64,000 nt of DNA. It comes from Treponema sp. (GTDB lineage Bacteria; Spirochaetota; Spirochaetia; Treponematales; Treponemataceae). Below the pieces are notes generated by a model. That model saw only the letters and a program-made list of their open reading frames with translations. It had not been told where the DNA came from and did not search any database. Location: positions 1 through 64,000 of the forward strand of contig JAILPY010000061.1 in the NCBI GenBank assembly GCA_024699235.1, written 5' to 3'. A program made the position numbers and the translations under genes. This document shows positions 1-64,000 of the stretch, piece by piece (within the stretch, counting starts at the first letter, position 1; the number at the start of each line of letters is the position of its first letter).

Positions 1-2159
1 TTTTTGATTCCGACTCCTGTATCTTTTATCTTGACTGTGAGACTGACATTTTTATCGTCAATTTTTGTATGGCTTATAGAAAATGTGACAGAACCTTCTT
101 TTGTATATTTTACGGCATTAGTAAGAAGATTCAGTACGCATTGCTTTATTCTTATGCTGTCTCCATACATTATCTTTGGAATTGAAGGCGATACATCTAA
201 GTAAAATGCAAGGTTCTTTTTTCGTGCCCTTTCTCCAATCATGTTTACAAGATCAATTACAATGGAAGATACGTCATAATTTTCGGGCTGAAGCTCCATT
301 TTGCCGGCTTCAATTTTTGAAAAGTCTAGAATTTCATTTACTATTTCAAGAAGGTTTACTCCTGCATTTTTAATATTGGCAGCATATTCCAGTATGGTCT
401 TATCTTCTGATTCCCTCAGAATCATTTCATCCATTCCTAGCACTGCATTTATAGGAGTTCGTATTTCGTGACTCATGTTTGCAAGGAAAGCGCTTTTTGC
501 CTGCGATGCCGCGGCATTGCGCTCTGCTTCGCTTCTGAGCCTTTCTCGTTCTGCACGCTCTTCATCTATGTTTTCTACTGCCCAGATTACATGATGGAGA
601 GTGCCGTCTTGATTTCTGTCAATCAGAATGAATCTTGCCCTGCACCAATAATTTAGTATGCTGTAGAATTCTTTTGCAATTGTTATCCTTCCTTTCATGC
701 GCTCTTCAAGAGTGCTGAAATCAAGGAAGTTCATAAAGTCTTCTTTTGCTCCGTCTCCAAGATCTTTTATCCTTTCTTCCATAACGTTGCGGACAGTTTC
801 CCTTGCCTTTCCATAGGCTCGCGCTACTGCATCTGCAATGTCACTTCGGCTGTGAATTTCTTTGAAAGTATCTGAGTTTAGGTCAAGTTCGTGCATCGAA
901 ACGTACATGCTTGCAAGAAACCGGCTTTTGTTATTGCTTGCCGCCAAAGCTTCTTCCTTTGCTTTACGTTCCCTTATGGTCTGCTCCCGTATGTAGTCAA
1001 TGTATTCCCTCATCTGGCCAGCCATTTTACGAATGTCTTCTGCAAGTTCTCCGATTTCATTTTTGGACTTATATGGAATAGAAATGTTTAGTTCTCCCCT
1101 GGCAAGTTTTGTAGAGGCTTTGCTTATTGTCCGCAGCGGATTTATTACAACTTTCATTCCAAGCAGTATAAGAAGTAAAAGTAAGGAGCACGTAATTAGG
1201 AATACTGTTATGGTGAACATAACGTGATTCATCATATTCCTTTTTATTTCATCAGAAGAAATTGCTGTTATTAGTTTCATCCCATTTTCAAGAGAGTTAT
1301 GGAATCCGTAATAAGAAATAGAATTCCAATAGAATTGCGTCATCTTAGATTTTTCTGTGCATTGCCTGAGATGAGTAAGTATTTCTCTTATTTCCGCTGA
1401 GTGAGCTACGGATTTTTGAAACATGTTAGCATTGCTGTAGTAAATCAGATTATTTGAAAGTCCTATAAGTATAGACAGCATATTTTCATTCTGTGCGTTA
1501 TCAATAATTTCCTTTATTGATGCTAAGTTTATGTCCATGCCCACAACGCCTAAAAGGTCTGATTTGCTGTTGTATAAAGGAATTACATACGAAATTATGT
1601 TTGCATTGATATTTTTGTTTATGTAAGGATTAGTCCATACTGGTGCGTGACTCCATATCGGAAGATAGTACCAGCCTACATTCTCAATGTCTGTCGGAGA
1701 ATATTGCAGCAGGTCTACGGGCTTTATGCTTATATATCCATCTTTTTTGTCACTTTCAAGAAAAATTCCTCTGCTTCCCCCAAATTTATCTACGTTCATG
1801 CGAAAGTATATGGCAACTACTCCTTCTGCTATGGAGGTTATGGATGACATTTGTTTTTCAAGCTCTTCCATATATTTATTTTCATAGTCTGGATCTGTAA
1901 GTATCCTTTCTTCGTCTATAGTTCTAAGTATGTAATCCCCTGAAATCTTTATTGAATTTTCTATGGAAGCAAAGCAAGAATTAAGTTTTAGCTCATTCTT
2001 TTCTGATATCATCTTAAGTGACTGTATAAACTGATTAGTCAGGTTTTCTTTGTGCTGCAATAGTGATGTTATAGATGCCAGAAAAAAAGTGATCATTATT
2101 GCAAATGTGAAACTTATAATTGTAAGTACTTTTAGCGAGTAAAAGGGATTCTTTTTCAT
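1..2159 (-). CDS. Cache-type sensor histidine kinase, 3' part runs off the window edge
   Basis: Minus-strand frame starting MKKNPFYSLKVLTIISFTFAIMITFFL; extracytoplasmic region, HAMP/PAS-like region, then HisKA 'SHEIRTPINAVLGMDEMI' and an ATPase N-box region; ATGA overlap with the upstream GGDEF gene. Confidence 0.85.
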   Translation of the reverse strand, partial: MKKNPFYSLKVLTIISFTFAIMITFFLASITSLLQHKENLTNQFIQSLKMISEKNELKLNSCFASIENSIKISGDYILRTIDEERILTDPDYENKYMEELEKQMSSITSIAEGVVAIYFRMNVDKFGGSRGIFLESDKKDGYISIKPVDLLQYSPTDIENVGWYYLPIWSHAPVWTNPYINKNINANIISYVIPLYNSKSDLLGVVGMDINLASIKEIIDNAQNENMLSILIGLSNNLIYYSNANMFQKSVAHSAEIREILTHLRQCTEKSKMTQFYWNSISYYGFHNSLENGMKLITAISSDEIKRNMMNHVMFTITVFLITCSLLLLLILLGMKVVINPLRTISKASTKLARGELNISIPYKSKNEIGELAEDIRKMAGQMREYIDYIREQTIRERKAKEEALAASNNKSRFLASMYVSMHELDLNSDTFKEIHSRSDIADAVARAYGKARETVRNVMEERIKDLGDGAKEDFMNFLDFSTLEERMKGRITIAKEFYSILNYWCRARFILIDRNQDGTLHHVIWAVENIDEERAERERLRSEAERNAAASQAKSAFLANMSHEIRTPINAVLGMDEMILRESEDKTILEYAANIKNAGVNLLEIVNEILDFSKIEAGKMELQPENYDVSSIVIDLVNMIGERARKKNLAFYLDVSPSIPKIMYGDSIRIKQCVLNLLTNAVKYTKEGSVTFSISHTKIDDKNVSLTVKIKDTGVGIK

Positions 2160-3532
2160 GCCTTGACTTTAACTCCATTTCCGCCAGATTCTTTGACAAT
2201 GTAGCACTGTTGTACAGCACGATGGTAGTTTGTTTTTATGCTTGCCGCCAGGTCAACTTCTACTATTCCGACTGACAGTGTAACAGAGAGGCTCTCTTTG
2301 ACAGATTCGCATAGAGTTTTGAATTTTTCTTCTGCAGCCTGAATGTCGATTTCCAGAAAGAAAACAAATTCGTCTCCGCTCCAGCGGAACATTATTTCCT
2401 GTTCTCCTATAATCTTTTTTGAAAGCTTGACTATTTCTTTAAGGAGCATATTTCCGTCACGTGTTTCGGAAATTGATTTAAAGCGGTCAATGTCAAACAT
2501 TGCAAGGCTTTTGTAGCGTACGGTATTAAATACTCCATCTTCTCCGTAAGCATCTTTAAGGTAGTTGCGGTTTGGCAGTCCTGTCAGAGGATCTTCCGGT
2601 ACAGATAGGTTTATGAAATCTTTATGTGAACTTAAAATTTTGTCAGGCTTTATAGTAACTATTATTACCAGCAGCAGGAAAAGAAGCGCAAAAGTTGTTG
2701 CTATAGAAAACTTTATGCTTATTTGACTGCTGTCTATATTGAATGACTGTACCACAAGATACCAATCTAATGTAGGCAGGTAGCGAGTCATGCGGAATCC
2801 CCCAATCCTGCGTCCTGTGTAAGTAAAGTCATTTGCATCAGCATTATCAGCAATGGCATCTGAAATGTATGCATTTTCTATGTTTGAGGGGTCTGTGTCC
2901 ACCTGTACAAGGCCGTCGTTATCTATAAGGTTAACCTTTACATCGTAATCATTTTCAGCTTTTAGCATTATGTTTTGCAGGTCATCCATGAAAAGTCCTA
3001 CTCCTGCAACTCCGAGCAGCTTTCCGTCAGCATCGCATATCTTAATATTTATGAAAATCGTCCATCTAAAGTCGTTCAGTTGGTCTCTGTCTGTATCAAG
3101 ATCGACTCTTTTGTCTGAATCTACAAATATCTTATACCAGATGTCATAAGGTTCTTCCTGAGGATTTACGATTTTTCCAATGCCGTAAGGTGTGTAATAG
3201 CAGTGTGTTTTTTCAGAAATTACGAATGCTACGGTATAACCGAAATTTTCCTTTATGGAAGTAAGATATTCCTTAAGCTTTTGTTCTGTAACATGAGTTG
3301 TCGAATGACTTTCTTCAATAAGCGTTTGCTTTATAAGAGTATCGCATGCAATGCTTTCTGAGACCACCAGTGATTTAGATATGTTTGTATTTATGCTGTC
3401 ATATATGTGAGATGCAATCAGCCTGTTTTTAAATTGCTTCTGTTCCTTATTTACCAGTAAATCAGGAATTTCAAGCATGAATATTATTGCAATGAGTATA
3501 ATGATTATTACAGAAAGAATTTTTCTTTTCAT
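2156..3532 (-). CDS. Membrane protein with dCache-like sensor and C-terminal GGDEF domain (RWSGDEF)
   Basis: 458 aa; N-terminal TM, periplasmic region, second TM, 'DPLTGLPNRNYLKDAYG' and 'RWSGDEFVFFLE'. Confidence 0.88.
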   Translation of the reverse strand: MKRKILSVIIIILIAIIFMLEIPDLLVNKEQKQFKNRLIASHIYDSINTNISKSLVVSESIACDTLIKQTLIEESHSTTHVTEQKLKEYLTSIKENFGYTVAFVISEKTHCYYTPYGIGKIVNPQEEPYDIWYKIFVDSDKRVDLDTDRDQLNDFRWTIFINIKICDADGKLLGVAGVGLFMDDLQNIMLKAENDYDVKVNLIDNDGLVQVDTDPSNIENAYISDAIADNADANDFTYTGRRIGGFRMTRYLPTLDWYLVVQSFNIDSSQISIKFSIATTFALLFLLLVIIVTIKPDKILSSHKDFINLSVPEDPLTGLPNRNYLKDAYGEDGVFNTVRYKSLAMFDIDRFKSISETRDGNMLLKEIVKLSKKIIGEQEIMFRWSGDEFVFFLEIDIQAAEEKFKTLCESVKESLSVTLSVGIVEVDLAASIKTNYHRAVQQCYIVKESGGNGVKVKA

Positions 3533-3659
3533 AAATTTATTGTATATTATGAATTTTCATTTGGCAAATAAAAATTCTAATGAGCTTTCTGCAATTACAG
3601 AAAGTTATGTGTTATAAAAATAACTAGTCAAAACATCCTTTTAAAGGTAAAATGCTAAT

Positions 3660-4019
3660 ATGAAAATAGCAATTACTTTTGATAAAGATTCTGGAAATGT
3701 TTTTCAGCATTTTGGTAAAACTCAGTTTTTTAAGATTTATGAAATAGAAGGTGGAAAAGTTGTTTCATCTGATGTTATTGATAACGGGGGAAATGGGCAT
3801 CATGCACTTCCTCCTTATTTGAAAAGTCTTGGAGTTGAAACGTTGATTTTGGGAAACAGAGGACAGGGGGCTGTCGATGCTATTGCAGCTTCTGGACTTA
3901 AGGAAATTCCTGGAATTACTGGATCTGCTGATGTTGCTGCTGACCTTTTTGCAAAAGGAGAGTTAAAAGGCAATTTTGATGCAAAGTGTGACCATCACGG
4001 GGAGCATCACGACCATTAA
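3660..4019 (+). CDS. NifX/NifB-like dinitrogenase iron-molybdenum cofactor family protein with His-rich tail
   Basis: 119 aa 'MKIAITFDKDSGNVFQHFGKTQFFKIYEIEGGKV...' and C-terminal CDHHGEHHDH. Confidence 0.85.
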   Translation: MKIAITFDKDSGNVFQHFGKTQFFKIYEIEGGKVVSSDVIDNGGNGHHALPPYLKSLGVETLILGNRGQGAVDAIAASGLKEIPGITGSADVAADLFAKGELKGNFDAKCDHHGEHHDH

Positions 4020-4068
4020 TTTTCGTATTTAGATAATATGAATTCCTAATCTTTTATTATATGTATTT

Positions 4069-4101
4069 GGAGCAAGATGGCAGAATGGCATGTCTTGCTC
4101 C
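4069..4101 (+). terminator. Terminator-like hairpin downstream of the NifX-like gene
   Basis: Perfect 9-bp inverted repeat GGAGCAAGA...TCTTGCTCC. Confidence 0.5.
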
Positions 4102-4230
4102 TGTTTAAATTTATCTGGCTGAGATTACTTGAGTCGATTATAATGAGCTTATAAATATTATTGTTCTAAAATCTGTATTTCATCTGCAAAAGATTGCAAC
4201 CCATCTGAATAATATTTTCTTTTATATCGT

Positions 4231-4253
4231 TTTATCCTATATTTTAGGATAAA
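4231..4253 (+). promoter_or_regulatory. Perfect palindrome abutting the SD of the MATE gene (candidate operator or translational hairpin)
   Basis: TTTATCCTA-tattt-TAGGATAAA directly followed by AGAGGAG and the ATG at 4264. Confidence 0.5.
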
Positions 4254-4263
4254 GAGGAGTTTT

Positions 4264-5661
4264 ATGTTAATTAATAAAACTAATTTGAATAATAATGTGC
4301 GTTTATTTGCACCTGCACACTTTTATCGTTCAGCACTTACTATTGCAGTTCCAATCATGCTGCAGCAGCTTATTCAGAGTATGGTATCTCTTATTGACAA
4401 TTTTATGGTCTCTGGATTAGGAGATATCTCTATGTCTGGCGTAAATGTTGCCGGACAAGTTCTTTTTGTATTCATGATTTTTGTTAATACAATCTGCATG
4501 TCTGGCGGAATATTTATGACTCAGTTTTACGGGGCAAAGAACGTTGAAAGGATGAAGCAAGTCTTCCGCTTTAAGCTGGTTATGGGACTTGCTGCCATAG
4601 TTCCGTATTTTCTTGTCTGCATTCTTTTTCCTCGGCCTGTACTGTCCCTTATGCTTATTGGAAATACGCAGGCAGATTTGATTTTGGATGAATCTGTAAA
4701 GTATATCCGCATTATGTTCTTTATGGGAATCCCTATGACAGTCTCTATGTGCATTGCAAGTTCCCTTCGTGATATGGGGCAGGTAAAGCTGCCTTTGATT
4801 GTAACTGTTGTAGCAACGCTTACGAATACTGCGTTCAACTGGCTTTTGATTTACGGTAATATGGGCTTTCCCCGTCTTGAAGTAAGGGGAGCTGCAATTG
4901 CTACAGTTATTGCAAGGTCTGTTGAGTTTATAATTTTTATTGTCATTTACATTAGAAATAAACCTGAGTTTGCTTTCCGCCTGCTGGACTTCTTCAAGAT
5001 AGACGGAAAGCTTTTCCGTGAAATTTTGAAAAAGGGTGCATTTGTTCTTTTCTGTGAAATGGTGTGGGTAATGTCAGAAACTGTTACCACTGCAATTTAC
5101 AATGGAAGGGGAGGAGCTGACGTAGTTTCTGGAATGGCATCTAGTTTTGCAATTGCAAATCTTTTCTTTGTTGCATTTGGCGGCATTTATAATACTACCG
5201 GTGTAATTATGGGAAAAACTCTTGGACAGGGAAAGCTTGACCAGGCCCGTCAGGAAAAGACTTGGCTTTTATCAGGAGCCGCTGTATTTGGTCTGTTCAT
5301 GATGCTGTTTGGCTTTGCTACAACTTTTATCATTCCTTTAGTTTTTGGACGGTTAAGTCAAAGTGCAATAGCAATTTGCCGCAATATGGTTATATTGATG
5401 TCATTCTTTATGCCTATATGGGTTTACATGAACTCTCAGCAGGCTGTTGCCCGTGCTGGAGGAGATACCGCTATGGGTGCCTATACAGATGCAATGATTA
5501 CTATTTTTGTTATGATTCCAATGGTTTTTCTCTTAGGAATTTTCACTCAGATAGGTCCTGTCATGATGTATCTGTATGTAAAGCTTTTGGATTTCATAAA
5601 GGTAGTTGTATTCCATATCTGGTTAAAAAAGGAAAGATGGCTAAAGAATCTTGCTAAATAA
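4264..5661 (+). CDS. MATE family efflux transporter
   Basis: 465 aa polytopic; 'ALTIAVPIMLQQLIQSMVSLIDNFMVSGLGDISMSGVNVAGQ'. Confidence 0.92.
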   Translation: MLINKTNLNNNVRLFAPAHFYRSALTIAVPIMLQQLIQSMVSLIDNFMVSGLGDISMSGVNVAGQVLFVFMIFVNTICMSGGIFMTQFYGAKNVERMKQVFRFKLVMGLAAIVPYFLVCILFPRPVLSLMLIGNTQADLILDESVKYIRIMFFMGIPMTVSMCIASSLRDMGQVKLPLIVTVVATLTNTAFNWLLIYGNMGFPRLEVRGAAIATVIARSVEFIIFIVIYIRNKPEFAFRLLDFFKIDGKLFREILKKGAFVLFCEMVWVMSETVTTAIYNGRGGADVVSGMASSFAIANLFFVAFGGIYNTTGVIMGKTLGQGKLDQARQEKTWLLSGAAVFGLFMMLFGFATTFIIPLVFGRLSQSAIAICRNMVILMSFFMPIWVYMNSQQAVARAGGDTAMGAYTDAMITIFVMIPMVFLLGIFTQIGPVMMYLYVKLLDFIKVVVFHIWLKKERWLKNLAK

Positions 5662-5693
5662 ATTATTGGTGCATAATATGCATGCTTATGCAG

Positions 5694-7223
5694 TCAGGGT
5701 TCTATGACTATATAAGTATGCTCTGTTTTGGTAAATGTTTTCTGTGTAAATTTGAATGCCACCGTCGAGTCTTCTGCAGTACCGGCTTTTATTAGCAGTA
5801 TGCCGTAAGGCCTTATTTCATGCTGAGCATTAAAGGCATAGCATAAGGGACCGTCATATTTATAGCCGTCTGCATCATAGTCAGTTTTGTGTAAATTCCA
5901 CATATAAGAATTGTCTTTTGTTTTGCAAGCGCAGAAAATAGAAAACTGCTTAAGAAGTTCTTCCATGGATTTTTGAGTTGCATTCGTAATAGCCTGTATA
6001 TTTACGTATGAATTTGTTGCCATGCTATTAATGAGGGGTGTCCCTCCGTAATTGTTAAATAGCCATTTTCCGAATGTATATGCAACAGCATAAGAAAGCA
6101 TTGCATGATAGTGCGATTCTCCTCTGTATTCGAGTCCGCATTCTGCATATCCCCTGTTAAAAAGTGCCAGCCGTGAATTGAGGCTTTCATTCTTATTTTT
6201 TTCGCTAAGGATGTCTTCGCATAATAGGGCCATCATTTCATTGAATGCATCGTTCGGAACTAAATCGTAATTTAAGGTTTTTTGTTTGTACTGAATCATG
6301 TGCTGAAATTCATGCGCAAGCGTTAAGCTGCATATATCTATATCTGCTTCTGCCCATTGAGAATCTATGTAAATATATTTTCCTGCATTTGAATGTCTTA
6401 TTGCCCTGCTTTCATAATCCTTTCCCCTTGGAAAATAATCCTTTGAAGAAAAATATCCTACGACTCCATTATTCTTCATGCCTATGTCATATAAGATAAT
6501 GTTTATTTTTTTGCCAGTTTCACTGACGTATTCTATTGGTTTTGTCTCAAAATATTTTCCATTGTAATTACAGAACATCTCATCAGACTCTTTACCAAAA
6601 ATCTTGCGTATTTTCATATACATACTGTCAAATTCTTTGGAAAGGATTTCTGCTGAATTCTGCAGCTTTTCTGAATAATAATCATCAATAATCCATACGT
6701 AGCAGTATGTTCCTTGAGAAGCAAGGTGCGCAGGCCTTTCCTTATATTCTGACATTTCAGAATTTACATCAATATATATATTTTTTTGACTGTTATTACT
6801 GTATTTTTTTTCTTTAAGCGTCTTATTTCTTTTTTCCCTGTTTTCTTCTTCTGGATTAAATGTTATAAGCCTTTCATGTTTAGTAAATGTTTTCGGCGGT
6901 GTAAAATCTGAACTTGGAGTTATATAACTGCTTGCTTTAAGACTGTCGCTGTTTTTTGCATTTAAATAAATTCCTAACGCTGAAGTTACGCATTGAGCTT
7001 TGTCCTTTGGTATTACATTCTGTCCTTCATTTGTTTTTGTTATATATATCTTTGCATCAATAGGAACGTTTTCTATTATTAAGGACTGGACTTCGTTAGA
7101 AACTTCATATATGTGTGCATTACCTGAAGTTTCTAGTTTTTCATAATCAATCATCCTGTCATTTTCGTTACATGCTGTTAAGAGTAATATAAGTGAAAAA
7201 GACAGGATGATAAAGTGTTTCAT
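5694..7223 (-). CDS. Lipoprotein, putative secreted zinc metallopeptidase (M30/hyicolysin-like HEXXH)
   Basis: 509 aa; lipobox LLLTAC; 'LTLAHEFQHMIQYKQ' zinc-binding motif (6297-6314); 1 nt from the upstream A2M gene. Confidence 0.7.
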   Translation of the reverse strand: MKHFIILSFSLILLLTACNENDRMIDYEKLETSGNAHIYEVSNEVQSLIIENVPIDAKIYITKTNEGQNVIPKDKAQCVTSALGIYLNAKNSDSLKASSYITPSSDFTPPKTFTKHERLITFNPEEENREKRNKTLKEKKYSNNSQKNIYIDVNSEMSEYKERPAHLASQGTYCYVWIIDDYYSEKLQNSAEILSKEFDSMYMKIRKIFGKESDEMFCNYNGKYFETKPIEYVSETGKKINIILYDIGMKNNGVVGYFSSKDYFPRGKDYESRAIRHSNAGKYIYIDSQWAEADIDICSLTLAHEFQHMIQYKQKTLNYDLVPNDAFNEMMALLCEDILSEKNKNESLNSRLALFNRGYAECGLEYRGESHYHAMLSYAVAYTFGKWLFNNYGGTPLINSMATNSYVNIQAITNATQKSMEELLKQFSIFCACKTKDNSYMWNLHKTDYDADGYKYDGPLCYAFNAQHEIRPYGILLIKAGTAEDSTVAFKFTQKTFTKTEHTYIVIEP

Positions 7224-7224
7224 G

Positions 7225-10200
7225 TTATTTTATAGACCAGACAGACCCGTCTGTCCTTCCGAAAATTTCCTCCTCGTACATACATTCTGCAGTAGTGCAT
7301 GGGGTATGGTATTCACCGCTGCGGACTGCCCTGAACTGGAATTCTACCTGCTGAACTCCTGCAGGAAAATAATTCCAGAAAAATTGGACTTCGGAATCGT
7401 ATATTCCTTTGTATGAAAGTCCTCGTGCATATGCTTTTTTTGCATTGTCTTCTTCCGGTATTTCAGCAAGAGTTCCAGTTGTTACAAATGCCGTATTTAA
7501 AATTTCACATCCAGCAGGAACAGGGGAACGGACCGCAACATATTCAGCCCTTATTCTTGAAGAGACTGTTACACGTTGCCTGTAGACGTTTCCTGCAACC
7601 AGTTCTTTGCCTGTTACAGGCTTACCAGTCTTTACATCTGTAATTTCTGTATATACGCATAATCCTTCGTCTCTTGCAGTCTGTTTTTCTGCAGGAACTG
7701 CATATTTCAATGAAGCAGTATAATACAAATTGCCTTGGCCTGATTTGCTGAATTCCACGTTTACTTCATTGTCTTTTGGAACGATTGTCGTTTCTGCAGG
7801 CTGTGCTGTAACTCCTTTAAATGTACCGCCTAATTCTTTTGATCCATTTAAAAGAACTTCTGCAGTAAAGTCTAGGTGTTCCAGGTCATTGCTTTTTATG
7901 TATTCATTCAGCGCAATAAGGATTCTGCTTGTAACAGCCGTTGACTGCCATCTTCCGTTATGAGCCTTTTGCATTTTTAAAAGTTCATATACGCAATGCG
8001 GGTTTATGTTATCCTTTTTATTAAGCTTTGTAAACAACTGTAAAAGCAATGCATACCTTTCTGAATCATCATTAAAGAAACACCATCTGTGATTTTTGTA
8101 TTTCTGAGAAATATCAATTCCCCTTGATGTCATCCTTGTAAATGAGAGTATTTTCTGTGCAAGGGCTTCTGCATGTGCAGTGTCATTTTTTGCAAGATAT
8201 GCCAGTGCTGTAAGTTCAAGGCTCTCAACGTCTGCAGCATCATTATTTGTGATAGCAGAAAGAATGCTGTCATTTACATCCGCACCCAACAAGGCTGCTG
8301 CGTAACTGGCATAGGCTGCATCATAAAGAGACCATGCGTATTGACTGTCATCTAATGCATGCTCGGCTTCTTTTACAAGGTATGAAGCCAGTTTCTTAAG
8401 GTCTATGTTTCCTGTCGGAATGCCATTCTGCTTTGCAAGCGCTGCAATTTCTGCAATTCTCATGGAAACATAAGGACTGCTTTCTGTTCCGTTTTTCCAG
8501 TACGGGAACCCTCCGTCTTGCTTTTGGGCAGAAACCCAGCTTTGAATTTCCTGTTCAGCGACGCCTTTTGGATACATTACTTCGCTATTAAGTCCGAATA
8601 CATGTATGTAGTCCCCGAAAGCAACGAGAGGTAGTACTGCTGCAGAACGCTGTTCCATGCATCCGTAAGGATAGTGGAATACGTAACTGACAGCTTCACG
8701 TAATACGCCTAGGCGCGTAGGGTCAAGCTGTACGTAAAGGCTGTAGCGTCCGTCTTCTGCATCTTGAGGAATAAGTATTTTTTCCTGTGCCTTGTTTTCT
8801 GTAGTTCCAGTTACTGTCACTGTTTCAAAGATATAAGGCTTTTCTATTTGCAGAGGCAAAAGAATTTTCTCATTTACGTTATTTCCAGTAATTACAAATT
8901 CAACCGTTATCCAGCCTTGCTTTATGGCTTTGACAGAGAACATTAATGCCTGCGTTTTGTTTGCGGCTACTTTTATTTTCTTCCCGGATTTTTTTTCTGC
9001 AAGGACTGCAGAACCTGGAAGTTTCTGAATGTCATCTTTGTTCTGTTTCTGTCCTGTCTGTTCTATTCCGTCATAGACATTCAGCTGGACGCTCACGCTT
9101 TGAGCTTTGTTTGTAAGGTTTGAAATGACTACTCCAAGTTCTCCCTTATCATCAACCCTAAGCATCCTAGGCAAGGCTGTCCGTACTGAAATAGGTTCGC
9201 ATACAGAGATTTCATTTTCAGAGCATCCAAAGTTATCGTCTTCCAGTGCTACTGCTGTAATTCTGTATGATGTAAGTGAGTCTGGGAGGGTGACTGTGCA
9301 TGTAGCCTTTCCATTTTTATCTGTAGTTAAAGCAGGTTCAAATATTGCTGTAGGCTCAAAATTGGATCGTACTGCCATGGCAGAAGACTGTTCGTCAGAA
9401 ACGCTTCCGTCTGCTGCTGCAAACATTACTGCAGCAGACTTACTTTTGTACATGCGAGGAATTCCGTTTATTGCTCCAGATGTTTCTAAATAAATAGAAT
9501 CCTCTTCTGTAAGCTGTTCCTGTTGGATTAAAAGTGAGCGGGAATCACCACCCTTTGTATGATTGTAAAATCTGCTTCTGCTGTAGAAATATTCCAAAGG
9601 ATTCTGTACGTGATAATTGATTAAGTCAAGAATGCCTCTGTCTACTGCCATCAATGCTATGCTTGCATTTTTTACAGGCTTACCGCTTTGAGTTGCCGTC
9701 AGTGTTATCTTGGCTTTGTTTCCAGGCTGATAGCTTTTTTTGTCGCTTTCGATTTTTATGTCAATTTTCTTAGAGTCTGTATTTACGTGGAGGGCGGTTA
9801 CTCCGTAATAGCTTTTTGGCAGTTCTTCTTTTTGTTTTTTCCTGACAGAATATGTTGATACAGAAACATATATTACTGGCACGTATGAATCTTCTATATT
9901 AACGTCTAATACAGATGTCGGTTCTGTAACGTTTATTGTTTTTTGAGACAGGATGCCTTCTCTTTCAATAGTTATAAGATAAGTTCCTGACGGAAGTTCT
10001 GTCTGCATGAGAATGTGTGCTGTTTCTCCTGTACTGTATTCGTCTTTATCTGCCGTTAGCTTTACTTGCTGGGCATCATTTGAATCATGATAGTACCAGT
10101 CGCTTCCTGTTACATAAAAGCATGTTTCTGTTACAGCAGGATTTCCTCTTGAATCTTCTGCTGTCATTTTTAAAAGATAAGTTCCGCTTTCTTTTGGCGT

Positions 10201-13029
10201 GACTGTGAGTTCTGACTTTTTGCCTGATGCAGGAAATTTTACGGTCCTTGTTTCTTCGCAAATCATTTCTTTCTCGTATTGCGTGTAAACAAGTCCTGTA
10301 GACGGATTAAGGCTTTGAATGCGCTTCCAGTTTTCTCTTGTAAGCTCCACCTTTATTTCTTTTGCCTTTGGAAGAATGCTTTGGGAAGGCATTGTTTCTT
10401 CGGGAGTTATGCATACATATTCAAAAGTCAGCCTGTCTCCTTTCTTTGCAAATCCCTTAATGTTTTTTGCTTGTCCTATGCCTATGTAAAACTGAGCAGG
10501 GTGCACAAGCGTTGAAGTGCTTGTACTTATCGCCTGGTTTCCAGAGTCTGTGACTTGTGTTTCTACAGTGTAGATCCTAGGTTCTTTTGAATTAGGCTCT
10601 TTATTTGTTTCTTGTATTGTCGAAGCCTTTCCTGAATCGTCAAGTTGGCCGCTTTCCGATGAAAGGTTTTTCTGGCTCCAGTCACGGCTTATTGGTCCAA
10701 ACCTCATGTTTCGGTATTCGCTTTTCTTTGGCTGGAATGTTGCAGGTGCATATCTCCATCTTGAAGTATAGGACGAGTCTGCAAGGCTGCCGCCTCCAAG
10801 ATAATTTGCGCTTATCTGTGCAGAAAGTGTGTCTCCATAAACGTATGTTGAGTCTTCTATTGAGGAATTTGCCTCAAAGCGGAGCTTTTCAAAGAACTGA
10901 ACGTTTATGGAAATTGATTCTGAAGATTTTTTCCCATCACAGTTACGTGAATATGTAATGCTATAGTTTCCAGGCTTTATGTCTTTTGGCAGTGTGAATG
11001 TTCCCCAGCATGTTCCTTGCTTTGAAAGCTTGCCTTGATTTGTCCCTAAGATAGCAGAATTCCTTCCAGTCCATCCAGAAAGCTCTACTGTATAGTCAGT
11101 TTCAGGTACTTCTGCTTTGCTGTATTTTCCGAGCTGAAGGTTTCTGTCTGCTATTATATATGAAACAGTTTCGCCAGGCTTATACAGTTCTCTGTCTGTA
11201 AACATGAATGCAACCATCTTTTTTGAAATGGCATTTGAAAAAATACCGGCAGATTCTGTATAGAAACGTAAATTTTTGTAAATGACCTGTCCGTTTGATT
11301 CTGGCGTATACAGTAACCTGTCGCTGTCTGTCTTTGCTTCAAAGAAAATGCATTTTTCATTAGTTAGTTCTTCTATCTGTTTTGAAGTGAAATTGATTTC
11401 TGCAATTCCTTTGGAATCTGTTCTGGCAGATATAATTACAGGATGTGAATTTGACAGGACTTCCGGAAAGTCATATTTATTTGGAATGAACATTACATTT
11501 ACAGCTGCATCTTCAACTGGCTTTCCGCTGCTCATGCTGGAAACAAGAACGACTGCTTTGTTATAGCCATAGCGGACTGTCATAGCTAAGTCTGAAACCT
11601 GTATGATCTGTTCATTTTTCATTGTATCTGTGGCAGTTTTATATTCTTTTGTCTTCCAGTCCCGATATTGGTAAGAATATGTTATGCTTGCAGTAAATCT
11701 TACTGCTCCTCGATATTCATCCCTTCCGGTCTGTTCTAGATAAGGCCGTAAATCTATTTTTTCTGTTATTATTTTGTCCTGCTGTATTTGGTCAGGATTT
11801 AAAGTTACGGTCTTTGCTTTTACTGCAGTTTTTTTGCCTGTAGAATTTGAAAGTGATTCAATAGTATATGTTGACGGAGCCTTGATGTTTTGATGTGTAA
11901 ATGATATGCATGGTACAAACTGTGATTCCATTGTCTGCAAGCCATTGTTCTTGAATCGGGCAAAGCTTTTTGCAGGCGGAACTGTTATTGGATATGAGAA
12001 ATCTTTATCTAGTTTTCTTCCATATATATCTGTAAGGCCTTGCTTGACTGTAAGGTTATATGTCTGTCCGTATGATACCGGAAGATTATGTATTGTAAGC
12101 GCCCTTGAGCTTATTAAGAGGCTGTCCTTTGCTACAGGAACTCCCAAATCTGTCTTTATATATTCCGCCAGGTCTGCTTCTGCGTTTTCTTTAAGCGGCG
12201 TGCTGAAATAAATTATTACAGGGTTTGAAAAGTCTTCGCTGTACCAAGACGGCTGTGTATGTACATCTGTTATTTTAAAAGAGACTAATGTATGGAAGTT
12301 TCCCTTTGTTTCTTTTTGTGATGGATAGCAGTCTTTGTCTGCTTGAGCGCCTTTATGAAGCGTTATTGTAATGTCTGTATCTTCTGGAATGTCGTCTTGC
12401 ACAGTAAGGCGTATGATGCTTTTATCTTCTTGCTTTGCGTCAAATTTTAAATTCTTTGCAGCCTTAGGATTTCCTGCTGCTACTGTAAGGAAGTCTTTAA
12501 CTACAGATGCGTTTACAGGACTGTTAAAGAATATTGCAATGTCTTTTGCTATCTGCAGCGGCACGCTGTTTTTTTCAACGAATTTACCATCCTTTTCCTG
12601 CTCATATCCAGGATGTACGGAAAGTATCTTTAGGTCTTCTGTATGAAAAGTATATTCTGTCGTACCTTGAATTTTAGAGCCTTTTAGAGATGTTAGGTTA
12701 GGATTTACTTTGACTGTATATTCTTTCTGAGGCAGCATTTCTTCTTCGCTTTCAAAGCTTAGGATGCTTGTTCCGTACCAGCGGAATACGCCTTTTAATT
12801 CGGGTTCAATGCTGACTGCGTGAGATGAATGCTGTGGAGTTCCTAGGGCCTTAAGTTCTGTTACCGGTTCTGAAAACTGAACCTGTATGGAAGGATACTT
12901 TACGCTTGCTGGAAGCTCCCCTTGCGGAGTTACGTTCAATACCTTAAATTCCGATGTCTGAGCCTGTAATGCTGTCGTAAAAATACTTGCTGTCATAAGC
13001 ATAAAAAATTTTAATGCACCTTTTGTCAT
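7225..13029 (-). CDS. Bacterial alpha-2-macroglobulin family protein with intact thioester motif CMEQ
   Basis: 1934 aa; signal peptide; MG/BRD-type domains ('FMFTDRELYKPGETV', 'PEAL...TSYRITAVALEDDNFG'-like regions); 'YGCMEQRSAAVLPL' thioester; SD AGAGGAAG. Confidence 0.93.
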   Translation of the reverse strand: MTKGALKFFMLMTASIFTTALQAQTSEFKVLNVTPQGELPASVKYPSIQVQFSEPVTELKALGTPQHSSHAVSIEPELKGVFRWYGTSILSFESEEEMLPQKEYTVKVNPNLTSLKGSKIQGTTEYTFHTEDLKILSVHPGYEQEKDGKFVEKNSVPLQIAKDIAIFFNSPVNASVVKDFLTVAAGNPKAAKNLKFDAKQEDKSIIRLTVQDDIPEDTDITITLHKGAQADKDCYPSQKETKGNFHTLVSFKITDVHTQPSWYSEDFSNPVIIYFSTPLKENAEADLAEYIKTDLGVPVAKDSLLISSRALTIHNLPVSYGQTYNLTVKQGLTDIYGRKLDKDFSYPITVPPAKSFARFKNNGLQTMESQFVPCISFTHQNIKAPSTYTIESLSNSTGKKTAVKAKTVTLNPDQIQQDKIITEKIDLRPYLEQTGRDEYRGAVRFTASITYSYQYRDWKTKEYKTATDTMKNEQIIQVSDLAMTVRYGYNKAVVLVSSMSSGKPVEDAAVNVMFIPNKYDFPEVLSNSHPVIISARTDSKGIAEINFTSKQIEELTNEKCIFFEAKTDSDRLLYTPESNGQVIYKNLRFYTESAGIFSNAISKKMVAFMFTDRELYKPGETVSYIIADRNLQLGKYSKAEVPETDYTVELSGWTGRNSAILGTNQGKLSKQGTCWGTFTLPKDIKPGNYSITYSRNCDGKKSSESISINVQFFEKLRFEANSSIEDSTYVYGDTLSAQISANYLGGGSLADSSYTSRWRYAPATFQPKKSEYRNMRFGPISRDWSQKNLSSESGQLDDSGKASTIQETNKEPNSKEPRIYTVETQVTDSGNQAISTSTSTLVHPAQFYIGIGQAKNIKGFAKKGDRLTFEYVCITPEETMPSQSILPKAKEIKVELTRENWKRIQSLNPSTGLVYTQYEKEMICEETRTVKFPASGKKSELTVTPKESGTYLLKMTAEDSRGNPAVTETCFYVTGSDWYYHDSNDAQQVKLTADKDEYSTGETAHILMQTELPSGTYLITIEREGILSQKTINVTEPTSVLDVNIEDSYVPVIYVSVSTYSVRKKQKEELPKSYYGVTALHVNTDSKKIDIKIESDKKSYQPGNKAKITLTATQSGKPVKNASIALMAVDRGILDLINYHVQNPLEYFYSRSRFYNHTKGGDSRSLLIQQEQLTEEDSIYLETSGAINGIPRMYKSKSAAVMFAAADGSVSDEQSSAMAVRSNFEPTAIFEPALTTDKNGKATCTVTLPDSLTSYRITAVALEDDNFGCSENEISVCEPISVRTALPRMLRVDDKGELGVVISNLTNKAQSVSVQLNVYDGIEQTGQKQNKDDIQKLPGSAVLAEKKSGKKIKVAANKTQALMFSVKAIKQGWITVEFVITGNNVNEKILLPLQIEKPYIFETVTVTGTTENKAQEKILIPQDAEDGRYSLYVQLDPTRLGVLREAVSYVFHYPYGCMEQRSAAVLPLVAFGDYIHVFGLNSEVMYPKGVAEQEIQSWVSAQKQDGGFPYWKNGTESSPYVSMRIAEIAALAKQNGIPTGNIDLKKLASYLVKEAEHALDDSQYAWSLYDAAYASYAAALLGADVNDSILSAITNNDAADVESLELTALAYLAKNDTAHAEALAQKILSFTRMTSRGIDISQKYKNHRWCFFNDDSERYALLLQLFTKLNKKDNINPHCVYELLKMQKAHNGRWQSTAVTSRILIALNEYIKSNDLEHLDFTAEVLLNGSKELGGTFKGVTAQPAETTIVPKDNEVNVEFSKSGQGNLYYTASLKYAVPAEKQTARDEGLCVYTEITDVKTGKPVTGKELVAGNVYRQRVTVSSRIRAEYVAVRSPVPAGCEILNTAFVTTGTLAEIPEEDNAKKAYARGLSYKGIYDSEVQFFWNYFPAGVQQVEFQFRAVRSGEYHTPCTTAECMYEEEIFGRTDGSVWSIK

Positions 13030-13113
13030 TGACTTCCTCTAAAAAAGTGAACAATCATAAATATTGTTTTGTTACATGGAGGGCATGGTGCAGAAATTTT
13101 AGCAGAAAAGACT

Positions 13114-13542
13114 TTAATCTTCTAAATTCAATTGGACCCACATCTGGTGCATTTCATCGCTAGACATAACTAAAGGCAGGTAATCCGTAAGGTTTGGATA
13201 GCCTTCTGTATCTGGAGTTTCTGTAATTCCCTTATACATGCCCTTGTTCTGTAAAATAATATTTTGCACTCCTGAAAACTGTTCTTCTGTACATGCATGA
13301 TTTAAGTGTATGCTGCAATCTATGCCAGCTATTGAAAGGCAGGCAATGATTTTAATGCTTTCTTCTGCGTGCTGAAGATAGATTTTTGCATTATGCTCTT
13401 CTTCAATGTATTCATGCCATGGCTCTATCCGTTGCTTATGGCTTTTATTTGCTCTGATAAATAATATAGAAAGAAATGCGATTGTTATTATAATTGACAG
13501 AAATGCAGCACATAATAAGATTTTTTTGTTCATTGCATACAA
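13114..13542 (-). CDS. Hypothetical small membrane-anchored protein (start may be MNKK at 13533)
   Basis: 142 aa; single N-terminal TM then polar domain; no family recognised. Confidence 0.6.
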   Translation of the reverse strand: MYAMNKKILLCAAFLSIIITIAFLSILFIRANKSHKQRIEPWHEYIEEEHNAKIYLQHAEESIKIIACLSIAGIDCSIHLNHACTEEQFSGVQNIILQNKGMYKGITETPDTEGYPNLTDYLPLVMSSDEMHQMWVQLNLED

Positions 13543-13590
13543 TATATCCCAATCTTTAATAATGGTGCAACATACTTGCTGGTTGACATT

Positions 13591-13642
13591 CTGCTTAAGT
13601 GCCTCAATTTTTCTATATTTAAGCAGCAGAATCTATTGAGGC
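13591..13642. repeat. Two interlocked perfect 8-bp inverted repeats (A-B-A'-B' order)
   Basis: CTGCTTAA 13591-13598 / TTAAGCAG 13619-13626 and GCCTCAAT 13601-13608 / ATTGAGGC 13635-13642. Confidence 0.75.
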
Positions 13643-13647
13643 GATTT

Positions 13648-13808
13648 GCGACACAAAACTATATGGTTTTACGACACAAAACTATATGGTTTTGCGACAC
13701 AAAACTATATGGTTTTACGGCACAAAACTATATGGTTTTACGACACAAAACTATACGGTTTTGCGGCACGAAACGGTACGGTTTTGCGGCATGAAACGGT
13801 ACGGTTTT
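13648..13808 (+). repeat. Tandem array 1: 7 x 23 bp, consensus RCGRCACAAAACTATATGGTTTT
   Basis: Unit starts 13648, 13671, 13694, 13717, 13740, 13763, 13786; no indels; each unit has a near-palindromic AAAAC...GTTTT core. Confidence 0.97.
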
Positions 13809-13858
13809 GAAATCAGGCTGTAATAAATGAATGTTTTAAATTTATCTAAAATTCAAGT

Positions 13859-14617
13859 CTAGCTGTATAGAAGTTCTGATTCAAATGAAGTTCCGCTTTC
13901 GGTTTCACCGATTATTAATATTTTTTTCTGTGCATCATCAAAACTTCCAGAAACTTTCAGCTTTTGGCCGTACATTGCTTCTTTTGAGTAATTAATCTTA
14001 AAGTCTGTAAAGTTTTTTTCCTGGTACTGTTCAGGAAGTGCATCCAGCAAGAATGCTCCGTAGCGGGAATTGTTTGTATGTCCGTTTGCATCTATGTCGG
14101 AATAGCCTATTATTCTTTCTGAAAGAAGGGTTCTTTCCTGAGGAATGACTATCTTTCCTGGCTTTGGACAGTCATTGTCTGTACGGAAATCAAAAGGCTT
14201 TCTCAGGGTAAAATTCTTTGCAGGTACAATTTTTCTTGCATTGCAGTCTACTACAAGCCATGTACTGTATCCGTTTACCAAAGTCTTTCCGCTTTCATCC
14301 TTTATTGTATAGCCTCTGTAAAGCTGAAGGGGGTCTGGCTTTTCTTCCCAGGTTGTTATTTCTATATTCTGATTTTCGCTTGGAAGCCTGAATATGCGGA
14401 AAGCGCATCGTGATACAAGAATATAGTATCCGTGTTCCATGAGGAATTCTCTGGAAAGTCCTCTCTGCCTGTAATCCTCTACGGCGGTGTCGGATGTAAG
14501 CCTTAAGAGTTCATTCAGGGAAAGCTTTCCATTTTTGGTACACTGTGAGAAATATACCATTGTTTTGTTATGAAATGTATTTTTATCGTCTTCGTGCCAC
14601 AGTTTAAAATCAGTCAT
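13859..14617 (-). CDS. Acyl-ACP thioesterase family protein
   Basis: 252 aa; 'MVYFSQCTKNGKLSLNELLRLTSDTAVEDYRQRGLS', 'SDIDANGHTNNSRYGAFLLDALPEQY' hot-dog thioesterase pattern. Confidence 0.85.
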   Translation of the reverse strand: MTDFKLWHEDDKNTFHNKTMVYFSQCTKNGKLSLNELLRLTSDTAVEDYRQRGLSREFLMEHGYYILVSRCAFRIFRLPSENQNIEITTWEEKPDPLQLYRGYTIKDESGKTLVNGYSTWLVVDCNARKIVPAKNFTLRKPFDFRTDNDCPKPGKIVIPQERTLLSERIIGYSDIDANGHTNNSRYGAFLLDALPEQYQEKNFTDFKINYSKEAMYGQKLKVSGSFDDAQKKILIIGETESGTSFESELLYS

Positions 14618-14623
14618 GAGAAT

Positions 14624-14652
14624 ATTATATAAATTTTCGATAAATATATCAA
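14624..14652 (-). promoter_or_regulatory. Sigma70-type promoter TTGATA-N17-TATAAT, 6 nt from the thioesterase ATG
   Basis: Minus strand TTGATA (14647-14652), 17-nt spacer, TATAAT (14624-14629), start codon at 14617; no SD. Confidence 0.6.
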
Positions 14653-14684
14653 ATATATGATTTTGTTTCTTTTTTGAACAAACA

Positions 14685-14713
14685 TTGCATTATAATTGCT
14701 GATGTGCTATAAT
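14685..14713 (+). promoter_or_regulatory. Sigma70-type promoter TTGCAT-N17-TATAAT with extended -10 (TGC)
   Basis: TTGCAT 14685-14690, TGCTATAAT 14705-14713, ATG at 14723; no SD. Confidence 0.6.
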
Positions 14714-14722
14714 CACTCTGCA

Positions 14723-15253
14723 ATGAATTATTACTGCATTATGGTAAAGACAGGCGGCGAAGACGAATTCAAAGCTGATGCCATGAAAAAAGCTTCTCAA
14801 TATGCTCAGGGATTGCAGTTCTGGTTCTTTAAGCGCAAGCTGCGCATTGGAGGTAAACAGAACGGCCATGTGATAGATGCCCCTTTATTTCCTGGCTATG
14901 TCTTTATGAGTGCAGAAAATATGGATACTTATCTATATGAAAAGATAAAGTCTGCTAAAAACTTTTATCATTTTTTAAGCAGTAATGTAAATATTGTAAG
15001 TCTCCGGGGCAACGATTTGGAGTGCCTTCATCATCTGATCCGCTTTGGAGAATCCTCTGGCTTTTCGAAGGCTTTATTCGATGCTAATGACCGTATTGTT
15101 ATCATAGATGGATTGCTTTCTGGGTTTAAGGGAAGCATTATCAGCGTCAACAGGCGCAAGCAGCGAGTAAAAGTCCGTATAGAAATGTGTGGAAGCATCA
15201 ATACAATTGATCTTGGATATGAATTTATTAATAAAATACCTTCTAGTCAATGA
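14723..15253 (+). CDS. NusG-like transcription antitermination paralog (LoaP/RfaH-like)
   Basis: 'MNYYCIMVKTGGEDEFKADAMKKA...', 'DAPLFPGYVFM', KOW-like 'VIIDGLLSGFKGSIISVNRRKQRVKVRIEMCGS'. Confidence 0.8.
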   Translation: MNYYCIMVKTGGEDEFKADAMKKASQYAQGLQFWFFKRKLRIGGKQNGHVIDAPLFPGYVFMSAENMDTYLYEKIKSAKNFYHFLSSNVNIVSLRGNDLECLHHLIRFGESSGFSKALFDANDRIVIIDGLLSGFKGSIISVNRRKQRVKVRIEMCGSINTIDLGYEFINKIPSSQ

Positions 15254-15290
15254 TTGACTAAAAGCGTGTTATAATCTAGTATAAACTACT

Positions 15291-17123
15291 ATGACTGTCA
15301 ACGAACTACGTTCTAAGTACATTGAATTCTTTAAATCAAAGGGACACGTTGAAATCAGTGGAAAGTCACTGCTTCCAAATAATGACCCAACAGTTTTGTT
15401 TACGACTGCAGGAATGCAGCCTTTGGTTCCATACCTTTTGGGAGAGCCTCATCCTTCTGGGGATAGGCTTACTGATTATCAAAAGTGCGTACGTACCGGT
15501 GATATTGATTCTGTTGGTGATCCAAGCCATCTTACTTTTTTTGAAATGCTGGGTAACTGGAGTTTGGGCTCATATTTTAAGCATGAATCAATAGCTTACA
15601 GTTTTGAATTTCTGACATCTCCTAAATATTTAAATATTCCTAAAGAAAAGCTGAATGTAACCGTATTTGCTGGAGAAGAAGCTGACGGAACTTCAATTCC
15701 AAGAGATGAAGAAGCTGCCTCCCGTTGGGAAGAAATGGGAATTGCCAAGGATCATATTTTCTTTTTGCCTCGCGAGGATAACTGGTGGGGTCCGGCTGGC
15801 CAGACAGGTCCTTGCGGCCCTGATACTGAAATTTTTTATGATAACGGTCAGCCTAAGTGTGGTCCAAACTGCCGCCCTGGATGTCATTGCGGAAAGTATC
15901 TTGAGATATGGAATAACGTCTTCATGGGTTATAACAAGGATGCTTCCGGTCATTATAACGAGATGCAGCGCAAGTGCGTTGATACAGGAATGGGCGTAGA
16001 GCGTACTGTTTCTGTCTTGAACGGTCAGAAGTCAGTATATGAAACTGATGTTTTTGTTCCTATTATAAAGAGCATAGAAGAAGTTTCTGGCAAAAAATAT
16101 GGTGAGAATGAAGCAGATGATGTTTCTATCCGTATTATTGCCGATCATGCAAGAACTGCAACCTTCATTTTAGGAGATCCTCAGGGAGTAACTCCTGCAA
16201 GAACAGGAGCAGGTTACATCTTGCGCCGTATAATCCGTCGCGCTGTGCGATATGGACGTAAGCTGGGAATTGAAGGAGCTTTCCTTACAAAACCTGCACA
16301 GATAATTATTGATGAATATAAGCAGGCATATCCTGAGCTTGAAGAGCATTCTTCATTTATTCAGGAACAGCTGACTTTAGAGGAAAATAAATTCAGCAAG
16401 ACTCTTAAGGCCGGTGAAAATGAATTTCAGAAGCTTTTGCCTAATCTTCAGAAGAATCCAAAGAAGATTATTCCTGGACGCGTAGCATTCCGCCTGTATG
16501 ATACTTTTGGATTCCCTATTGAGATTACAGAAGAAATGGCTAAAGAAAACGGAATGTCCGTTGACATTGAAGGCTTTAAGGCTGAAGAAAAGAAGCATCA
16601 GGAAGAAAGCCGTACTCTTAGTGCCGGTGCATTTAAAGGCGGTCTGGTAGACCATAGTGATGTTACTACTAAGTATCATACGGCAACACATCTGCTGCAG
16701 CAGGCTTTGGTAAATGTCCTTGGTGATGAAGTCGCTCAGAAGGGGTCAAATATTACTGCAGAACGCATGCGCTTTGACTTTAGTTTTCATCGTGCAATGA
16801 CAAAAGAAGAAGTGAAGCAGGTTGAAGATATTGTTAATGAGCAGATACAGAAGGATTTGCCGGTCTCTATGGAAATCATGGGGCTTGAAGAGGCAAAGAG
16901 TCAGGGTGCAAGGGCTTTGTTTGGAGAAAAGTATGAGAATCAGGTAAAGGTTTATACCATTGGATCAAAGGATGACTGGTTCAGCAAGGAAGTATGTGGA
17001 GGTCCTCATGTTCAGCATACTGCACAGATAGGGCATTTCCATATTGCAAAGGAACAGTCTTCTTCAGCCGGAGTGCGTCGCATTAGGGCTACGATAGAAG
17101 GCGGACTTCCGCTTGATAAATAA
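15291..17123 (+). CDS. alaS: Alanyl-tRNA synthetase, short form lacking the C-Ala domain
   Basis: 610 aa; 'GMQPLVPYLLGEPHPSGDRLTDYQKCVRTGDI', editing motifs HTATHLL and CGGPHV; stops after the editing domain. Confidence 0.97.
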   Translation: MTVNELRSKYIEFFKSKGHVEISGKSLLPNNDPTVLFTTAGMQPLVPYLLGEPHPSGDRLTDYQKCVRTGDIDSVGDPSHLTFFEMLGNWSLGSYFKHESIAYSFEFLTSPKYLNIPKEKLNVTVFAGEEADGTSIPRDEEAASRWEEMGIAKDHIFFLPREDNWWGPAGQTGPCGPDTEIFYDNGQPKCGPNCRPGCHCGKYLEIWNNVFMGYNKDASGHYNEMQRKCVDTGMGVERTVSVLNGQKSVYETDVFVPIIKSIEEVSGKKYGENEADDVSIRIIADHARTATFILGDPQGVTPARTGAGYILRRIIRRAVRYGRKLGIEGAFLTKPAQIIIDEYKQAYPELEEHSSFIQEQLTLEENKFSKTLKAGENEFQKLLPNLQKNPKKIIPGRVAFRLYDTFGFPIEITEEMAKENGMSVDIEGFKAEEKKHQEESRTLSAGAFKGGLVDHSDVTTKYHTATHLLQQALVNVLGDEVAQKGSNITAERMRFDFSFHRAMTKEEVKQVEDIVNEQIQKDLPVSMEIMGLEEAKSQGARALFGEKYENQVKVYTIGSKDDWFSKEVCGGPHVQHTAQIGHFHIAKEQSSSAGVRRIRATIEGGLPLDK

Positions 17124-17231
17124 ATTAGGATTGTAACTAAACATTTTTTAAAAGGTTTATTTAATGAAGTAGGATGGCGTGGTTACTACATGACCTTTAG
17201 TCTTTATTAAATAAGATCGAGGATTTTTTAT

Positions 17232-18317
17232 ATGAAACGTCTTTTTATTGGAATAGCTTTTTTTCTAACAGTTACTGGTTCTGTATTTGCACAGAACAGT
17301 GATTTAACGCCTTTGGCTGTTATAAAGCATAATAAGTCAGAGACTGTTACGGCTAAGCAGCTTCGTGCCCGCATTGAATTTTTAAAGAAAGAAACTGGAG
17401 TTCCGTCTTTTACTCTTGAACAGAAAAAGCAGATTCTTGATTCTTTGATTTCAGAAAAGCTGGTAGCTCAGGCTGCAGCAAAAGAAGGAATATCAATTTC
17501 TGACAGTCAGGTAAATGCAGCTTTCCTTAATACCTTTAGCCAGCAGCTTGGACAGCAGGTAACTGAGGCTCAGCTTTCTGATTTTATTGAACGCCAGACT
17601 GGTAAAACTCTTGGCGTATACATGAAAGATCAGACAGGAATGTCTCTTGATGAGTATAAGGAATATCTTAAGAATCAGCTTGTTGCCCAGCAGTATGTTT
17701 TCAGCAAGAAGCAGGAAGAACTTAAAAAAGTAGTTGCTACTGATGATGAAATCCGCAGTGCATACGAAATGAATAAGTCTGCATTTGTATGGAATGATAT
17801 GGCTAAGCTGTTTCTTGTAATGGTTCCTAAGGGAACTGATGCTGCTTCTTCAAAGAAGTCGGCAGAAAAACTTCTTTCACAGTATAAGAAGAGTGCGTCT
17901 GCAGAGGAAAAGATTAAGCTTTCTGAAGATAATGGTAAGAAATATCAGGCAGGTTATCTTGTAGTTGCAAAGACTTCTTCTCAGGCTCAGCAGCTTGGCT
18001 GGTCTTATGAAAAGTTGTTGGAACTCTTTGGCAGGAACAAGGGTTATGTAAGTGAATTGAGTGTTACTGATAATGATTATCAGTTCTACAGTGTTGTTGA
18101 TAAGTATAATGCTAAGATGCTGGAATTGAGTGATGTTGTTGAGCCTGATTCAACAATTACAGTTTATGACTACATCAAGCAGCGTCTTTCTGCTCAGAAG
18201 CAGAGTCAGTTCCTTACGACAGCAGCTCAGGATATCGCAAAATCTCTTGAAACTAAGAATTCTGTTGATAGAAAAAAGACTGGCAAGGCTCTTGATAAAG
18301 TCTTGGAAGCCATGTAA
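17232..18317 (+). CDS. SurA-N-domain-like periplasmic chaperone / putative peptidyl-prolyl isomerase
   Basis: 361 aa; signal peptide; 'FTLEQKKQILDSLISEKLVAQAAAKEGISISDSQVN'. Confidence 0.75.
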   Translation: MKRLFIGIAFFLTVTGSVFAQNSDLTPLAVIKHNKSETVTAKQLRARIEFLKKETGVPSFTLEQKKQILDSLISEKLVAQAAAKEGISISDSQVNAAFLNTFSQQLGQQVTEAQLSDFIERQTGKTLGVYMKDQTGMSLDEYKEYLKNQLVAQQYVFSKKQEELKKVVATDDEIRSAYEMNKSAFVWNDMAKLFLVMVPKGTDAASSKKSAEKLLSQYKKSASAEEKIKLSEDNGKKYQAGYLVVAKTSSQAQQLGWSYEKLLELFGRNKGYVSELSVTDNDYQFYSVVDKYNAKMLELSDVVEPDSTITVYDYIKQRLSAQKQSQFLTTAAQDIAKSLETKNSVDRKKTGKALDKVLEAM

Positions 18318-18335
18318 TACAAGCAGGAATATTAC

Positions 18336-18743
18336 GTGTCACGCAGAAAAGGAAGAATACTTGCTTTTCAGGCTCTCTTTTCCTATGATATGGGAGGCGA
18401 GAGCCTTGATGAGTTATTAACATTAAAATGGGCTGATGAAAATTTAGATCAAGAAACCTCAGATTTTGCCCGAATAATTATAGCAGGGACTATTAATCAT
18501 CTTGATGATATTGATGAGCTTATAAAAAAACATTTGACTGGAAAATGGGAATTTGAACGTGTAAACAGAGTTTCAGTCGCCATCTTAAGGATAAGTGTTT
18601 TTGCTTTAAAATATCAACCCGAAACTCCGCCTTTAATTGCAATTGATGAGGCTATAAGCCTTGCAAAGGATTTTGGTACGGATGATTCATTTAAGTTCAT
18701 AAATGCTGTCCTTGATAATATTCGAAAAGAGTTGCAGCCTTGA
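18336..18743 (+). CDS. nusB: Transcription antitermination factor NusB (GTG start)
   Basis: 'SRRKGRILAFQALFSYDMGG', 'FERVNRVSVAILRISVFAL', 'PLIAIDEAISLAKDFGTDDSFKFINAVLDNI'. Confidence 0.93.
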   Translation: MSRRKGRILAFQALFSYDMGGESLDELLTLKWADENLDQETSDFARIIIAGTINHLDDIDELIKKHLTGKWEFERVNRVSVAILRISVFALKYQPETPPLIAIDEAISLAKDFGTDDSFKFINAVLDNIRKELQP

Positions 18744-20683
18744 ATGGGAAAAAATCTCACGCTTTAATTTATGTTCTCGTTTTTATATTAACAGCTTTGC
18801 TTGTCGGAGCTGTTTTTATTGGTTTAAAACTGCGTACTTCGCATTATGAAGGCGCTTCAATTTCATCAGAATTAGACCTTATTGATTCTGACATAAAGCA
18901 GGGAAATCATGCACATGCAATAGCGTCTTTGCGAAAAATTGAAAAAAGGTCCTTGGGAATATATGAACGCATAGGCATATATAAGCGATATATGATGCTC
19001 AGTGAAACAAAGAGGGCTGAGCGCTGTCTTATAAAAGCATTAAGGCGTTTTCCTAAGAATCTGGAATTGACAGCTTTATATGGTAATTTTTTGCTTAGGC
19101 ATGATAAGGCTGAAGAAGCCCTTTCAAAAACAGAAATCCTTTTAGATTCAGAATATTCTTCTGTATATGCAGAAGCTTTTTTGCGGCATGCCCGTTCTCT
19201 TCAATATGATGCTGATTCTTTATTTTCTCCTAAGAAGTCGATATTTTCTTTTCTGACAAAAAAAAATAAAGTTTCTGCTGGTCAGGATTTTGAATATCAG
19301 TTATTTACTGACAATAGGTTTATACCTATATATAAGGCAGCTTCTCATAGTGGAATGTCTATGTGGCTCATAAATGCAGCCTCTTTGCTGATGCATTCAG
19401 GAGATTATGCTTCCGCTGCTGATATGTATGTCCCTCTTGGGGAAAATTCAAATGCTGCTAATTTTTCACCTTCATATCATGATGCTTTATTTTGGGGCAT
19501 TGTCTTTTATGATGCGGGCCGCTTTGCAGAAAGTCTTTCTGCCTTACAGTCTGCAGATAATCTTGATGCTTCATCCGATATGGCCTCTGCAATAGAATTA
19601 AAAGCACTGGAGTCTGATAACTACTATATTTTAGATGATAATAAAACTGCACAGGCAATGCGCAGAGAAATCCTTGAAGTTTATTCTCCCTATATGAATG
19701 CTTTTATGGCTGATAACGTTCCGGCCTTGAAGAGTATTTTGCCTATTATGTTTATGAATACTGCTATTTATGCACGTGATTCTGGAGATTTAGTAGAGCA
19801 GTATGATAAATTGTATGAACTTGTAAATTATTATCCTTCATATGGACCAGGCCTTGCTGCTTTTGCTGAATATGCAATTGAATCTAAGCGGCGTCCTGAA
19901 GAAGAAGAGCTTGATCAACAGCTTCGTGCTGCTGGATTGAGGACTGTTGCAATGGAGGAAAGGGATTTAATACCTGTTGTTGAATTAGAAGATGTTGTTT
20001 CTCTTATTGATAGGGCCCTTGAAGAAAACAAAGTCCCTGAATTAATTGTATTGAAAGAAATTGTAAACAGTGAACATATAAAAAAGGAAACCAGAGATGT
20101 AAAGGCTTCAAAGGTATGGAAATTACTTGAGGAAAATGAGATTTCTGCATGTTTATATCCGTCTGAAATCATGCATTATGCTCTCGTTGTTCTGATTAAG
20201 AATGGGGATCTTCAGAACGCCCAGCGACTGTTCTGGGATTATCTTAGGGCAGCATATCCTGATGAGGATATGAAAAAAATGTCTTTGTGGGAATGTGAAA
20301 TGGCCGCTTATTTTTCTGCTGAGCGTCAGGAATATAATGCAGCACGTTCTTATTATGAACATGTTTTGGACTATTATTCGAAGATTATCCCTGTTACGAA
20401 TACAGCAGGTCAAAATGACTCGCTCACTAATTCTTATGTGAACCTTGCAAATATTTATGCAGGCTATAATAAGTCTCCTCAGGCCTTGGACTTATTGAAT
20501 AAGGCGTCTGCCCGTGTAACTGAAAAAATGCTCAAGTCTGAAATATTATATAGAATTGCAGAAGAGTGCTTGAGTATGGGTAATGAAAAAGATGCATTGC
20601 GTTCATTGCAATATTCTATTTCTCTTAATCCTTCTAACAGTAAGGCCCGTTTAATGATTAAACAGTTGCGGCAAGCAAAATAA
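18740..20683 (+). CDS. Membrane-anchored TPR-repeat protein
   Basis: 647 aa; N-terminal TM then repeated TPR-like helices; 4-bp overlap with nusB. Confidence 0.75.
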   Translation: MNGKKSHALIYVLVFILTALLVGAVFIGLKLRTSHYEGASISSELDLIDSDIKQGNHAHAIASLRKIEKRSLGIYERIGIYKRYMMLSETKRAERCLIKALRRFPKNLELTALYGNFLLRHDKAEEALSKTEILLDSEYSSVYAEAFLRHARSLQYDADSLFSPKKSIFSFLTKKNKVSAGQDFEYQLFTDNRFIPIYKAASHSGMSMWLINAASLLMHSGDYASAADMYVPLGENSNAANFSPSYHDALFWGIVFYDAGRFAESLSALQSADNLDASSDMASAIELKALESDNYYILDDNKTAQAMRREILEVYSPYMNAFMADNVPALKSILPIMFMNTAIYARDSGDLVEQYDKLYELVNYYPSYGPGLAAFAEYAIESKRRPEEEELDQQLRAAGLRTVAMEERDLIPVVELEDVVSLIDRALEENKVPELIVLKEIVNSEHIKKETRDVKASKVWKLLEENEISACLYPSEIMHYALVVLIKNGDLQNAQRLFWDYLRAAYPDEDMKKMSLWECEMAAYFSAERQEYNAARSYYEHVLDYYSKIIPVTNTAGQNDSLTNSYVNLANIYAGYNKSPQALDLLNKASARVTEKMLKSEILYRIAEECLSMGNEKDALRSLQYSISLNPSNSKARLMIKQLRQAK

Positions 20684-20775
20684 ATTTGACCTTCACGAAT
20701 ATTTTTAGTAGATTAAATACAGAATTCTTAATAAGGAATATCTTTTATTATTTGTATTATTTTTGGAGGATTTAT

Positions 20776-21048
20776 ATGAAAGTCAAGCCATTGGCAGATC
20801 GTGTACTTGTAAAGCAGGCTGCAGCAGAAACAAAGTCAGCAGGTGGAATTATTATCCCAGATACAGCTCAGGAAAAGACACAGCAGGCTACAGTAGAAGC
20901 TGTAGGTCCAGGAACAGATAAAGAGAAAATTACTGTTAAAGTTGGTGATAAAGTTCTGTATGATAAATATGCTGGAACAGGCATAAAGATTGATGGAGAT
21001 GATTATCTTATTCTTAAGAATGCAGATATTATAGCAGTAATAGAGTAA
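20776..21048 (+). CDS. groES: Co-chaperonin GroES
   Basis: 'MKVKPLADRVLVKQAAAETKSAGGIIIPDTAQEKTQQATVEAVGPG'; SD TGGAGG; supplied ORF start (20686) is upstream of the true ATG. Confidence 0.97.
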   Translation: MKVKPLADRVLVKQAAAETKSAGGIIIPDTAQEKTQQATVEAVGPGTDKEKITVKVGDKVLYDKYAGTGIKIDGDDYLILKNADIIAVIE

Positions 21049-21137
21049 AATGCAATTTTGGGTCAAATTGTCATGTTAATTAAATTCTGTTTATAAAACT
21101 GTGGCAAAATGACTCAAAAAAGAAAATTAAGACCTTG

Positions 21138-21158
21138 AATGAGCAAAAATGGCTCATT
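21138..21158. promoter_or_regulatory. Perfect 7-bp inverted repeat about 110 bp upstream of the predicted sigma54 start site (candidate enhancer-binding site)
   Basis: AATGAGC-aaaaatg-GCTCATT. Confidence 0.4.
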
Positions 21159-21163
21159 TTAAG

Positions 21164-21226
21164 AGCATCAAACTTATGAAATCTGAGAAATTTTTATCTT
21201 CAGTACTAAGTTTGATGCTTTTTTTT
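21164..21226 (+). terminator. Intrinsic terminator downstream of groES with 13-bp stem and 30-nt loop
   Basis: AGCATCAAACTTA (21164-21176) / TAAGTTTGATGCT (21207-21219) followed by T8. Confidence 0.75.
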
Positions 21227-21230
21227 GTTT

Positions 21231-21246
21231 TGGCACGGATTTTGCT
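21231..21246 (+). promoter_or_regulatory. Sigma54 (-24/-12) promoter upstream of the sigma-70 factor gene
   Basis: TGGCACG-GATT-TTGCT, exact match to the core consensus TGGCACG-N4-TTGCW. Confidence 0.8.
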
Positions 21247-21281
21247 AGTAATTATATAGAATAATTTTGGAGGTTTGTGCT

Positions 21282-22121
21282 ATGACTAACGACGAAAATG
21301 TATTAAACATCTATCTGAAGGAAATTACAAAAATACCTCTTCTTTCAAATGAAGAGGAAAATGAACTTGCAAAAAAAGCTGCTGCTGGCGATAAAAAAGC
21401 AAAAGATAAGATTGTTAATGCAAATCTCCGTTTTGTAATTAATGTTGCAAAAAAATATCAGAATCAGGGCATTGATCTTGTTGACTTGATAAGTGAAGGA
21501 AATCTAGGCTTGCTTGCAGCAATTGATCATTTTGATGTTAATAAAGGCTATCATTTTATTTCTTATGCAGTCTGGTGGATACGACAGTCAATCCTAAAGG
21601 CTATTTGTGAAAAAAGCCGTCCTATTCGCCTTCCTCTTAACAGGGCAAATGAACTTGTTCAAATTGAAAAGACTCGCAAGCTTTTGTCTGGCAAGAAGAC
21701 TGAGAAGCAGGAAATTGAAGAAATTGGAAATCTTTTGAATATGGATAGTTCTCATGTCCGTGAAATGATTAATCTTTCTAGAGAGATGATTAGCCTTGAT
21801 TCTCCAGTTATAACAAGCGATTCAAATAAGGCTTCATTTGGGGACTTTGTTGAGGATACAAGATTTGCACAGCCTGATACGGCTGCTGTAGAAGAATTCA
21901 TGAAAAAAGACATTGATGAAGTTCTTAATACGTTAAAGCCAAATGAGGCTAAGGTTCTGCGCATGCGTTACGGTCTTAATGGATCTAAGCCAATGTCTCT
22001 TAAGGAAGTTGGCGATCTATGTAATCTTACCAAAGAAAGAATCAGGCAGATAGAAAAGCATGCTTTGGTACGCATGCAGCATCCTCGCCGTATGGAACGC
22101 CTTGCAGCTTACGTTGCTTGA
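21282..22121 (+). CDS. RNA polymerase sigma-70 family factor (RpoS/group-2-like)
   Basis: 'NVLNIYLKEITKIPLLSNEEE', 'DLVDLISEGNLGLLAAIDHFDVNKGYHFISYAVWWIRQSI', 'LTKERIRQIEKHALVRM'; SD TGGAGG. Confidence 0.93.
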   Translation: MTNDENVLNIYLKEITKIPLLSNEEENELAKKAAAGDKKAKDKIVNANLRFVINVAKKYQNQGIDLVDLISEGNLGLLAAIDHFDVNKGYHFISYAVWWIRQSILKAICEKSRPIRLPLNRANELVQIEKTRKLLSGKKTEKQEIEEIGNLLNMDSSHVREMINLSREMISLDSPVITSDSNKASFGDFVEDTRFAQPDTAAVEEFMKKDIDEVLNTLKPNEAKVLRMRYGLNGSKPMSLKEVGDLCNLTKERIRQIEKHALVRMQHPRRMERLAAYVA

Positions 22122-24301
22122 GATTCCATAAAATCTTTCTTTGCTTGCGTAAAGGCATCATATCTTGCAAGAGTAAGAATATTTTTATCTCTTGCAAGGT
22201 CTGCCAGTCCAAATGCAAGGTATCCAGACTGAGCGGTTCCTGCAATTTCTCCAGGTCCTCGTAATTTTAAATCTTTTTCTGCTATGACAAAACCGTCTGT
22301 ACTTTCATGGAGCGCTTTTAGTCTTTCAATGCCATTTTCTGTTATATTTTTTCCATAAATTAAAAAACAATATGATTGGAGGGAACTTCGTCCAACACGT
22401 CCCCGTAACTGATGAAGCTCTGCCAGTCCAAAGCGGTCTGCATGTTCTATGACGATGCATGTTGCATTTGGAACGTCTACTCCTACTTCAACGACTGTGG
22501 TTGCTACTAAAATCTGTATTTTGTTATTTCTGAAATCATCAAGAATTTGATGCTGCTGTTCTTCATCTGTTTTGCTATGAATTGTTGCACATTTAAAGTC
22601 TTTATAAATAGATGAAAGGTATTCAGTCATTTCTTCTGCAGATTTTAGATTTTCCTTTTCTGATGCCTCTTTTTTTTCTCCGATGCGTGGATATACGAAA
22701 TAGGCTTGGTGGCCTTTTAGAAGTTCTTGCCTGACGGCATCATAAACATTATGTTCATGCCCCATTATGCTTAGGTATGTTTTTACGCTTTTTCTGCCTG
22801 CAGGCATTGTTTTAATTATGCTTATGTCAAGATCTCCAAATAATGTAAATGCGAGTGTCTGTGGAATAGGTGTTGCACTCATCATAAGTACGTCTGGTGA
22901 GTGATAGAATCCGTTGTGGGTAATTCTTCCTTTGTCTATTATAGATTCTCGCTGAGCAACTCCAAAGCGATGCTGTTCATCTATTATTGCAAGCTGGAGG
23001 TTTTTATATTGTACGTTGGCACTGAATAATGCATGTGTTCCTACGGCAATATTTATATCACCGTTTTTTAAGGCTGTCAGAAGTCTTCCTCTTCCTGCTG
23101 ATGTCAAGTTTCCTGTAAGAAATGCCGGCCTTACGCCTAATGGTTCTAGCAGTTTTGCTGCATTTTCGGCATGTTGCCTTGCAAGAAGCTCCGTAGGGGC
23201 AAGAAGGGCGCATTGGCCTCCATAATTTATAATCCTTAAGCATAAGAAAAAGCATACGAGCGTTTTACCGCTGCCTACGTCTCCTTGTAAAAGCCGCTGC
23301 ATTGAAAATGGAGTTCCCGTTATTTTTTCTGGAGTATTGTAAATTGCATTTAAGTCTTTTTCACTTTTATCAATATCTTGATTCATTTCGTAAATAGCCA
23401 GCATTTGATCTTGAGTTAGGTCAAAAGGTAGCCTTTCAAGTAATTGTTTCTGCAATGGTGAAAGAGAGCTTAAGAATTTTTCTTTTTGTAAATCTGGGGT
23501 GGTAAAAAATGGAGCGGCGGAAGGCGGAGTGTCTTCTTCGCTTGAATCTTGTACTGCTGGTAAAAAGCCTCTGTGAGCAATTGCTCTTTTTGCCATATTA
23601 TATTCAAAATGATATAACTCTTCATAAACAAGGGTATGCTTGGCTTCTTCCGCTTGATTTAAATTCTGGGGTTCATGAATCTGTATTATTGCCTGTGCTT
23701 TTGAAAGAAGCTTTCTTTGACAGATTATATCATCTGGAATTTCATTATCAATAGCCTTCCCGTATTGCTTTATTGCTCCTGTAATTGCCTTGTGAAAGAC
23801 CTTCTGTGAAAGGCCTTCTGTAAGCGGATAAATTGGTATGACTCTGCTTTGCGGTAATTTACCGGCATTAAAATCTTCTCTGTTGCCGTCATAGCTAAGC
23901 CTTTGTACGTCAAAGTCTGTTGACTGTAATTCACCGTATTTAACTTGAAAGGAACCAGTTATTAATGCTATGCTTCCTACCGGAATTGCTGTTTCCAGAA
24001 ACTTTCTATTGAATGCAATAAGGAAAGCAGATGCTGATCCATCTGTTATTAAAATTTTGAGTGTCTTCATTTTTCCGTAACCGAACCATGAGTGTCCGGT
24101 TACGGTACATACAGAATGAATTTTTTTTACTTTAGCATAATCTGCAAGAGGTATTGTTTTTGTCCTGTCTTCATAATCTCTAGGATATGCACAAAGTAAT
24201 TGCCCTACTGTAAAAATATTGAGCCTGGCAAAGAGTTTTGCAGTAGAAGGTCCTACCCCTGAGAGTGTATCAACGGAAGTTCCTATATCTGAGAGTTTCA
24301 T
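22109..24301 (-). CDS. recG: ATP-dependent DNA helicase RecG
   Basis: 730 aa; 'LLQGDVGSGKTLV', 'IIDEQHRFGVAQRE', 'HQLRGRVGRSSLQSYCFL'. Confidence 0.96.
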   Translation of the reverse strand: MKLSDIGTSVDTLSGVGPSTAKLFARLNIFTVGQLLCAYPRDYEDRTKTIPLADYAKVKKIHSVCTVTGHSWFGYGKMKTLKILITDGSASAFLIAFNRKFLETAIPVGSIALITGSFQVKYGELQSTDFDVQRLSYDGNREDFNAGKLPQSRVIPIYPLTEGLSQKVFHKAITGAIKQYGKAIDNEIPDDIICQRKLLSKAQAIIQIHEPQNLNQAEEAKHTLVYEELYHFEYNMAKRAIAHRGFLPAVQDSSEEDTPPSAAPFFTTPDLQKEKFLSSLSPLQKQLLERLPFDLTQDQMLAIYEMNQDIDKSEKDLNAIYNTPEKITGTPFSMQRLLQGDVGSGKTLVCFFLCLRIINYGGQCALLAPTELLARQHAENAAKLLEPLGVRPAFLTGNLTSAGRGRLLTALKNGDINIAVGTHALFSANVQYKNLQLAIIDEQHRFGVAQRESIIDKGRITHNGFYHSPDVLMMSATPIPQTLAFTLFGDLDISIIKTMPAGRKSVKTYLSIMGHEHNVYDAVRQELLKGHQAYFVYPRIGEKKEASEKENLKSAEEMTEYLSSIYKDFKCATIHSKTDEEQQHQILDDFRNNKIQILVATTVVEVGVDVPNATCIVIEHADRFGLAELHQLRGRVGRSSLQSYCFLIYGKNITENGIERLKALHESTDGFVIAEKDLKLRGPGEIAGTAQSGYLAFGLADLARDKNILTLARYDAFTQAKKDFMESQAT

Positions 24302-24307
24302 TAATTA

Positions 24308-24925
24308 TCAGAATGGAATGATTGTAAGTAATAATCTTGCAATAAATTCAAAAACGAGACTTCCTACAAACGTTATGATAATCATTGCAATTATTGCAGT
24401 TATTAAGGCTGATTTGTATGAAACCCTTTTTCCTCCAGTAAAAGTGTTTGTAATCCTGTATGCAACGGATGATATGGTACTGTCAAGCTGATATAGAATA
24501 GGATTTCCTGCATAAGATTCATCCCCTTTAATCAGGAGAATGATTAATCTTATAATAAATAAAAGAATTATAAATGAGATGACTGATGAGGCAATTGTCC
24601 ATACAAGCTGTAATAATGATGCCAAAATATATGCGACTGTGATTTTTCCCCCTCTAGCAAGACTGTTTAGCATAGTGCTTGCAGCTCCCAAAACACAAAG
24701 TGCTACTGCTGGGCCAAAATCGAAGCTTCCCAGCGTAAGCCATTTGCGGTGCCTGAATCTGTCAAGAAAAGGATCGCAGATTGATGATAAAAGTTTTACT
24801 CCACGACTATATGCCAAAGAAGGAATCCATGTAAGTATTACTCTTAAAAAACATAAGAAGGCATAGATAGAAACTATTGAAGCTAACAGATTTAATATTA
24901 TAGAAAGATTTACAGAAGATTGCAT
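24308..24925 (-). CDS. YggT family membrane protein
   Basis: 205 aa; 'FLRVILTWIPSLAYSRGVKLLSSICDPFLDRFRH'. Confidence 0.8.
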   Translation of the reverse strand: MQSSVNLSIILNLLASIVSIYAFLCFLRVILTWIPSLAYSRGVKLLSSICDPFLDRFRHRKWLTLGSFDFGPAVALCVLGAASTMLNSLARGGKITVAYILASLLQLVWTIASSVISFIILLFIIRLIILLIKGDESYAGNPILYQLDSTISSVAYRITNTFTGGKRVSYKSALITAIIAMIIITFVGSLVFEFIARLLLTIIPF

Positions 24926-24940
24926 TTTTTACTCCTAAAA

Positions 24941-27900
24941 TTATTCACACCAAACGTCATGAACTAAAGGCATGTCTTTGATTGATTGTACAAATTCCTT
25001 ATCACAAGGTGCTGTCATTTGGGAATTTGCTTTTATTATATACGATTTACCGTCTACGTCTATATGAAAATATACATAACAATTGCCCTGTGCGCCAAAT
25101 AAAATATCTTTTATTGGATTAATTTCTTTTGGATTTGCAAAGCCTTGTTCCATTTGAATGTGTACGCTTGTTATTGCTTTCTGCTGAAGTTCTTTTGGAT
25201 CTTCTATTGAATCTACAAGGAGGCTTGGCGTATCCCTGCTGCCGTCAACTTTTCCTTTGAAAGCATATACAGATTCTTCATGTATTTTGTCTTTAAGTTC
25301 TTCCCATATTTTTGGGAAGAAAGTTATGTCTATTTCACCTTTAAAATCAGCCAGCTTTGCAAAACACATTTGAGATCCCTTTTTTGTCATAATTTGCCTG
25401 AGTCCTTGAATCATTCCTATTCCTACGTATGTTCTGCCGGAATTTTTATTCTGCCATGACTTTTGGCCGCTGGCAGCAAGTGCTTCCTGATGGGCTTTAG
25501 CTTCTTTTCCGATGCGTTCAATATTATCACTGTTAACTGTTGAACAGGATTCTATTATAGATCTCCATTCATCAAGAGGATGTCCACTGACATAGCATCC
25601 AATCAATTCTTTTTCCATATTGAGCATTTCCATTTTGCTCATGTCTTCAACTTCTTCAAATTTGAATTCGGCAAATTCCTGTTCACCGGTACTGTCAAAA
25701 AGGCTTGCCTGTCCAAATTCTGAACCGGCTTTCTTCTTTTCTTCATATGCAATGGCTGCCTCGTAGTTTTTAAGGAGAGTAGGGCGGTTTTGCCCAAGTT
25801 TATCAAATGCTCCTGTTTTAATTAATACTTCAACAGCTTTTTTATTTATGTCTGCACTGTTCATTCTTCCGATGAAATCGATGAAAGATTTGAACTTTCC
25901 GTTTTCATTTCGCTCTTTAACGATTGCTTCTGCAGCATTCTGTCCCATGCCCTTAATTCCCATAAGACCAAAGACAATTTTTCCGTCTACAACGTCAAAA
26001 ATAGAGTCTGAGCGGTTTACATCTGGCGGATCAACTTCAAGCCCCATCTTGCGAGCTTCTTCTATATATACAGGCAGTTTATCGGTAGAGGTAATTTCGT
26101 TGGTAAGGTTTCCTGCCATGAACTCGGCAGGTGTGTTTGCCTTAAGCCATGCCGTGCGGTAAGCTACAACAGAATATGCCGCCGCATGCGATTTGTTAAA
26201 TCCGTATCCCGCAAACGGAACCATGATTTCGAAAATCTCATCGGCATGTTCTTTTGTAAAGCCCTGTTTTACAGCTCCTTCTTCAAACTCCTTTTTCTTA
26301 CCCATAAGAACGTCAATCTTCTTCTTACCCATGGCACGGCGAAGCATGTCCGCACCGCCAAGCGTAAAGCCTGCAATTTTTTGGGCAACCTGCATAACCT
26401 GTTCCTGATAGACCATAACTCCATAGGTTTCTTTAAGTATGTCAACTAGGCATGGATCCGGGTAATGTATAGTTTCTGGCTTCCATTTACCTTCAATATA
26501 TTGAGGAATGTAATCCATTGGTCCTGGACGGTATAAAGCATTCAAGGCAACGATTTCTTCTATGCATCTTGGCTTTGCCTGTCGCAAAATCTTCTGCATT
26601 CCTGGGGATTCAAACTGGAATACTGCAACGGTATCGCCCCTACAGAACAAGTCAAATGTTTTTCCGTCTGTTTCACTTACTTCTTCTGCATGAAAGATAG
26701 GTTCTCCAGGCTTTTTGTGCTTGTTAATGATGTTTTCTACATATCTGATCAGAGATAGAGTCTTTAAGCCAAGGTAATCAAACTTTACAAGGCCGCATGG
26801 CTCAATTATATCCATTGTGTATTGTACTGCAGTCTTGCCAGTCTTAGGATCTTTAAATACAGGAGCCCAGTTTGGAAGGGCTGTTTTGCCAATAACCATG
26901 CCTGAAGCATGGAGGCCTGTATTGCGGTTGACATTCTCAAGCTTAAAGCAGAGGCGGAACAAGTCTTTGTAGCGAGGTTCATCCTTGTAAGGAATAAGCT
27001 GTCCTCCATCTGGCATCTTTTCCGTAGGTTCACTGAATGCATCCTTTAACTTTGCCTTAGGATTATCTGGAATGCATTTCTTGAGGGTTGCTACTTCAGA
27101 AAGAGGAATGTCCATCGTTCTTGCAACATCAGCGATTACCTGCTTAGCTTTTAAGGTTCCAAATGTAACAATATGGCCAACCTGAGGAATTCCGTACCAT
27201 TCCTCCGTGTGCTGGATAATCCTTTCTCTGAATTCGAAGTCCATGTCTACGTCGAAGTCCGGCATGGAAACTCGCTCAGGATTTAAGAACCGTTCAAATA
27301 TAAGCTTAAAGCGGAAAGGGTCTATGTCTGTAATGGTCATGGCATAGGCTACTAGAGAGCCTGCTCCTGATCCTCGCCCCGGACCAATCGGAATGCCATT
27401 CTGCTTTGACCAGTTTATGAATTCCCACACTATAAGGAAGTATCCGGAAAATCCCATCTTAAAGATTATGCCAAGTTCATACATGGCGCGGTCAACAATT
27501 TCAGGTGTAATGACTTTATATCTTTTTCGTAATCCGTCTTGTACTAGATGAAGTACAAAGGCATCTTGCGAGACATATTCTTTAGGAATCTGATATACAG
27601 GAAGCGTATCCTTGAGTTCCTGTGTCTTAAATTGATGAATGGTAAGATTGCACATTGAAGCAATTTTTAGTGTATTATCTATAGCTTCAGGGCACATAGG
27701 GAACAGCTGTGCCATTTCCTGGTCAGTCTTCATATACCATTGATCCCCTTCAAAGTGCATTCTGTTAGGGTCTTTCAGCAGTTTTTTTGTACCAATGCAG
27801 ACAAGGACATCCTGTGCTTCTGCATCTTCTCTCCTGCAGTAGTGAATGTCATTTGTGACTACTAGAGGAATGTCTAAGTCATGTGCAAGCTTTATAAGCT

Positions 27901-28528
27901 TTGGGGCGACTATTTTCTGGTCTTCAATGCCGTGATCCTGAAGCTCTATGTAATATTTATCAGGACCGAAAAGGTCTTTATATTTCTGGGCAGTTTCATA
28001 AGCCCGCTTTTCGTCATTAAAAAGGAGGGCTTTTGGGACTTCTCCCTGTATGCATGCGGAAAGGCATATAAGTCCTTCATGATAACGCTGAAGAAGTTCC
28101 CAGTCTATGCGGGGCTTGTAATACATTCCTTCTGTATATGCAATTGATGAAAGCCAGCATAGGTTTCTGTACCCTGTATCGTTTTGTGCTATCAGTATAA
28201 GGTGATAGTAGTATGAATGCTTTCCGTTTCTGGAGTATGGCAGCTCTTCATGCTTAGTATGATCTCCTTCTGCGACGTAAAACTCTTCTCCACAAATAGG
28301 ATTAATTCCGTTTGCATGGCAAATATGTTCAAAATTAAGGACTCCAAACATATTTCCATGGTCGGTAAGGGCTAGCGCCGGCATTTTTAATTCTTTTGCA
28401 CGGGCAATAAGGGTGTCTAACTTGCTGGCACCATCAAGGAGCGAATAGTCTGAGTGTACGTGTAAATGTACAAATTTTGATTCTGGAGTGCCTTCTGGCG
28501 CATCGGGAAAAACATGTATGTCTGCCAT
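24941..28528 (-). CDS. dnaE: DNA polymerase III alpha subunit
   Basis: 1195 aa; N-terminal PHP 'FVHLHVHSDYSLLDGASKLDTLI', 'PDFDVDMDFEFRERIIQH', 'LYRPGPMDYIPQYI'. Confidence 0.97.
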   Translation of the reverse strand: MADIHVFPDAPEGTPESKFVHLHVHSDYSLLDGASKLDTLIARAKELKMPALALTDHGNMFGVLNFEHICHANGINPICGEEFYVAEGDHTKHEELPYSRNGKHSYYYHLILIAQNDTGYRNLCWLSSIAYTEGMYYKPRIDWELLQRYHEGLICLSACIQGEVPKALLFNDEKRAYETAQKYKDLFGPDKYYIELQDHGIEDQKIVAPKLIKLAHDLDIPLVVTNDIHYCRREDAEAQDVLVCIGTKKLLKDPNRMHFEGDQWYMKTDQEMAQLFPMCPEAIDNTLKIASMCNLTIHQFKTQELKDTLPVYQIPKEYVSQDAFVLHLVQDGLRKRYKVITPEIVDRAMYELGIIFKMGFSGYFLIVWEFINWSKQNGIPIGPGRGSGAGSLVAYAMTITDIDPFRFKLIFERFLNPERVSMPDFDVDMDFEFRERIIQHTEEWYGIPQVGHIVTFGTLKAKQVIADVARTMDIPLSEVATLKKCIPDNPKAKLKDAFSEPTEKMPDGGQLIPYKDEPRYKDLFRLCFKLENVNRNTGLHASGMVIGKTALPNWAPVFKDPKTGKTAVQYTMDIIEPCGLVKFDYLGLKTLSLIRYVENIINKHKKPGEPIFHAEEVSETDGKTFDLFCRGDTVAVFQFESPGMQKILRQAKPRCIEEIVALNALYRPGPMDYIPQYIEGKWKPETIHYPDPCLVDILKETYGVMVYQEQVMQVAQKIAGFTLGGADMLRRAMGKKKIDVLMGKKKEFEEGAVKQGFTKEHADEIFEIMVPFAGYGFNKSHAAAYSVVAYRTAWLKANTPAEFMAGNLTNEITSTDKLPVYIEEARKMGLEVDPPDVNRSDSIFDVVDGKIVFGLMGIKGMGQNAAEAIVKERNENGKFKSFIDFIGRMNSADINKKAVEVLIKTGAFDKLGQNRPTLLKNYEAAIAYEEKKKAGSEFGQASLFDSTGEQEFAEFKFEEVEDMSKMEMLNMEKELIGCYVSGHPLDEWRSIIESCSTVNSDNIERIGKEAKAHQEALAASGQKSWQNKNSGRTYVGIGMIQGLRQIMTKKGSQMCFAKLADFKGEIDITFFPKIWEELKDKIHEESVYAFKGKVDGSRDTPSLLVDSIEDPKELQQKAITSVHIQMEQGFANPKEINPIKDILFGAQGNCYVYFHIDVDGKSYIIKANSQMTAPCDKEFVQSIKDMPLVHDVWCE

Positions 28529-28536
28529 ATTTCTTT

Positions 28537-28545
28537 AGTATAGCA
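28537..28545 (-). promoter_or_regulatory. Extended -10 element TGCTATACT 8 nt from the dnaE ATG
   Basis: Minus strand TGCTATACT-aaagaaat-ATG; no SD; no clear -35. Confidence 0.45.
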
Positions 28546-28660
28546 TGAAAAAGTTTTTTATTCATAGACATTAAGGGGTATTATGTAATCATAGTATTAC
28601 AAGTGCTTATCTGTAAATGAATGTTAAGTCTCGTTGCGTTTAATTGATAATATTGATAGA

Positions 28661-30007
28661 ATGGAAAACATGGAACAGTTAAAGTGGATTATACTTACGA
28701 TAGCAATCCTTATGTATGGATTTGTAATTATCTTTCAAAATAAGAAAGTTTATTTTACGACAATTGCAGCTATTCTTGTTGTAATATTGGCAACTGCTTT
28801 TCAGGGAAATGTTTTTTTAATGCCAGAAAACAGTTCTGGAAATGTTCTTTATCCGATAAGACATGCGTTGCTTGAAATTGTTAACTGGAATGTCTTGATG
28901 ATATATCTGGGAAGCATGATAATTGCTGCCTTGTTCATATATTCTCAAGTACCGGCAAGGATTGCAGATTCAATTATTGCTAACTGCAAAAATACTGGAA
29001 TTGCAATAGTTGCAATACTTGCAATGACTGGCATTATTTCTATTTTTGTTGAAAATGTTGCAACTGTGCTTGTTATGGCTCCAATTGCACTTGCTTTGTG
29101 TAAAAAAATAAAGCTGAATCCTACGTATTTTATGATTGGTCTTGCTGTAATGAGCAATCTGGAAGGAACCGCAACTTTGGTCGGAGACCCTCCATCAATG
29201 ATATTTGCTAGTTTTGCAGGATATAATTTTAATGACTTCTTTATTCATAATGGCAGGCTTTCTATATTCTTCATAATTCAGACCGGTATGCTTGCAGGCT
29301 GTATCTTCTTTTATGCCTTTTTTGCTAAAGCGGGCAAGAATAAAATTGAAATTACTAAGACAAAAGTAGTTTCTTGGGTTCCTTTTATTCTTTTAGTATC
29401 TATGATTGTTGGGCTTGCCTGCGTATCTTTCATTCATATTGAGTTTGCTTACTTGAGCGGACTGTTTGTTCTGGCACTTGGAATTGCAGGCCTTTTATGG
29501 TATATGGCTGCACAAAAGAAGACTTGCAGTGAAACCTGCAGCCTTGTCCGTGAACTTGACTGGGAAACTATATTCTTTTTAATAGGTATTTTTATAGTTA
29601 TAGGTGGAATTCAAGAAATTGGACTGCTTGAAGATTTTGCACATTTCCTTGCAGGGATTACAGGTGGTTCCCGTATTCTTGGATTCATTATTATCCTTGC
29701 TGTATCCATTATTATAAGCGGCTTCGTTGATAATGTTCCTTATATTATTGCAATGCTTCCTGTTGCCGCTTCAATGGCTGATGCAATGAATTTAAACAGG
29801 GAACTTTTTATGTTTGCTTTGCTAGTGGGAAGCTGTCTGGGTGGAAACCTTACGCCTTTTGGAGCGAGTGCAAATATTGTTGCAATGGGAATTGTAAAGA
29901 AGGAAGGATATCCGATGAATTTCGGACGATGGATAAAGGTTGGAGTTCCGTTTACTATTATAACAACATCCTCAGCAGCGGTTTTACTTTGGCTGCTGTG
30001 GACGTAA
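28661..30007 (+). CDS. ArsB/NhaD-like (SLC13-type) ion transporter
   Basis: 'GIISIFVENVATVLVMAPIALALCKK', 'LVGDPPSMIFASFAGYNFNDFF', 'GSCLGGNLTPFGASANIVA'; supplied ORF starts at 28634. Confidence 0.85.
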   Translation: MENMEQLKWIILTIAILMYGFVIIFQNKKVYFTTIAAILVVILATAFQGNVFLMPENSSGNVLYPIRHALLEIVNWNVLMIYLGSMIIAALFIYSQVPARIADSIIANCKNTGIAIVAILAMTGIISIFVENVATVLVMAPIALALCKKIKLNPTYFMIGLAVMSNLEGTATLVGDPPSMIFASFAGYNFNDFFIHNGRLSIFFIIQTGMLAGCIFFYAFFAKAGKNKIEITKTKVVSWVPFILLVSMIVGLACVSFIHIEFAYLSGLFVLALGIAGLLWYMAAQKKTCSETCSLVRELDWETIFFLIGIFIVIGGIQEIGLLEDFAHFLAGITGGSRILGFIIILAVSIIISGFVDNVPYIIAMLPVAASMADAMNLNRELFMFALLVGSCLGGNLTPFGASANIVAMGIVKKEGYPMNFGRWIKVGVPFTIITTSSAAVLLWLLWT

Positions 30008-30009
30008 TG

Positions 30010-30402
30010 TTATGCGGAAATGTTGAACAGCATTCCTGCTTCTGGAATAAGTCCTGCAAATCCGTATGTTTCAGGAACAGATGCCTGTGCAATTGCATTG
30101 TGTATCTGATCCTGATAGCTCTTTATAAGAGCGTCTTTCTGGTTGTCTGTCAGAGCTAAGACATCATTACGTGAAATTGCTTTCTTATCCATATTAACGA
30201 GCTGATCAATTAAAGTGTTCAGGATGTGTACCTTATCAAGAGAGACTGTCTTTTGACCGCTTTTTGCGGCAGTTCCATGTACATGGCTAAGCTGTGCATA
30301 AATTACAGCATTAGGCTTTACCGGAACATATAGTCTTCCACTTGAAGAAGATGCCAGCGTGTTATAAGATGCTGCGTTTAAAGATACTGTATTTCTGTAC
30401 AT
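30010..30402 (-). CDS. Hypothetical protein, no family recognised
   Basis: 130 aa ORF with strong SD AGAGAGGTGG in front of the ATG. Confidence 0.65.
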   Translation of the reverse strand: MYRNTVSLNAASYNTLASSSSGRLYVPVKPNAVIYAQLSHVHGTAAKSGQKTVSLDKVHILNTLIDQLVNMDKKAISRNDVLALTDNQKDALIKSYQDQIHNAIAQASVPETYGFAGLIPEAGMLFNISA

Positions 30403-30408
30403 ACTACC

Positions 30409-30438
30409 ACCTCTCTAATTTTATTATCGGAGAGAGGT
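30409..30438 (-). promoter_or_regulatory. SD-sequestering hairpin in the leader of the 30010-30402 gene
   Basis: Minus strand ACCTCTCT-N14-AGAGAGGT GGTAGT ATG; perfect 8-bp stem whose 3' arm contains the SD. Confidence 0.65.
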
Positions 30439-30475
30439 TTAAGTTGTTTAGAGAATTCTTTGTGTTATATAAAAA

Positions 30476-31825
30476 TCAGAAAGCCTGTTTTGACCAGTTG
30501 TCTATTCTTTGTTCCAGAGATTTAATTTCTTTATTGTTCTGAGTATCTATGCTCTCAATTAGGTAAGGAATTATTATTCTGCTTTTAATGGTTTCCCACC
30601 TAGAAGGCAAGGCACCTGGCACGGACAGATAGCTTTCCACCGGAAGATTCTCCAGCAACTCTCTGTAATAGATTGGAAAAACTGTATCGTTAACTTCTTT
30701 AATTGATGAAAAGCCTCCCACAATGCCAAACTGAGGAGTCGTTAAATTCATTTTTTTCATTCGTTCCATAAGAAGTTTTTGAGTGTCTTTTGAAAAGAAC
30801 CATTGCATAAACATTTTAGCCTTTTGAGGGTTTTTGGACTTTTTATACATGCCTAGTGATACAATATTATCTTCTACCATAACGCAGTCACCGTCTGAAA
30901 GCCACCTGAATGATATTGAGGCGCTTTCATTTTGATTTTGCGTAAAGAATTCATTGCTTGGCATGTATGCAAAAAGGCATTTGTCTGTTGAAAGTTGATT
31001 GAATTTATGCATGTAAAGGTATTTGAACTGGAAGTTCTGCTCGGTGTCAGTACTCTCATTATTTTGGACAGTCCAGTTTTTACAGTACTGTATTACTTGA
31101 TTAATGGCATTTTCATCATATGAAAAGACATTTTCACTTTCTCTGTATGAAGCGCCTTTTAGCTTTGTAATATTATAAATGAAATTTTCATCCCACGATG
31201 GTGCGTATCCCATTGTAAGATATATTGTTCCTGAATCATTTTTTGCTGTGAAATTTGCTGACGCATTTTTTATGTCTTCCAGCATAATTATATGATCGTC
31301 TGTAATGAAAGATGCATTATTTTTATTGAATACCATTGTAGGAAGGTTAAAGCTGACGGGAATAAGGTATTGAGTTCCTTTTGATGTGCCGTATTCAAGT
31401 AACTTGGAATAGAATATTGATTTATTAAGCTTGTGTTCTCCGAATATAAATTCTACCGGGGAAAATATTTTGCGGACGTCTTCAGTCTTTAATTCTGAAG
31501 CAATGACTAAGTCTGGTATCTGTTCGTCTTTTGCAGGAGGCAATGCCCTTAATACTTCTTTCTTATATATAATTACAGCTTTTGCATCATGCGTAGCATT
31601 GAACAGTTCTACATAAGAAGCCAATTCTTCATTGTCTGTCCATATTACAATTGGATTTGTTCTTTCATTTGTTTCATAACAAGAAAAAAATGAAAAAGCG
31701 GCAGTAATTAAAAGTATAATTACTGCAGCTTTTTTTATAAGCTTATTTAGAAAGTTCGTCTGCTGTATCGTAAATAGCCTTGTATACAATATCAATTTTA
31801 TCCTCTTCAAGAGAGCTGAATGCAA
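30476..31825 (-). CDS. Extracellular solute-binding-like lipoprotein (start uncertain)
   Basis: 'KKAAVIILLITAAFSFFSC' lipobox; 'FSKDTQKLLMERMKKMNL'; N-terminus overlaps the aminotransferase 3' end. Confidence 0.75.
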   Translation of the reverse strand: MHSALLKRIKLILYTRLFTIQQTNFLNKLIKKAAVIILLITAAFSFFSCYETNERTNPIVIWTDNEELASYVELFNATHDAKAVIIYKKEVLRALPPAKDEQIPDLVIASELKTEDVRKIFSPVEFIFGEHKLNKSIFYSKLLEYGTSKGTQYLIPVSFNLPTMVFNKNNASFITDDHIIMLEDIKNASANFTAKNDSGTIYLTMGYAPSWDENFIYNITKLKGASYRESENVFSYDENAINQVIQYCKNWTVQNNESTDTEQNFQFKYLYMHKFNQLSTDKCLFAYMPSNEFFTQNQNESASISFRWLSDGDCVMVEDNIVSLGMYKKSKNPQKAKMFMQWFFSKDTQKLLMERMKKMNLTTPQFGIVGGFSSIKEVNDTVFPIYYRELLENLPVESYLSVPGALPSRWETIKSRIIIPYLIESIDTQNNKEIKSLEQRIDNWSKQAF

Positions 31826-33035
31826 CTCTTAATGTATGTGCATCAATAGATATTGTACCAATTCCCTGCTCTTTAAGCAACTTCTGGCGTAAAATTTCAG
31901 CATCAACGGTTTTTGTGTGGAAGGACATGAAATATCCTGAATTAAAAGGCATAGGCTCTACTTCTTTGCTTGAATGAGAAGAAACAAATGCCTTTACGGC
32001 TTTGTAGCGGCGTTCCAGAATTTTTCTGAATTCTGCCTTCTGTTTTTCTGTTTCAGGATCCTGATAAGCTTTGAGTAATAGAGTCTGAGGAGGTGTTGAA
32101 GAGCATGAAACAGAAGACCTGATTGTTCCCATGAGTTTCTTTACAAGGGCGTCATACTGTTCTTCAGTCATTCCTTTGCAGCCGAATGTAATGAATCCGC
32201 AGCGGAATCCCCATACAAAATCTTCCTTTGTAGGACCGTCTATTTTAGCAGCAAGTACATTAGGACTTAAGTCTGCAAGATATGCAAATAAAGACTGCTT
32301 TTCAATGTCATCTTCATAGGCAAGTCCAAAATATGCATCATCACACCATACCATAACTTTTGTACCGTTATCGGCAAGTCTCTTTACGATAGAAACAATC
32401 TGACTTGCTTCTTCATGCGTAGGACTATATCCTGAAGGATTCTGTGGAAAATTAAGAAGAACTCTGACAGAACCTGTAGCAGCCTGTTCTTCCATAACTT
32501 TTTCTAATCCCTTAATGTTAAATTTTCCATCTGCAAACATAGGAAACTGAATGAAGTCAGCATTTCGGCGAGCGCTTGCAATAAGAATGTAATTATCCCA
32601 TGAAGGGTCTGCAGCAATCAGAGGCTTTGAATCATCAAGGAATAAGTCTGCAAGGTATGAAATTCCTGCTGTAAGTCCTGGTACAACGACAGGCAGCGAT
32701 ATTTTTTTATCTTTGAGCAGGGGGTTTTTGCTTATGATATTTTCTTTCCAGATATTGCGAAGGTCCAAATTTCCTGCAGTAGGTGCGTATGCCACCAGCT
32801 CTCTGGATGTCAAAGCCGGTGCATTTTTATGGACAGAAGGAAGGATTGCAGGCTTTCCGTCTATGACAGTCATTCCTATAGTTCCGTTTGCAGTTTTACC
32901 AAGCTGTTTTGCTTCACCGCTTTGTGCTATTATTCCTTTAGGAAAATAAAGGCGAGTTCCTAAATCAGAGAGAAGTATTCCTGGAGTTGTTCCTTCAAGA
33001 ATTGAATTTAATTCCTGTGCTAATGGCGTAATCAT
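31743..33035 (-). CDS. PLP-dependent aminotransferase class I/II (aromatic/aspartate type)
   Basis: 430 aa; 'VLLNFPQNPSGYSPTHEEASQIV', 'WCDDAYFGLAYEDD', 'AAKIDGPTKEDFVWGFRCGFITFG'. Confidence 0.88.
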   Translation of the reverse strand: MITPLAQELNSILEGTTPGILLSDLGTRLYFPKGIIAQSGEAKQLGKTANGTIGMTVIDGKPAILPSVHKNAPALTSRELVAYAPTAGNLDLRNIWKENIISKNPLLKDKKISLPVVVPGLTAGISYLADLFLDDSKPLIAADPSWDNYILIASARRNADFIQFPMFADGKFNIKGLEKVMEEQAATGSVRVLLNFPQNPSGYSPTHEEASQIVSIVKRLADNGTKVMVWCDDAYFGLAYEDDIEKQSLFAYLADLSPNVLAAKIDGPTKEDFVWGFRCGFITFGCKGMTEEQYDALVKKLMGTIRSSVSCSSTPPQTLLLKAYQDPETEKQKAEFRKILERRYKAVKAFVSSHSSKEVEPMPFNSGYFMSFHTKTVDAEILRQKLLKEQGIGTISIDAHTLRVAFSSLEEDKIDIVYKAIYDTADELSK

Positions 33036-33044
33036 AATGGGTAT

Positions 33045-33073
33045 AGTATCTAAAAATTAAACTTTAATGTCAA
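33045..33073 (-). promoter_or_regulatory. Sigma70-type promoter TTGACA-N17-GATACT, 9 nt from the aminotransferase ATG
   Basis: Minus strand TTGACA (33068-33073), spacer 17, GATACT (33045-33050); no SD. Confidence 0.6.
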
Positions 33074-33172
33074 TATTTTTTGCTTTTAATTTTGTATATT
33101 TATACATTTTTTTGGAACTATATGCACAAAAATACAATTGAGTGCAGGCATGTAAATGCCGATAGATACTTC

Positions 33173-34162
33173 ATGGAATCAAATATTTTAAAATCTGATC
33201 TTGATGACTGTTCAAAATATATTCAGGCCTGCAAGGCAGAGGTTGCCAAGCGGGTAATCGGACAGAAAGAAGTTATTGATGGAATTTTAACGGCTTTTAT
33301 AGCCGGAGGTCATGTGTTGCTTGAAGGCGTTCCAGGTCTTGCAAAGACTCTTGCTGTAAGGACTTTTGCAGAACTTTCAGATCTTGAATTCAGGAGAATT
33401 CAGTTTACGCCTGATTTGCTTCCTGCAGATGTTACAGGAACTCTTATATATGAGCATAATACAGGAAAGTTTCTTATTCATAAAGGTCCCGTATTCTCAA
33501 ATGTTCTTCTTGCTGATGAAATAAACAGGGCTCCTGCAAAAGTACAGTCTGCTTTGCTTGAAGCTATGGCTGAACATCAGGTTACTATAGGCGAATCAAG
33601 CTATAAGCTTGCAGAGCCTTTCTTTGTTCTTGCTACTCAGAATCCTATTGAACAGGAAGGTACATACAATCTTCCTGAAGCAGAACTGGACCGTTTCCTT
33701 ATGAAAATCATAGTTTCTTATCCTACTCCTGAAGAAGAAGTAAAGATTGTAAGGACTGATGGAGCTGCTTTAAATATTCCTGTAAGGAAAATATTTTCTC
33801 CGGCAGCCCTTCAGAAATGCAGGGAAATAATCAGTGCAATAACTATTGATGATAATCTTGTAAATTATATTGTTTCTATTGTAAATGCAACAAGACCTTC
33901 TCTGGATTCTGTTCATGCTAAAAATGATATTTCTCATTATATTTCATTTGGTGCATCTCCTCGTGCTGGAATTGCCATCCAGAAATGTGCAAAAGTTGCT
34001 GCGCTCTTCTCTGGAAGAAGTTTTGTTCTTCCAGAAGATATACAGGCAGTCTGTAAGCCTGTATTGAGGCATCGCATTGTCCTGAATTATGAAGCTTCTG
34101 CAGATTCTGTTTCTGCTGATGATTTAATTGCAAAAATAATCCAGTTCATGCCGGTTCCTTAA
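33173..34162 (+). CDS. MoxR family AAA+ ATPase
   Basis: 'GGHVLLEGVPGLAKTLAVRTFAEL', 'FTPDLLPADVTGTLIYE', 'ATQNPIEQEGTYNLPEAELDRF'; supplied ORF starts at 33080. Confidence 0.94.
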   Translation: MESNILKSDLDDCSKYIQACKAEVAKRVIGQKEVIDGILTAFIAGGHVLLEGVPGLAKTLAVRTFAELSDLEFRRIQFTPDLLPADVTGTLIYEHNTGKFLIHKGPVFSNVLLADEINRAPAKVQSALLEAMAEHQVTIGESSYKLAEPFFVLATQNPIEQEGTYNLPEAELDRFLMKIIVSYPTPEEEVKIVRTDGAALNIPVRKIFSPAALQKCREIISAITIDDNLVNYIVSIVNATRPSLDSVHAKNDISHYISFGASPRAGIAIQKCAKVAALFSGRSFVLPEDIQAVCKPVLRHRIVLNYEASADSVSADDLIAKIIQFMPVP

Positions 34163-34178
34163 TCAACTGGAGAAATAT

Positions 34179-35057
34179 ATGGATAAAAGGACTGCGCTTT
34201 CTAAAAAAGCACGCCTTCTGCATTTAAGCGCCTTGTCTCTTGCTGAAGGCATGAAGAATGGTGCTTTTCATTCTCTCTATAAAGGTGATGGCATTGAATT
34301 CAGAGGCGTTAGGGAATATTTAAAAGGCGATGATGTAAGGGCGATAGACTGGAATGTTACGGCCAGAATGGGGCATCCTTATGTAAAGGTTTTTGAGGAA
34401 GACAAGGAATTGGATGTTTTTATTATAATTGATACATCCCGTTCAATGCTGTCTGGTTCTGGAACAGTGACTAGACTTGAAAAGGCTATGGAATGTGCTT
34501 CATTATTGACTCTTGCATCGTACCATAATACAAGTCCTGTAGGGGCAGTGCTGTTTGATGGTAAGATTCGCTTTTCTTGCCCTCCAAAATCTGGTCATGA
34601 ACAGGTTATGTTTTTGCTTTCCCAATTTGAAAAAGATTATAAATCTGAAGAGAATGGCAGTGCATTGGATAATGCTCTGCTTGGTGCCGGGCGGCTTTTA
34701 AAGAAAAGGACTCTTGTAATGGTTTTTTCTGATTTCAGGACATCTGGATGGTTAGATTCCTTCGCCCGATTGTGTACAAAGCATGATGTAGTTGCTGTTC
34801 GCATAGAAGATCCTTCAGATGAAAAGCTTCCTGCTGTAGGTGCCATTCAGTTTAAAGATATGGAAAGCAATTATTCTTGTTTCCTTCCGACTTCATCGTC
34901 TTCGTTTCAGAAAGAATGGGCCAAGGCTAATCAGCTTCGTGTTGAATCTTGGAAATATGAATGTATGCGGCATGGAGGAATACCTCTGGCCGTAAATACT
35001 CAAGAAGATTCCCTTCATGAACTTTACAACTTTTTTTCTAAGAGAGAAAGGGTATGA
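34179..35057 (+). CDS. DUF58 domain protein
   Basis: 'GDGIEFRGVREYLKGDDVRAIDWNVTARMGHPYVKVFEEDKELDVFIIIDTSRSM'. Confidence 0.93.
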   Translation: MDKRTALSKKARLLHLSALSLAEGMKNGAFHSLYKGDGIEFRGVREYLKGDDVRAIDWNVTARMGHPYVKVFEEDKELDVFIIIDTSRSMLSGSGTVTRLEKAMECASLLTLASYHNTSPVGAVLFDGKIRFSCPPKSGHEQVMFLLSQFEKDYKSEENGSALDNALLGAGRLLKKRTLVMVFSDFRTSGWLDSFARLCTKHDVVAVRIEDPSDEKLPAVGAIQFKDMESNYSCFLPTSSSSFQKEWAKANQLRVESWKYECMRHGGIPLAVNTQEDSLHELYNFFSKRERV

Positions 35058-36079
35058 TAAAACATAAGCTTCTTATATTTTCCTTTACTATATGTATATT
35101 ATGTACATTATTTGCATTTGCTGATGAACAGATTATTACTCCGAAATCTATTTATGTCGGGGATACTGCAGAACTTCGATATATGTTTCAGTCTCATACC
35201 GATCTGTTTTTAATGGCGGATCCTTCAAGAATTAATGGAGATACTGTAATTCTTGATACATCTTCTCAGGTGTTTAAAAAAATGGAAGATGTTTTTCTTG
35301 TAAAAAAAGCTGTACTTCAGAGAGTTGGCATTACTTATACTGTTATCATTACATTCGTACCCTGGGTAACTGGAGAAATTTCATTTGAAGAATGGAACCT
35401 TAATGAGTTGTGTGGCAATAACAGCGATGCAGCTCCTCTATTAATTAAACTTTCTCCTATACCTGTAATGTCTATCTTAAAACGAACAGATTCATCAGGA
35501 GAGGGAAATCCTGTATCTCCTATACTTATTCCTGGAACAAACTATGTTTTGTGGGGACTTATAATTACATTGCTTATAGTTCTCGTTTTTATAGCAATAT
35601 TTATTGCACGGTTTTCCTTGATTGCAGAAAAATTCTTAGAATTGAAAGAAAATATAGGTTTCAGCAGAAATGCCATCATTACAAAGCGAAAGCTTAATGC
35701 CTTAAAAAAGAGGCCTTATTCTGATATGGATTTTGCCAGTACATGGCAAAAAATAATGAGGGCATATTTAGAATATCGCTTTGGAACTCCATTCTCTTCT
35801 GTAACCGCAAGTTCTTTCTATTCAGTCATATCTGATTTGACTGGAGATATGCTTAATATGGAACAGGACAATGCAGTCATGTCTCTGCAGGGGCTTTTTA
35901 GAAGGACTGACTACATAAGGTATGCAGCCGGTTCTATAGATTCAGTGCAGCTTCCTGAAGAAGAGCATAAGGCAGGTTTTATAGATGGTGAAAGGGATAA
36001 TATTATAGATGTCTCAGTTTCTGATATTGAGGGACTTGAACTTAGGGAAAAGGAGATGAAACTGTATGGTAGAGTTTGA
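35054..36079 (+). CDS. Bat-operon membrane protein of unknown function
   Basis: 341 aa; signal peptide, one central TM; overlaps both neighbours. Confidence 0.7.
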   Translation: MIKHKLLIFSFTICILCTLFAFADEQIITPKSIYVGDTAELRYMFQSHTDLFLMADPSRINGDTVILDTSSQVFKKMEDVFLVKKAVLQRVGITYTVIITFVPWVTGEISFEEWNLNELCGNNSDAAPLLIKLSPIPVMSILKRTDSSGEGNPVSPILIPGTNYVLWGLIITLLIVLVFIAIFIARFSLIAEKFLELKENIGFSRNAIITKRKLNALKKRPYSDMDFASTWQKIMRAYLEYRFGTPFSSVTASSFYSVISDLTGDMLNMEQDNAVMSLQGLFRRTDYIRYAAGSIDSVQLPEEEHKAGFIDGERDNIIDVSVSDIEGLELREKEMKLYGRV

Positions 36080-37067
36080 AAATCCTGCAGCATTCTTTTT
36101 ATTGCTGCTAATTCCTATATTATACTTTTTAAGATATTTAAAGATTTTTAGAGGAATAGCTTTTCCCGTTATATTGTCAGACTGGAATGGAGAAGCATTT
36201 TCTTTTCATAATAAATCTAGAAAAATTATAAGCGTTCTTGCAACTGTTTTTGGAATTGCTTCTTTTGCATGTCTTGTGGCTGCATATGCAAATCCAGTTT
36301 CCCGTAATCAAAAGAAAATATTCACATCTCGTGGCAGTGACATAATATTTGTGTTAGATATAAGTCCTTCGATGGCAGCAAAAGATATAGCAGGGATGTC
36401 TCGTCTGGAGGCAGCAAAAAGAGCAATTCATGCTTTAGCTGATGAAAATAGTGGTGACTCATTGGGTATTGTTGAAATGGCACGTGATGCTGCTGTTATA
36501 GTACCTCCCACTATGGATAGGAAAATTTTCTTTGACAGGCTAGATTCTATTATGGCAGGAGAAATGGGGGATGGAACTGCAATTGGCATGGGATTAACAT
36601 GTGCTGCATATCATTTAGAAAAATCGAAGGCGCCACGAAAATCTGTTGTTTTGATTTCTGACGGAGAAAATAATGCAGGAAGCATAAATCCCAATACTGC
36701 AGCAAGGTTTTTGGAAAGCAAGCAGATTTCCCTTTATGTTCTTGGCATAGGAACGAAAGGTTATGTTCCGCTTGAATATGTTGATCCTAATACTGGACAT
36801 GTATATTCTGGTTACATGGAATCAGAATATGACAGTCAGTTATTATCCCTTATTGCGGCATCTGCAGACGGATCCTTTTTTAATATCGAAACATTGTCGG
36901 CCCTGTCAAATGCCTTTAATTCGGTATCAAAAAATGAGTCTGCAGTACAAAGCTATATTGTAAAGAATTATGACACGGAATATTATACAGTACTGCTTTT
37001 GGTTGCCGCATTTCTTTTTGCTCTGTCATGGGTAATCCGCAGGTTTATCCTTCAGGAGGTTTTTTAA
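36066..37067 (+). CDS. BatA-like von Willebrand factor A protein
   Basis: 333 aa; 'DIIFVLDISPSMAAKDIAGMSRLEAAKRAI', MIDAS; TM both ends. Confidence 0.9.
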   Translation: MVEFENPAAFFLLLLIPILYFLRYLKIFRGIAFPVILSDWNGEAFSFHNKSRKIISVLATVFGIASFACLVAAYANPVSRNQKKIFTSRGSDIIFVLDISPSMAAKDIAGMSRLEAAKRAIHALADENSGDSLGIVEMARDAAVIVPPTMDRKIFFDRLDSIMAGEMGDGTAIGMGLTCAAYHLEKSKAPRKSVVLISDGENNAGSINPNTAARFLESKQISLYVLGIGTKGYVPLEYVDPNTGHVYSGYMESEYDSQLLSLIAASADGSFFNIETLSALSNAFNSVSKNESAVQSYIVKNYDTEYYTVLLLVAAFLFALSWVIRRFILQEVF

Positions 37068-38656
37068 TGAATATTTCAGACATATCAATAGAACGGCCTT
37101 CTGCATTTTATGCCTGCCTGCCTCTTCTGTTTGCCATTGTTTTTTTTATTGCCAGATACAGACATCTGTCTAAGAATGTGAGCGAAGAATACAGTTCACG
37201 CATAAAGAGACCTTTGTTTTTACGGACCTTGTGCTTTTCGATAGCAGTCTTTATGTTTATCTGTGCTTATGCAGGAATCTCGTGGGGTGGTACGGCTGTT
37301 CCTGTGCAAAAAAACGGCAGGGCTGTATGCTTTGTCTTTGACATTTCATACAGCATGAATGCCAAAGATACAAAAAAAGGCAGGACACGCCTTGAAACGG
37401 CTTCAAGGTATGCAGAATCCCTTATGGATTCTCTCGATAGCGCAAGCTTTTCTGTTGTGCTGGCTAAAGGCAATGGTACAGTTGCTGTTCCGCTTACGGA
37501 AGATCATGAGATTATCAGGGGACTGCTGGCGAATCTTTCTCCTGAGCTTATGACAGCAGGAGGCTCTAGCTTGGGAAAAGGAATTATGGCTGCAATAAAT
37601 TCTTTTCCTGCCCAATCTTCACAGGCCCCTTATATATGGCTCTTTACAGATGGAGAAGAAACAGATTCTGCATTGCTAAATGCATTGCAAGAGACTGTAA
37701 AGTATGGAATTCCTGTAACCATAATAGGCTTTGGTTCTGAAACTGAAAGCGAAATCCTTGCAGGGGACGGTAAGACTGCTGTAAAGACAGCACTTCGTTC
37801 TGATGCAATTCAAGCTGTCATAAATTCTGTTCAGTTGAAAAATTCAAAGAATAATCATAATGGAATTTCTTTTATAAAGGCGGAGGATAAGGGAACTGCA
37901 TATACTTTGCTTAAGAGTGCGTCTGAGGACCTTGTCATTACGTATGAAACTCAAAGTGTAAAGCGTTTTGCCCTGTTTTTGAAAATAGGCATATTTTTTA
38001 TTGCCTTGGCTGTAATTGCTGTAGAAGTTCACTTTCCTCCTGTGCATAAAAAGATGTTGAGGCTCTTTGGAAGTCTTTTTGTAATAACTCTTCTTACTGG
38101 CTGTTCGGGGCGGTTTTCGTGCGGTAAAAAGATTCTGGAAGGTCGGCTTGAATGGACGCGAAAGGATTATCATCAGGCGACTGTATCTTTTCTTGATGCA
38201 CTGGATATTGCAAGGCAAAATGACGATTCGTACCTTGAACAGTATGCACTATACGGTCTTGCCTCAACTTATTTAATGCTAGAAGAAAATGATGCCGCCA
38301 CAGAACGGTTAAGTCAGATAGCTCCAGACGCATCAGATGATGTAAGGTTTGCAATTCTATATGATACAGGGCTGCTTGCCCAAAAAAAAGGAGACTACGG
38401 AACTGCTGTTTCTCTGTTTAAGCAGGCGCTTCTGATAGATGGCTCTGATATACAGGCTAAGATAAATCTGGAACTTTCTCTGGAAAAAAATTCTGTACAG
38501 AATGGCGTAAAAGAACGGAATGTTACGTCTGTCTCTGAAGATTCAGAAGAACAGATGCTGGAAAATGCAATGTATTCTATGATGAGGGAAAAAGAAAAAG
38601 ATACATGGAAAAGTCAGAAACAAGAAGTCTCCGAAAGTGGTCCGTTGGATTATTAA
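37067..38656 (+). CDS. BatB/BatC-like VWA protein with C-terminal TPR
   Basis: 'AVCFVFDISYSMNAKDTKKGRTRLETASRYAESL'; TPR-like 'AQKKGDYGTAVSLFKQALLIDGSDIQAKINLEL'; supplied ORF starts at 37028. Confidence 0.88.
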   Translation: MNISDISIERPSAFYACLPLLFAIVFFIARYRHLSKNVSEEYSSRIKRPLFLRTLCFSIAVFMFICAYAGISWGGTAVPVQKNGRAVCFVFDISYSMNAKDTKKGRTRLETASRYAESLMDSLDSASFSVVLAKGNGTVAVPLTEDHEIIRGLLANLSPELMTAGGSSLGKGIMAAINSFPAQSSQAPYIWLFTDGEETDSALLNALQETVKYGIPVTIIGFGSETESEILAGDGKTAVKTALRSDAIQAVINSVQLKNSKNNHNGISFIKAEDKGTAYTLLKSASEDLVITYETQSVKRFALFLKIGIFFIALAVIAVEVHFPPVHKKMLRLFGSLFVITLLTGCSGRFSCGKKILEGRLEWTRKDYHQATVSFLDALDIARQNDDSYLEQYALYGLASTYLMLEENDAATERLSQIAPDASDDVRFAILYDTGLLAQKKGDYGTAVSLFKQALLIDGSDIQAKINLELSLEKNSVQNGVKERNVTSVSEDSEEQMLENAMYSMMREKEKDTWKSQKQEVSESGPLDY

Positions 38657-39993
38657 TTTTATTATTTGCGACAGTAAGTTCTTATGCTCAATGGAATTAT
38701 GAATCAATACGCAATTTAAGGTTTCATCAGAAGAATGAATATGTATATTCTCTGGATAATGAAGAATTTTATGTTGACATTGAGAATGTTTCGCCTAACG
38801 ATGTTTCGGTATATATGAATTCCATACCGGATAATGTAGAGCTTGTTTCAATAAAGAAAGAAACTTATATTCCCCCTCTGGAAAGTACAAATTCTTCTTA
38901 CGGAACTCATATTGTAATAACAGTTCGCTTTTTAAAATCTGGGAATTATAAATTGTTTGCATGTGATTTAGTGGTAAAGGGTAACTTTTTTAAAATACCG
39001 TTTAATGCAGTAAAGGTTTTTGAGAATGTCCAGCTTATAAAGCCTTCTCTTTCTATAGGATTCAATATAAACGGCAGCAATATTAGTGATGCAAAGAATA
39101 TAAGCGTGCCTGCCGGTACTCATATTCAATATACTGTATATGTTCAGTTTGCTTCTGATATTCAGGAAATTTCATGGTCTATTCCAGAAAATTCTCTTTT
39201 TGAGCAGATTTCTGAATATGAAATTGATAAAATTCCTTTTTCAGAACAAAGTTATGATGTTTTTTCAAAACGACGTCCGCTGGCAACCTTTGACTGGTGC
39301 CCCCTTTCTTCTGGAGTTTATAAGCTTCCTGCGGTTTCCGTTGAAGCTACTGCTTTAAATGGCTCCTCATGCAATCTAGGCTTTCCTGCATATACTGTGT
39401 CTGTAACAAAGGGCAGTGTTGAAAAATCTTTTAGCAGCAAACCTTCTTTTGAGTTCTCAGAATCTTTTGAGGCTCCCGATGATTTTTCAGTTTCTTCTGG
39501 GGTAAAAGAAGTTTCTGAATCATCTATTAAAGAATATTGTAATTTGCTTAAGGATGAAAGAAATTCATTTCCTGTTATAAGCAATGCGAAAGATAAGCGT
39601 ATTGAATTCGAAAGACTGTATAATTTGACTTCTTATACAGATATTCAAAGCAGGCCTTTGTTTATCTGCTTTATTATAATCGTTGTGATTTCAATTGTCC
39701 TAGGAATATTATTCTGCATATTCAGAAAATATTCGTTATTTCTATTTTGTGTGGGTTCCCTGTGCTTTTTTTCAGGCGTATGCATTTTTTATGGCTTGCG
39801 CGTAAACCGTAAGTATGCTGTTGTTACTGGAGGGAATCTTATGTCAATCCCTGAAAATAATACGTCAACAGGAATGGCAATTCAAAAAGGTTCTCTTTTA
39901 CGCATAAAAAAATATGCAGGGAATTGGCTTTATGTTGATTCTCATGATACGTCAGGATGGATACAGAAAGACAATGTAATTTTTATTGAATAG
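38605..39993 (+). CDS. BatD-like protein with C-terminal SH3-like domain
   Basis: 462 aa; signal peptide, BatD-like beta repeats, TMs, then 'SLLRIKKYAGNWLYVDSHDTSGWIQKDNVIFIE'. Confidence 0.75.
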   Translation: MEKSETRSLRKWSVGLLILLFATVSSYAQWNYESIRNLRFHQKNEYVYSLDNEEFYVDIENVSPNDVSVYMNSIPDNVELVSIKKETYIPPLESTNSSYGTHIVITVRFLKSGNYKLFACDLVVKGNFFKIPFNAVKVFENVQLIKPSLSIGFNINGSNISDAKNISVPAGTHIQYTVYVQFASDIQEISWSIPENSLFEQISEYEIDKIPFSEQSYDVFSKRRPLATFDWCPLSSGVYKLPAVSVEATALNGSSCNLGFPAYTVSVTKGSVEKSFSSKPSFEFSESFEAPDDFSVSSGVKEVSESSIKEYCNLLKDERNSFPVISNAKDKRIEFERLYNLTSYTDIQSRPLFICFIIIVVISIVLGILFCIFRKYSLFLFCVGSLCFFSGVCIFYGLRVNRKYAVVTGGNLMSIPENNTSTGMAIQKGSLLRIKKYAGNWLYVDSHDTSGWIQKDNVIFIE

Positions 39994-40008
39994 CTTTGTT
40001 TATAAAAT

Positions 40009-40566
40009 ATGGACTTCGGTGATATTTTAAATGAATGGGATAATTCTCAGAAAAGGACAAGGCAGCCTCAGAAAGGCATTCAAAAATCACATAAAAAGGC
40101 TAACGCTCCTACAAAAGAGGAAAAAGAAGCTATGAAGCAGGGATATTCTTATGAATGTCAAATGGCTGCAGATAATAATCGTCGTGCTAATCCTATGGAA
40201 GTGTGGCTTAACCGTTATGGTACGGTAGATAAAGACAAGATTGCAGATGAAGTAAATGAAAATAGAAAGCTTCACGACATAAATTATCTTAAGCAGCTGA
40301 AATCCCAGGCAGTTGTTGATTTACACGGACTGACGCGTGCAGAGGCTTGGGACAGGCTTCAGGGGTTTGTCACGGAGTGCTCCAGGAGAAATCTAAAAAA
40401 AATAATGATAATACACGGAAAAGGGCAGCACAGCCATGGATCCGACCCTGTGTTGGGATCTATGGTAAAACTGTTTATAGAGCAGGATTCCAGGCTAGGA
40501 ACCTCTGGTCATCCAGACCGGAATAATGGCGGATCTGGTGCCACTTGGGTTTTGCTGAAACAATAA
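40009..40566 (+). CDS. Smr domain protein
   Basis: 'AVVDLHGLTRAEAWDRLQGFVTECSRRNLKKIMIIHGKGQHSHG'. Confidence 0.93.
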   Translation: MDFGDILNEWDNSQKRTRQPQKGIQKSHKKANAPTKEEKEAMKQGYSYECQMAADNNRRANPMEVWLNRYGTVDKDKIADEVNENRKLHDINYLKQLKSQAVVDLHGLTRAEAWDRLQGFVTECSRRNLKKIMIIHGKGQHSHGSDPVLGSMVKLFIEQDSRLGTSGHPDRNNGGSGATWVLLKQ

Positions 40567-40637
40567 GTCTGTATTTGTTAAATTTGTGTTATATTCCTTG
40601 TAATTAAAAGTTATTTGTTTTATTGTATTAGTATAAG

Positions 40638-41222
40638 GTGAATACAGGAAATAATATGGAAGATTTATATGCAGTTTTGGGAGTTGGCAGGGGTGCCTCT
40701 GCTGATGAAATAAAAAAAGCCTACAGAACTCTTGCATTTAAGTATCACCCTGACAGAAATCCGGGAGATACTGTAGCAGAAGAAAAATTTAAGCAGATTA
40801 ACTCTGCCTATGCAGTTCTCGGAGATGAAAGTAAAAAGAGAGAGTATGATTTGTACGGTTCTTCTGCATCATCCGGACAGTATGGTTATAACCAGCAGAA
40901 CGGTACCTATGGAACAGGTTCATATAATTATAGTCAGGACCCATTCTGGGAATTCTTTAATTCAGCTTCTAGGCCTAATTCTAATAACGATACTGACGAT
41001 AACACCTATCATTCTTGGAATGACTATAATTCAACGCAGGGATATACTCGTTCGTACTGGCTCAGAAAATTTTTAAAAGGCATTCTTCATGCTGTTTTAG
41101 GACTTGGAGTCAGCCGCTTCCTGTTTTGGGTATTCCCTATAAATATTATAGCTCTGATAATTGGTATAAATGGAATAATAGATGCTATTAGATCTGTAAA
41201 GTATATATTTATCAGCGAATAA
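40638..41222 (+). CDS. DnaJ-domain membrane protein
   Basis: '[36 protein letters not shown]' with HPD; C-terminal TMs. Confidence 0.92.
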
Positions 41223-41225
41223 TAA

Positions 41226-41447
41226 TTAGCGTTCGCGGAAAATAATTCTTCCACGATTTAAGTCATAAGGAGAGAGTTCAACCTTTACGCTGTCACCAGG
41301 AACTATGCGGATATAATGCTTTCTCATTTTTCCGCTCAAATGTGCAAGAATAATATGTTTATTTTCTAATTCTACACGAAAAACCGTATTAGGAAGTGCT
41401 TCCTTAACGATTCCAACAACTTCAATAGCTTCATCTTTAGCTGCCAC
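41226..41447 (-). CDS. infA: Translation initiation factor IF-1 (GTG start)
   Basis: '[70 protein letters not shown]'; SD TGGAGG. Confidence 0.97.
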
Positions 41448-41536
41448 AAATTCCTCCAGAATTCATTTGCATTTTTAGATTTTTTTGCGTATATTAGTAT
41501 GTACAAAATAAAAATAATTGTCAACAAGGAGTAATT

Positions 41537-41893
41537 ATGAATGCAGATTTTTGTGAAGAGCAAAAACAGAAATTACTAATCCAAAGAAAAGAAATTCTTG
41601 AGTCCCTTGCTGGTCGCAGCGAACAGCTTGCAAAAATGGTTGAAACTCTCGAAACTGGTGATGATGCTGATATAGCTTCTGATACAATAGACCGTACTCT
41701 TTTAAACTCTCTGGGGGAGGCTTCCGCTTATCGCCTCCAGCTGATAGACAGTGCCCTTGACAGAATAAAGCAGGGAAAATACGGAATATGCCTTATATGC
41801 GGAAAGGAAATACCTGAAGCAAGGCTTGAAGCCATTCCGTATGCAGGGCTCTGCATAAACTGTCAGGCTAAAGAAGAAAAGAAGGGCCGTTAG
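41537..41893 (+). CDS. TraR/DksA family zinc finger protein
   Basis: 'RIKQGKYGICLICGKEIPEARLEAIPYAGLCINCQAKEE'. Confidence 0.93.
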   Translation: MNADFCEEQKQKLLIQRKEILESLAGRSEQLAKMVETLETGDDADIASDTIDRTLLNSLGEASAYRLQLIDSALDRIKQGKYGICLICGKEIPEARLEAIPYAGLCINCQAKEEKKGR

Positions 41894-41909
41894 TCTTATT
41901 CTTTATGAT

Positions 41910-41956
41910 AAGAGGCATTGCTTGATTACCACATAGTCGGCAAGCCTCTTTTTTAT
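41910..41956. terminator. Intrinsic terminator between convergent genes
   Basis: AAGAGGC-a-TTGC...GCAA-GCCTCTT then TTTTTA. Confidence 0.75.
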
Positions 41957-41957
41957 T

Positions 41958-42812
41958 TTAAATATTCTGTGTTTTCATTCCGTCTTTCGTAAAATAAGAA
42001 AGTTCTTCATAACCTGCCTGCTTTGCGTATAAAACAGCTTCTTCAAACCAATAGTCAATCGTATCTTTTGCATGAGAATCTGAATTTATAGTTACAGGAA
42101 CGTTAAGCTTATGCAGCTCTCTAAGAAAGAATGGAGACGGAAACGGCGTTTTCATGTATCCTCGGGCCATTCCTCCTGTATTTATTTCTACGCAAACATG
42201 AGAATCTGCAATAGCCTGGGCAGTCTGAATGACTTCATTCTTATACCATTCATCATCTTCGTTAAACAAAGGTTCTGGATTATTCTGTTTTCGTATTAAG
42301 TCAGGATGTCCTATTATGTCAAAGGAGCAGCTTTTAAGCATTTCCCTTTCAAGCTGAAAATACCTCTGTACAGCCTTTTTTACATCGCCGTCATAGTATA
42401 AATTGATGGCCTTTCGTACTTCCTGAGCATTGCCGTCTGCTTCGTAAAAGCCCTTTTTGCAAGGAACGTAATGAACGGATCCTATAAGAAAATCTGGATT
42501 GAAATCTCTGTAGGAAGTTTTGTCAGGAGAGCATAATCCTTCTATAAAGTCAGCCTCAAAGCCGCATAAGATTGAAATTTTATCTTTATACTTCTGTGAA
42601 AGTTCCCGTATTTTACTGCAATAGGCTTCGTGATTCTGGACGGGAATATGCCAGCTTGATGCAAAGGGGTACATCGAATGGGAACTGAATCCTAATATGT
42701 CAAATCCTTTATCAATTGCTGATAAAACCATTTCTTCCGCTGTATTTTTGCCGTCACAGAAAGTGCAGTGCGTGTGAAAGTTTGTTTTTATGCTCATAGT
42801 GCTGATTTCCAA
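41958..42812 (-). CDS. PHP-domain histidinol-phosphatase family protein
   Basis: 'TNFHTHCTFCDGKNTAEEMVLSAIDKGFDILGFSSHS', 'NSDSHAKD'. Confidence 0.85.
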   Translation of the reverse strand: MEISTMSIKTNFHTHCTFCDGKNTAEEMVLSAIDKGFDILGFSSHSMYPFASSWHIPVQNHEAYCSKIRELSQKYKDKISILCGFEADFIEGLCSPDKTSYRDFNPDFLIGSVHYVPCKKGFYEADGNAQEVRKAINLYYDGDVKKAVQRYFQLEREMLKSCSFDIIGHPDLIRKQNNPEPLFNEDDEWYKNEVIQTAQAIADSHVCVEINTGGMARGYMKTPFPSPFFLRELHKLNVPVTINSDSHAKDTIDYWFEEAVLYAKQAGYEELSYFTKDGMKTQNI

Positions 42813-44740
42813 GATTTTACAAGTTGCTTAAGAGTAAGAAAGTCCACTGCAAAATTAACCCTTATTGATTCAAAGGAGGTTAAGTCTTTTGCGGTTACTG
42901 CCTCTTCCATTTTTTTACTGTATTCTGCAAGCTTATGGACGCTTACTGCAGAACTGCTGCCCTTTAACGTATGTGCGTAATATTTTAAGTTGTCAAAGTT
43001 TTTATCCTTATTTGCAAGTTCCCTCTTAATCAGGCCGAGAAATTTCTGTGTTTGGGCAATATAATCGTCCATGAGTGATTTTGCAAGTTCTTTATCTTCA
43101 TTTGTAGTGTCCGTAAAGTCTGCCAGATCCCATATTTCTGCAGCCTTATTATTGGTCTCTGTAAGTGAAACAATCTTTTTTGCTTCTGGAAACAAGAGTA
43201 CGGTGTTCCATTTGTCAAGCATCTTCTTTACTGATTCTCTTCTATACGGCTTAACAAGAATGTCATTGATGCCCATTTTTTTATATTGCTTAAAGTCATC
43301 TGGGTCACTGTTTGCCGTACATGCTATGATGATTCCCTTATAGCTCATGTTTCGTATCTCAACTGTTGCATCTATTCCATTCTTTACAGGCATGAAAATA
43401 TCCATAAAGATTAAATCAATTTCAGGATGCTTTACAATCTGCTCAATAACCTGAACTCCATTTTCAGCAAGATATACTTTTGCCCCGTAACGCTCAAGGA
43501 ATGTCTCAAGCAGCTTCCTGTTGACAGGATGGTCTTCTGCAATGAGAATTTGATTGCCTGCTGCTACAGTCAGGTTCTTCTGCCCCTGTTCATATTTCTG
43601 ACGTGCAAGAAGCTGTTCTGGAGGAGTCTTATTGTTGAATAAGCTTAACAGAGATTCTCTTTTTAACGGTTTATAAAGATAGCTGTCAAACATGTTCAGC
43701 ATTTTTTTCTTTGAATTCCTTCGCATCTGGCCTTCAGGAAGCATAAGTATTAATTTTATCTTGCTCAGGCATTTTTCTTCGCGTATTTCAGATACGATTT
43801 TCCAGTCATCCTGCTCAAGGACAGGAATGTTTATGAAAACTGTTGTAAACGGCTTTCTTTGCCTGCAAGCCTGCTTAAGTTTTGACAGTGCTTCTTGAGC
43901 AGATTTGGCTCCGCTTATGCGATTTATTCCCAATGAGTAAAGCTTTTTTCCAAAGCTTGAAAGGGAAAGGCTGTTGCTGTCAATTATAAGTATTCTTGTG
44001 CCTTCTGGAATAAGCGGCCTTTCTTTTTTTTCTATGTCAAACGAAGACTGTATCAAAGGAATTGAAAACCAGAATATCGATCCTCCCTTTGGATTTGAGC
44101 GCATTCCGATTTTACCGTTCATTATTTCTACAAGATTTTTGCTTATTGCAAGTCCAAGTCCTGTACCGCCGTATTTTCTGGTAGTGCTTGCATCTACCTG
44201 ATAAAAGTCCTTGAATATGAGGCTCTGCTTTTCTGGAATGACTCCAATGCCGCTGTCTATTACCTGAAAGTAAAGGTTGTTGTTTTCGTGTGAAAGCCTT
44301 ACTAAAATATATCCCCTGGATGTAAATTTAACGGCATTTTTTACTAAGTTCAAAAGAATCTGCTGCATTCTGGTGGGATCACCCATGACTGTTGCAGGCA
44401 TGCTGTAGTCTATGTCTGTTATTAGTTCCAGTCCCTTGTTAAATGCATCAATGCTTATTAAATCTACGACATGTTCTGTCAGTTCAATGATGTCATACGG
44501 AATGCTTTCAAGCTTAAATTCCTTTGAACGGATCTTCGTAAAGTCAAGTACGTCATTTGCAAGCTGAAGAAGTACGTTTGCACTGAATTCTATCTGACGC
44601 ACATATTCTGTCTGCTCTTTGTCAAGTGTCGTGTCTTCAAGCAGTTCTGTAGTACTTATTATTGTTTGAATAGGAGTGCGTACTTCATGAAGCGTACTCG
44701 CAAGAAACCTGCTGCCTGAATCAATTGCACTATAATTCAT
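42794..44740 (-). CDS. Hybrid histidine kinase HisKA-HATPase-REC-REC-HPt without an obvious sensor domain
   Basis: 'LASTLHEVRTPIQTIISTTELL', 'GGTGLGLAISKNLVEIMNGKIG', 'IDLIFMDIFMPVKNG', 'YAHTLKGSSSAVS'. Confidence 0.93.
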   Translation of the reverse strand: MNYSAIDSGSRFLASTLHEVRTPIQTIISTTELLEDTTLDKEQTEYVRQIEFSANVLLQLANDVLDFTKIRSKEFKLESIPYDIIELTEHVVDLISIDAFNKGLELITDIDYSMPATVMGDPTRMQQILLNLVKNAVKFTSRGYILVRLSHENNNLYFQVIDSGIGVIPEKQSLIFKDFYQVDASTTRKYGGTGLGLAISKNLVEIMNGKIGMRSNPKGGSIFWFSIPLIQSSFDIEKKERPLIPEGTRILIIDSNSLSLSSFGKKLYSLGINRISGAKSAQEALSKLKQACRQRKPFTTVFINIPVLEQDDWKIVSEIREEKCLSKIKLILMLPEGQMRRNSKKKMLNMFDSYLYKPLKRESLLSLFNNKTPPEQLLARQKYEQGQKNLTVAAGNQILIAEDHPVNRKLLETFLERYGAKVYLAENGVQVIEQIVKHPEIDLIFMDIFMPVKNGIDATVEIRNMSYKGIIIACTANSDPDDFKQYKKMGINDILVKPYRRESVKKMLDKWNTVLLFPEAKKIVSLTETNNKAAEIWDLADFTDTTNEDKELAKSLMDDYIAQTQKFLGLIKRELANKDKNFDNLKYYAHTLKGSSSAVSVHKLAEYSKKMEEAVTAKDLTSFESIRVNFAVDFLTLKQLVKSWKSAL

Positions 44741-45986
44741 TAGTATTATGAATCAGCATTTCGAATGCTGTGCTTACAACCAGTCCTGGTTTTTGAGGCT
44801 TTACCAGATAATTCTTAGCGCCCATTGTAAGGGCCTTTATGACATATTCCTTATTCGTTGCCTGTGAATAAATAAGTATTGATGCATCATAGTTTCTGTG
44901 CTGCAGGTTATGAAGTATGTCAAATCCGTTCATGTCAGGAATGAATATGTCAAGGATTATAATGTCATATTCGTGGTCAGGTATTGAATTAAGGAAAGAA
45001 ACGCCGCTGCTGAATACAAAGGTGTCTGCGCCTGCTTTTTCAAATGATACCTGAAGGATTTTCTGAATTATAGGATCGTCATCTACAATTGCAATATTGA
45101 CAATTCCTCCGTTATCAGAAATTTTCATTATGCTGCCGTCGTAATCAGTAGAAAACCTGGAGTCAAGTTCTGCAACAGCTGTAGTTTTATTAGGTATGAG
45201 AAGTTTTTCAGTAATGGTTTCAATATGATCCATTCCTGCAAATTGACCCATTATTTCATCTATTACTGAAGTAAGGCAATTTGTTACCTTTATGCGGGAA
45301 TATTCAGGCCTGCCTTTGACAAGTTCATTTACGAATTCACTGTCTGTTACAATAGTTATATTTTTATTTGAAATGCTGAAATCTTCAAGGATGTTATCAA
45401 AAAGGTATACGATATTTGTCGTATCCATGAAGGTTAATTCCATATTGGAAAGCAATATTAAGACTTTTGGATGCTTTATGTTGCATTCTTTTATGCATTG
45501 CGTAATCTTAAAGCGGAGCATTGCTATTTTTGCTCTGTTAAGGCCAAATGCAATTTCTATGAATATAGTTTCGTCAGTAACGTGAGTTTCTAGTATGCAG
45601 TTTGTAGTATCCGCTTCAAAATTTGTTCCCAGAAACTGACCGATAACTCTGAAAAGCTTGTCAAACTTTGCAGGCTTTGGAAAAAATTTTAATACACCAT
45701 AATATATAAGGGGTGTTATCTTTTTTCTGTAATCTTCACGCCCGATTGTAATTATTGGGATATTTTTTGCATTAGGATCATTTAGCTTTCTTTTTAGAAA
45801 TTCTATTACAGCCGAAAAATTGACGTCAACGTCAATAATGATAAGGTCTGTATCAAGTGAAGCCATTTTTGTATAGGCATTTTTTGCACTGTCAGCATAT
45901 TCTAACGTTACTTGCTGCAGGGACAGCTGATTTTTGAGAAAATCAAAAAAATGCAACGAAGCATCAATAGCTAACACGTTTTTCAT
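44730..45986 (-). CDS. REC - STAS-like - REC response regulator
   Basis: N-terminal 'TDLIIIDVDVN', middle 'PKVLILLSNMELTFMDTTNIVYLFDNI', C-terminal 'YDIIILDIFIPDMNGFDIL'; 11-bp overlap with the kinase. Confidence 0.85.
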   Translation of the reverse strand: MKNVLAIDASLHFFDFLKNQLSLQQVTLEYADSAKNAYTKMASLDTDLIIIDVDVNFSAVIEFLKRKLNDPNAKNIPIITIGREDYRKKITPLIYYGVLKFFPKPAKFDKLFRVIGQFLGTNFEADTTNCILETHVTDETIFIEIAFGLNRAKIAMLRFKITQCIKECNIKHPKVLILLSNMELTFMDTTNIVYLFDNILEDFSISNKNITIVTDSEFVNELVKGRPEYSRIKVTNCLTSVIDEIMGQFAGMDHIETITEKLLIPNKTTAVAELDSRFSTDYDGSIMKISDNGGIVNIAIVDDDPIIQKILQVSFEKAGADTFVFSSGVSFLNSIPDHEYDIIILDIFIPDMNGFDILHNLQHRNYDASILIYSQATNKEYVIKALTMGAKNYLVKPQKPGLVVSTAFEMLIHNTNEL

Positions 45987-46053
45987 ATGTTTTCAGTTTA
46001 CTTCATTTAGGTTATAATTTCAATTATAAAATTGTTATTCAAGGAGTGTTTTT

Positions 46054-46629
46054 ATGAAAAATGTTGTTATTTTTATTGCTGACGGTTCTGAGGAAGTCGA
46101 AGCGTTTACTCCTGTAGATTACCTTAGGCGTGCGGGGCTTGATGTAACTCTTGTTTCTGTAGGAACAGAATCCAGGACGGTTACATGTTCCCATAAAGTA
46201 TGCGTTACTGCAGACATTACGCTAGAAGCGTATCTTTCTTCATGCGGCGGAGTTCTGCCGGATGCCGTTGTAGTTCCTGGAGGAATGCCTGGAACAAAGA
46301 ACATTGCAGCTACAGCCAGTGCAATTTCCTTTATTAATGCAATGGATGCAGAAAAGAAGCTTGTATGTGCAATATGCGCTGCTCCTGCGCTTGTCCTTTC
46401 AAAGACAACAGCATTAGAAGGTAAAAAATGGACTTGCTATACAGATATGGAAAGTGAAGCCGGTGACTTTAAGAAGAATTTCGTTGAAGGCAAGCCTTTT
46501 ATCCATGATTCTAATGTCATTACTGGAAGGGGCGCTGGAACAGCAGAAGAATTTGCCATGGAAATAGTAAAGACCCTTGCAGGAGAAGAAGCCTGGAGAA
46601 GGATAAAGACTTCAACGCTCCAGCGATAA
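46054..46629 (+). CDS. DJ-1/PfpI family protein
   Basis: 'KNVVIFIADGSEEVEAFTPVDYLRRAGLDVTLVS', 'KKLVCAICAAPALVL'. Confidence 0.93.
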   Translation: MKNVVIFIADGSEEVEAFTPVDYLRRAGLDVTLVSVGTESRTVTCSHKVCVTADITLEAYLSSCGGVLPDAVVVPGGMPGTKNIAATASAISFINAMDAEKKLVCAICAAPALVLSKTTALEGKKWTCYTDMESEAGDFKKNFVEGKPFIHDSNVITGRGAGTAEEFAMEIVKTLAGEEAWRRIKTSTLQR

Positions 46630-46638
46630 GGGAATCTT

Positions 46639-47178
46639 TTAGCGTTTGTCTTCCATTACCTTGATGATTTCCCCAATGTACATTGTGTGGAAATCATCTT
46701 TTTTATAGTTCTGGCTTAGGATTTTTTCATCTGTAAAGCTGAACGGTGAAAATTCCTGTGCATAAAGTTTTCTGCATATAAGTACAAGGCGGGCCTGTTT
46801 TATCCACGGAGTATCGTTCGTATACTGTACGTCAAGCTTTGCTGCCTTAAATTTGTCTCCGTCGCGTCCGCTATGGCTTCCGCAGTAGTCAAGGGCAGAC
46901 TTATATTTGTTTTCCGGCAGGATGCTCAGGGAAAATGTATCTGTCTGGTCAATTATTTCTTTTGTGTAGCGGGTTGGACGAATGTAAATTGTTGCAACTG
47001 GCTTGTTCCACAAAAATCCTGCTCCGCCCCAGCTGGCAGTCATTGTATTTACTCTGCCAGTGCGGACGTTGCCTTCTTCGTCAACGGTTTTTGTGCATGC
47101 TGTAATTAGCATCCAGTCTTTGCTAATCATTTTAAAAGGATTGTCTGTAATTGCTTCAGGTCGGATATTCTTAAACAT
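46639..47178 (-). CDS. Flavin reductase family protein
   Basis: 'NPFKMISKDWMLITACTKTVDEEGNVRTGRVNTMTASWGGAGFLWNKPVATIYIRPTRYTKEIID'; start moved to 47178 because the supplied N-extension overlaps the tRNA. Confidence 0.88.
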   Translation of the reverse strand: MFKNIRPEAITDNPFKMISKDWMLITACTKTVDEEGNVRTGRVNTMTASWGGAGFLWNKPVATIYIRPTRYTKEIIDQTDTFSLSILPENKYKSALDYCGSHSGRDGDKFKAAKLDVQYTNDTPWIKQARLVLICRKLYAQEFSPFSFTDEKILSQNYKKDDFHTMYIGEIIKVMEDKR

Positions 47179-47180
47179 AA

Positions 47181-47254
<74 letters not shown>

Positions 47255-47325
47255 AGAATAATGCCATAATAGCAGAAAATAAGTATTTTGGTCAACTCTC
47301 TTCGTATGTTTTTAACTTTCATGGC

Positions 47326-49440
47326 TTATAAAAAATATGTCTTCATTAAGCCTTTTCCCTTTACTTCTGTTTCGGAATTTTCACTGAATGAAAAAAGTCC
47401 TTCTGCCTGCATTTTTGTTGCTTCAGACACATGTATTTTCATCGGGATTCCTGTACTTTCCATGCGGCTTGCCACATTTACGGTATCTCCCCAAATGTCA
47501 TAGATAAATTTTGTTTTTCCTATGACTCCTGCAACGAGCGGACCAGAGTTTATCCCAAGCCTGATATGCATTTTTACCGGTGAAGTTTCGTTGAATGCCT
47601 TTACGTCGCTTAGAAGACCCCTTGCAAAGCGAATCATTCTTGCAGCTCCGTCATTATCCCGTGCTTCCTCCAATCCTGCTGCAGCCATGTATGCATCCCC
47701 GATAGTCTTTATTTTTTCGATGCCTTCACGTCTGGCCCTTTCATCAAACATTGAAAATATTTTATTGAGCATAACGACAACTTCTTCTGCGCTCATGGAT
47801 CCGCTCATCTTGGTGAATCCTACTATGTCTGTAAAAAGGACTGTAACGTTCGGATATTTCTTTGCTATCGTGCGGTTAGGGTGAGCCGTAAGCTCTATTG
47901 CAATTTCTTTTGGAAGGATGTTCAAGAGGAGGCTTTCAGAGCGGCTCTTTTCTGCTTCAAGTTCCCTTGTGCGTTCTTTTACGGTATTTTCGAGCTTTCT
48001 GTTCTCTTCTTCAACACGGATAAACTTTCCTTCCAGAAGCATGATTGTCGTGGAAATTAAGAATATGACAAAAAGAAGGCTTATAAAAATATCAAAAAGA
48101 ATGTTTGTAAGCGGCTTTAAGATGCTTGAATATGTGAAAGTTATTTCTTTCTCTGAAGGCTGGTATTCAGAAGGGGTGTACATTATGCATCCAAATCCAA
48201 GCGTTTTTAGAGGAGTAACTTTGTAAAAATCTGCTCCGTGCAGGTTCTCTTTGTCACCGTCAACAGGCTTTTTGACGTTCAGTAAGCCGTCAGAAATAAG
48301 GAATGTACCGTTCCATGGACCAGGATCTAGAGAACTGTCATTTGGAACAGAAATCGAAAAATTCCATTCCGTAATGATGGTACTTTTCATGTTGTTAAAG
48401 ATAACGCCGTCATATTGAGCGCCTGTCCAGCCGTTCCTGCTTCCGTCAATCCAATGCTTGTCTGCATTTTGTACGAAAGTTATGCATACAGGTTTTGAAA
48501 CATCATTTTCTGAATGAGGACTTGCAATTGTCAACGTCTTTTCCGGAAGGGTAAGACCTGTGATTGAAACTGCTAAAAGCATTACGAGAAGCCCTGCCAG
48601 AGTTGCAGAAAGTGTTTGCCAGAAATGGCTTGCTGCAACTCTTTTATGGTTTTCGGAAATTGTTTTAGAAACGTTATAAGTTGGATCAAAGATCTCATTT
48701 TCTTTTTCTCCAGAATAAAACCTGCGTTCCATGAGTTTTATAGAAGACAGGAAAAGGTGCAGCGATCCTAGTCCTAAAGAAATGTTCAGCCATGAAATTC
48801 CATAAACAAAAAGAATTAAAACGGTGCTGGCTAAAGGAAGCAGAAAATAGACTGCAAGTGAAATAAAGGCGCTTCTTGAGATTTTTTTCCTGTTTTGAAG
48901 TAACAGAGTTAGCGTAATCAGTCCTGGCAAAAGTCCCAGTGCAACGCTTAATGGATACAATGTGCTTCTGTGGTAAATGTTTTTTTCATCAAAAAAGTAA
49001 AAGATGTTGGTAAACTGGTTTATTATGGTAAGTATATTTCCTGAAAGGCAGAGAAATAAAACTATGAACAGCTGTATAGGAATTCCGTTTCTTATGGAAG
49101 TGCGCGGCTTTAGAATGATTGAAAAGTCAAGCCTTGTCCGGTTTATGAACTCCAGGACATAAAAAGAGTAGAAGAAAGATACGGAGAAGTTGCAGATAAA
49201 GACAATAAAATTACTGAGGCGTACCATATAGTAGCCTGCCATGCTGGTATTTCCCCTATAAAAGTATGCAAGTGCATCAAAGAGCAGCAGGAAAGCTGTG
49301 AAAAATTGTATGAAGATTAGTGTTCTCCGGCCGTTTTGACGTATCTTATGCCCGGAAAACAGGAAAATTCCAGCTTGGAAACAGAATAGAGACAGAATAA
49401 ATAAAGATACAATGCTGATAATTCTTGTAAAATCGCTCAT
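47326..49440 (-). CDS. Membrane class III adenylate/guanylate cyclase with CBM-like extracytoplasmic region
   Basis: Multiple TMs; 'ITEWNFSISVPNDSSLDPGPWNGTFLISDG...TLGFGCIMYTP'; catalytic 'VTVLFTDIVGFTKMS', 'IWGDTVNVASRMES'. Confidence 0.88.
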   Translation of the reverse strand: MSDFTRIISIVSLFILSLFCFQAGIFLFSGHKIRQNGRRTLIFIQFFTAFLLLFDALAYFYRGNTSMAGYYMVRLSNFIVFICNFSVSFFYSFYVLEFINRTRLDFSIILKPRTSIRNGIPIQLFIVLFLCLSGNILTIINQFTNIFYFFDEKNIYHRSTLYPLSVALGLLPGLITLTLLLQNRKKISRSAFISLAVYFLLPLASTVLILFVYGISWLNISLGLGSLHLFLSSIKLMERRFYSGEKENEIFDPTYNVSKTISENHKRVAASHFWQTLSATLAGLLVMLLAVSITGLTLPEKTLTIASPHSENDVSKPVCITFVQNADKHWIDGSRNGWTGAQYDGVIFNNMKSTIITEWNFSISVPNDSSLDPGPWNGTFLISDGLLNVKKPVDGDKENLHGADFYKVTPLKTLGFGCIMYTPSEYQPSEKEITFTYSSILKPLTNILFDIFISLLFVIFLISTTIMLLEGKFIRVEEENRKLENTVKERTRELEAEKSRSESLLLNILPKEIAIELTAHPNRTIAKKYPNVTVLFTDIVGFTKMSGSMSAEEVVVMLNKIFSMFDERARREGIEKIKTIGDAYMAAAGLEEARDNDGAARMIRFARGLLSDVKAFNETSPVKMHIRLGINSGPLVAGVIGKTKFIYDIWGDTVNVASRMESTGIPMKIHVSEATKMQAEGLFSFSENSETEVKGKGLMKTYFL

Positions 49441-49563
49441 GCCTTAAACTTAGAGAATTTGATATGGATGTTTTGGAATAGGAAACGGAAATTTCCCTAC
49501 TAACTCATTATATATTGTATACCTTGAATTTTCAAGGGATTTTCAGTTCTAGCTTAGCAACAC

Positions 49564-49581
49564 GCAAAGTTCTAACTTTGC
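49564..49581. repeat. Left boundary hairpin of array 2
   Basis: GCAAAGTT-ct-AACTTTGC perfect inverted repeat. Confidence 0.85.
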
Positions 49582-49851
49582 AAGAAGTGTAGAGCACTCT
49601 TTGCAGAATGTGTAGTGTACTCTTTGCAAGAAGTGTAGTGTACTCTTTGCAGAATGTGTAGTGTACTCTTTGCAAGAAGTGTAGTGTACTCTTTGCAAGA
49701 AGTGTAGAGCACTCTTTGCAGAATGTGTAGTGTACTCTTTGCAGAATGTGTAGTGTACTCTTTGCAGAATGTGTAGTGTACTCTTTGCAGAATGTGTAGT
49801 GTACTCTTTGCAGAATGTGTAGAGCACTCTTTGCAAGAAGTGTAGTGTACT
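49576..49851 (+). repeat. Tandem array 2: 12 x 23 bp, two interspersed unit types
   Basis: Units at 49576+23n; type A CTTTGCAAGAAGTGTAGNGNACT and type B CTTTGCAGAATGTGTAGNGNACT; no indels. Confidence 0.97.
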
Positions 49852-49862
49852 CTTTGCACTGC

Positions 49863-49880
49863 GCAAAGTACTGACTTTGC
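49863..49880. repeat. Right boundary hairpin of array 2
   Basis: GCAAAGT-actg-ACTTTGC perfect inverted repeat, same arms as the left boundary. Confidence 0.85.
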
Positions 49881-49955
49881 ATGGTTAAAAGTATATGCTG
49901 TGCAAGTCTTGCTCTGTAACCCTTTACAATATTTTTTGACTGGTATAAAATATTG

Positions 49956-49969
49956 CTACCGTATGGTAG
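49956..49969 (+). promoter_or_regulatory. Candidate TetR operator in the regulator's own promoter region
   Basis: CTACC-GTAT-GGTAG about 20 nt upstream of the TetR start codon. Confidence 0.45.
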
Positions 49970-49989
49970 TATAAAAAGGGAGCGGAATA

Positions 49990-50643
49990 ATGGGTGCGAA
50001 GGTCTCAAAAGACGACATCATCAAGGCATTGCTGGATACAGCATTCTTTCATTCAACGGGAGCAACAAGCCTAAAGGACATTGCTGAAAAAATAGGCATA
50101 AAAAAGGCATCCTTATACAACCATTTTGAAAGCCGTGACGACATAATCAAGCAGGCAATGGATTCATGCAGGGAATATGTTGAAGCAATAATGTTTACTC
50201 CCAAAGATATAGAAAGCGTAACAAAAAAATATCCGCCAGACATAGTATTCAAGGGCATAGTAAACAGATATTTCAAGATGCATGAAAAAACTCCTCTGTT
50301 TCAGATTTATACATTCCTCGAGAGTCAGAAATATTTTGTAAAGGAAGCAAGCGATATAATAAAGGACGAAAACAAAAAAGTCATACGTCAGACCGCACAA
50401 GTCCTTAAAGCCTTGAAGGCGAACGGTAAAATTTCAATTGAAGGGCAGAATATTGAAAATGTTGCAGTTTGGTTCTGTTCTGGCATGAATGAACTGCTCA
50501 ACTTATATCTGCTTGACAGAAAGGTTGTCGTAGTAAACAACCCTGATTCTGGAGAAGGCCAGCTGTTCTCCCTTCCTGCAGATGAAACGGCACTTGAAAA
50601 AATCGACACATACATAGATTCGTTCATATCTATAATAAAATAG
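49990..50643 (+). CDS. TetR/AcrR family transcriptional regulator
   Basis: 'DIIKALLDTAFFHSTGATSLKDIAEKIGIKKASLYNHFESRDDIIKQAM'. Confidence 0.93.
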   Translation: MGAKVSKDDIIKALLDTAFFHSTGATSLKDIAEKIGIKKASLYNHFESRDDIIKQAMDSCREYVEAIMFTPKDIESVTKKYPPDIVFKGIVNRYFKMHEKTPLFQIYTFLESQKYFVKEASDIIKDENKKVIRQTAQVLKALKANGKISIEGQNIENVAVWFCSGMNELLNLYLLDRKVVVVNNPDSGEGQLFSLPADETALEKIDTYIDSFISIIK

Positions 50644-50653
50644 GAAGGATTTC

Positions 50654-51496
50654 ATGATTTCTTCATCATCTCTTTCAGCCATAAATATGCCTCAGATGCC
50701 TTTTTCAAAAGCATTTGTAATGTTCATTCTCTATTCCTTCATCGGATGGATCTGTGAGGAAATCTGGTGTACAGTCGGAAGCCGAAAGCTTGTAAAGAGA
50801 GGCATGCTGCACGGGCCTATCTGCCCGATTTATGGTTTTGGAGCGCTTTCCATCCTGTACATGCTTTATCCCTGGAGAACGACATTTGTAAGGCTTTTTA
50901 TTGCTTCTATGATACTCACAAGCATACTGGAGTACTTTACAAGCTGGCTTTTGGAAAAGCTCTTTCATGCAAAGTGGTGGGATTATTCACAGATGCCGCT
51001 TAACCTAAACGGCAGGTGCTGTCTTTTAAATTCAACTGCATTTGGAATAGGCGGCATTGCGATGGAACACATAATGCATCCTGCTGTGGAAATGTTCTTG
51101 AGGCTTTCTTTTTTTGAAAATTATATGGAAACAATCAGTGCAGTTCTTGCCCTAATCCTTTCGGCAGACGTTCTTGCTACAGTGCACAAGCTTGTCAGCT
51201 TTGCGACTGCAATGGAAAAACTTAAGGCATTCAGTGAAAATATCAGGGAACGCTTTGAAAACGAAGAATGGTTCAAAAAGGATTCCTTCCAGTCCATGCT
51301 TGATTCCATCCGTGAGCATGCTTTAGCAAATCCTGCCATGTTTAGCAAAAAACTGCTTGAATCTGTGGACTTGTATTCAGCAAAGCAGAAAATTTCAGAA
51401 TTCTGGCTTTTAAAGTTCCCTACAATGACAAGCCGGGATTTTTCGTCTGTGCTTGAGCATCTAAAGGATAAGATGAAAGAAAAGAAGTCAAAATAA
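50654..51496 (+). CDS. Putative ABC-transporter type IV membrane protein (CmpB-like)
   Basis: 'FILYSFIGWICEEIWCTVGSRKLVKRGMLHGPICPIYGFGAL', 'LEYFTSWLLEKLFHAKWWDYS'. Confidence 0.85.
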   Translation: MISSSSLSAINMPQMPFSKAFVMFILYSFIGWICEEIWCTVGSRKLVKRGMLHGPICPIYGFGALSILYMLYPWRTTFVRLFIASMILTSILEYFTSWLLEKLFHAKWWDYSQMPLNLNGRCCLLNSTAFGIGGIAMEHIMHPAVEMFLRLSFFENYMETISAVLALILSADVLATVHKLVSFATAMEKLKAFSENIRERFENEEWFKKDSFQSMLDSIREHALANPAMFSKKLLESVDLYSAKQKISEFWLLKFPTMTSRDFSSVLEHLKDKMKEKKSK

Positions 51497-51502
51497 AAAT
51501 CT

Positions 51503-51532
51503 TTGGAATTTTTGCATTGGCTGTGATATACT
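51503..51532 (+). promoter_or_regulatory. Sigma70-type promoter TTGGAA-N18-TATACT with TGn, 6 nt from the FliN-like ATG
   Basis: TTGGAA 51503-51508, TGATATACT ending 51532, ATG 51539; no SD. Confidence 0.55.
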
Positions 51533-51538
51533 GATTTT

Positions 51539-52006
51539 ATGGCAAACGATAAACCTGTTTCGATTTCTGAAAATGAATTAAACTCTGTTTTAAACTCAAT
51601 AAAGGATGATAATACTAAGAATATATGCGAAGACTATAAGTTAGGGGTTGGAATATCTCAGTCTGAACTTGAAAAAGTTCTGAAAAGAAGCTCTTCAAAT
51701 TCTGAGGAAAATTCTTCGGCTTCTCCAAAGTCTGATTATGAGGAAAAGATTGCAAAGCGTAATGCTCATGCTGCTGAGGTTATGAAGCAGGCGAACGCCC
51801 TTCTCCCTAGAACGGTATCAGTCATATATGGTTCTGTACGTAAAGAGGCCTCCTTCCTTTCTGGCTTAAAGGAAGGAGATTCTTTGGATTTAGACCGCCT
51901 TGCGGATGAAAATGCTGACATTTTGGTTAATGGAAAGCTTTTTGCACATGGAATATTGGATGTTCATGACGGTCATGCCTGCGTAAAGATTACAGACATA
52001 GTATGA
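51539..52006 (+). CDS. FliN/FliM SpoA-domain protein with two N-terminal EIDALL-like motifs
   Basis: C-terminal 'KEGDSLDLDRLADENADILVNGKLFAHGILDVHDGHACVKITDIV'; N-terminal 'SISENELNSVLNSI' and 'GISQSELEKVLKRS'. Confidence 0.78.
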   Translation: MANDKPVSISENELNSVLNSIKDDNTKNICEDYKLGVGISQSELEKVLKRSSSNSEENSSASPKSDYEEKIAKRNAHAAEVMKQANALLPRTVSVIYGSVRKEASFLSGLKEGDSLDLDRLADENADILVNGKLFAHGILDVHDGHACVKITDIV

Positions 52007-52048
52007 TGTAAGACTTACAGAAAGTTTTCCGTAAGCCTTTATTCATTA

Positions 52049-53647
52049 TTAGCTTGCATTTGAGAATGTTCTTATTTCTTCAAGCTTTGACATTGCAGCG
52101 CCTGAATCAAGTGCTGAAAGTGCCATTGTATATCCGTCTTTTATTGTTTTTGCTTTTCCACTGATATATAATACTGCACCGGCATTAAGGCCTACAGCTT
52201 CTCGTATTGTTTTTCTTCCCTTTCCTTCAAGAATTTCAAGGCCGAGTTTTGCATTGTCTTCTCCTGTGCCGCCTGCAAGTTCTTCAACGTCTACATTCTC
52301 TATTCCGTATTTTGCAGGGTCAATTGTATATTGGTATTCCTTATTGTCTTCACAAATCTGGTATACATAATTTTTTGCACATGGAGAAATCTCATCAAAT
52401 CCGTCTTCGCTGGTAATTACCATTACACGCTTTGCTCCGAGCATCTTTGCCGCTCTTGCTACAGGCTTCAGAAGGTCTTTTGAATATACTCCCAGCATCT
52501 GGTATTTTGCACCGGCAGGATTTGAAAGAGGTCCCAGTATGTTCATTATGGTTTTTATGCCGAGGGCCTTTCTTACTGGACCTGCAAAGCGCATTGCACT
52601 GTGGTAGATTGTTGCCATCAAAAAGCCAAAGTTTGTTTTTTTAATCTGCTCGGCTGTCTTTTCTGGAAGATTGTCTATTTTAATGCCTATTGCTTCATAA
52701 AAATCTGCTGCTCCAGACTTACTTGAAACGGCCCTGTTTCCATGCTTTGCCATTGGCTGTCCGCAGGCTGCTGCAATAATTGCAGAAAGTGATGAAATGT
52801 TAAAGCTTCCCTTTCCGTCTCCTCCAGTTCCTACAATTTCTGCAAGGTTATTGCTTTCCAAGGGAATTCTTTTTCTTTTTGCAAGGAGAACCTTTGCACA
52901 GCCTGCCATTTCTGAAGCTGCCGGTCCTTTTGCAGCAATTGCTGTAAGTATGGCTGTCGTTACGCGTTCATCAAGAGTTCCGTCTGTAAGGTTTTCCATG
53001 AACAGTTCTGCCTGTTCTTCTGTAAGGTCCTTTTTTGCTATGAGCTGATTTAAATAATCGGCAACAGGAATGTTATTCAGGCGGTAATTTAGGAATGCCC
53101 TGAAAATGTCATCTCCCTTTTCGCTTGCTATTGATTCTGGGTGGAACTGTATTCCTTCTATAAGCATTTTTTTATGCCTTATGCCCATAATGTCCCCGTC
53201 TTCTGAACGTGCTGTAACTTCAAAGTCAGGAGAAAGCGTTGATTCATCAATGACGAGCGAATGGTAGCGGGTAAAGGAAGCTTTTTTTCCTAAGATGCGG
53301 AAGACTCCTTTTCCGTCAAGAGTCATTTCTTCAACGACTCCATGGCAAATTCTCTTGGCCTGAACGATTTTTGCTCCGAATGCTTCTCCTATTGCCTGAT
53401 GTCCAAGGCAGATTCCAAGGATAGGTATTTTTCCTGCAAAGTGCTTTATTGCCTCTTCACTGATTCCTGCATCGGCAGGTGTTCCTGGGCCTGGGCTTAT
53501 TACAAGCTTTGATGGATTTAGGGATTCCAGGTCTTTTATAGAAACTTCCTTTGAACGGACAGTTTTTACTTCTTCTTCTGAAAGTCTCTGCAATGCCTGT
53601 ACTACATTGTATGTAAATGAATCATAATTATCTATAACAAGTATCAT
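52049..53647 (-). CDS. trpGD: Fused anthranilate synthase component II / anthranilate phosphoribosyltransferase
   Basis: 'MILVIDNYDSFTYNVVQAL', 'GICLGHQAIGEAFG' then 'VGTGGDGKGSFNISSLSAIIAAACGQPMAKHGNRAVSSKSGAAD'; supplied ORF start 53704 is too long. Confidence 0.95.
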   Translation of the reverse strand: MILVIDNYDSFTYNVVQALQRLSEEEVKTVRSKEVSIKDLESLNPSKLVISPGPGTPADAGISEEAIKHFAGKIPILGICLGHQAIGEAFGAKIVQAKRICHGVVEEMTLDGKGVFRILGKKASFTRYHSLVIDESTLSPDFEVTARSEDGDIMGIRHKKMLIEGIQFHPESIASEKGDDIFRAFLNYRLNNIPVADYLNQLIAKKDLTEEQAELFMENLTDGTLDERVTTAILTAIAAKGPAASEMAGCAKVLLAKRKRIPLESNNLAEIVGTGGDGKGSFNISSLSAIIAAACGQPMAKHGNRAVSSKSGAADFYEAIGIKIDNLPEKTAEQIKKTNFGFLMATIYHSAMRFAGPVRKALGIKTIMNILGPLSNPAGAKYQMLGVYSKDLLKPVARAAKMLGAKRVMVITSEDGFDEISPCAKNYVYQICEDNKEYQYTIDPAKYGIENVDVEELAGGTGEDNAKLGLEILEGKGRKTIREAVGLNAGAVLYISGKAKTIKDGYTMALSALDSGAAMSKLEEIRTFSNAS

Positions 53648-53675
53648 AAAAGTCTCCTTATTTATCTGTTTATAT

Positions 53676-55154
53676 TTATTGTCTGCTGCTCTGATTTCCT
53701 TCAAGGACAGAACGCAAAGCTCCTAGCTTTTCATTTGTTTCTTCCCATTCACGGTCTGGGTTGCTGTCGTAGACAATGCCTCCTCCTGCCTGCAATGTCC
53801 ATGTTGACTTTTGTTTTAATGCGCATCGTATTCCGATGCAGAAATCCAAATCTCCTGATGTCTGTAAGTATCCTATTGCACCTGCATAGAACCGTCTCTT
53901 TACTTTTTCAAGTCGGCTCAATATTTCTATGGCACTTATTTTTGGGGATCCGCTTACGGTTCCTGCAGGAAAGGCAGAACGCAATACCTGTATCTGCTTC
54001 ATGTTTTTTTTGACCTTTCCCTGAACGTCACTTACAAGATGCATTACATGGCTGAAATATTCACAGTCCATGAATCTTGTAACTTCTACAGAACCTGGCT
54101 CGCACATTCTTCCAAGGTCGTTGCGTGCCAAGTCTACTAGCATAAGGTGTTCGCTTCTTTCCTTATTGTCATGCAGAAGATTTTCTTTTAGTTCTTCGTC
54201 TTCTGCTGCATTTTTTCCTCTTTTGCGTGTTCCTGCGATAGGACGGATTGAAGCAATTCCTTCCCTTACGCGTACAAGGCTTTCTGGTGAAGAACCGACA
54301 AGCTGCCTGTTTCCAAAGTCAATATACAGAAGGTATGGTGATGGGTTTAAGGAACGAAGCCTTCTGTAAATTTCCATGGCAGAGCTTTCGCACTCTAGCT
54401 GCAGTCGGCGGCTAGGAACTGCCTGAAAGATATCACCTGCAACAATATGCTTTTTTAGTTCTGCAACTTTTTCTTTATATTCTTTTTCTGAAAGCTCAAG
54501 GTCTGTTATTGCATGGCAAGGAGATGGTGCTTCCGGCGGTGCCAGATAGCTGAAGTCCAGGTCTCCAAGTCTGTTTTTTAAGTCTTCTACAGCTTTCTTA
54601 AGGTCTATCTGATGTTCTGTATAGTTTAGGCCAAATATATGAAGGGTTTCTGTAAAATGGTCAAATACTATGTAAATGTGTCCGGCTACAAATTCGCTTT
54701 CAGGTATATGAAGTTCGTCAGATTGAGGTGCAAGATTTATAGTGTCACAGCGTGCGCAGAATTCATAACTTAGATAGCCTATGCCGCTTGCAGGAACAGG
54801 AATGTCTTTTACAGGCAGTTCGTTTTCCTGAGCAACGTAAAGAAGTGCGTCCAGAATGTCAGGAGTGTGGGGGACTGTGCTTCCGGGAGCAATCATTTCA
54901 ATGTCTTTGCCTGCACTGGATTCTGTTTCTTGAGTAAAAGGCACTCTTCTTCCGTCAATAATAAAGGCAATTCCTTCGTCATCCTGTAAAATGTGGAATG
55001 CTTCTTCGGCCATAAGGATCGAATACCGCTCCTTTCCCATATTGAATCTTGCACTTTCCAAGACTGCCTTTGCACCTATTTTCTTTGCAAGGGAAAATGG
55101 CGTATATCTGTCGCTTGGAAGGCTTATGTAAATGCTGTCTGTGCGCTTAATCAT
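53676..55154 (-). CDS. trpE: Anthranilate synthase component I
   Basis: 'GDIFQAVPSRRLQLECESS', 'IAGTRKRGKNAAEDEELKENLLHDNKERSEHLMLVDLARNDLGR'; start MIKRTDSIYI with SD GAGGTAG. Confidence 0.94.
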   Translation of the reverse strand: MIKRTDSIYISLPSDRYTPFSLAKKIGAKAVLESARFNMGKERYSILMAEEAFHILQDDEGIAFIIDGRRVPFTQETESSAGKDIEMIAPGSTVPHTPDILDALLYVAQENELPVKDIPVPASGIGYLSYEFCARCDTINLAPQSDELHIPESEFVAGHIYIVFDHFTETLHIFGLNYTEHQIDLKKAVEDLKNRLGDLDFSYLAPPEAPSPCHAITDLELSEKEYKEKVAELKKHIVAGDIFQAVPSRRLQLECESSAMEIYRRLRSLNPSPYLLYIDFGNRQLVGSSPESLVRVREGIASIRPIAGTRKRGKNAAEDEELKENLLHDNKERSEHLMLVDLARNDLGRMCEPGSVEVTRFMDCEYFSHVMHLVSDVQGKVKKNMKQIQVLRSAFPAGTVSGSPKISAIEILSRLEKVKRRFYAGAIGYLQTSGDLDFCIGIRCALKQKSTWTLQAGGGIVYDSNPDREWEETNEKLGALRSVLEGNQSSRQ

Positions 55155-55319
55155 ATCTACCTCGTTTCTTTTTACAGTAACTATATTATATCTGTACTGT
55201 GTTTCTGTCAAGAGTATCAATGATTTTTTTTCAGTGAATATGCATGGTATTTTTATACGTGGTGAAATTATAGATGTGATGCTATAATCTTTTTCAGTAA
55301 AATTCCTAGAGAGGTTTCT

Positions 55320-57074
55320 ATGATTTGTGAAATAAAAGATGATTTTTATGTTGACGGAAAGAAGTTTCAGATAATTTCCGGTTCCATTCATTATTTTAGA
55401 GTTGTTCCTGAATACTGGAGGGATAGGCTTGAGAAATTGAAGAACATGGGATGTAATGCTGTGGAAACCTATATTCCATGGAATTTTCATGAGATAGAAA
55501 AAAATATGTTTGTATGGGATGGCATGCATGATGTATGCCGCTTTATTCAGACAGCACAAGATGTAGGCTTATATGTCATTATACGTCCGTCTCCATATAT
55601 CTGTGCGGAATATGAATATGGAGGGCTTCCATGGTGGCTTTTGCAGGATAAAAACATGAAAGTCCGCTGCAGCTACGGGCCTTATCTTGATGCCATTAAA
55701 AATTATTACAGTGTCCTTATGCCAAAGCTTGTCCCTTATCAGATAGATAATGGCGGTCCTGTCATTCTGATGCAGATAGAAAATGAGTATGGATATTATG
55801 GCAATGACCATTCTTATATGGAGTTTTTGCGTGATACTATGCGTCATTACGGCATTACTGTTCCTTTTGTTACTTCTGACGGTCCTTGGGGACACTCTAT
55901 GGAAGCAGGCATGACTGAAGGTGCCCTTGCTACCGGAAACTTTGGGTCTAAGGTTAAGGAACAGTTTGCTGTAATGACTGACCGCCTTGGAAATAATAAG
56001 CCTTTAATGTGCATGGAATTCTGGGTAGGCTGGTTTGACAGCTGGGGTGACATTCACCATCATTCAGATTTAGAGCAGAATAAAGTTGACTTTGATGAAG
56101 TCATTCGTACAGGCCATGTAAACATTTATATGTTTGAAGGCGGTACAAACTTTGGATTTACTAGCGGCCGCAACTGGGATGCAAAAAATGCAGACGTTAC
56201 TTCCTATGACTATGATGCAGTGCTTACAGAAGACGGCCAGATAACTCCTAAGTATAATGCGTTTAAGGAAATTATTTCTAAGTATAAGAAAATAGAGGAG
56301 ATTCCTCTTTCAACGAATATTGAAAGTTCTGATTATGGAGAAATTGAGTGCTGTGCAAAGGTTAACCTTTCTTCCGTACTGAAGGATATTTCAAAGTGTA
56401 CGGAAAGTCCGTATCCATTGTCTATGGAAGAGTTAAACTATGGCAGCGGCTATGTTTTGTATCGCATAAATCTTTCGGAAGGTGAATGCGCAGAAGAAAT
56501 TCAGGTTCAGGATTTTCATGACCGTGTTCAGGCATTCTGCAATGGAAAGCTTCTTTTTACTGACACTGAAGAACATTCTGCTGAAAAATTCATTGTACCT
56601 GAAGATTTACGTAAGAATGGAGCGGTTCTTGATTTTCTGGTAGAAAATTATGGCCGCGTTAATTTTGGGTTTGACCTTGATAATCAGCGCAAGGGAATCC
56701 TTAAAGGTGTTGCCGTTAACGGTCACAGGCACTTTGGATATGAAATGTATTCCTTGCCTCTAAGCAGCAAGCAGGTTTCTCAGGTAGATTTTGATGGGAA
56801 GGTACCTTTTAAAGAGACCGAGCCTTCATTCTATAAATTTAAATTTAATGCAGGAAAAAAGGCTGATACTTTTATAGAGTTAGATGGTTTTGGTAAGGGA
56901 TGCGTTTTTATAAACGGCTTTAATATCGGTCGGTTCTGGGAAATTGGCCCTCAGAAACGTTTATACGTTCCAGCTCCTCTTCTTAAAAATGGCGCTAATG
57001 AAATTATTGTATTTGAGACAGAAGGCAAGGCTGGAAAAACTATACAATTAAGGAAATCTCCTTCGCTTGGGTAA
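55320..57074 (+). CDS. Glycoside hydrolase family 35 beta-galactosidase, no signal peptide
   Basis: 'SGSIHYFRVVPEYWRDRLEKLKNMGCNAVETYIPWNFHE', 'ILMQIENEYG', 'GGTNFGFTSGRN'. Confidence 0.94.
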   Translation: MICEIKDDFYVDGKKFQIISGSIHYFRVVPEYWRDRLEKLKNMGCNAVETYIPWNFHEIEKNMFVWDGMHDVCRFIQTAQDVGLYVIIRPSPYICAEYEYGGLPWWLLQDKNMKVRCSYGPYLDAIKNYYSVLMPKLVPYQIDNGGPVILMQIENEYGYYGNDHSYMEFLRDTMRHYGITVPFVTSDGPWGHSMEAGMTEGALATGNFGSKVKEQFAVMTDRLGNNKPLMCMEFWVGWFDSWGDIHHHSDLEQNKVDFDEVIRTGHVNIYMFEGGTNFGFTSGRNWDAKNADVTSYDYDAVLTEDGQITPKYNAFKEIISKYKKIEEIPLSTNIESSDYGEIECCAKVNLSSVLKDISKCTESPYPLSMEELNYGSGYVLYRINLSEGECAEEIQVQDFHDRVQAFCNGKLLFTDTEEHSAEKFIVPEDLRKNGAVLDFLVENYGRVNFGFDLDNQRKGILKGVAVNGHRHFGYEMYSLPLSSKQVSQVDFDGKVPFKETEPSFYKFKFNAGKKADTFIELDGFGKGCVFINGFNIGRFWEIGPQKRLYVPAPLLKNGANEIIVFETEGKAGKTIQLRKSPSLG

Positions 57075-57077
57075 ATA

Positions 57078-58346
57078 ATGAATTGCTGTAAAAAGTTCTG
57101 TCTGTATTTGTGTTTTGTTTGTGTCTGCCTGTTTGCATATGCACAGGAAAAGTCTGTTACTTTTTCATATAATGGAGGAAGGAATTACATTCTTGTTGAA
57201 AAGACTGATTTGCTCAGATATGACAATTCTAAATACACAGGGCTTTTGAGCAGGGAAGTCCAGTCCTTTGTTTCTGAAAACAAGCCTCTTGAATCTAAAA
57301 AGTCTGACGGTGCTTTGTACTATGACGGTTATTTTTATGTAGTCCAGGATACTAAGCATAAAAAGCGTGTTGTCCTTGAGGGAATCCATGATTCCATAAG
57401 TTCTTCATTTAAGATTACAAAAGATGGAGAGCTTATAATGCTGGAAGATAACGGGTATCCTAGTTTTAGAAGTTTTCCGGCATATCCTTCTGGAAAGATA
57501 AAGATAGGCGACAGCTGGCAGTCAAAAGGGATTCGTGCCGTAGATCCCCTTGATAAAGGTATTGTCACCAAGATTCCTATTCTTGTGCAATATACTTTTG
57601 AGAGGGAGGATGTTTATAACGGTGAAGAAGTATACATTTTGAATGCAAGGTGGGCAACCAGATATGGCCTGTCATATATTGATGGCGAGGGAGACCCCTT
57701 GTTAAAAAGCGCTCAGGGCAAGCATGATGCTACTATCATAATAAGCAAAAAGGTTGGAAATGCCCTTGTCGTTAAAGATACTGTTGATGAAACTTTTTTA
57801 TATGAAGACGGTAATCAGATACGGCTTAAGGGTACTATTTCTTTGTTTACAAAATATCCTCCTGCCTATAATAAAGGAAAAGTCCTTTCTTCTATAAATA
57901 GGAATCTTGCCGGAAAAACAGGTTCTTCTGGTCATGGTTCGAAAAATTCTGCAGAATCTTCATTGGTTTCTGATGAGTCTATGGACGTTCAGGACACTGA
58001 GAAGGGCGTTTGCATAAGTATGAATCTAAAGTTTAAGGCTGACAGTTCAGAGCTTCTTACTGAAGAAAAGTCTCGCCTTGATAAGATTGCAAGAATTCTT
58101 AAAGATTCCGCTCCTGATTCACTCTATTTAATAGAAGGTCATACGGCTTCAACCGGTAATCCTGTGGGAGAGCAGAAACTGTCTGAAGAGCGTGCAAAGG
58201 CTGTAGCAAAAGAGCTTTCAGCCCGTGGCATTCCTGAAGGTCAGTTTATATGCAGCGGAAAGGGGAGTTCTGTTCCTATAGCTGATAACTCTACTCAGGA
58301 AGGAAGGGCTAAAAACCGTCGCGTTGAAATTACAATTTTGCAATAA
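57078..58346 (+). CDS. OmpA C-terminal domain protein
   Basis: Signal peptide; 'YLIEGHTASTGNPVGEQKLSEERAKAVAKELSARGIPEGQFICSGKGSSVPIADNSTQEGRAKNRRVEI'. Confidence 0.9.
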   Translation: MNCCKKFCLYLCFVCVCLFAYAQEKSVTFSYNGGRNYILVEKTDLLRYDNSKYTGLLSREVQSFVSENKPLESKKSDGALYYDGYFYVVQDTKHKKRVVLEGIHDSISSSFKITKDGELIMLEDNGYPSFRSFPAYPSGKIKIGDSWQSKGIRAVDPLDKGIVTKIPILVQYTFEREDVYNGEEVYILNARWATRYGLSYIDGEGDPLLKSAQGKHDATIIISKKVGNALVVKDTVDETFLYEDGNQIRLKGTISLFTKYPPAYNKGKVLSSINRNLAGKTGSSGHGSKNSAESSLVSDESMDVQDTEKGVCISMNLKFKADSSELLTEEKSRLDKIARILKDSAPDSLYLIEGHTASTGNPVGEQKLSEERAKAVAKELSARGIPEGQFICSGKGSSVPIADNSTQEGRAKNRRVEITILQ

Positions 58347-58475
58347 TTATGTCATGTAATAAAAATACAAAAATTTGTATAATTATGCAGAAAAATAATT
58401 TACAAATTGCATAAAATATTTTACTATCTATAGAGTCACTGCATAAAACAGTAGGTGGCTAGAGGATACAATATT

Positions 58476-59834
58476 ATGAAAAACGCTTATGTTAATCGTG
58501 TATGGGATGAGGTTAAGGCAAAGAATGCTAACGAACCAGAATTCCTTCAGGCAGTAGAAGAAGTTCTTACAACTCTTGATCCTGTTGTTGATCAGATGCC
58601 GGAACTTGAACCAAATGCAGTTCTTGAACGCTTGGTTGAACCAGAGCGCGTTATTCAGTTCAGAGTGCCTTGGATGGATGATAAGGGAAATTATCATGTA
58701 AACCGAGGTTTCCGTGTTCAGTACAATAGCGCTATTGGTCCTTACAAAGGTGGTTTGCGTTTCTCTAAGGAAGTAAACCTTTCTGTTCTTAAGTTCCTTG
58801 GCTTTGAACAGGTTCTTAAAAACTCTCTTACAACACTCCCTATGGGCGGTGGAAAAGGTGGTTCTGATTTTGATCCACACGGTAAGTCTGATAAAGAAGT
58901 TATGAGATTCTGCCAGAGCTTTATGACAGAATTGTATCGCCATATCGGTGCTGATACAGACGTTCCTGCTGGCGATAAAAATGTTGGTGGCCGTGAAATC
59001 GGTTATCTTTTTGGCCAGTATAAGAGAATCCGTGATGAATATACAGGCGTTCTGACTGGTAAAGGCCTGACATTCGGCGGTTCTTTGATCCGTACAGAAG
59101 CTACTGGTTACGGTCTTATTTACTTTGCACAGGAAATGCTTAAGAAGGTTGGAGACGATTTCAAGGGAAAGACTTGCGTTGTTTCTGGTTCTGGAAATGT
59201 TGCAGAATATGCTGCAGAAAAGCTTATCCAGCTTGGTGCAAAGGTTGTTACTCTTTCTGATTCAAATGGATATATCTATGATGCTGACGGCATTACTCAG
59301 GAAAAACTTGACTGGGTTAAGGAACTTAAGTGCGTACGCCGTGGACGCATTGCAGAATATGCAAAGCAGTTCCCTTCTGCAAAATACTTTGAAGGCAAGA
59401 AAGTTTGGGAAGTAAAGTGTGACTGTGCATTCCCATGTGCTACACAGAATGAGCTTCTTGGCGAAGATGCTCAGAAACTTCTTGACAATGGCGTAAAGCT
59501 TGTTGCTGAAGGTGCAAACATGCCTTCTAACATTGATGCTGTTAACAAGTTCCTTGCTGCAAAGATTCTCTATGCTCCAGGAAAAGCATCTAATGCTGGT
59601 GGCGTTGCAACATCTGGTCTTGAAATGAGCCAGAACTCAGAACGTCTTTCATGGTCTTCTGCAGAAGTTGATGAAAAGCTTCATAACATAATGATCAATA
59701 TTCATGCTAATGCATACGATACTGCTGTTAAGTTTGGTGCAACAGACGGAAAGTTTGTAAATTATGTAGCAGGAGCAAATATCGCTGGTTTTGTAAAAGT
59801 TGCTAATGCAATGATTGCACAGGGATTGGTATAA
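58476..59834 (+). CDS. gdhA: NADP-type glutamate dehydrogenase
   Basis: 'GGLRFSKEVNLSVLKFLGFEQVLKNSLTTLPMGGGKGGSDFDPHGKSDKEVMRFCQSFMTEL'. Confidence 0.96.
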   Translation: MKNAYVNRVWDEVKAKNANEPEFLQAVEEVLTTLDPVVDQMPELEPNAVLERLVEPERVIQFRVPWMDDKGNYHVNRGFRVQYNSAIGPYKGGLRFSKEVNLSVLKFLGFEQVLKNSLTTLPMGGGKGGSDFDPHGKSDKEVMRFCQSFMTELYRHIGADTDVPAGDKNVGGREIGYLFGQYKRIRDEYTGVLTGKGLTFGGSLIRTEATGYGLIYFAQEMLKKVGDDFKGKTCVVSGSGNVAEYAAEKLIQLGAKVVTLSDSNGYIYDADGITQEKLDWVKELKCVRRGRIAEYAKQFPSAKYFEGKKVWEVKCDCAFPCATQNELLGEDAQKLLDNGVKLVAEGANMPSNIDAVNKFLAAKILYAPGKASNAGGVATSGLEMSQNSERLSWSSAEVDEKLHNIMINIHANAYDTAVKFGATDGKFVNYVAGANIAGFVKVANAMIAQGLV

Positions 59835-59914
59835 TTTATACATTTTGCATAAATGTGTTCCAGGGGATGCTTTCTTAGAATTTATTTCTTTGAAAGGTTC
59901 CTTTGGAACTTTTT

Positions 59915-60733
59915 TTATTTATAGTCTGAAGTTTCAAAATTTTCGACTTCTTTTTCTGTTAACTGTCGATACTGTCCGGGGCGCAATGATGAATCAAGCC
60001 ATAGAGGTCCCATGGCTATGCGTTTTAGGAAGATTACTTCATTTCCCATTGCCTTAAACATTCTTTTTACTTGATGAAATTTTCCTTCTGTTATTGTTAG
60101 CGTGCAGAATGTGAGTTCGCATGCTGTGCTGCTTGTGAGCGTGCAGTATTTTTTTATTTCGTTATGATTTTCTTCATTGTACCATTGTATGGCTGCCGGT
60201 TGTGCTGTAAATGCGGGACTTTTCTTTTCTGCTTCAACGGTTATGCCTTCTGCAAATCTTTTTGTATATAGTTTTTGCTTTTCCGGCGGGCAGTAATCTC
60301 GTAAATATACTAAATATGTCTTGGTGATATGAGTTTTAGGGTCTGTCAGTCTGTGGGAAAGTTTTCCGTCAGTAGTTAAAAGTATAAGTCCTTCTGTGTC
60401 TAAATCTAGCCGTCCTACTGCATGAAGTTTATTGAGTCCTTTTGGATGAAGGTATTTTTCGTCTATCGATTCAAATATTCGTTCGTGCCATCCTTCATCT
60501 GCGGTACATACGGTATTCTGCTTTTTATTCATCATGATGTAAAGCTCCTTTTGCAATGGGTACTCTTTTCCGTCAATTAACAGAATGTCTTTTCTTACAT
60601 CAATGATTGTTCCTGCTTCCAATATCCTTGTGCCGTTTACTAGAACTGTATGTTCCTGTAAAAATCTTCGTGTCCGTCTGTATGTACTTAATTCCTGTCT
60701 TACAAACAGTTCGTCAAGCCTCAGGATGTTCAT
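59915..60733 (-). CDS. RsuA/RluB-type pseudouridine synthase with S4-like N-terminus
   Basis: 'LHAVGRLDLDTEGLILLTTDGKLSHRLTDPKTHITKTYLV', 'EGKFHQVKRMFKAMGNEV'. Confidence 0.93.
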   Translation of the reverse strand: MNILRLDELFVRQELSTYRRTRRFLQEHTVLVNGTRILEAGTIIDVRKDILLIDGKEYPLQKELYIMMNKKQNTVCTADEGWHERIFESIDEKYLHPKGLNKLHAVGRLDLDTEGLILLTTDGKLSHRLTDPKTHITKTYLVYLRDYCPPEKQKLYTKRFAEGITVEAEKKSPAFTAQPAAIQWYNEENHNEIKKYCTLTSSTACELTFCTLTITEGKFHQVKRMFKAMGNEVIFLKRIAMGPLWLDSSLRPGQYRQLTEKEVENFETSDYK

Positions 60734-60738
60734 TGAAG

Positions 60739-61344
60739 TCAGTAAGTTTCTAGTTGTTTCAGCAGTTTATCGAGTTTTATGCCGTATTCTTTGTCAGCAG
60801 CCCATGTTCCCGCAAGTCCATATATAGTAGGGGCTTTTCCTCTTGGAAGGACATATTTATAGCGGTTGTCTATAAGCTTGTTTTTTAAAGCAATGTCTGA
60901 TGTTGTTGCGTATGCATGCAGATGCTGGATATGAGCCCTGACGCCCATTTGTTCTGTGTCAAAGTATTCTCCTGGGTGATCTTTGTCTATTGCTCCAAGT
61001 CCACAGTAATTGTGCATGTCTATTGTTACAAGGTTTCCAAATGACAGCCAGCCTGTTTCAAGGCACATCTGTACAAATGCACAGTCGCTGTTTATGCCTT
61101 CGGCTTTTGCTTCTGTAACATAATAATGCGCAAGCCTTTGTACAAGATCCTTGTCAGCATTCGGTTTTGCATCCATAAAGAAGTTATATAACTGTTTTTC
61201 AGTTTTTATTCCGTCATCGGCAAGAATTCTTGAAATGTATTTTTTATGCTGCTGACTTGGTGTGATACACCCTGTGAGCAGCATAATGCAAATTGCACCT
61301 AATAAAAGAATTAATTTATTTTTGAGAACAGGCTGAGCTTTCAT
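60739..61344 (-). CDS. Lipoprotein glucosaminidase-like (FlgJ C-terminal type)
   Basis: Lipobox LLTGC; 'EGINSDCAFVQMCLETGWLSFGNLVTIDMHNYCGLGAI'. Confidence 0.8.
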   Translation of the reverse strand: MKAQPVLKNKLILLLGAICIMLLTGCITPSQQHKKYISRILADDGIKTEKQLYNFFMDAKPNADKDLVQRLAHYYVTEAKAEGINSDCAFVQMCLETGWLSFGNLVTIDMHNYCGLGAIDKDHPGEYFDTEQMGVRAHIQHLHAYATTSDIALKNKLIDNRYKYVLPRGKAPTIYGLAGTWAADKEYGIKLDKLLKQLETY

Positions 61345-62075
61345 TACTTTATTGTAGTGCCTATATAATCTTTACCGTCAAGAATATTACGTATGTTTTG
61401 GATATTCTTTCCTGCTGCACATATTACAGTTAATTTGAGTTGTTCTGATTTTTTGCTGGCAATAGGGTCAAAAGGACAGTTTTTGCCAGGAACCCATTCG
61501 TCACCGACCATCTTTCTGAAGTCTGCCCATGAAATTGTATCAAGAGGCTTTGCATCTGGATTTTTGCGAGGGTCGTCTGTATAGACTTTTTCTATGTTCG
61601 AAAGGTTTACGACTGTATCTGCATGGAATCTTTCTGCGAGGAGAACAGCATCATTATCTGATGAAAATCCAGGTTTCCATCCCGCAGCTACAAGAACTCG
61701 TCCTGTAAAGTCAAATACTTTTGTAGGGTCTGTTACTACGTCTTGCAGGCAGAGTGGACCAAATGCTGCTTTTAGAAGCTGTGCATTTAGACGTGTTGCC
61801 ATGATGCCAAGCCAGTCGCCAGCATTGTTTAAGTCTTGCTTTATATTATAGCAGGCATGCTTTTTCTGTAAATCTGAATATGCTGATGTTACGTCCTTGT
61901 AAGCATTCTGGTACATCCTTGCAGGACCTCCGCCACCGGCTACGAGAATCAGTCTTGTTTCTGTGTTTGAGATTAAATAATCTATTGCCATTGAGCAAAA
62001 ATTGCGAAGGAACTCAGAGTCTGGTTTTTCTGGTGCAATAATTGAGCCGCCTACACTCAATACTTTTGTTATCAT
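61344..62075 (-). CDS. UMP kinase, archaeal/spirochete-type amino-acid-kinase fold
   Basis: 'KVLSVGGSIIAPEKPDSEFLRNF', 'LILVAGGGGPARMYQNAYKDV', 'VVNLSNIEKVYTDDPRKNPDAKPLDTISW'; SD AAGGAGG. Confidence 0.85.
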   Translation of the reverse strand: MITKVLSVGGSIIAPEKPDSEFLRNFCSMAIDYLISNTETRLILVAGGGGPARMYQNAYKDVTSAYSDLQKKHACYNIKQDLNNAGDWLGIMATRLNAQLLKAAFGPLCLQDVVTDPTKVFDFTGRVLVAAGWKPGFSSDNDAVLLAERFHADTVVNLSNIEKVYTDDPRKNPDAKPLDTISWADFRKMVGDEWVPGKNCPFDPIASKKSEQLKLTVICAAGKNIQNIRNILDGKDYIGTTIK

Positions 62076-62085
62076 ATAAACCTCC

Positions 62086-63771
62086 TTAGTATATGCCTAT
62101 TATTGCTGGTGCATTCCATAGAGAACTGTAATTAGCTTCAGAGCCTCGCGCTTCTTCCCATATAGACTGAAGGGCATAAGAACGAGGTCTTTTTACTGTT
62201 CTGCTGTTTATGAATGATGATTTTATCTGATTCCATCCTCTGCAGAATGAAATGTGCTGGTTATCTATATTTCCAAAATAATAGTTTTTTCTATCGGTGA
62301 TTTCTGTAAAAGGGGAGTATTCAAGTCCTGCCCCAAGAGCTGTATCTACAGGAAACCATCCATATCTTTCAAAGTATAATTCTGTCCACCAATGATTTTT
62401 TGTTGTGTATTGAGTATCGATAAGAACTCCGCCTTGAGGCACTGCAGGAATCCCTGCAGCCCTACATAAGGCTGTGTATAGTATTGCAAAGCTGTAAGCA
62501 TCTCCGGAACCTGTTGAAATTAAATCTTCTGGCGATGAAGTTGAATTTGGATCTGTTAATGCTGAGATTTTAAAATTATTAACCATATGCATATAAATTT
62601 GCCTTGCTTTTTCATAATTGTTCTTTGTTTTGCCAATTATAGAGTCTTTTAGTTCCAGAACTTTTGGATTAATTGAAGGAATTCCCTTATCTGGAGAAAT
62701 ATAAGACTTGTAAAGGATTTTTGTTTTATCAGAATAATTAATGATTTTTCCTGGTATTATGTTTGCACTTATTGTATAAGTCTTTACTATGTTTGTAGCG
62801 GAATATGTTGTATTTGTGTTTACAGTCTTATCAAGTGAATCTTGAAAGATTATGTTAAATATGTCGTCTTGTATTAATGGTTCTGGAGTAATTGCACTTG
62901 TAGTGACTTCTGGCTGAAATGTTGACACTTGCGGTCTTGGCATATATAGAGTTATGAGAGCATCTGTGTTTTCTGTTTCTGGCCGTAGATTAACGCTTGT
63001 TTGCAATACATAGGTTCTTGGTGTAGAAAATATTTTTTTTCCTGCAGGAAATGAAATTTGCAAAGGGTATGGTTCGCTTTTTCCGCGGTCTGTCTCTACA
63101 TAAATGAATCCAGAATCAGCACTGTCGGGAACTCTGACTTTTATTTCATCGTCACTCCAGTATTCATAGTCATAGTTTGTGGGAAGGGCGGCAATAAAGT
63201 CATTTTCAGAAGGTGTTTCTTTGTTTGCAGAAAAGTAAACTTTTGAGGTTCCTCTGGAAGTATTAAAATTAATGCCTGAAATGGTTATAGTTTGTCCAAT
63301 TAAGGATATTTCGGATCCGGATTCAGTTGTTATATTTTGAATGATTGGTACTGTTGCTTTTGGATCTTTTCGTACTGTAGTTGGAATGCTGGATTTGTTT
63401 GCAAAGAATGCCGGAGTAGAGGGACCTGCTTGTGTTATGACTGTTACCAGTCCGTCCTGAACATTAGATGGAAGTTTTATTATTATTTCACTATCCGACC
63501 AACTAATGTACTTACTATTTGTAATCCTAGAATTTGATATGCTTACATAGGAATTTTCTTTTTCATTTCCAAAATTGTTACCTCTTATCGTTAAAATCTC
63601 TTCTGGAGATGCAATCGGAGGGTCTATTGAAGAAATAACAGGGTTTTTAGTGTTTTTTTTACCTATGAAAAGCGAAACTGCTATAGCTACCGTCACACAA
63701 AAGAAAAAAGAGACAAAACGGATAAAAGGTTTTGTTTTTAATAATCGTTTGTATGACGATAGGGAACTCAC
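62086..63771 (-). CDS. IPT/TIG-domain plus transglutaminase-like membrane-anchored protein
   Basis: 'PVISSIDPPIASPEEILTIRGNNFGNEKENSYVSI' repeated; 'YSFAILYTALCRAAGIPAVPQGGVLIDTQYTTKNHWWTELYFERYGWFPVDTALG' C-H-D triad region. Confidence 0.88.
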   Translation of the reverse strand: MSSLSSYKRLLKTKPFIRFVSFFFCVTVAIAVSLFIGKKNTKNPVISSIDPPIASPEEILTIRGNNFGNEKENSYVSISNSRITNSKYISWSDSEIIIKLPSNVQDGLVTVITQAGPSTPAFFANKSSIPTTVRKDPKATVPIIQNITTESGSEISLIGQTITISGINFNTSRGTSKVYFSANKETPSENDFIAALPTNYDYEYWSDDEIKVRVPDSADSGFIYVETDRGKSEPYPLQISFPAGKKIFSTPRTYVLQTSVNLRPETENTDALITLYMPRPQVSTFQPEVTTSAITPEPLIQDDIFNIIFQDSLDKTVNTNTTYSATNIVKTYTISANIIPGKIINYSDKTKILYKSYISPDKGIPSINPKVLELKDSIIGKTKNNYEKARQIYMHMVNNFKISALTDPNSTSSPEDLISTGSGDAYSFAILYTALCRAAGIPAVPQGGVLIDTQYTTKNHWWTELYFERYGWFPVDTALGAGLEYSPFTEITDRKNYYFGNIDNQHISFCRGWNQIKSSFINSRTVKRPRSYALQSIWEEARGSEANYSSLWNAPAIIGIY

Positions 63772-64000
63772 TTTTCGTTGCCTATTTCAAATGAAAGTAT
63801 TGGTGACGAAAAATGAATGAAAAATCCTTTCTGAGATTCCTGCTCCTTTTGGACAGAATCCTCAAGAGGACTGAAAACATCATAACTTGTTAATGATACT
63901 TTGCTGTCTTCTGTATTATATGAATCAGGACTTACGAAAGCTGTTCCAAATGGCATGACTGCCGCTGCGACAGAGTTGTGTGCCTGAAGTTCTGCGGTGT
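63768..64000 (-). CDS. Partial CDS, C-terminus only
   Basis: Frame stays open to the window edge: '...TAELQAHNSVAAAVMPFGTAFVSPDSYNTEDSKVSLTSYDVFSPLEDS...'; overlaps the next gene's start. Confidence 0.6.
   Translation of the reverse strand, partial: TAELQAHNSVAAAVMPFGTAFVSPDSYNTEDSKVSLTSYDVFSPLEDSVQKEQESQKGFFIHFSSPILSFEIGNEK

Follow-up and report, generated by a model that had tools for sequence, protein, structure and literature searches.

In Borrelia, the Rrp2–RpoN–RpoS cascade is established, with Rrp2 as the sole activator (PMC11109971). Activation of rpoS there has been reported to be enhancer-independent, according to the summary of that work given in a later article (Blevins 2009, cited in PMC11109971). 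The cascade has been described as something that B. burgdorferi 'has appropriated', and the descent of Borrelia RpoS from proteobacterial RpoS has been doubted by earlier authors (PMC6719511). Leptospira interrogans has been reported to lack RpoS (PMC12655853). The RpoN–RpoS cascade has been studied almost solely in Borrelia, and no report of its class-wide conservation was found in the open-access PMC literature; the conservation described below makes it a matter of the whole class.

The locus analyzed here lies in a 64-kb window (the whole stretch of DNA that was analyzed, 64,000 nucleotides from a gut-type Treponema) and, like the B. burgdorferi system, has a sigma-54 promoter before an alternative sigma-70-family gene; the genome also encodes an orthologue of the NtrC-type regulator of Borrelia, again with a kinase gene directly 5′ of it. 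Unlike in Borrelia, the sigma gene stands beside groES and its product is closer to short primary-type sigma factors, an upstream palindrome is conserved that is absent from Borreliaceae-like genomes, and Hsp20 genes share the sigma-54 promoter type. The combination of a REC–AAA (GAFTGA)–HTH_8 activator, a kinase, repeated upstream palindromes, and a -24/-12 promoter resembles NtrC-family control, whereas the motif (TGTGTCA-N3-TGACACA) and the targets (chaperones and a sigma factor instead of nitrogen genes) differ from those of NtrC systems. The features of the locus are as follows.

20776–21048, plus strand: groES (Cpn10), the upstream neighbour (Pfam Cpn10, 2.6e-32; tblastn of groES in the loci of relatives)
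21059–21075, no strand assigned: putative enhancer copy 1, TGGGTCAAATTGTCATG, 10/14, starting 172 bp before the -24 box; left member of an imperfect pair
21100–21116, no strand assigned: putative enhancer copy 2, TGTGGCAAAATGACTCA, 12/14, starting 131 bp before the -24 box
21140–21156, no strand assigned: diverged enhancer-like copy 3, TGAGCAAAAATGGCTCA, 9/14, the weakest of the three, starting 91 bp before the -24 box; coincides with a perfect 7-bp repeat
21161–21230, plus strand: groES transcription terminator, a long stem followed by a T run up to the -24 box (RNA fold)
21231–21246, plus strand: sigma-54 promoter, TGGCACGGATTTTGCT, -24 TGGCACG and -12 TTGCT (12/12 specified bases; class-wide conservation)
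21269–21273, plus strand: Shine–Dalgarno sequence GGAGG (sequence)
21282–22121, plus strand: alternative sigma factor of the sigma-70 family, 279 amino acids, regions 1.2-2-3-4 (Pfam Sigma70_r1_2, r2, r3, and r4; tree)

The promoter has GG and GC doublets at fixed spacing in a TGGCAC-N5-TTGCW core. A preliminary description, made from the sequence alone, had read it as an exact match about 36 bp before a gene for a 280-residue protein; the match is confirmed at 12 of 12 specified bases, the distance to the ATG (21282) is 35 bp, and the product has 279 residues. Transcription is predicted from the sequence to start at about 21257, but the start has not been mapped. The strong Shine–Dalgarno sequence proposed at the same time is present, and the proposed strong groES terminator was borne out, since the fold of 21160–21235 reaches -22.1 kcal/mol (z -3.9) with the T run next to it, directly 5′ of the site; a simple terminator scan overlooked it because of its long loop. 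Rfam gave no match in the region, and no sigma-70-like promoter was found between the terminator and the sigma gene.

Within the window, TGGCACGGATTTTGCT is the sole exact match to the sigma-54 core, although a single 12/12 site in the window alone is merely suggestive and constitutes little proof. A genome scan, which the preliminary description had recommended and which was run as a pattern search (TGGCRYRN5TGCW, a looser form), gave 22 matches in the same genome, 18 intragenic and four intergenic, and all four intergenic matches lie 20–70 bp before a gene in the correct orientation. The promoter can be regarded as beyond chance because of this intergenic placement together with its conservation across the class. 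Elsewhere in the same genome, a 12/12 sigma-54 site (L124, C105:8358–8373) stands 27 bp before the gene for a 337-residue protein without a Pfam match.

The search for the sigma gene covered 98 genomes of the genus, 244 of the order, and 248 of the class, and upstream DNA was taken from several hundred loci. A sigma-54 site of at least 10/12 occurs within 160 bp in 252 of 265 distinct upstream regions of Spirochaetia orthologues, against about 2.4 expected from shuffles, and windows inside the same sigma genes never score above 9/12. No site of at least 10/12 precedes any of 64 homologues outside Spirochaetia or any of 16 loci of other spirochaete sigma genes (mostly RpoD), and in neither set does a score exceed 9. 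In the genus, 96 orthologue upstreams keep the GG/GC doublets, on whose conservation the preliminary description had staked its reading, and the same spacing, with protein identity falling to 47% and the neighbouring gene varying; this alignment was anchored on the doublets, so that the doublets were required. Only two further genus loci lack the site: one is truncated at a contig end, and the other, which has upstream DNA (L111 in G097), was rejected as an orthologue on account of its RpoD-like protein in the tree.

The site persists across the class although the flanking DNA diverges, irrespective of the neighbouring gene, and was found in 41 of 42 sampled families, two of which (f19 and f24) are represented by Borrelia-type rpoS genes. 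The sole family exception (f33; L306, L313) has lost both the site and the putative enhancer and has kept the regulator orthologue. Smaller departures are TAGCAT in place of TGGCAT in four T. denticola-like genomes and, in two members of family f30, a -12 GC changed to GT. In a T. pallidum-like genome of 1.1 Mb (G110), TGGCATGATATTTGCT lies 71 bp before the sigma orthologue. In many other Spirochaetia families, tblastn of the loci places groES next to the sigma gene, often divergently oriented; the divergent groES promoters have no sigma-54 site of their own except in one case, and no CIRCE element stands out there.

Alignment of the upstream regions of relatives exposed a 17-bp near-palindrome, TGTGTCA-N3-TGACACA. 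Its best copy reaches at least 11/14 in 206 of 256 upstreams, a count somewhat flattered because the consensus was derived from the same loci, compared with 2.4 in shuffles, but the gap is approximately eighty-fold; two or more copies of at least 10/14 are present in 159 of 256. Class-wide, the motif lies about 90–280 bp upstream at a variable distance, often in several copies. The preliminary description had pointed to a perfect repeat, AATGAGC-N7-GCTCATT (21138–21158), and an imperfect 16-bp pair (21058–21073/21102–21117), either of which might be an enhancer-binding site. Inverted repeats within the window alone do not exceed chance and become significant only in comparison with relatives. 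The two repeats exist and the enhancer proposal gains from that comparison, but they are not alternatives, since all are diverged copies of the same motif. This motif is likely the enhancer of the sigma-54 promoter, for which no binding data exist. The pattern TGNGNCANNNTGNCNCA was rejected as a single enhancer for the genome: its sole match is copy 2, and a copy before an Hsp20 gene deviates at the last base. In families f3 and f4 (L194–L213), the motif drifts towards YGTTTC-N5-GACACA; both regulators sampled from these families carry TLYQK in place of TLHRK in the recognition helix.

Both proteins that such a promoter would need, which the preliminary description had left to be sought, are encoded in the genome. 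The rpoN gene is intact (contig C166), with activator-interacting (AID), core-binding (CBD), and DNA-binding (DBD) domains, and P0002 (contig C68) is a complete NtrC-type activator in which REC, a Sigma54_activat domain with GAFTGA, and HTH_8 are combined and which adjoins a histidine kinase. No other sigma-54-activator-type protein found in this genome has that combination: P0003 lacks an HTH and P0004 lacks GAFTGA. A further activator may be missing from the assembly, which is 93% complete. At L004:1486–2349, an activator-type AAA protein with HTH_8 has no GAFTGA loop and probably cannot work with sigma-54.

P0002 is the orthologue of Borrelia Rrp2. It is present in all 37 genomes searched, at 54–93% identity, and is the sole activator common to them, the next-best activators being mostly below 50% identity. 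In three Borreliaceae-like genomes, it is the sole activator detected at E<=1e-30. The same holds for one other genome (G362, 98% complete), which combines a 12/12 site with a 12/14 enhancer copy; because no other activator was detected there at that threshold, elimination points to the Rrp2-type regulator as the one that drives the sigma gene. In larger Spirochaetia genomes, as many as 18 activator matches occur. Treponema shares the gene order holB–kinase–regulator, which murG and cvpA often precede, with Borreliaceae-like and other genomes, and in six genomes that represent five further families the regulator gene lies 3–14 kb from the sigma gene. Most palindrome-bearing species have TLHRK in the recognition helix, which is changed in palindrome-less lineages (TLHNK in Borrelia and in G322, TLYLK in the T. 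pallidum-like G110), with one exception, G222, which has TLHTK yet keeps a 12/14 motif. With so few lineages and this exception, a possible co-variation of helix and motif, read from sequence, is no more than a hint.

Of the three further intergenic sigma-54 sites in the genome, two precede Hsp20 genes, 62–67 bp upstream:

C162:10704–10719: sigma-54 site of an Hsp20 gene (L129)
C57:19254–19269: sigma-54 site of an Hsp20 gene (L118)

Upstream of the former, TGTGTCATTTTGACACT (13/14) lies 67 bp before the -24 box, with a second partial copy. A small J-domain (DnaJ) gene adjoins the Rrp2-type regulator in the genus and does so, on the opposite strand, in a number of other families as well (loci L002:594–1100, minus strand, L446, L431, L432, L433, and L435). 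From the Hsp20 sites, the J-domain gene beside the regulator, and the frequent presence of groES next to the sigma gene, the best guess for the signal is inferred to be protein-folding stress.

It is considered quite probable that RpoN and the Rrp2-type regulator, through the upstream enhancer, switch on the sigma gene, which acts on a second gene set, and that they also activate Hsp20 genes. The histidine kinase and the regulator would sense a stress whose nature is inferred; the regulator would bind the TGTGTCA-N3-TGACACA copies 90–190 bp upstream (binding inferred by elimination) and drive open-complex formation by sigma-54 polymerase at the -24/-12 promoter. The newly made sigma factor may then redirect core polymerase to a second gene set, whose members are likewise inferred, while the same regulator and sigma-54 would activate Hsp20 genes directly; such co-activation would make protein damage or a related stress the probable trigger. 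The observed elements are the sites and their conservation, rpoN, the kinase–regulator pair, and the shared motif upstream of an Hsp20 gene. Against the mechanism stand the lack of transcript, binding, or mutant data, the weak matches of copies 1 and 3 in the window (10/14 and 9/14), the TAGCAT variant of the four T. denticola-like genomes, and family f33, which retains the regulator after losing site and enhancer. Short of experiment, rpoN, the NtrC-type activator, and the conserved doublets support the RpoN-to-sigma-70 cascade that the preliminary description had inferred. This reading gives a testable function to a poorly studied treponeme sigma factor, including that of the T. pallidum-like genome, names a likely activator and enhancer, and points to protein-folding stress as the signal.

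Three other readings of the promoter region bear on this mechanism. The promoter could be sigma-54 dependent but served by another activator, either P0003 or one missing from the incomplete assembly, with the Rrp2 orthologue serving other genes. Without a DNA-binding domain, P0003 could act from solution, and the larger Spirochaetia genomes show how many activators may coexist; however, P0003 has no domain with which to read the conserved palindrome, and only the Rrp2 orthologue is shared by all 37 genomes and stands alone at E<=1e-30 in G362 and the three Borreliaceae-like ones, which leaves another activator unlikely. Palindromes of this general kind are targets of many dimeric regulators, and in the absence of binding data the motif might be read by an unrelated one (Crp/Fnr, Fur/PerR, or a repressor) rather than serve as a sigma-54 enhancer. 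Its distance of about 90–280 bp, variable and often multicopy, fits an enhancer, though, as does its recurrence upstream of another sigma-54 promoter of this genome, and its 17-bp odd-centred layout matches that of NtrC-type sites; an unrelated reader is thus given a rather small chance. Coincidence of the -24/-12 match, with transcription of the sigma gene coming from groES or an undetected sigma-70 promoter, would appeal to how common single matches are in a 2.8-Mb genome (18 of the 22 being intragenic), but it is already contradicted by class-wide conservation amid diverging DNA, whatever the neighbour, by the strong terminator after groES, and by the lack of a sigma-70-like site between terminator and sigma gene, and it is highly improbable.

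The preliminary description had called the product RpoS-like, which is apt for its role and not for its descent. It shares with gamma-proteobacterial RpoS a group-2-type architecture (regions 1.2–4, no long N-terminal region), but it is only 37.5% identical to E. coli RpoS, scores 251.5 bits against the NCBIfam RpoS model (cut-off 378.7, and thus far below it), and is positioned separately in the tree. The sigma factors of Spirochaetia group in a single clade with bootstrap support of 93–96%, including that of G110, and E. coli RpoS and spirochaete RpoD are placed elsewhere; a second tree omitted the very long rows L276, L277, and L400, as well as L239 and L111. Outside Spirochaetota, the closest relatives come from Gemmatimonadota, Bacteroidota, and related phyla and are short primary-type sigma factors; those of Gemmatimonadota and Bacteroidota, which are housekeeping sigma factors, are 43–46% identical over the full length and mostly of the same size class, and have no sigma-54 site (the 0/64 above). 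Spirochaetia possess a separate long RpoD. It is absent among the four sigma-70 region-2 matches in the present genome (G000), most likely through an assembly gap at 93% completeness.

The comparable circuit that the preliminary description had suspected here is supported, but it is far older than that wording implied and class-wide, with the site in 41 of 42 families. Instead of being peculiar to that genus, the RpoN-to-RpoS switch of Borrelia looks like one form of an ancient stress circuit of spirochaetes, and the comparison suggests that its enhancer-independent activation is a derived loss. More tentatively, at somewhat under an even chance, the Spirochaetia ancestor had an Rrp2-type system that used sigma-54 and a dedicated enhancer to turn on small heat-shock proteins and a second sigma factor in a proteostasis response; the Lyme cascade would be a descendant of this system that lost the enhancer, and the promoter would persist in the syphilis spirochaete. 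A rival to this common descent, though not to the mechanism, is that the Borrelia cascade arose separately, the two having just the Rrp2 system in common and acting on different sigma genes. In free trees, Borrelia RpoS forms a very long branch outside the Spirochaetia clade, and its gene has a different neighbourhood, without groES beside it and without the palindrome; yet the AU test does not reject a single clade (p = 0.196), the two genes agree in promoter type and in activator orthologue, and both lie near the kinase–regulator operon in several families. Separate origin accordingly remains a serious possibility that falls just short of evenly balanced. In G322 (family f19; L441:2279–5000, L437:9659–12411), a very divergent sigma gene has a sigma-54 site and is followed by the two genes that also follow rpoS in Borreliaceae-like genomes, so the Borrelia arrangement predates the Borreliaceae-like family.
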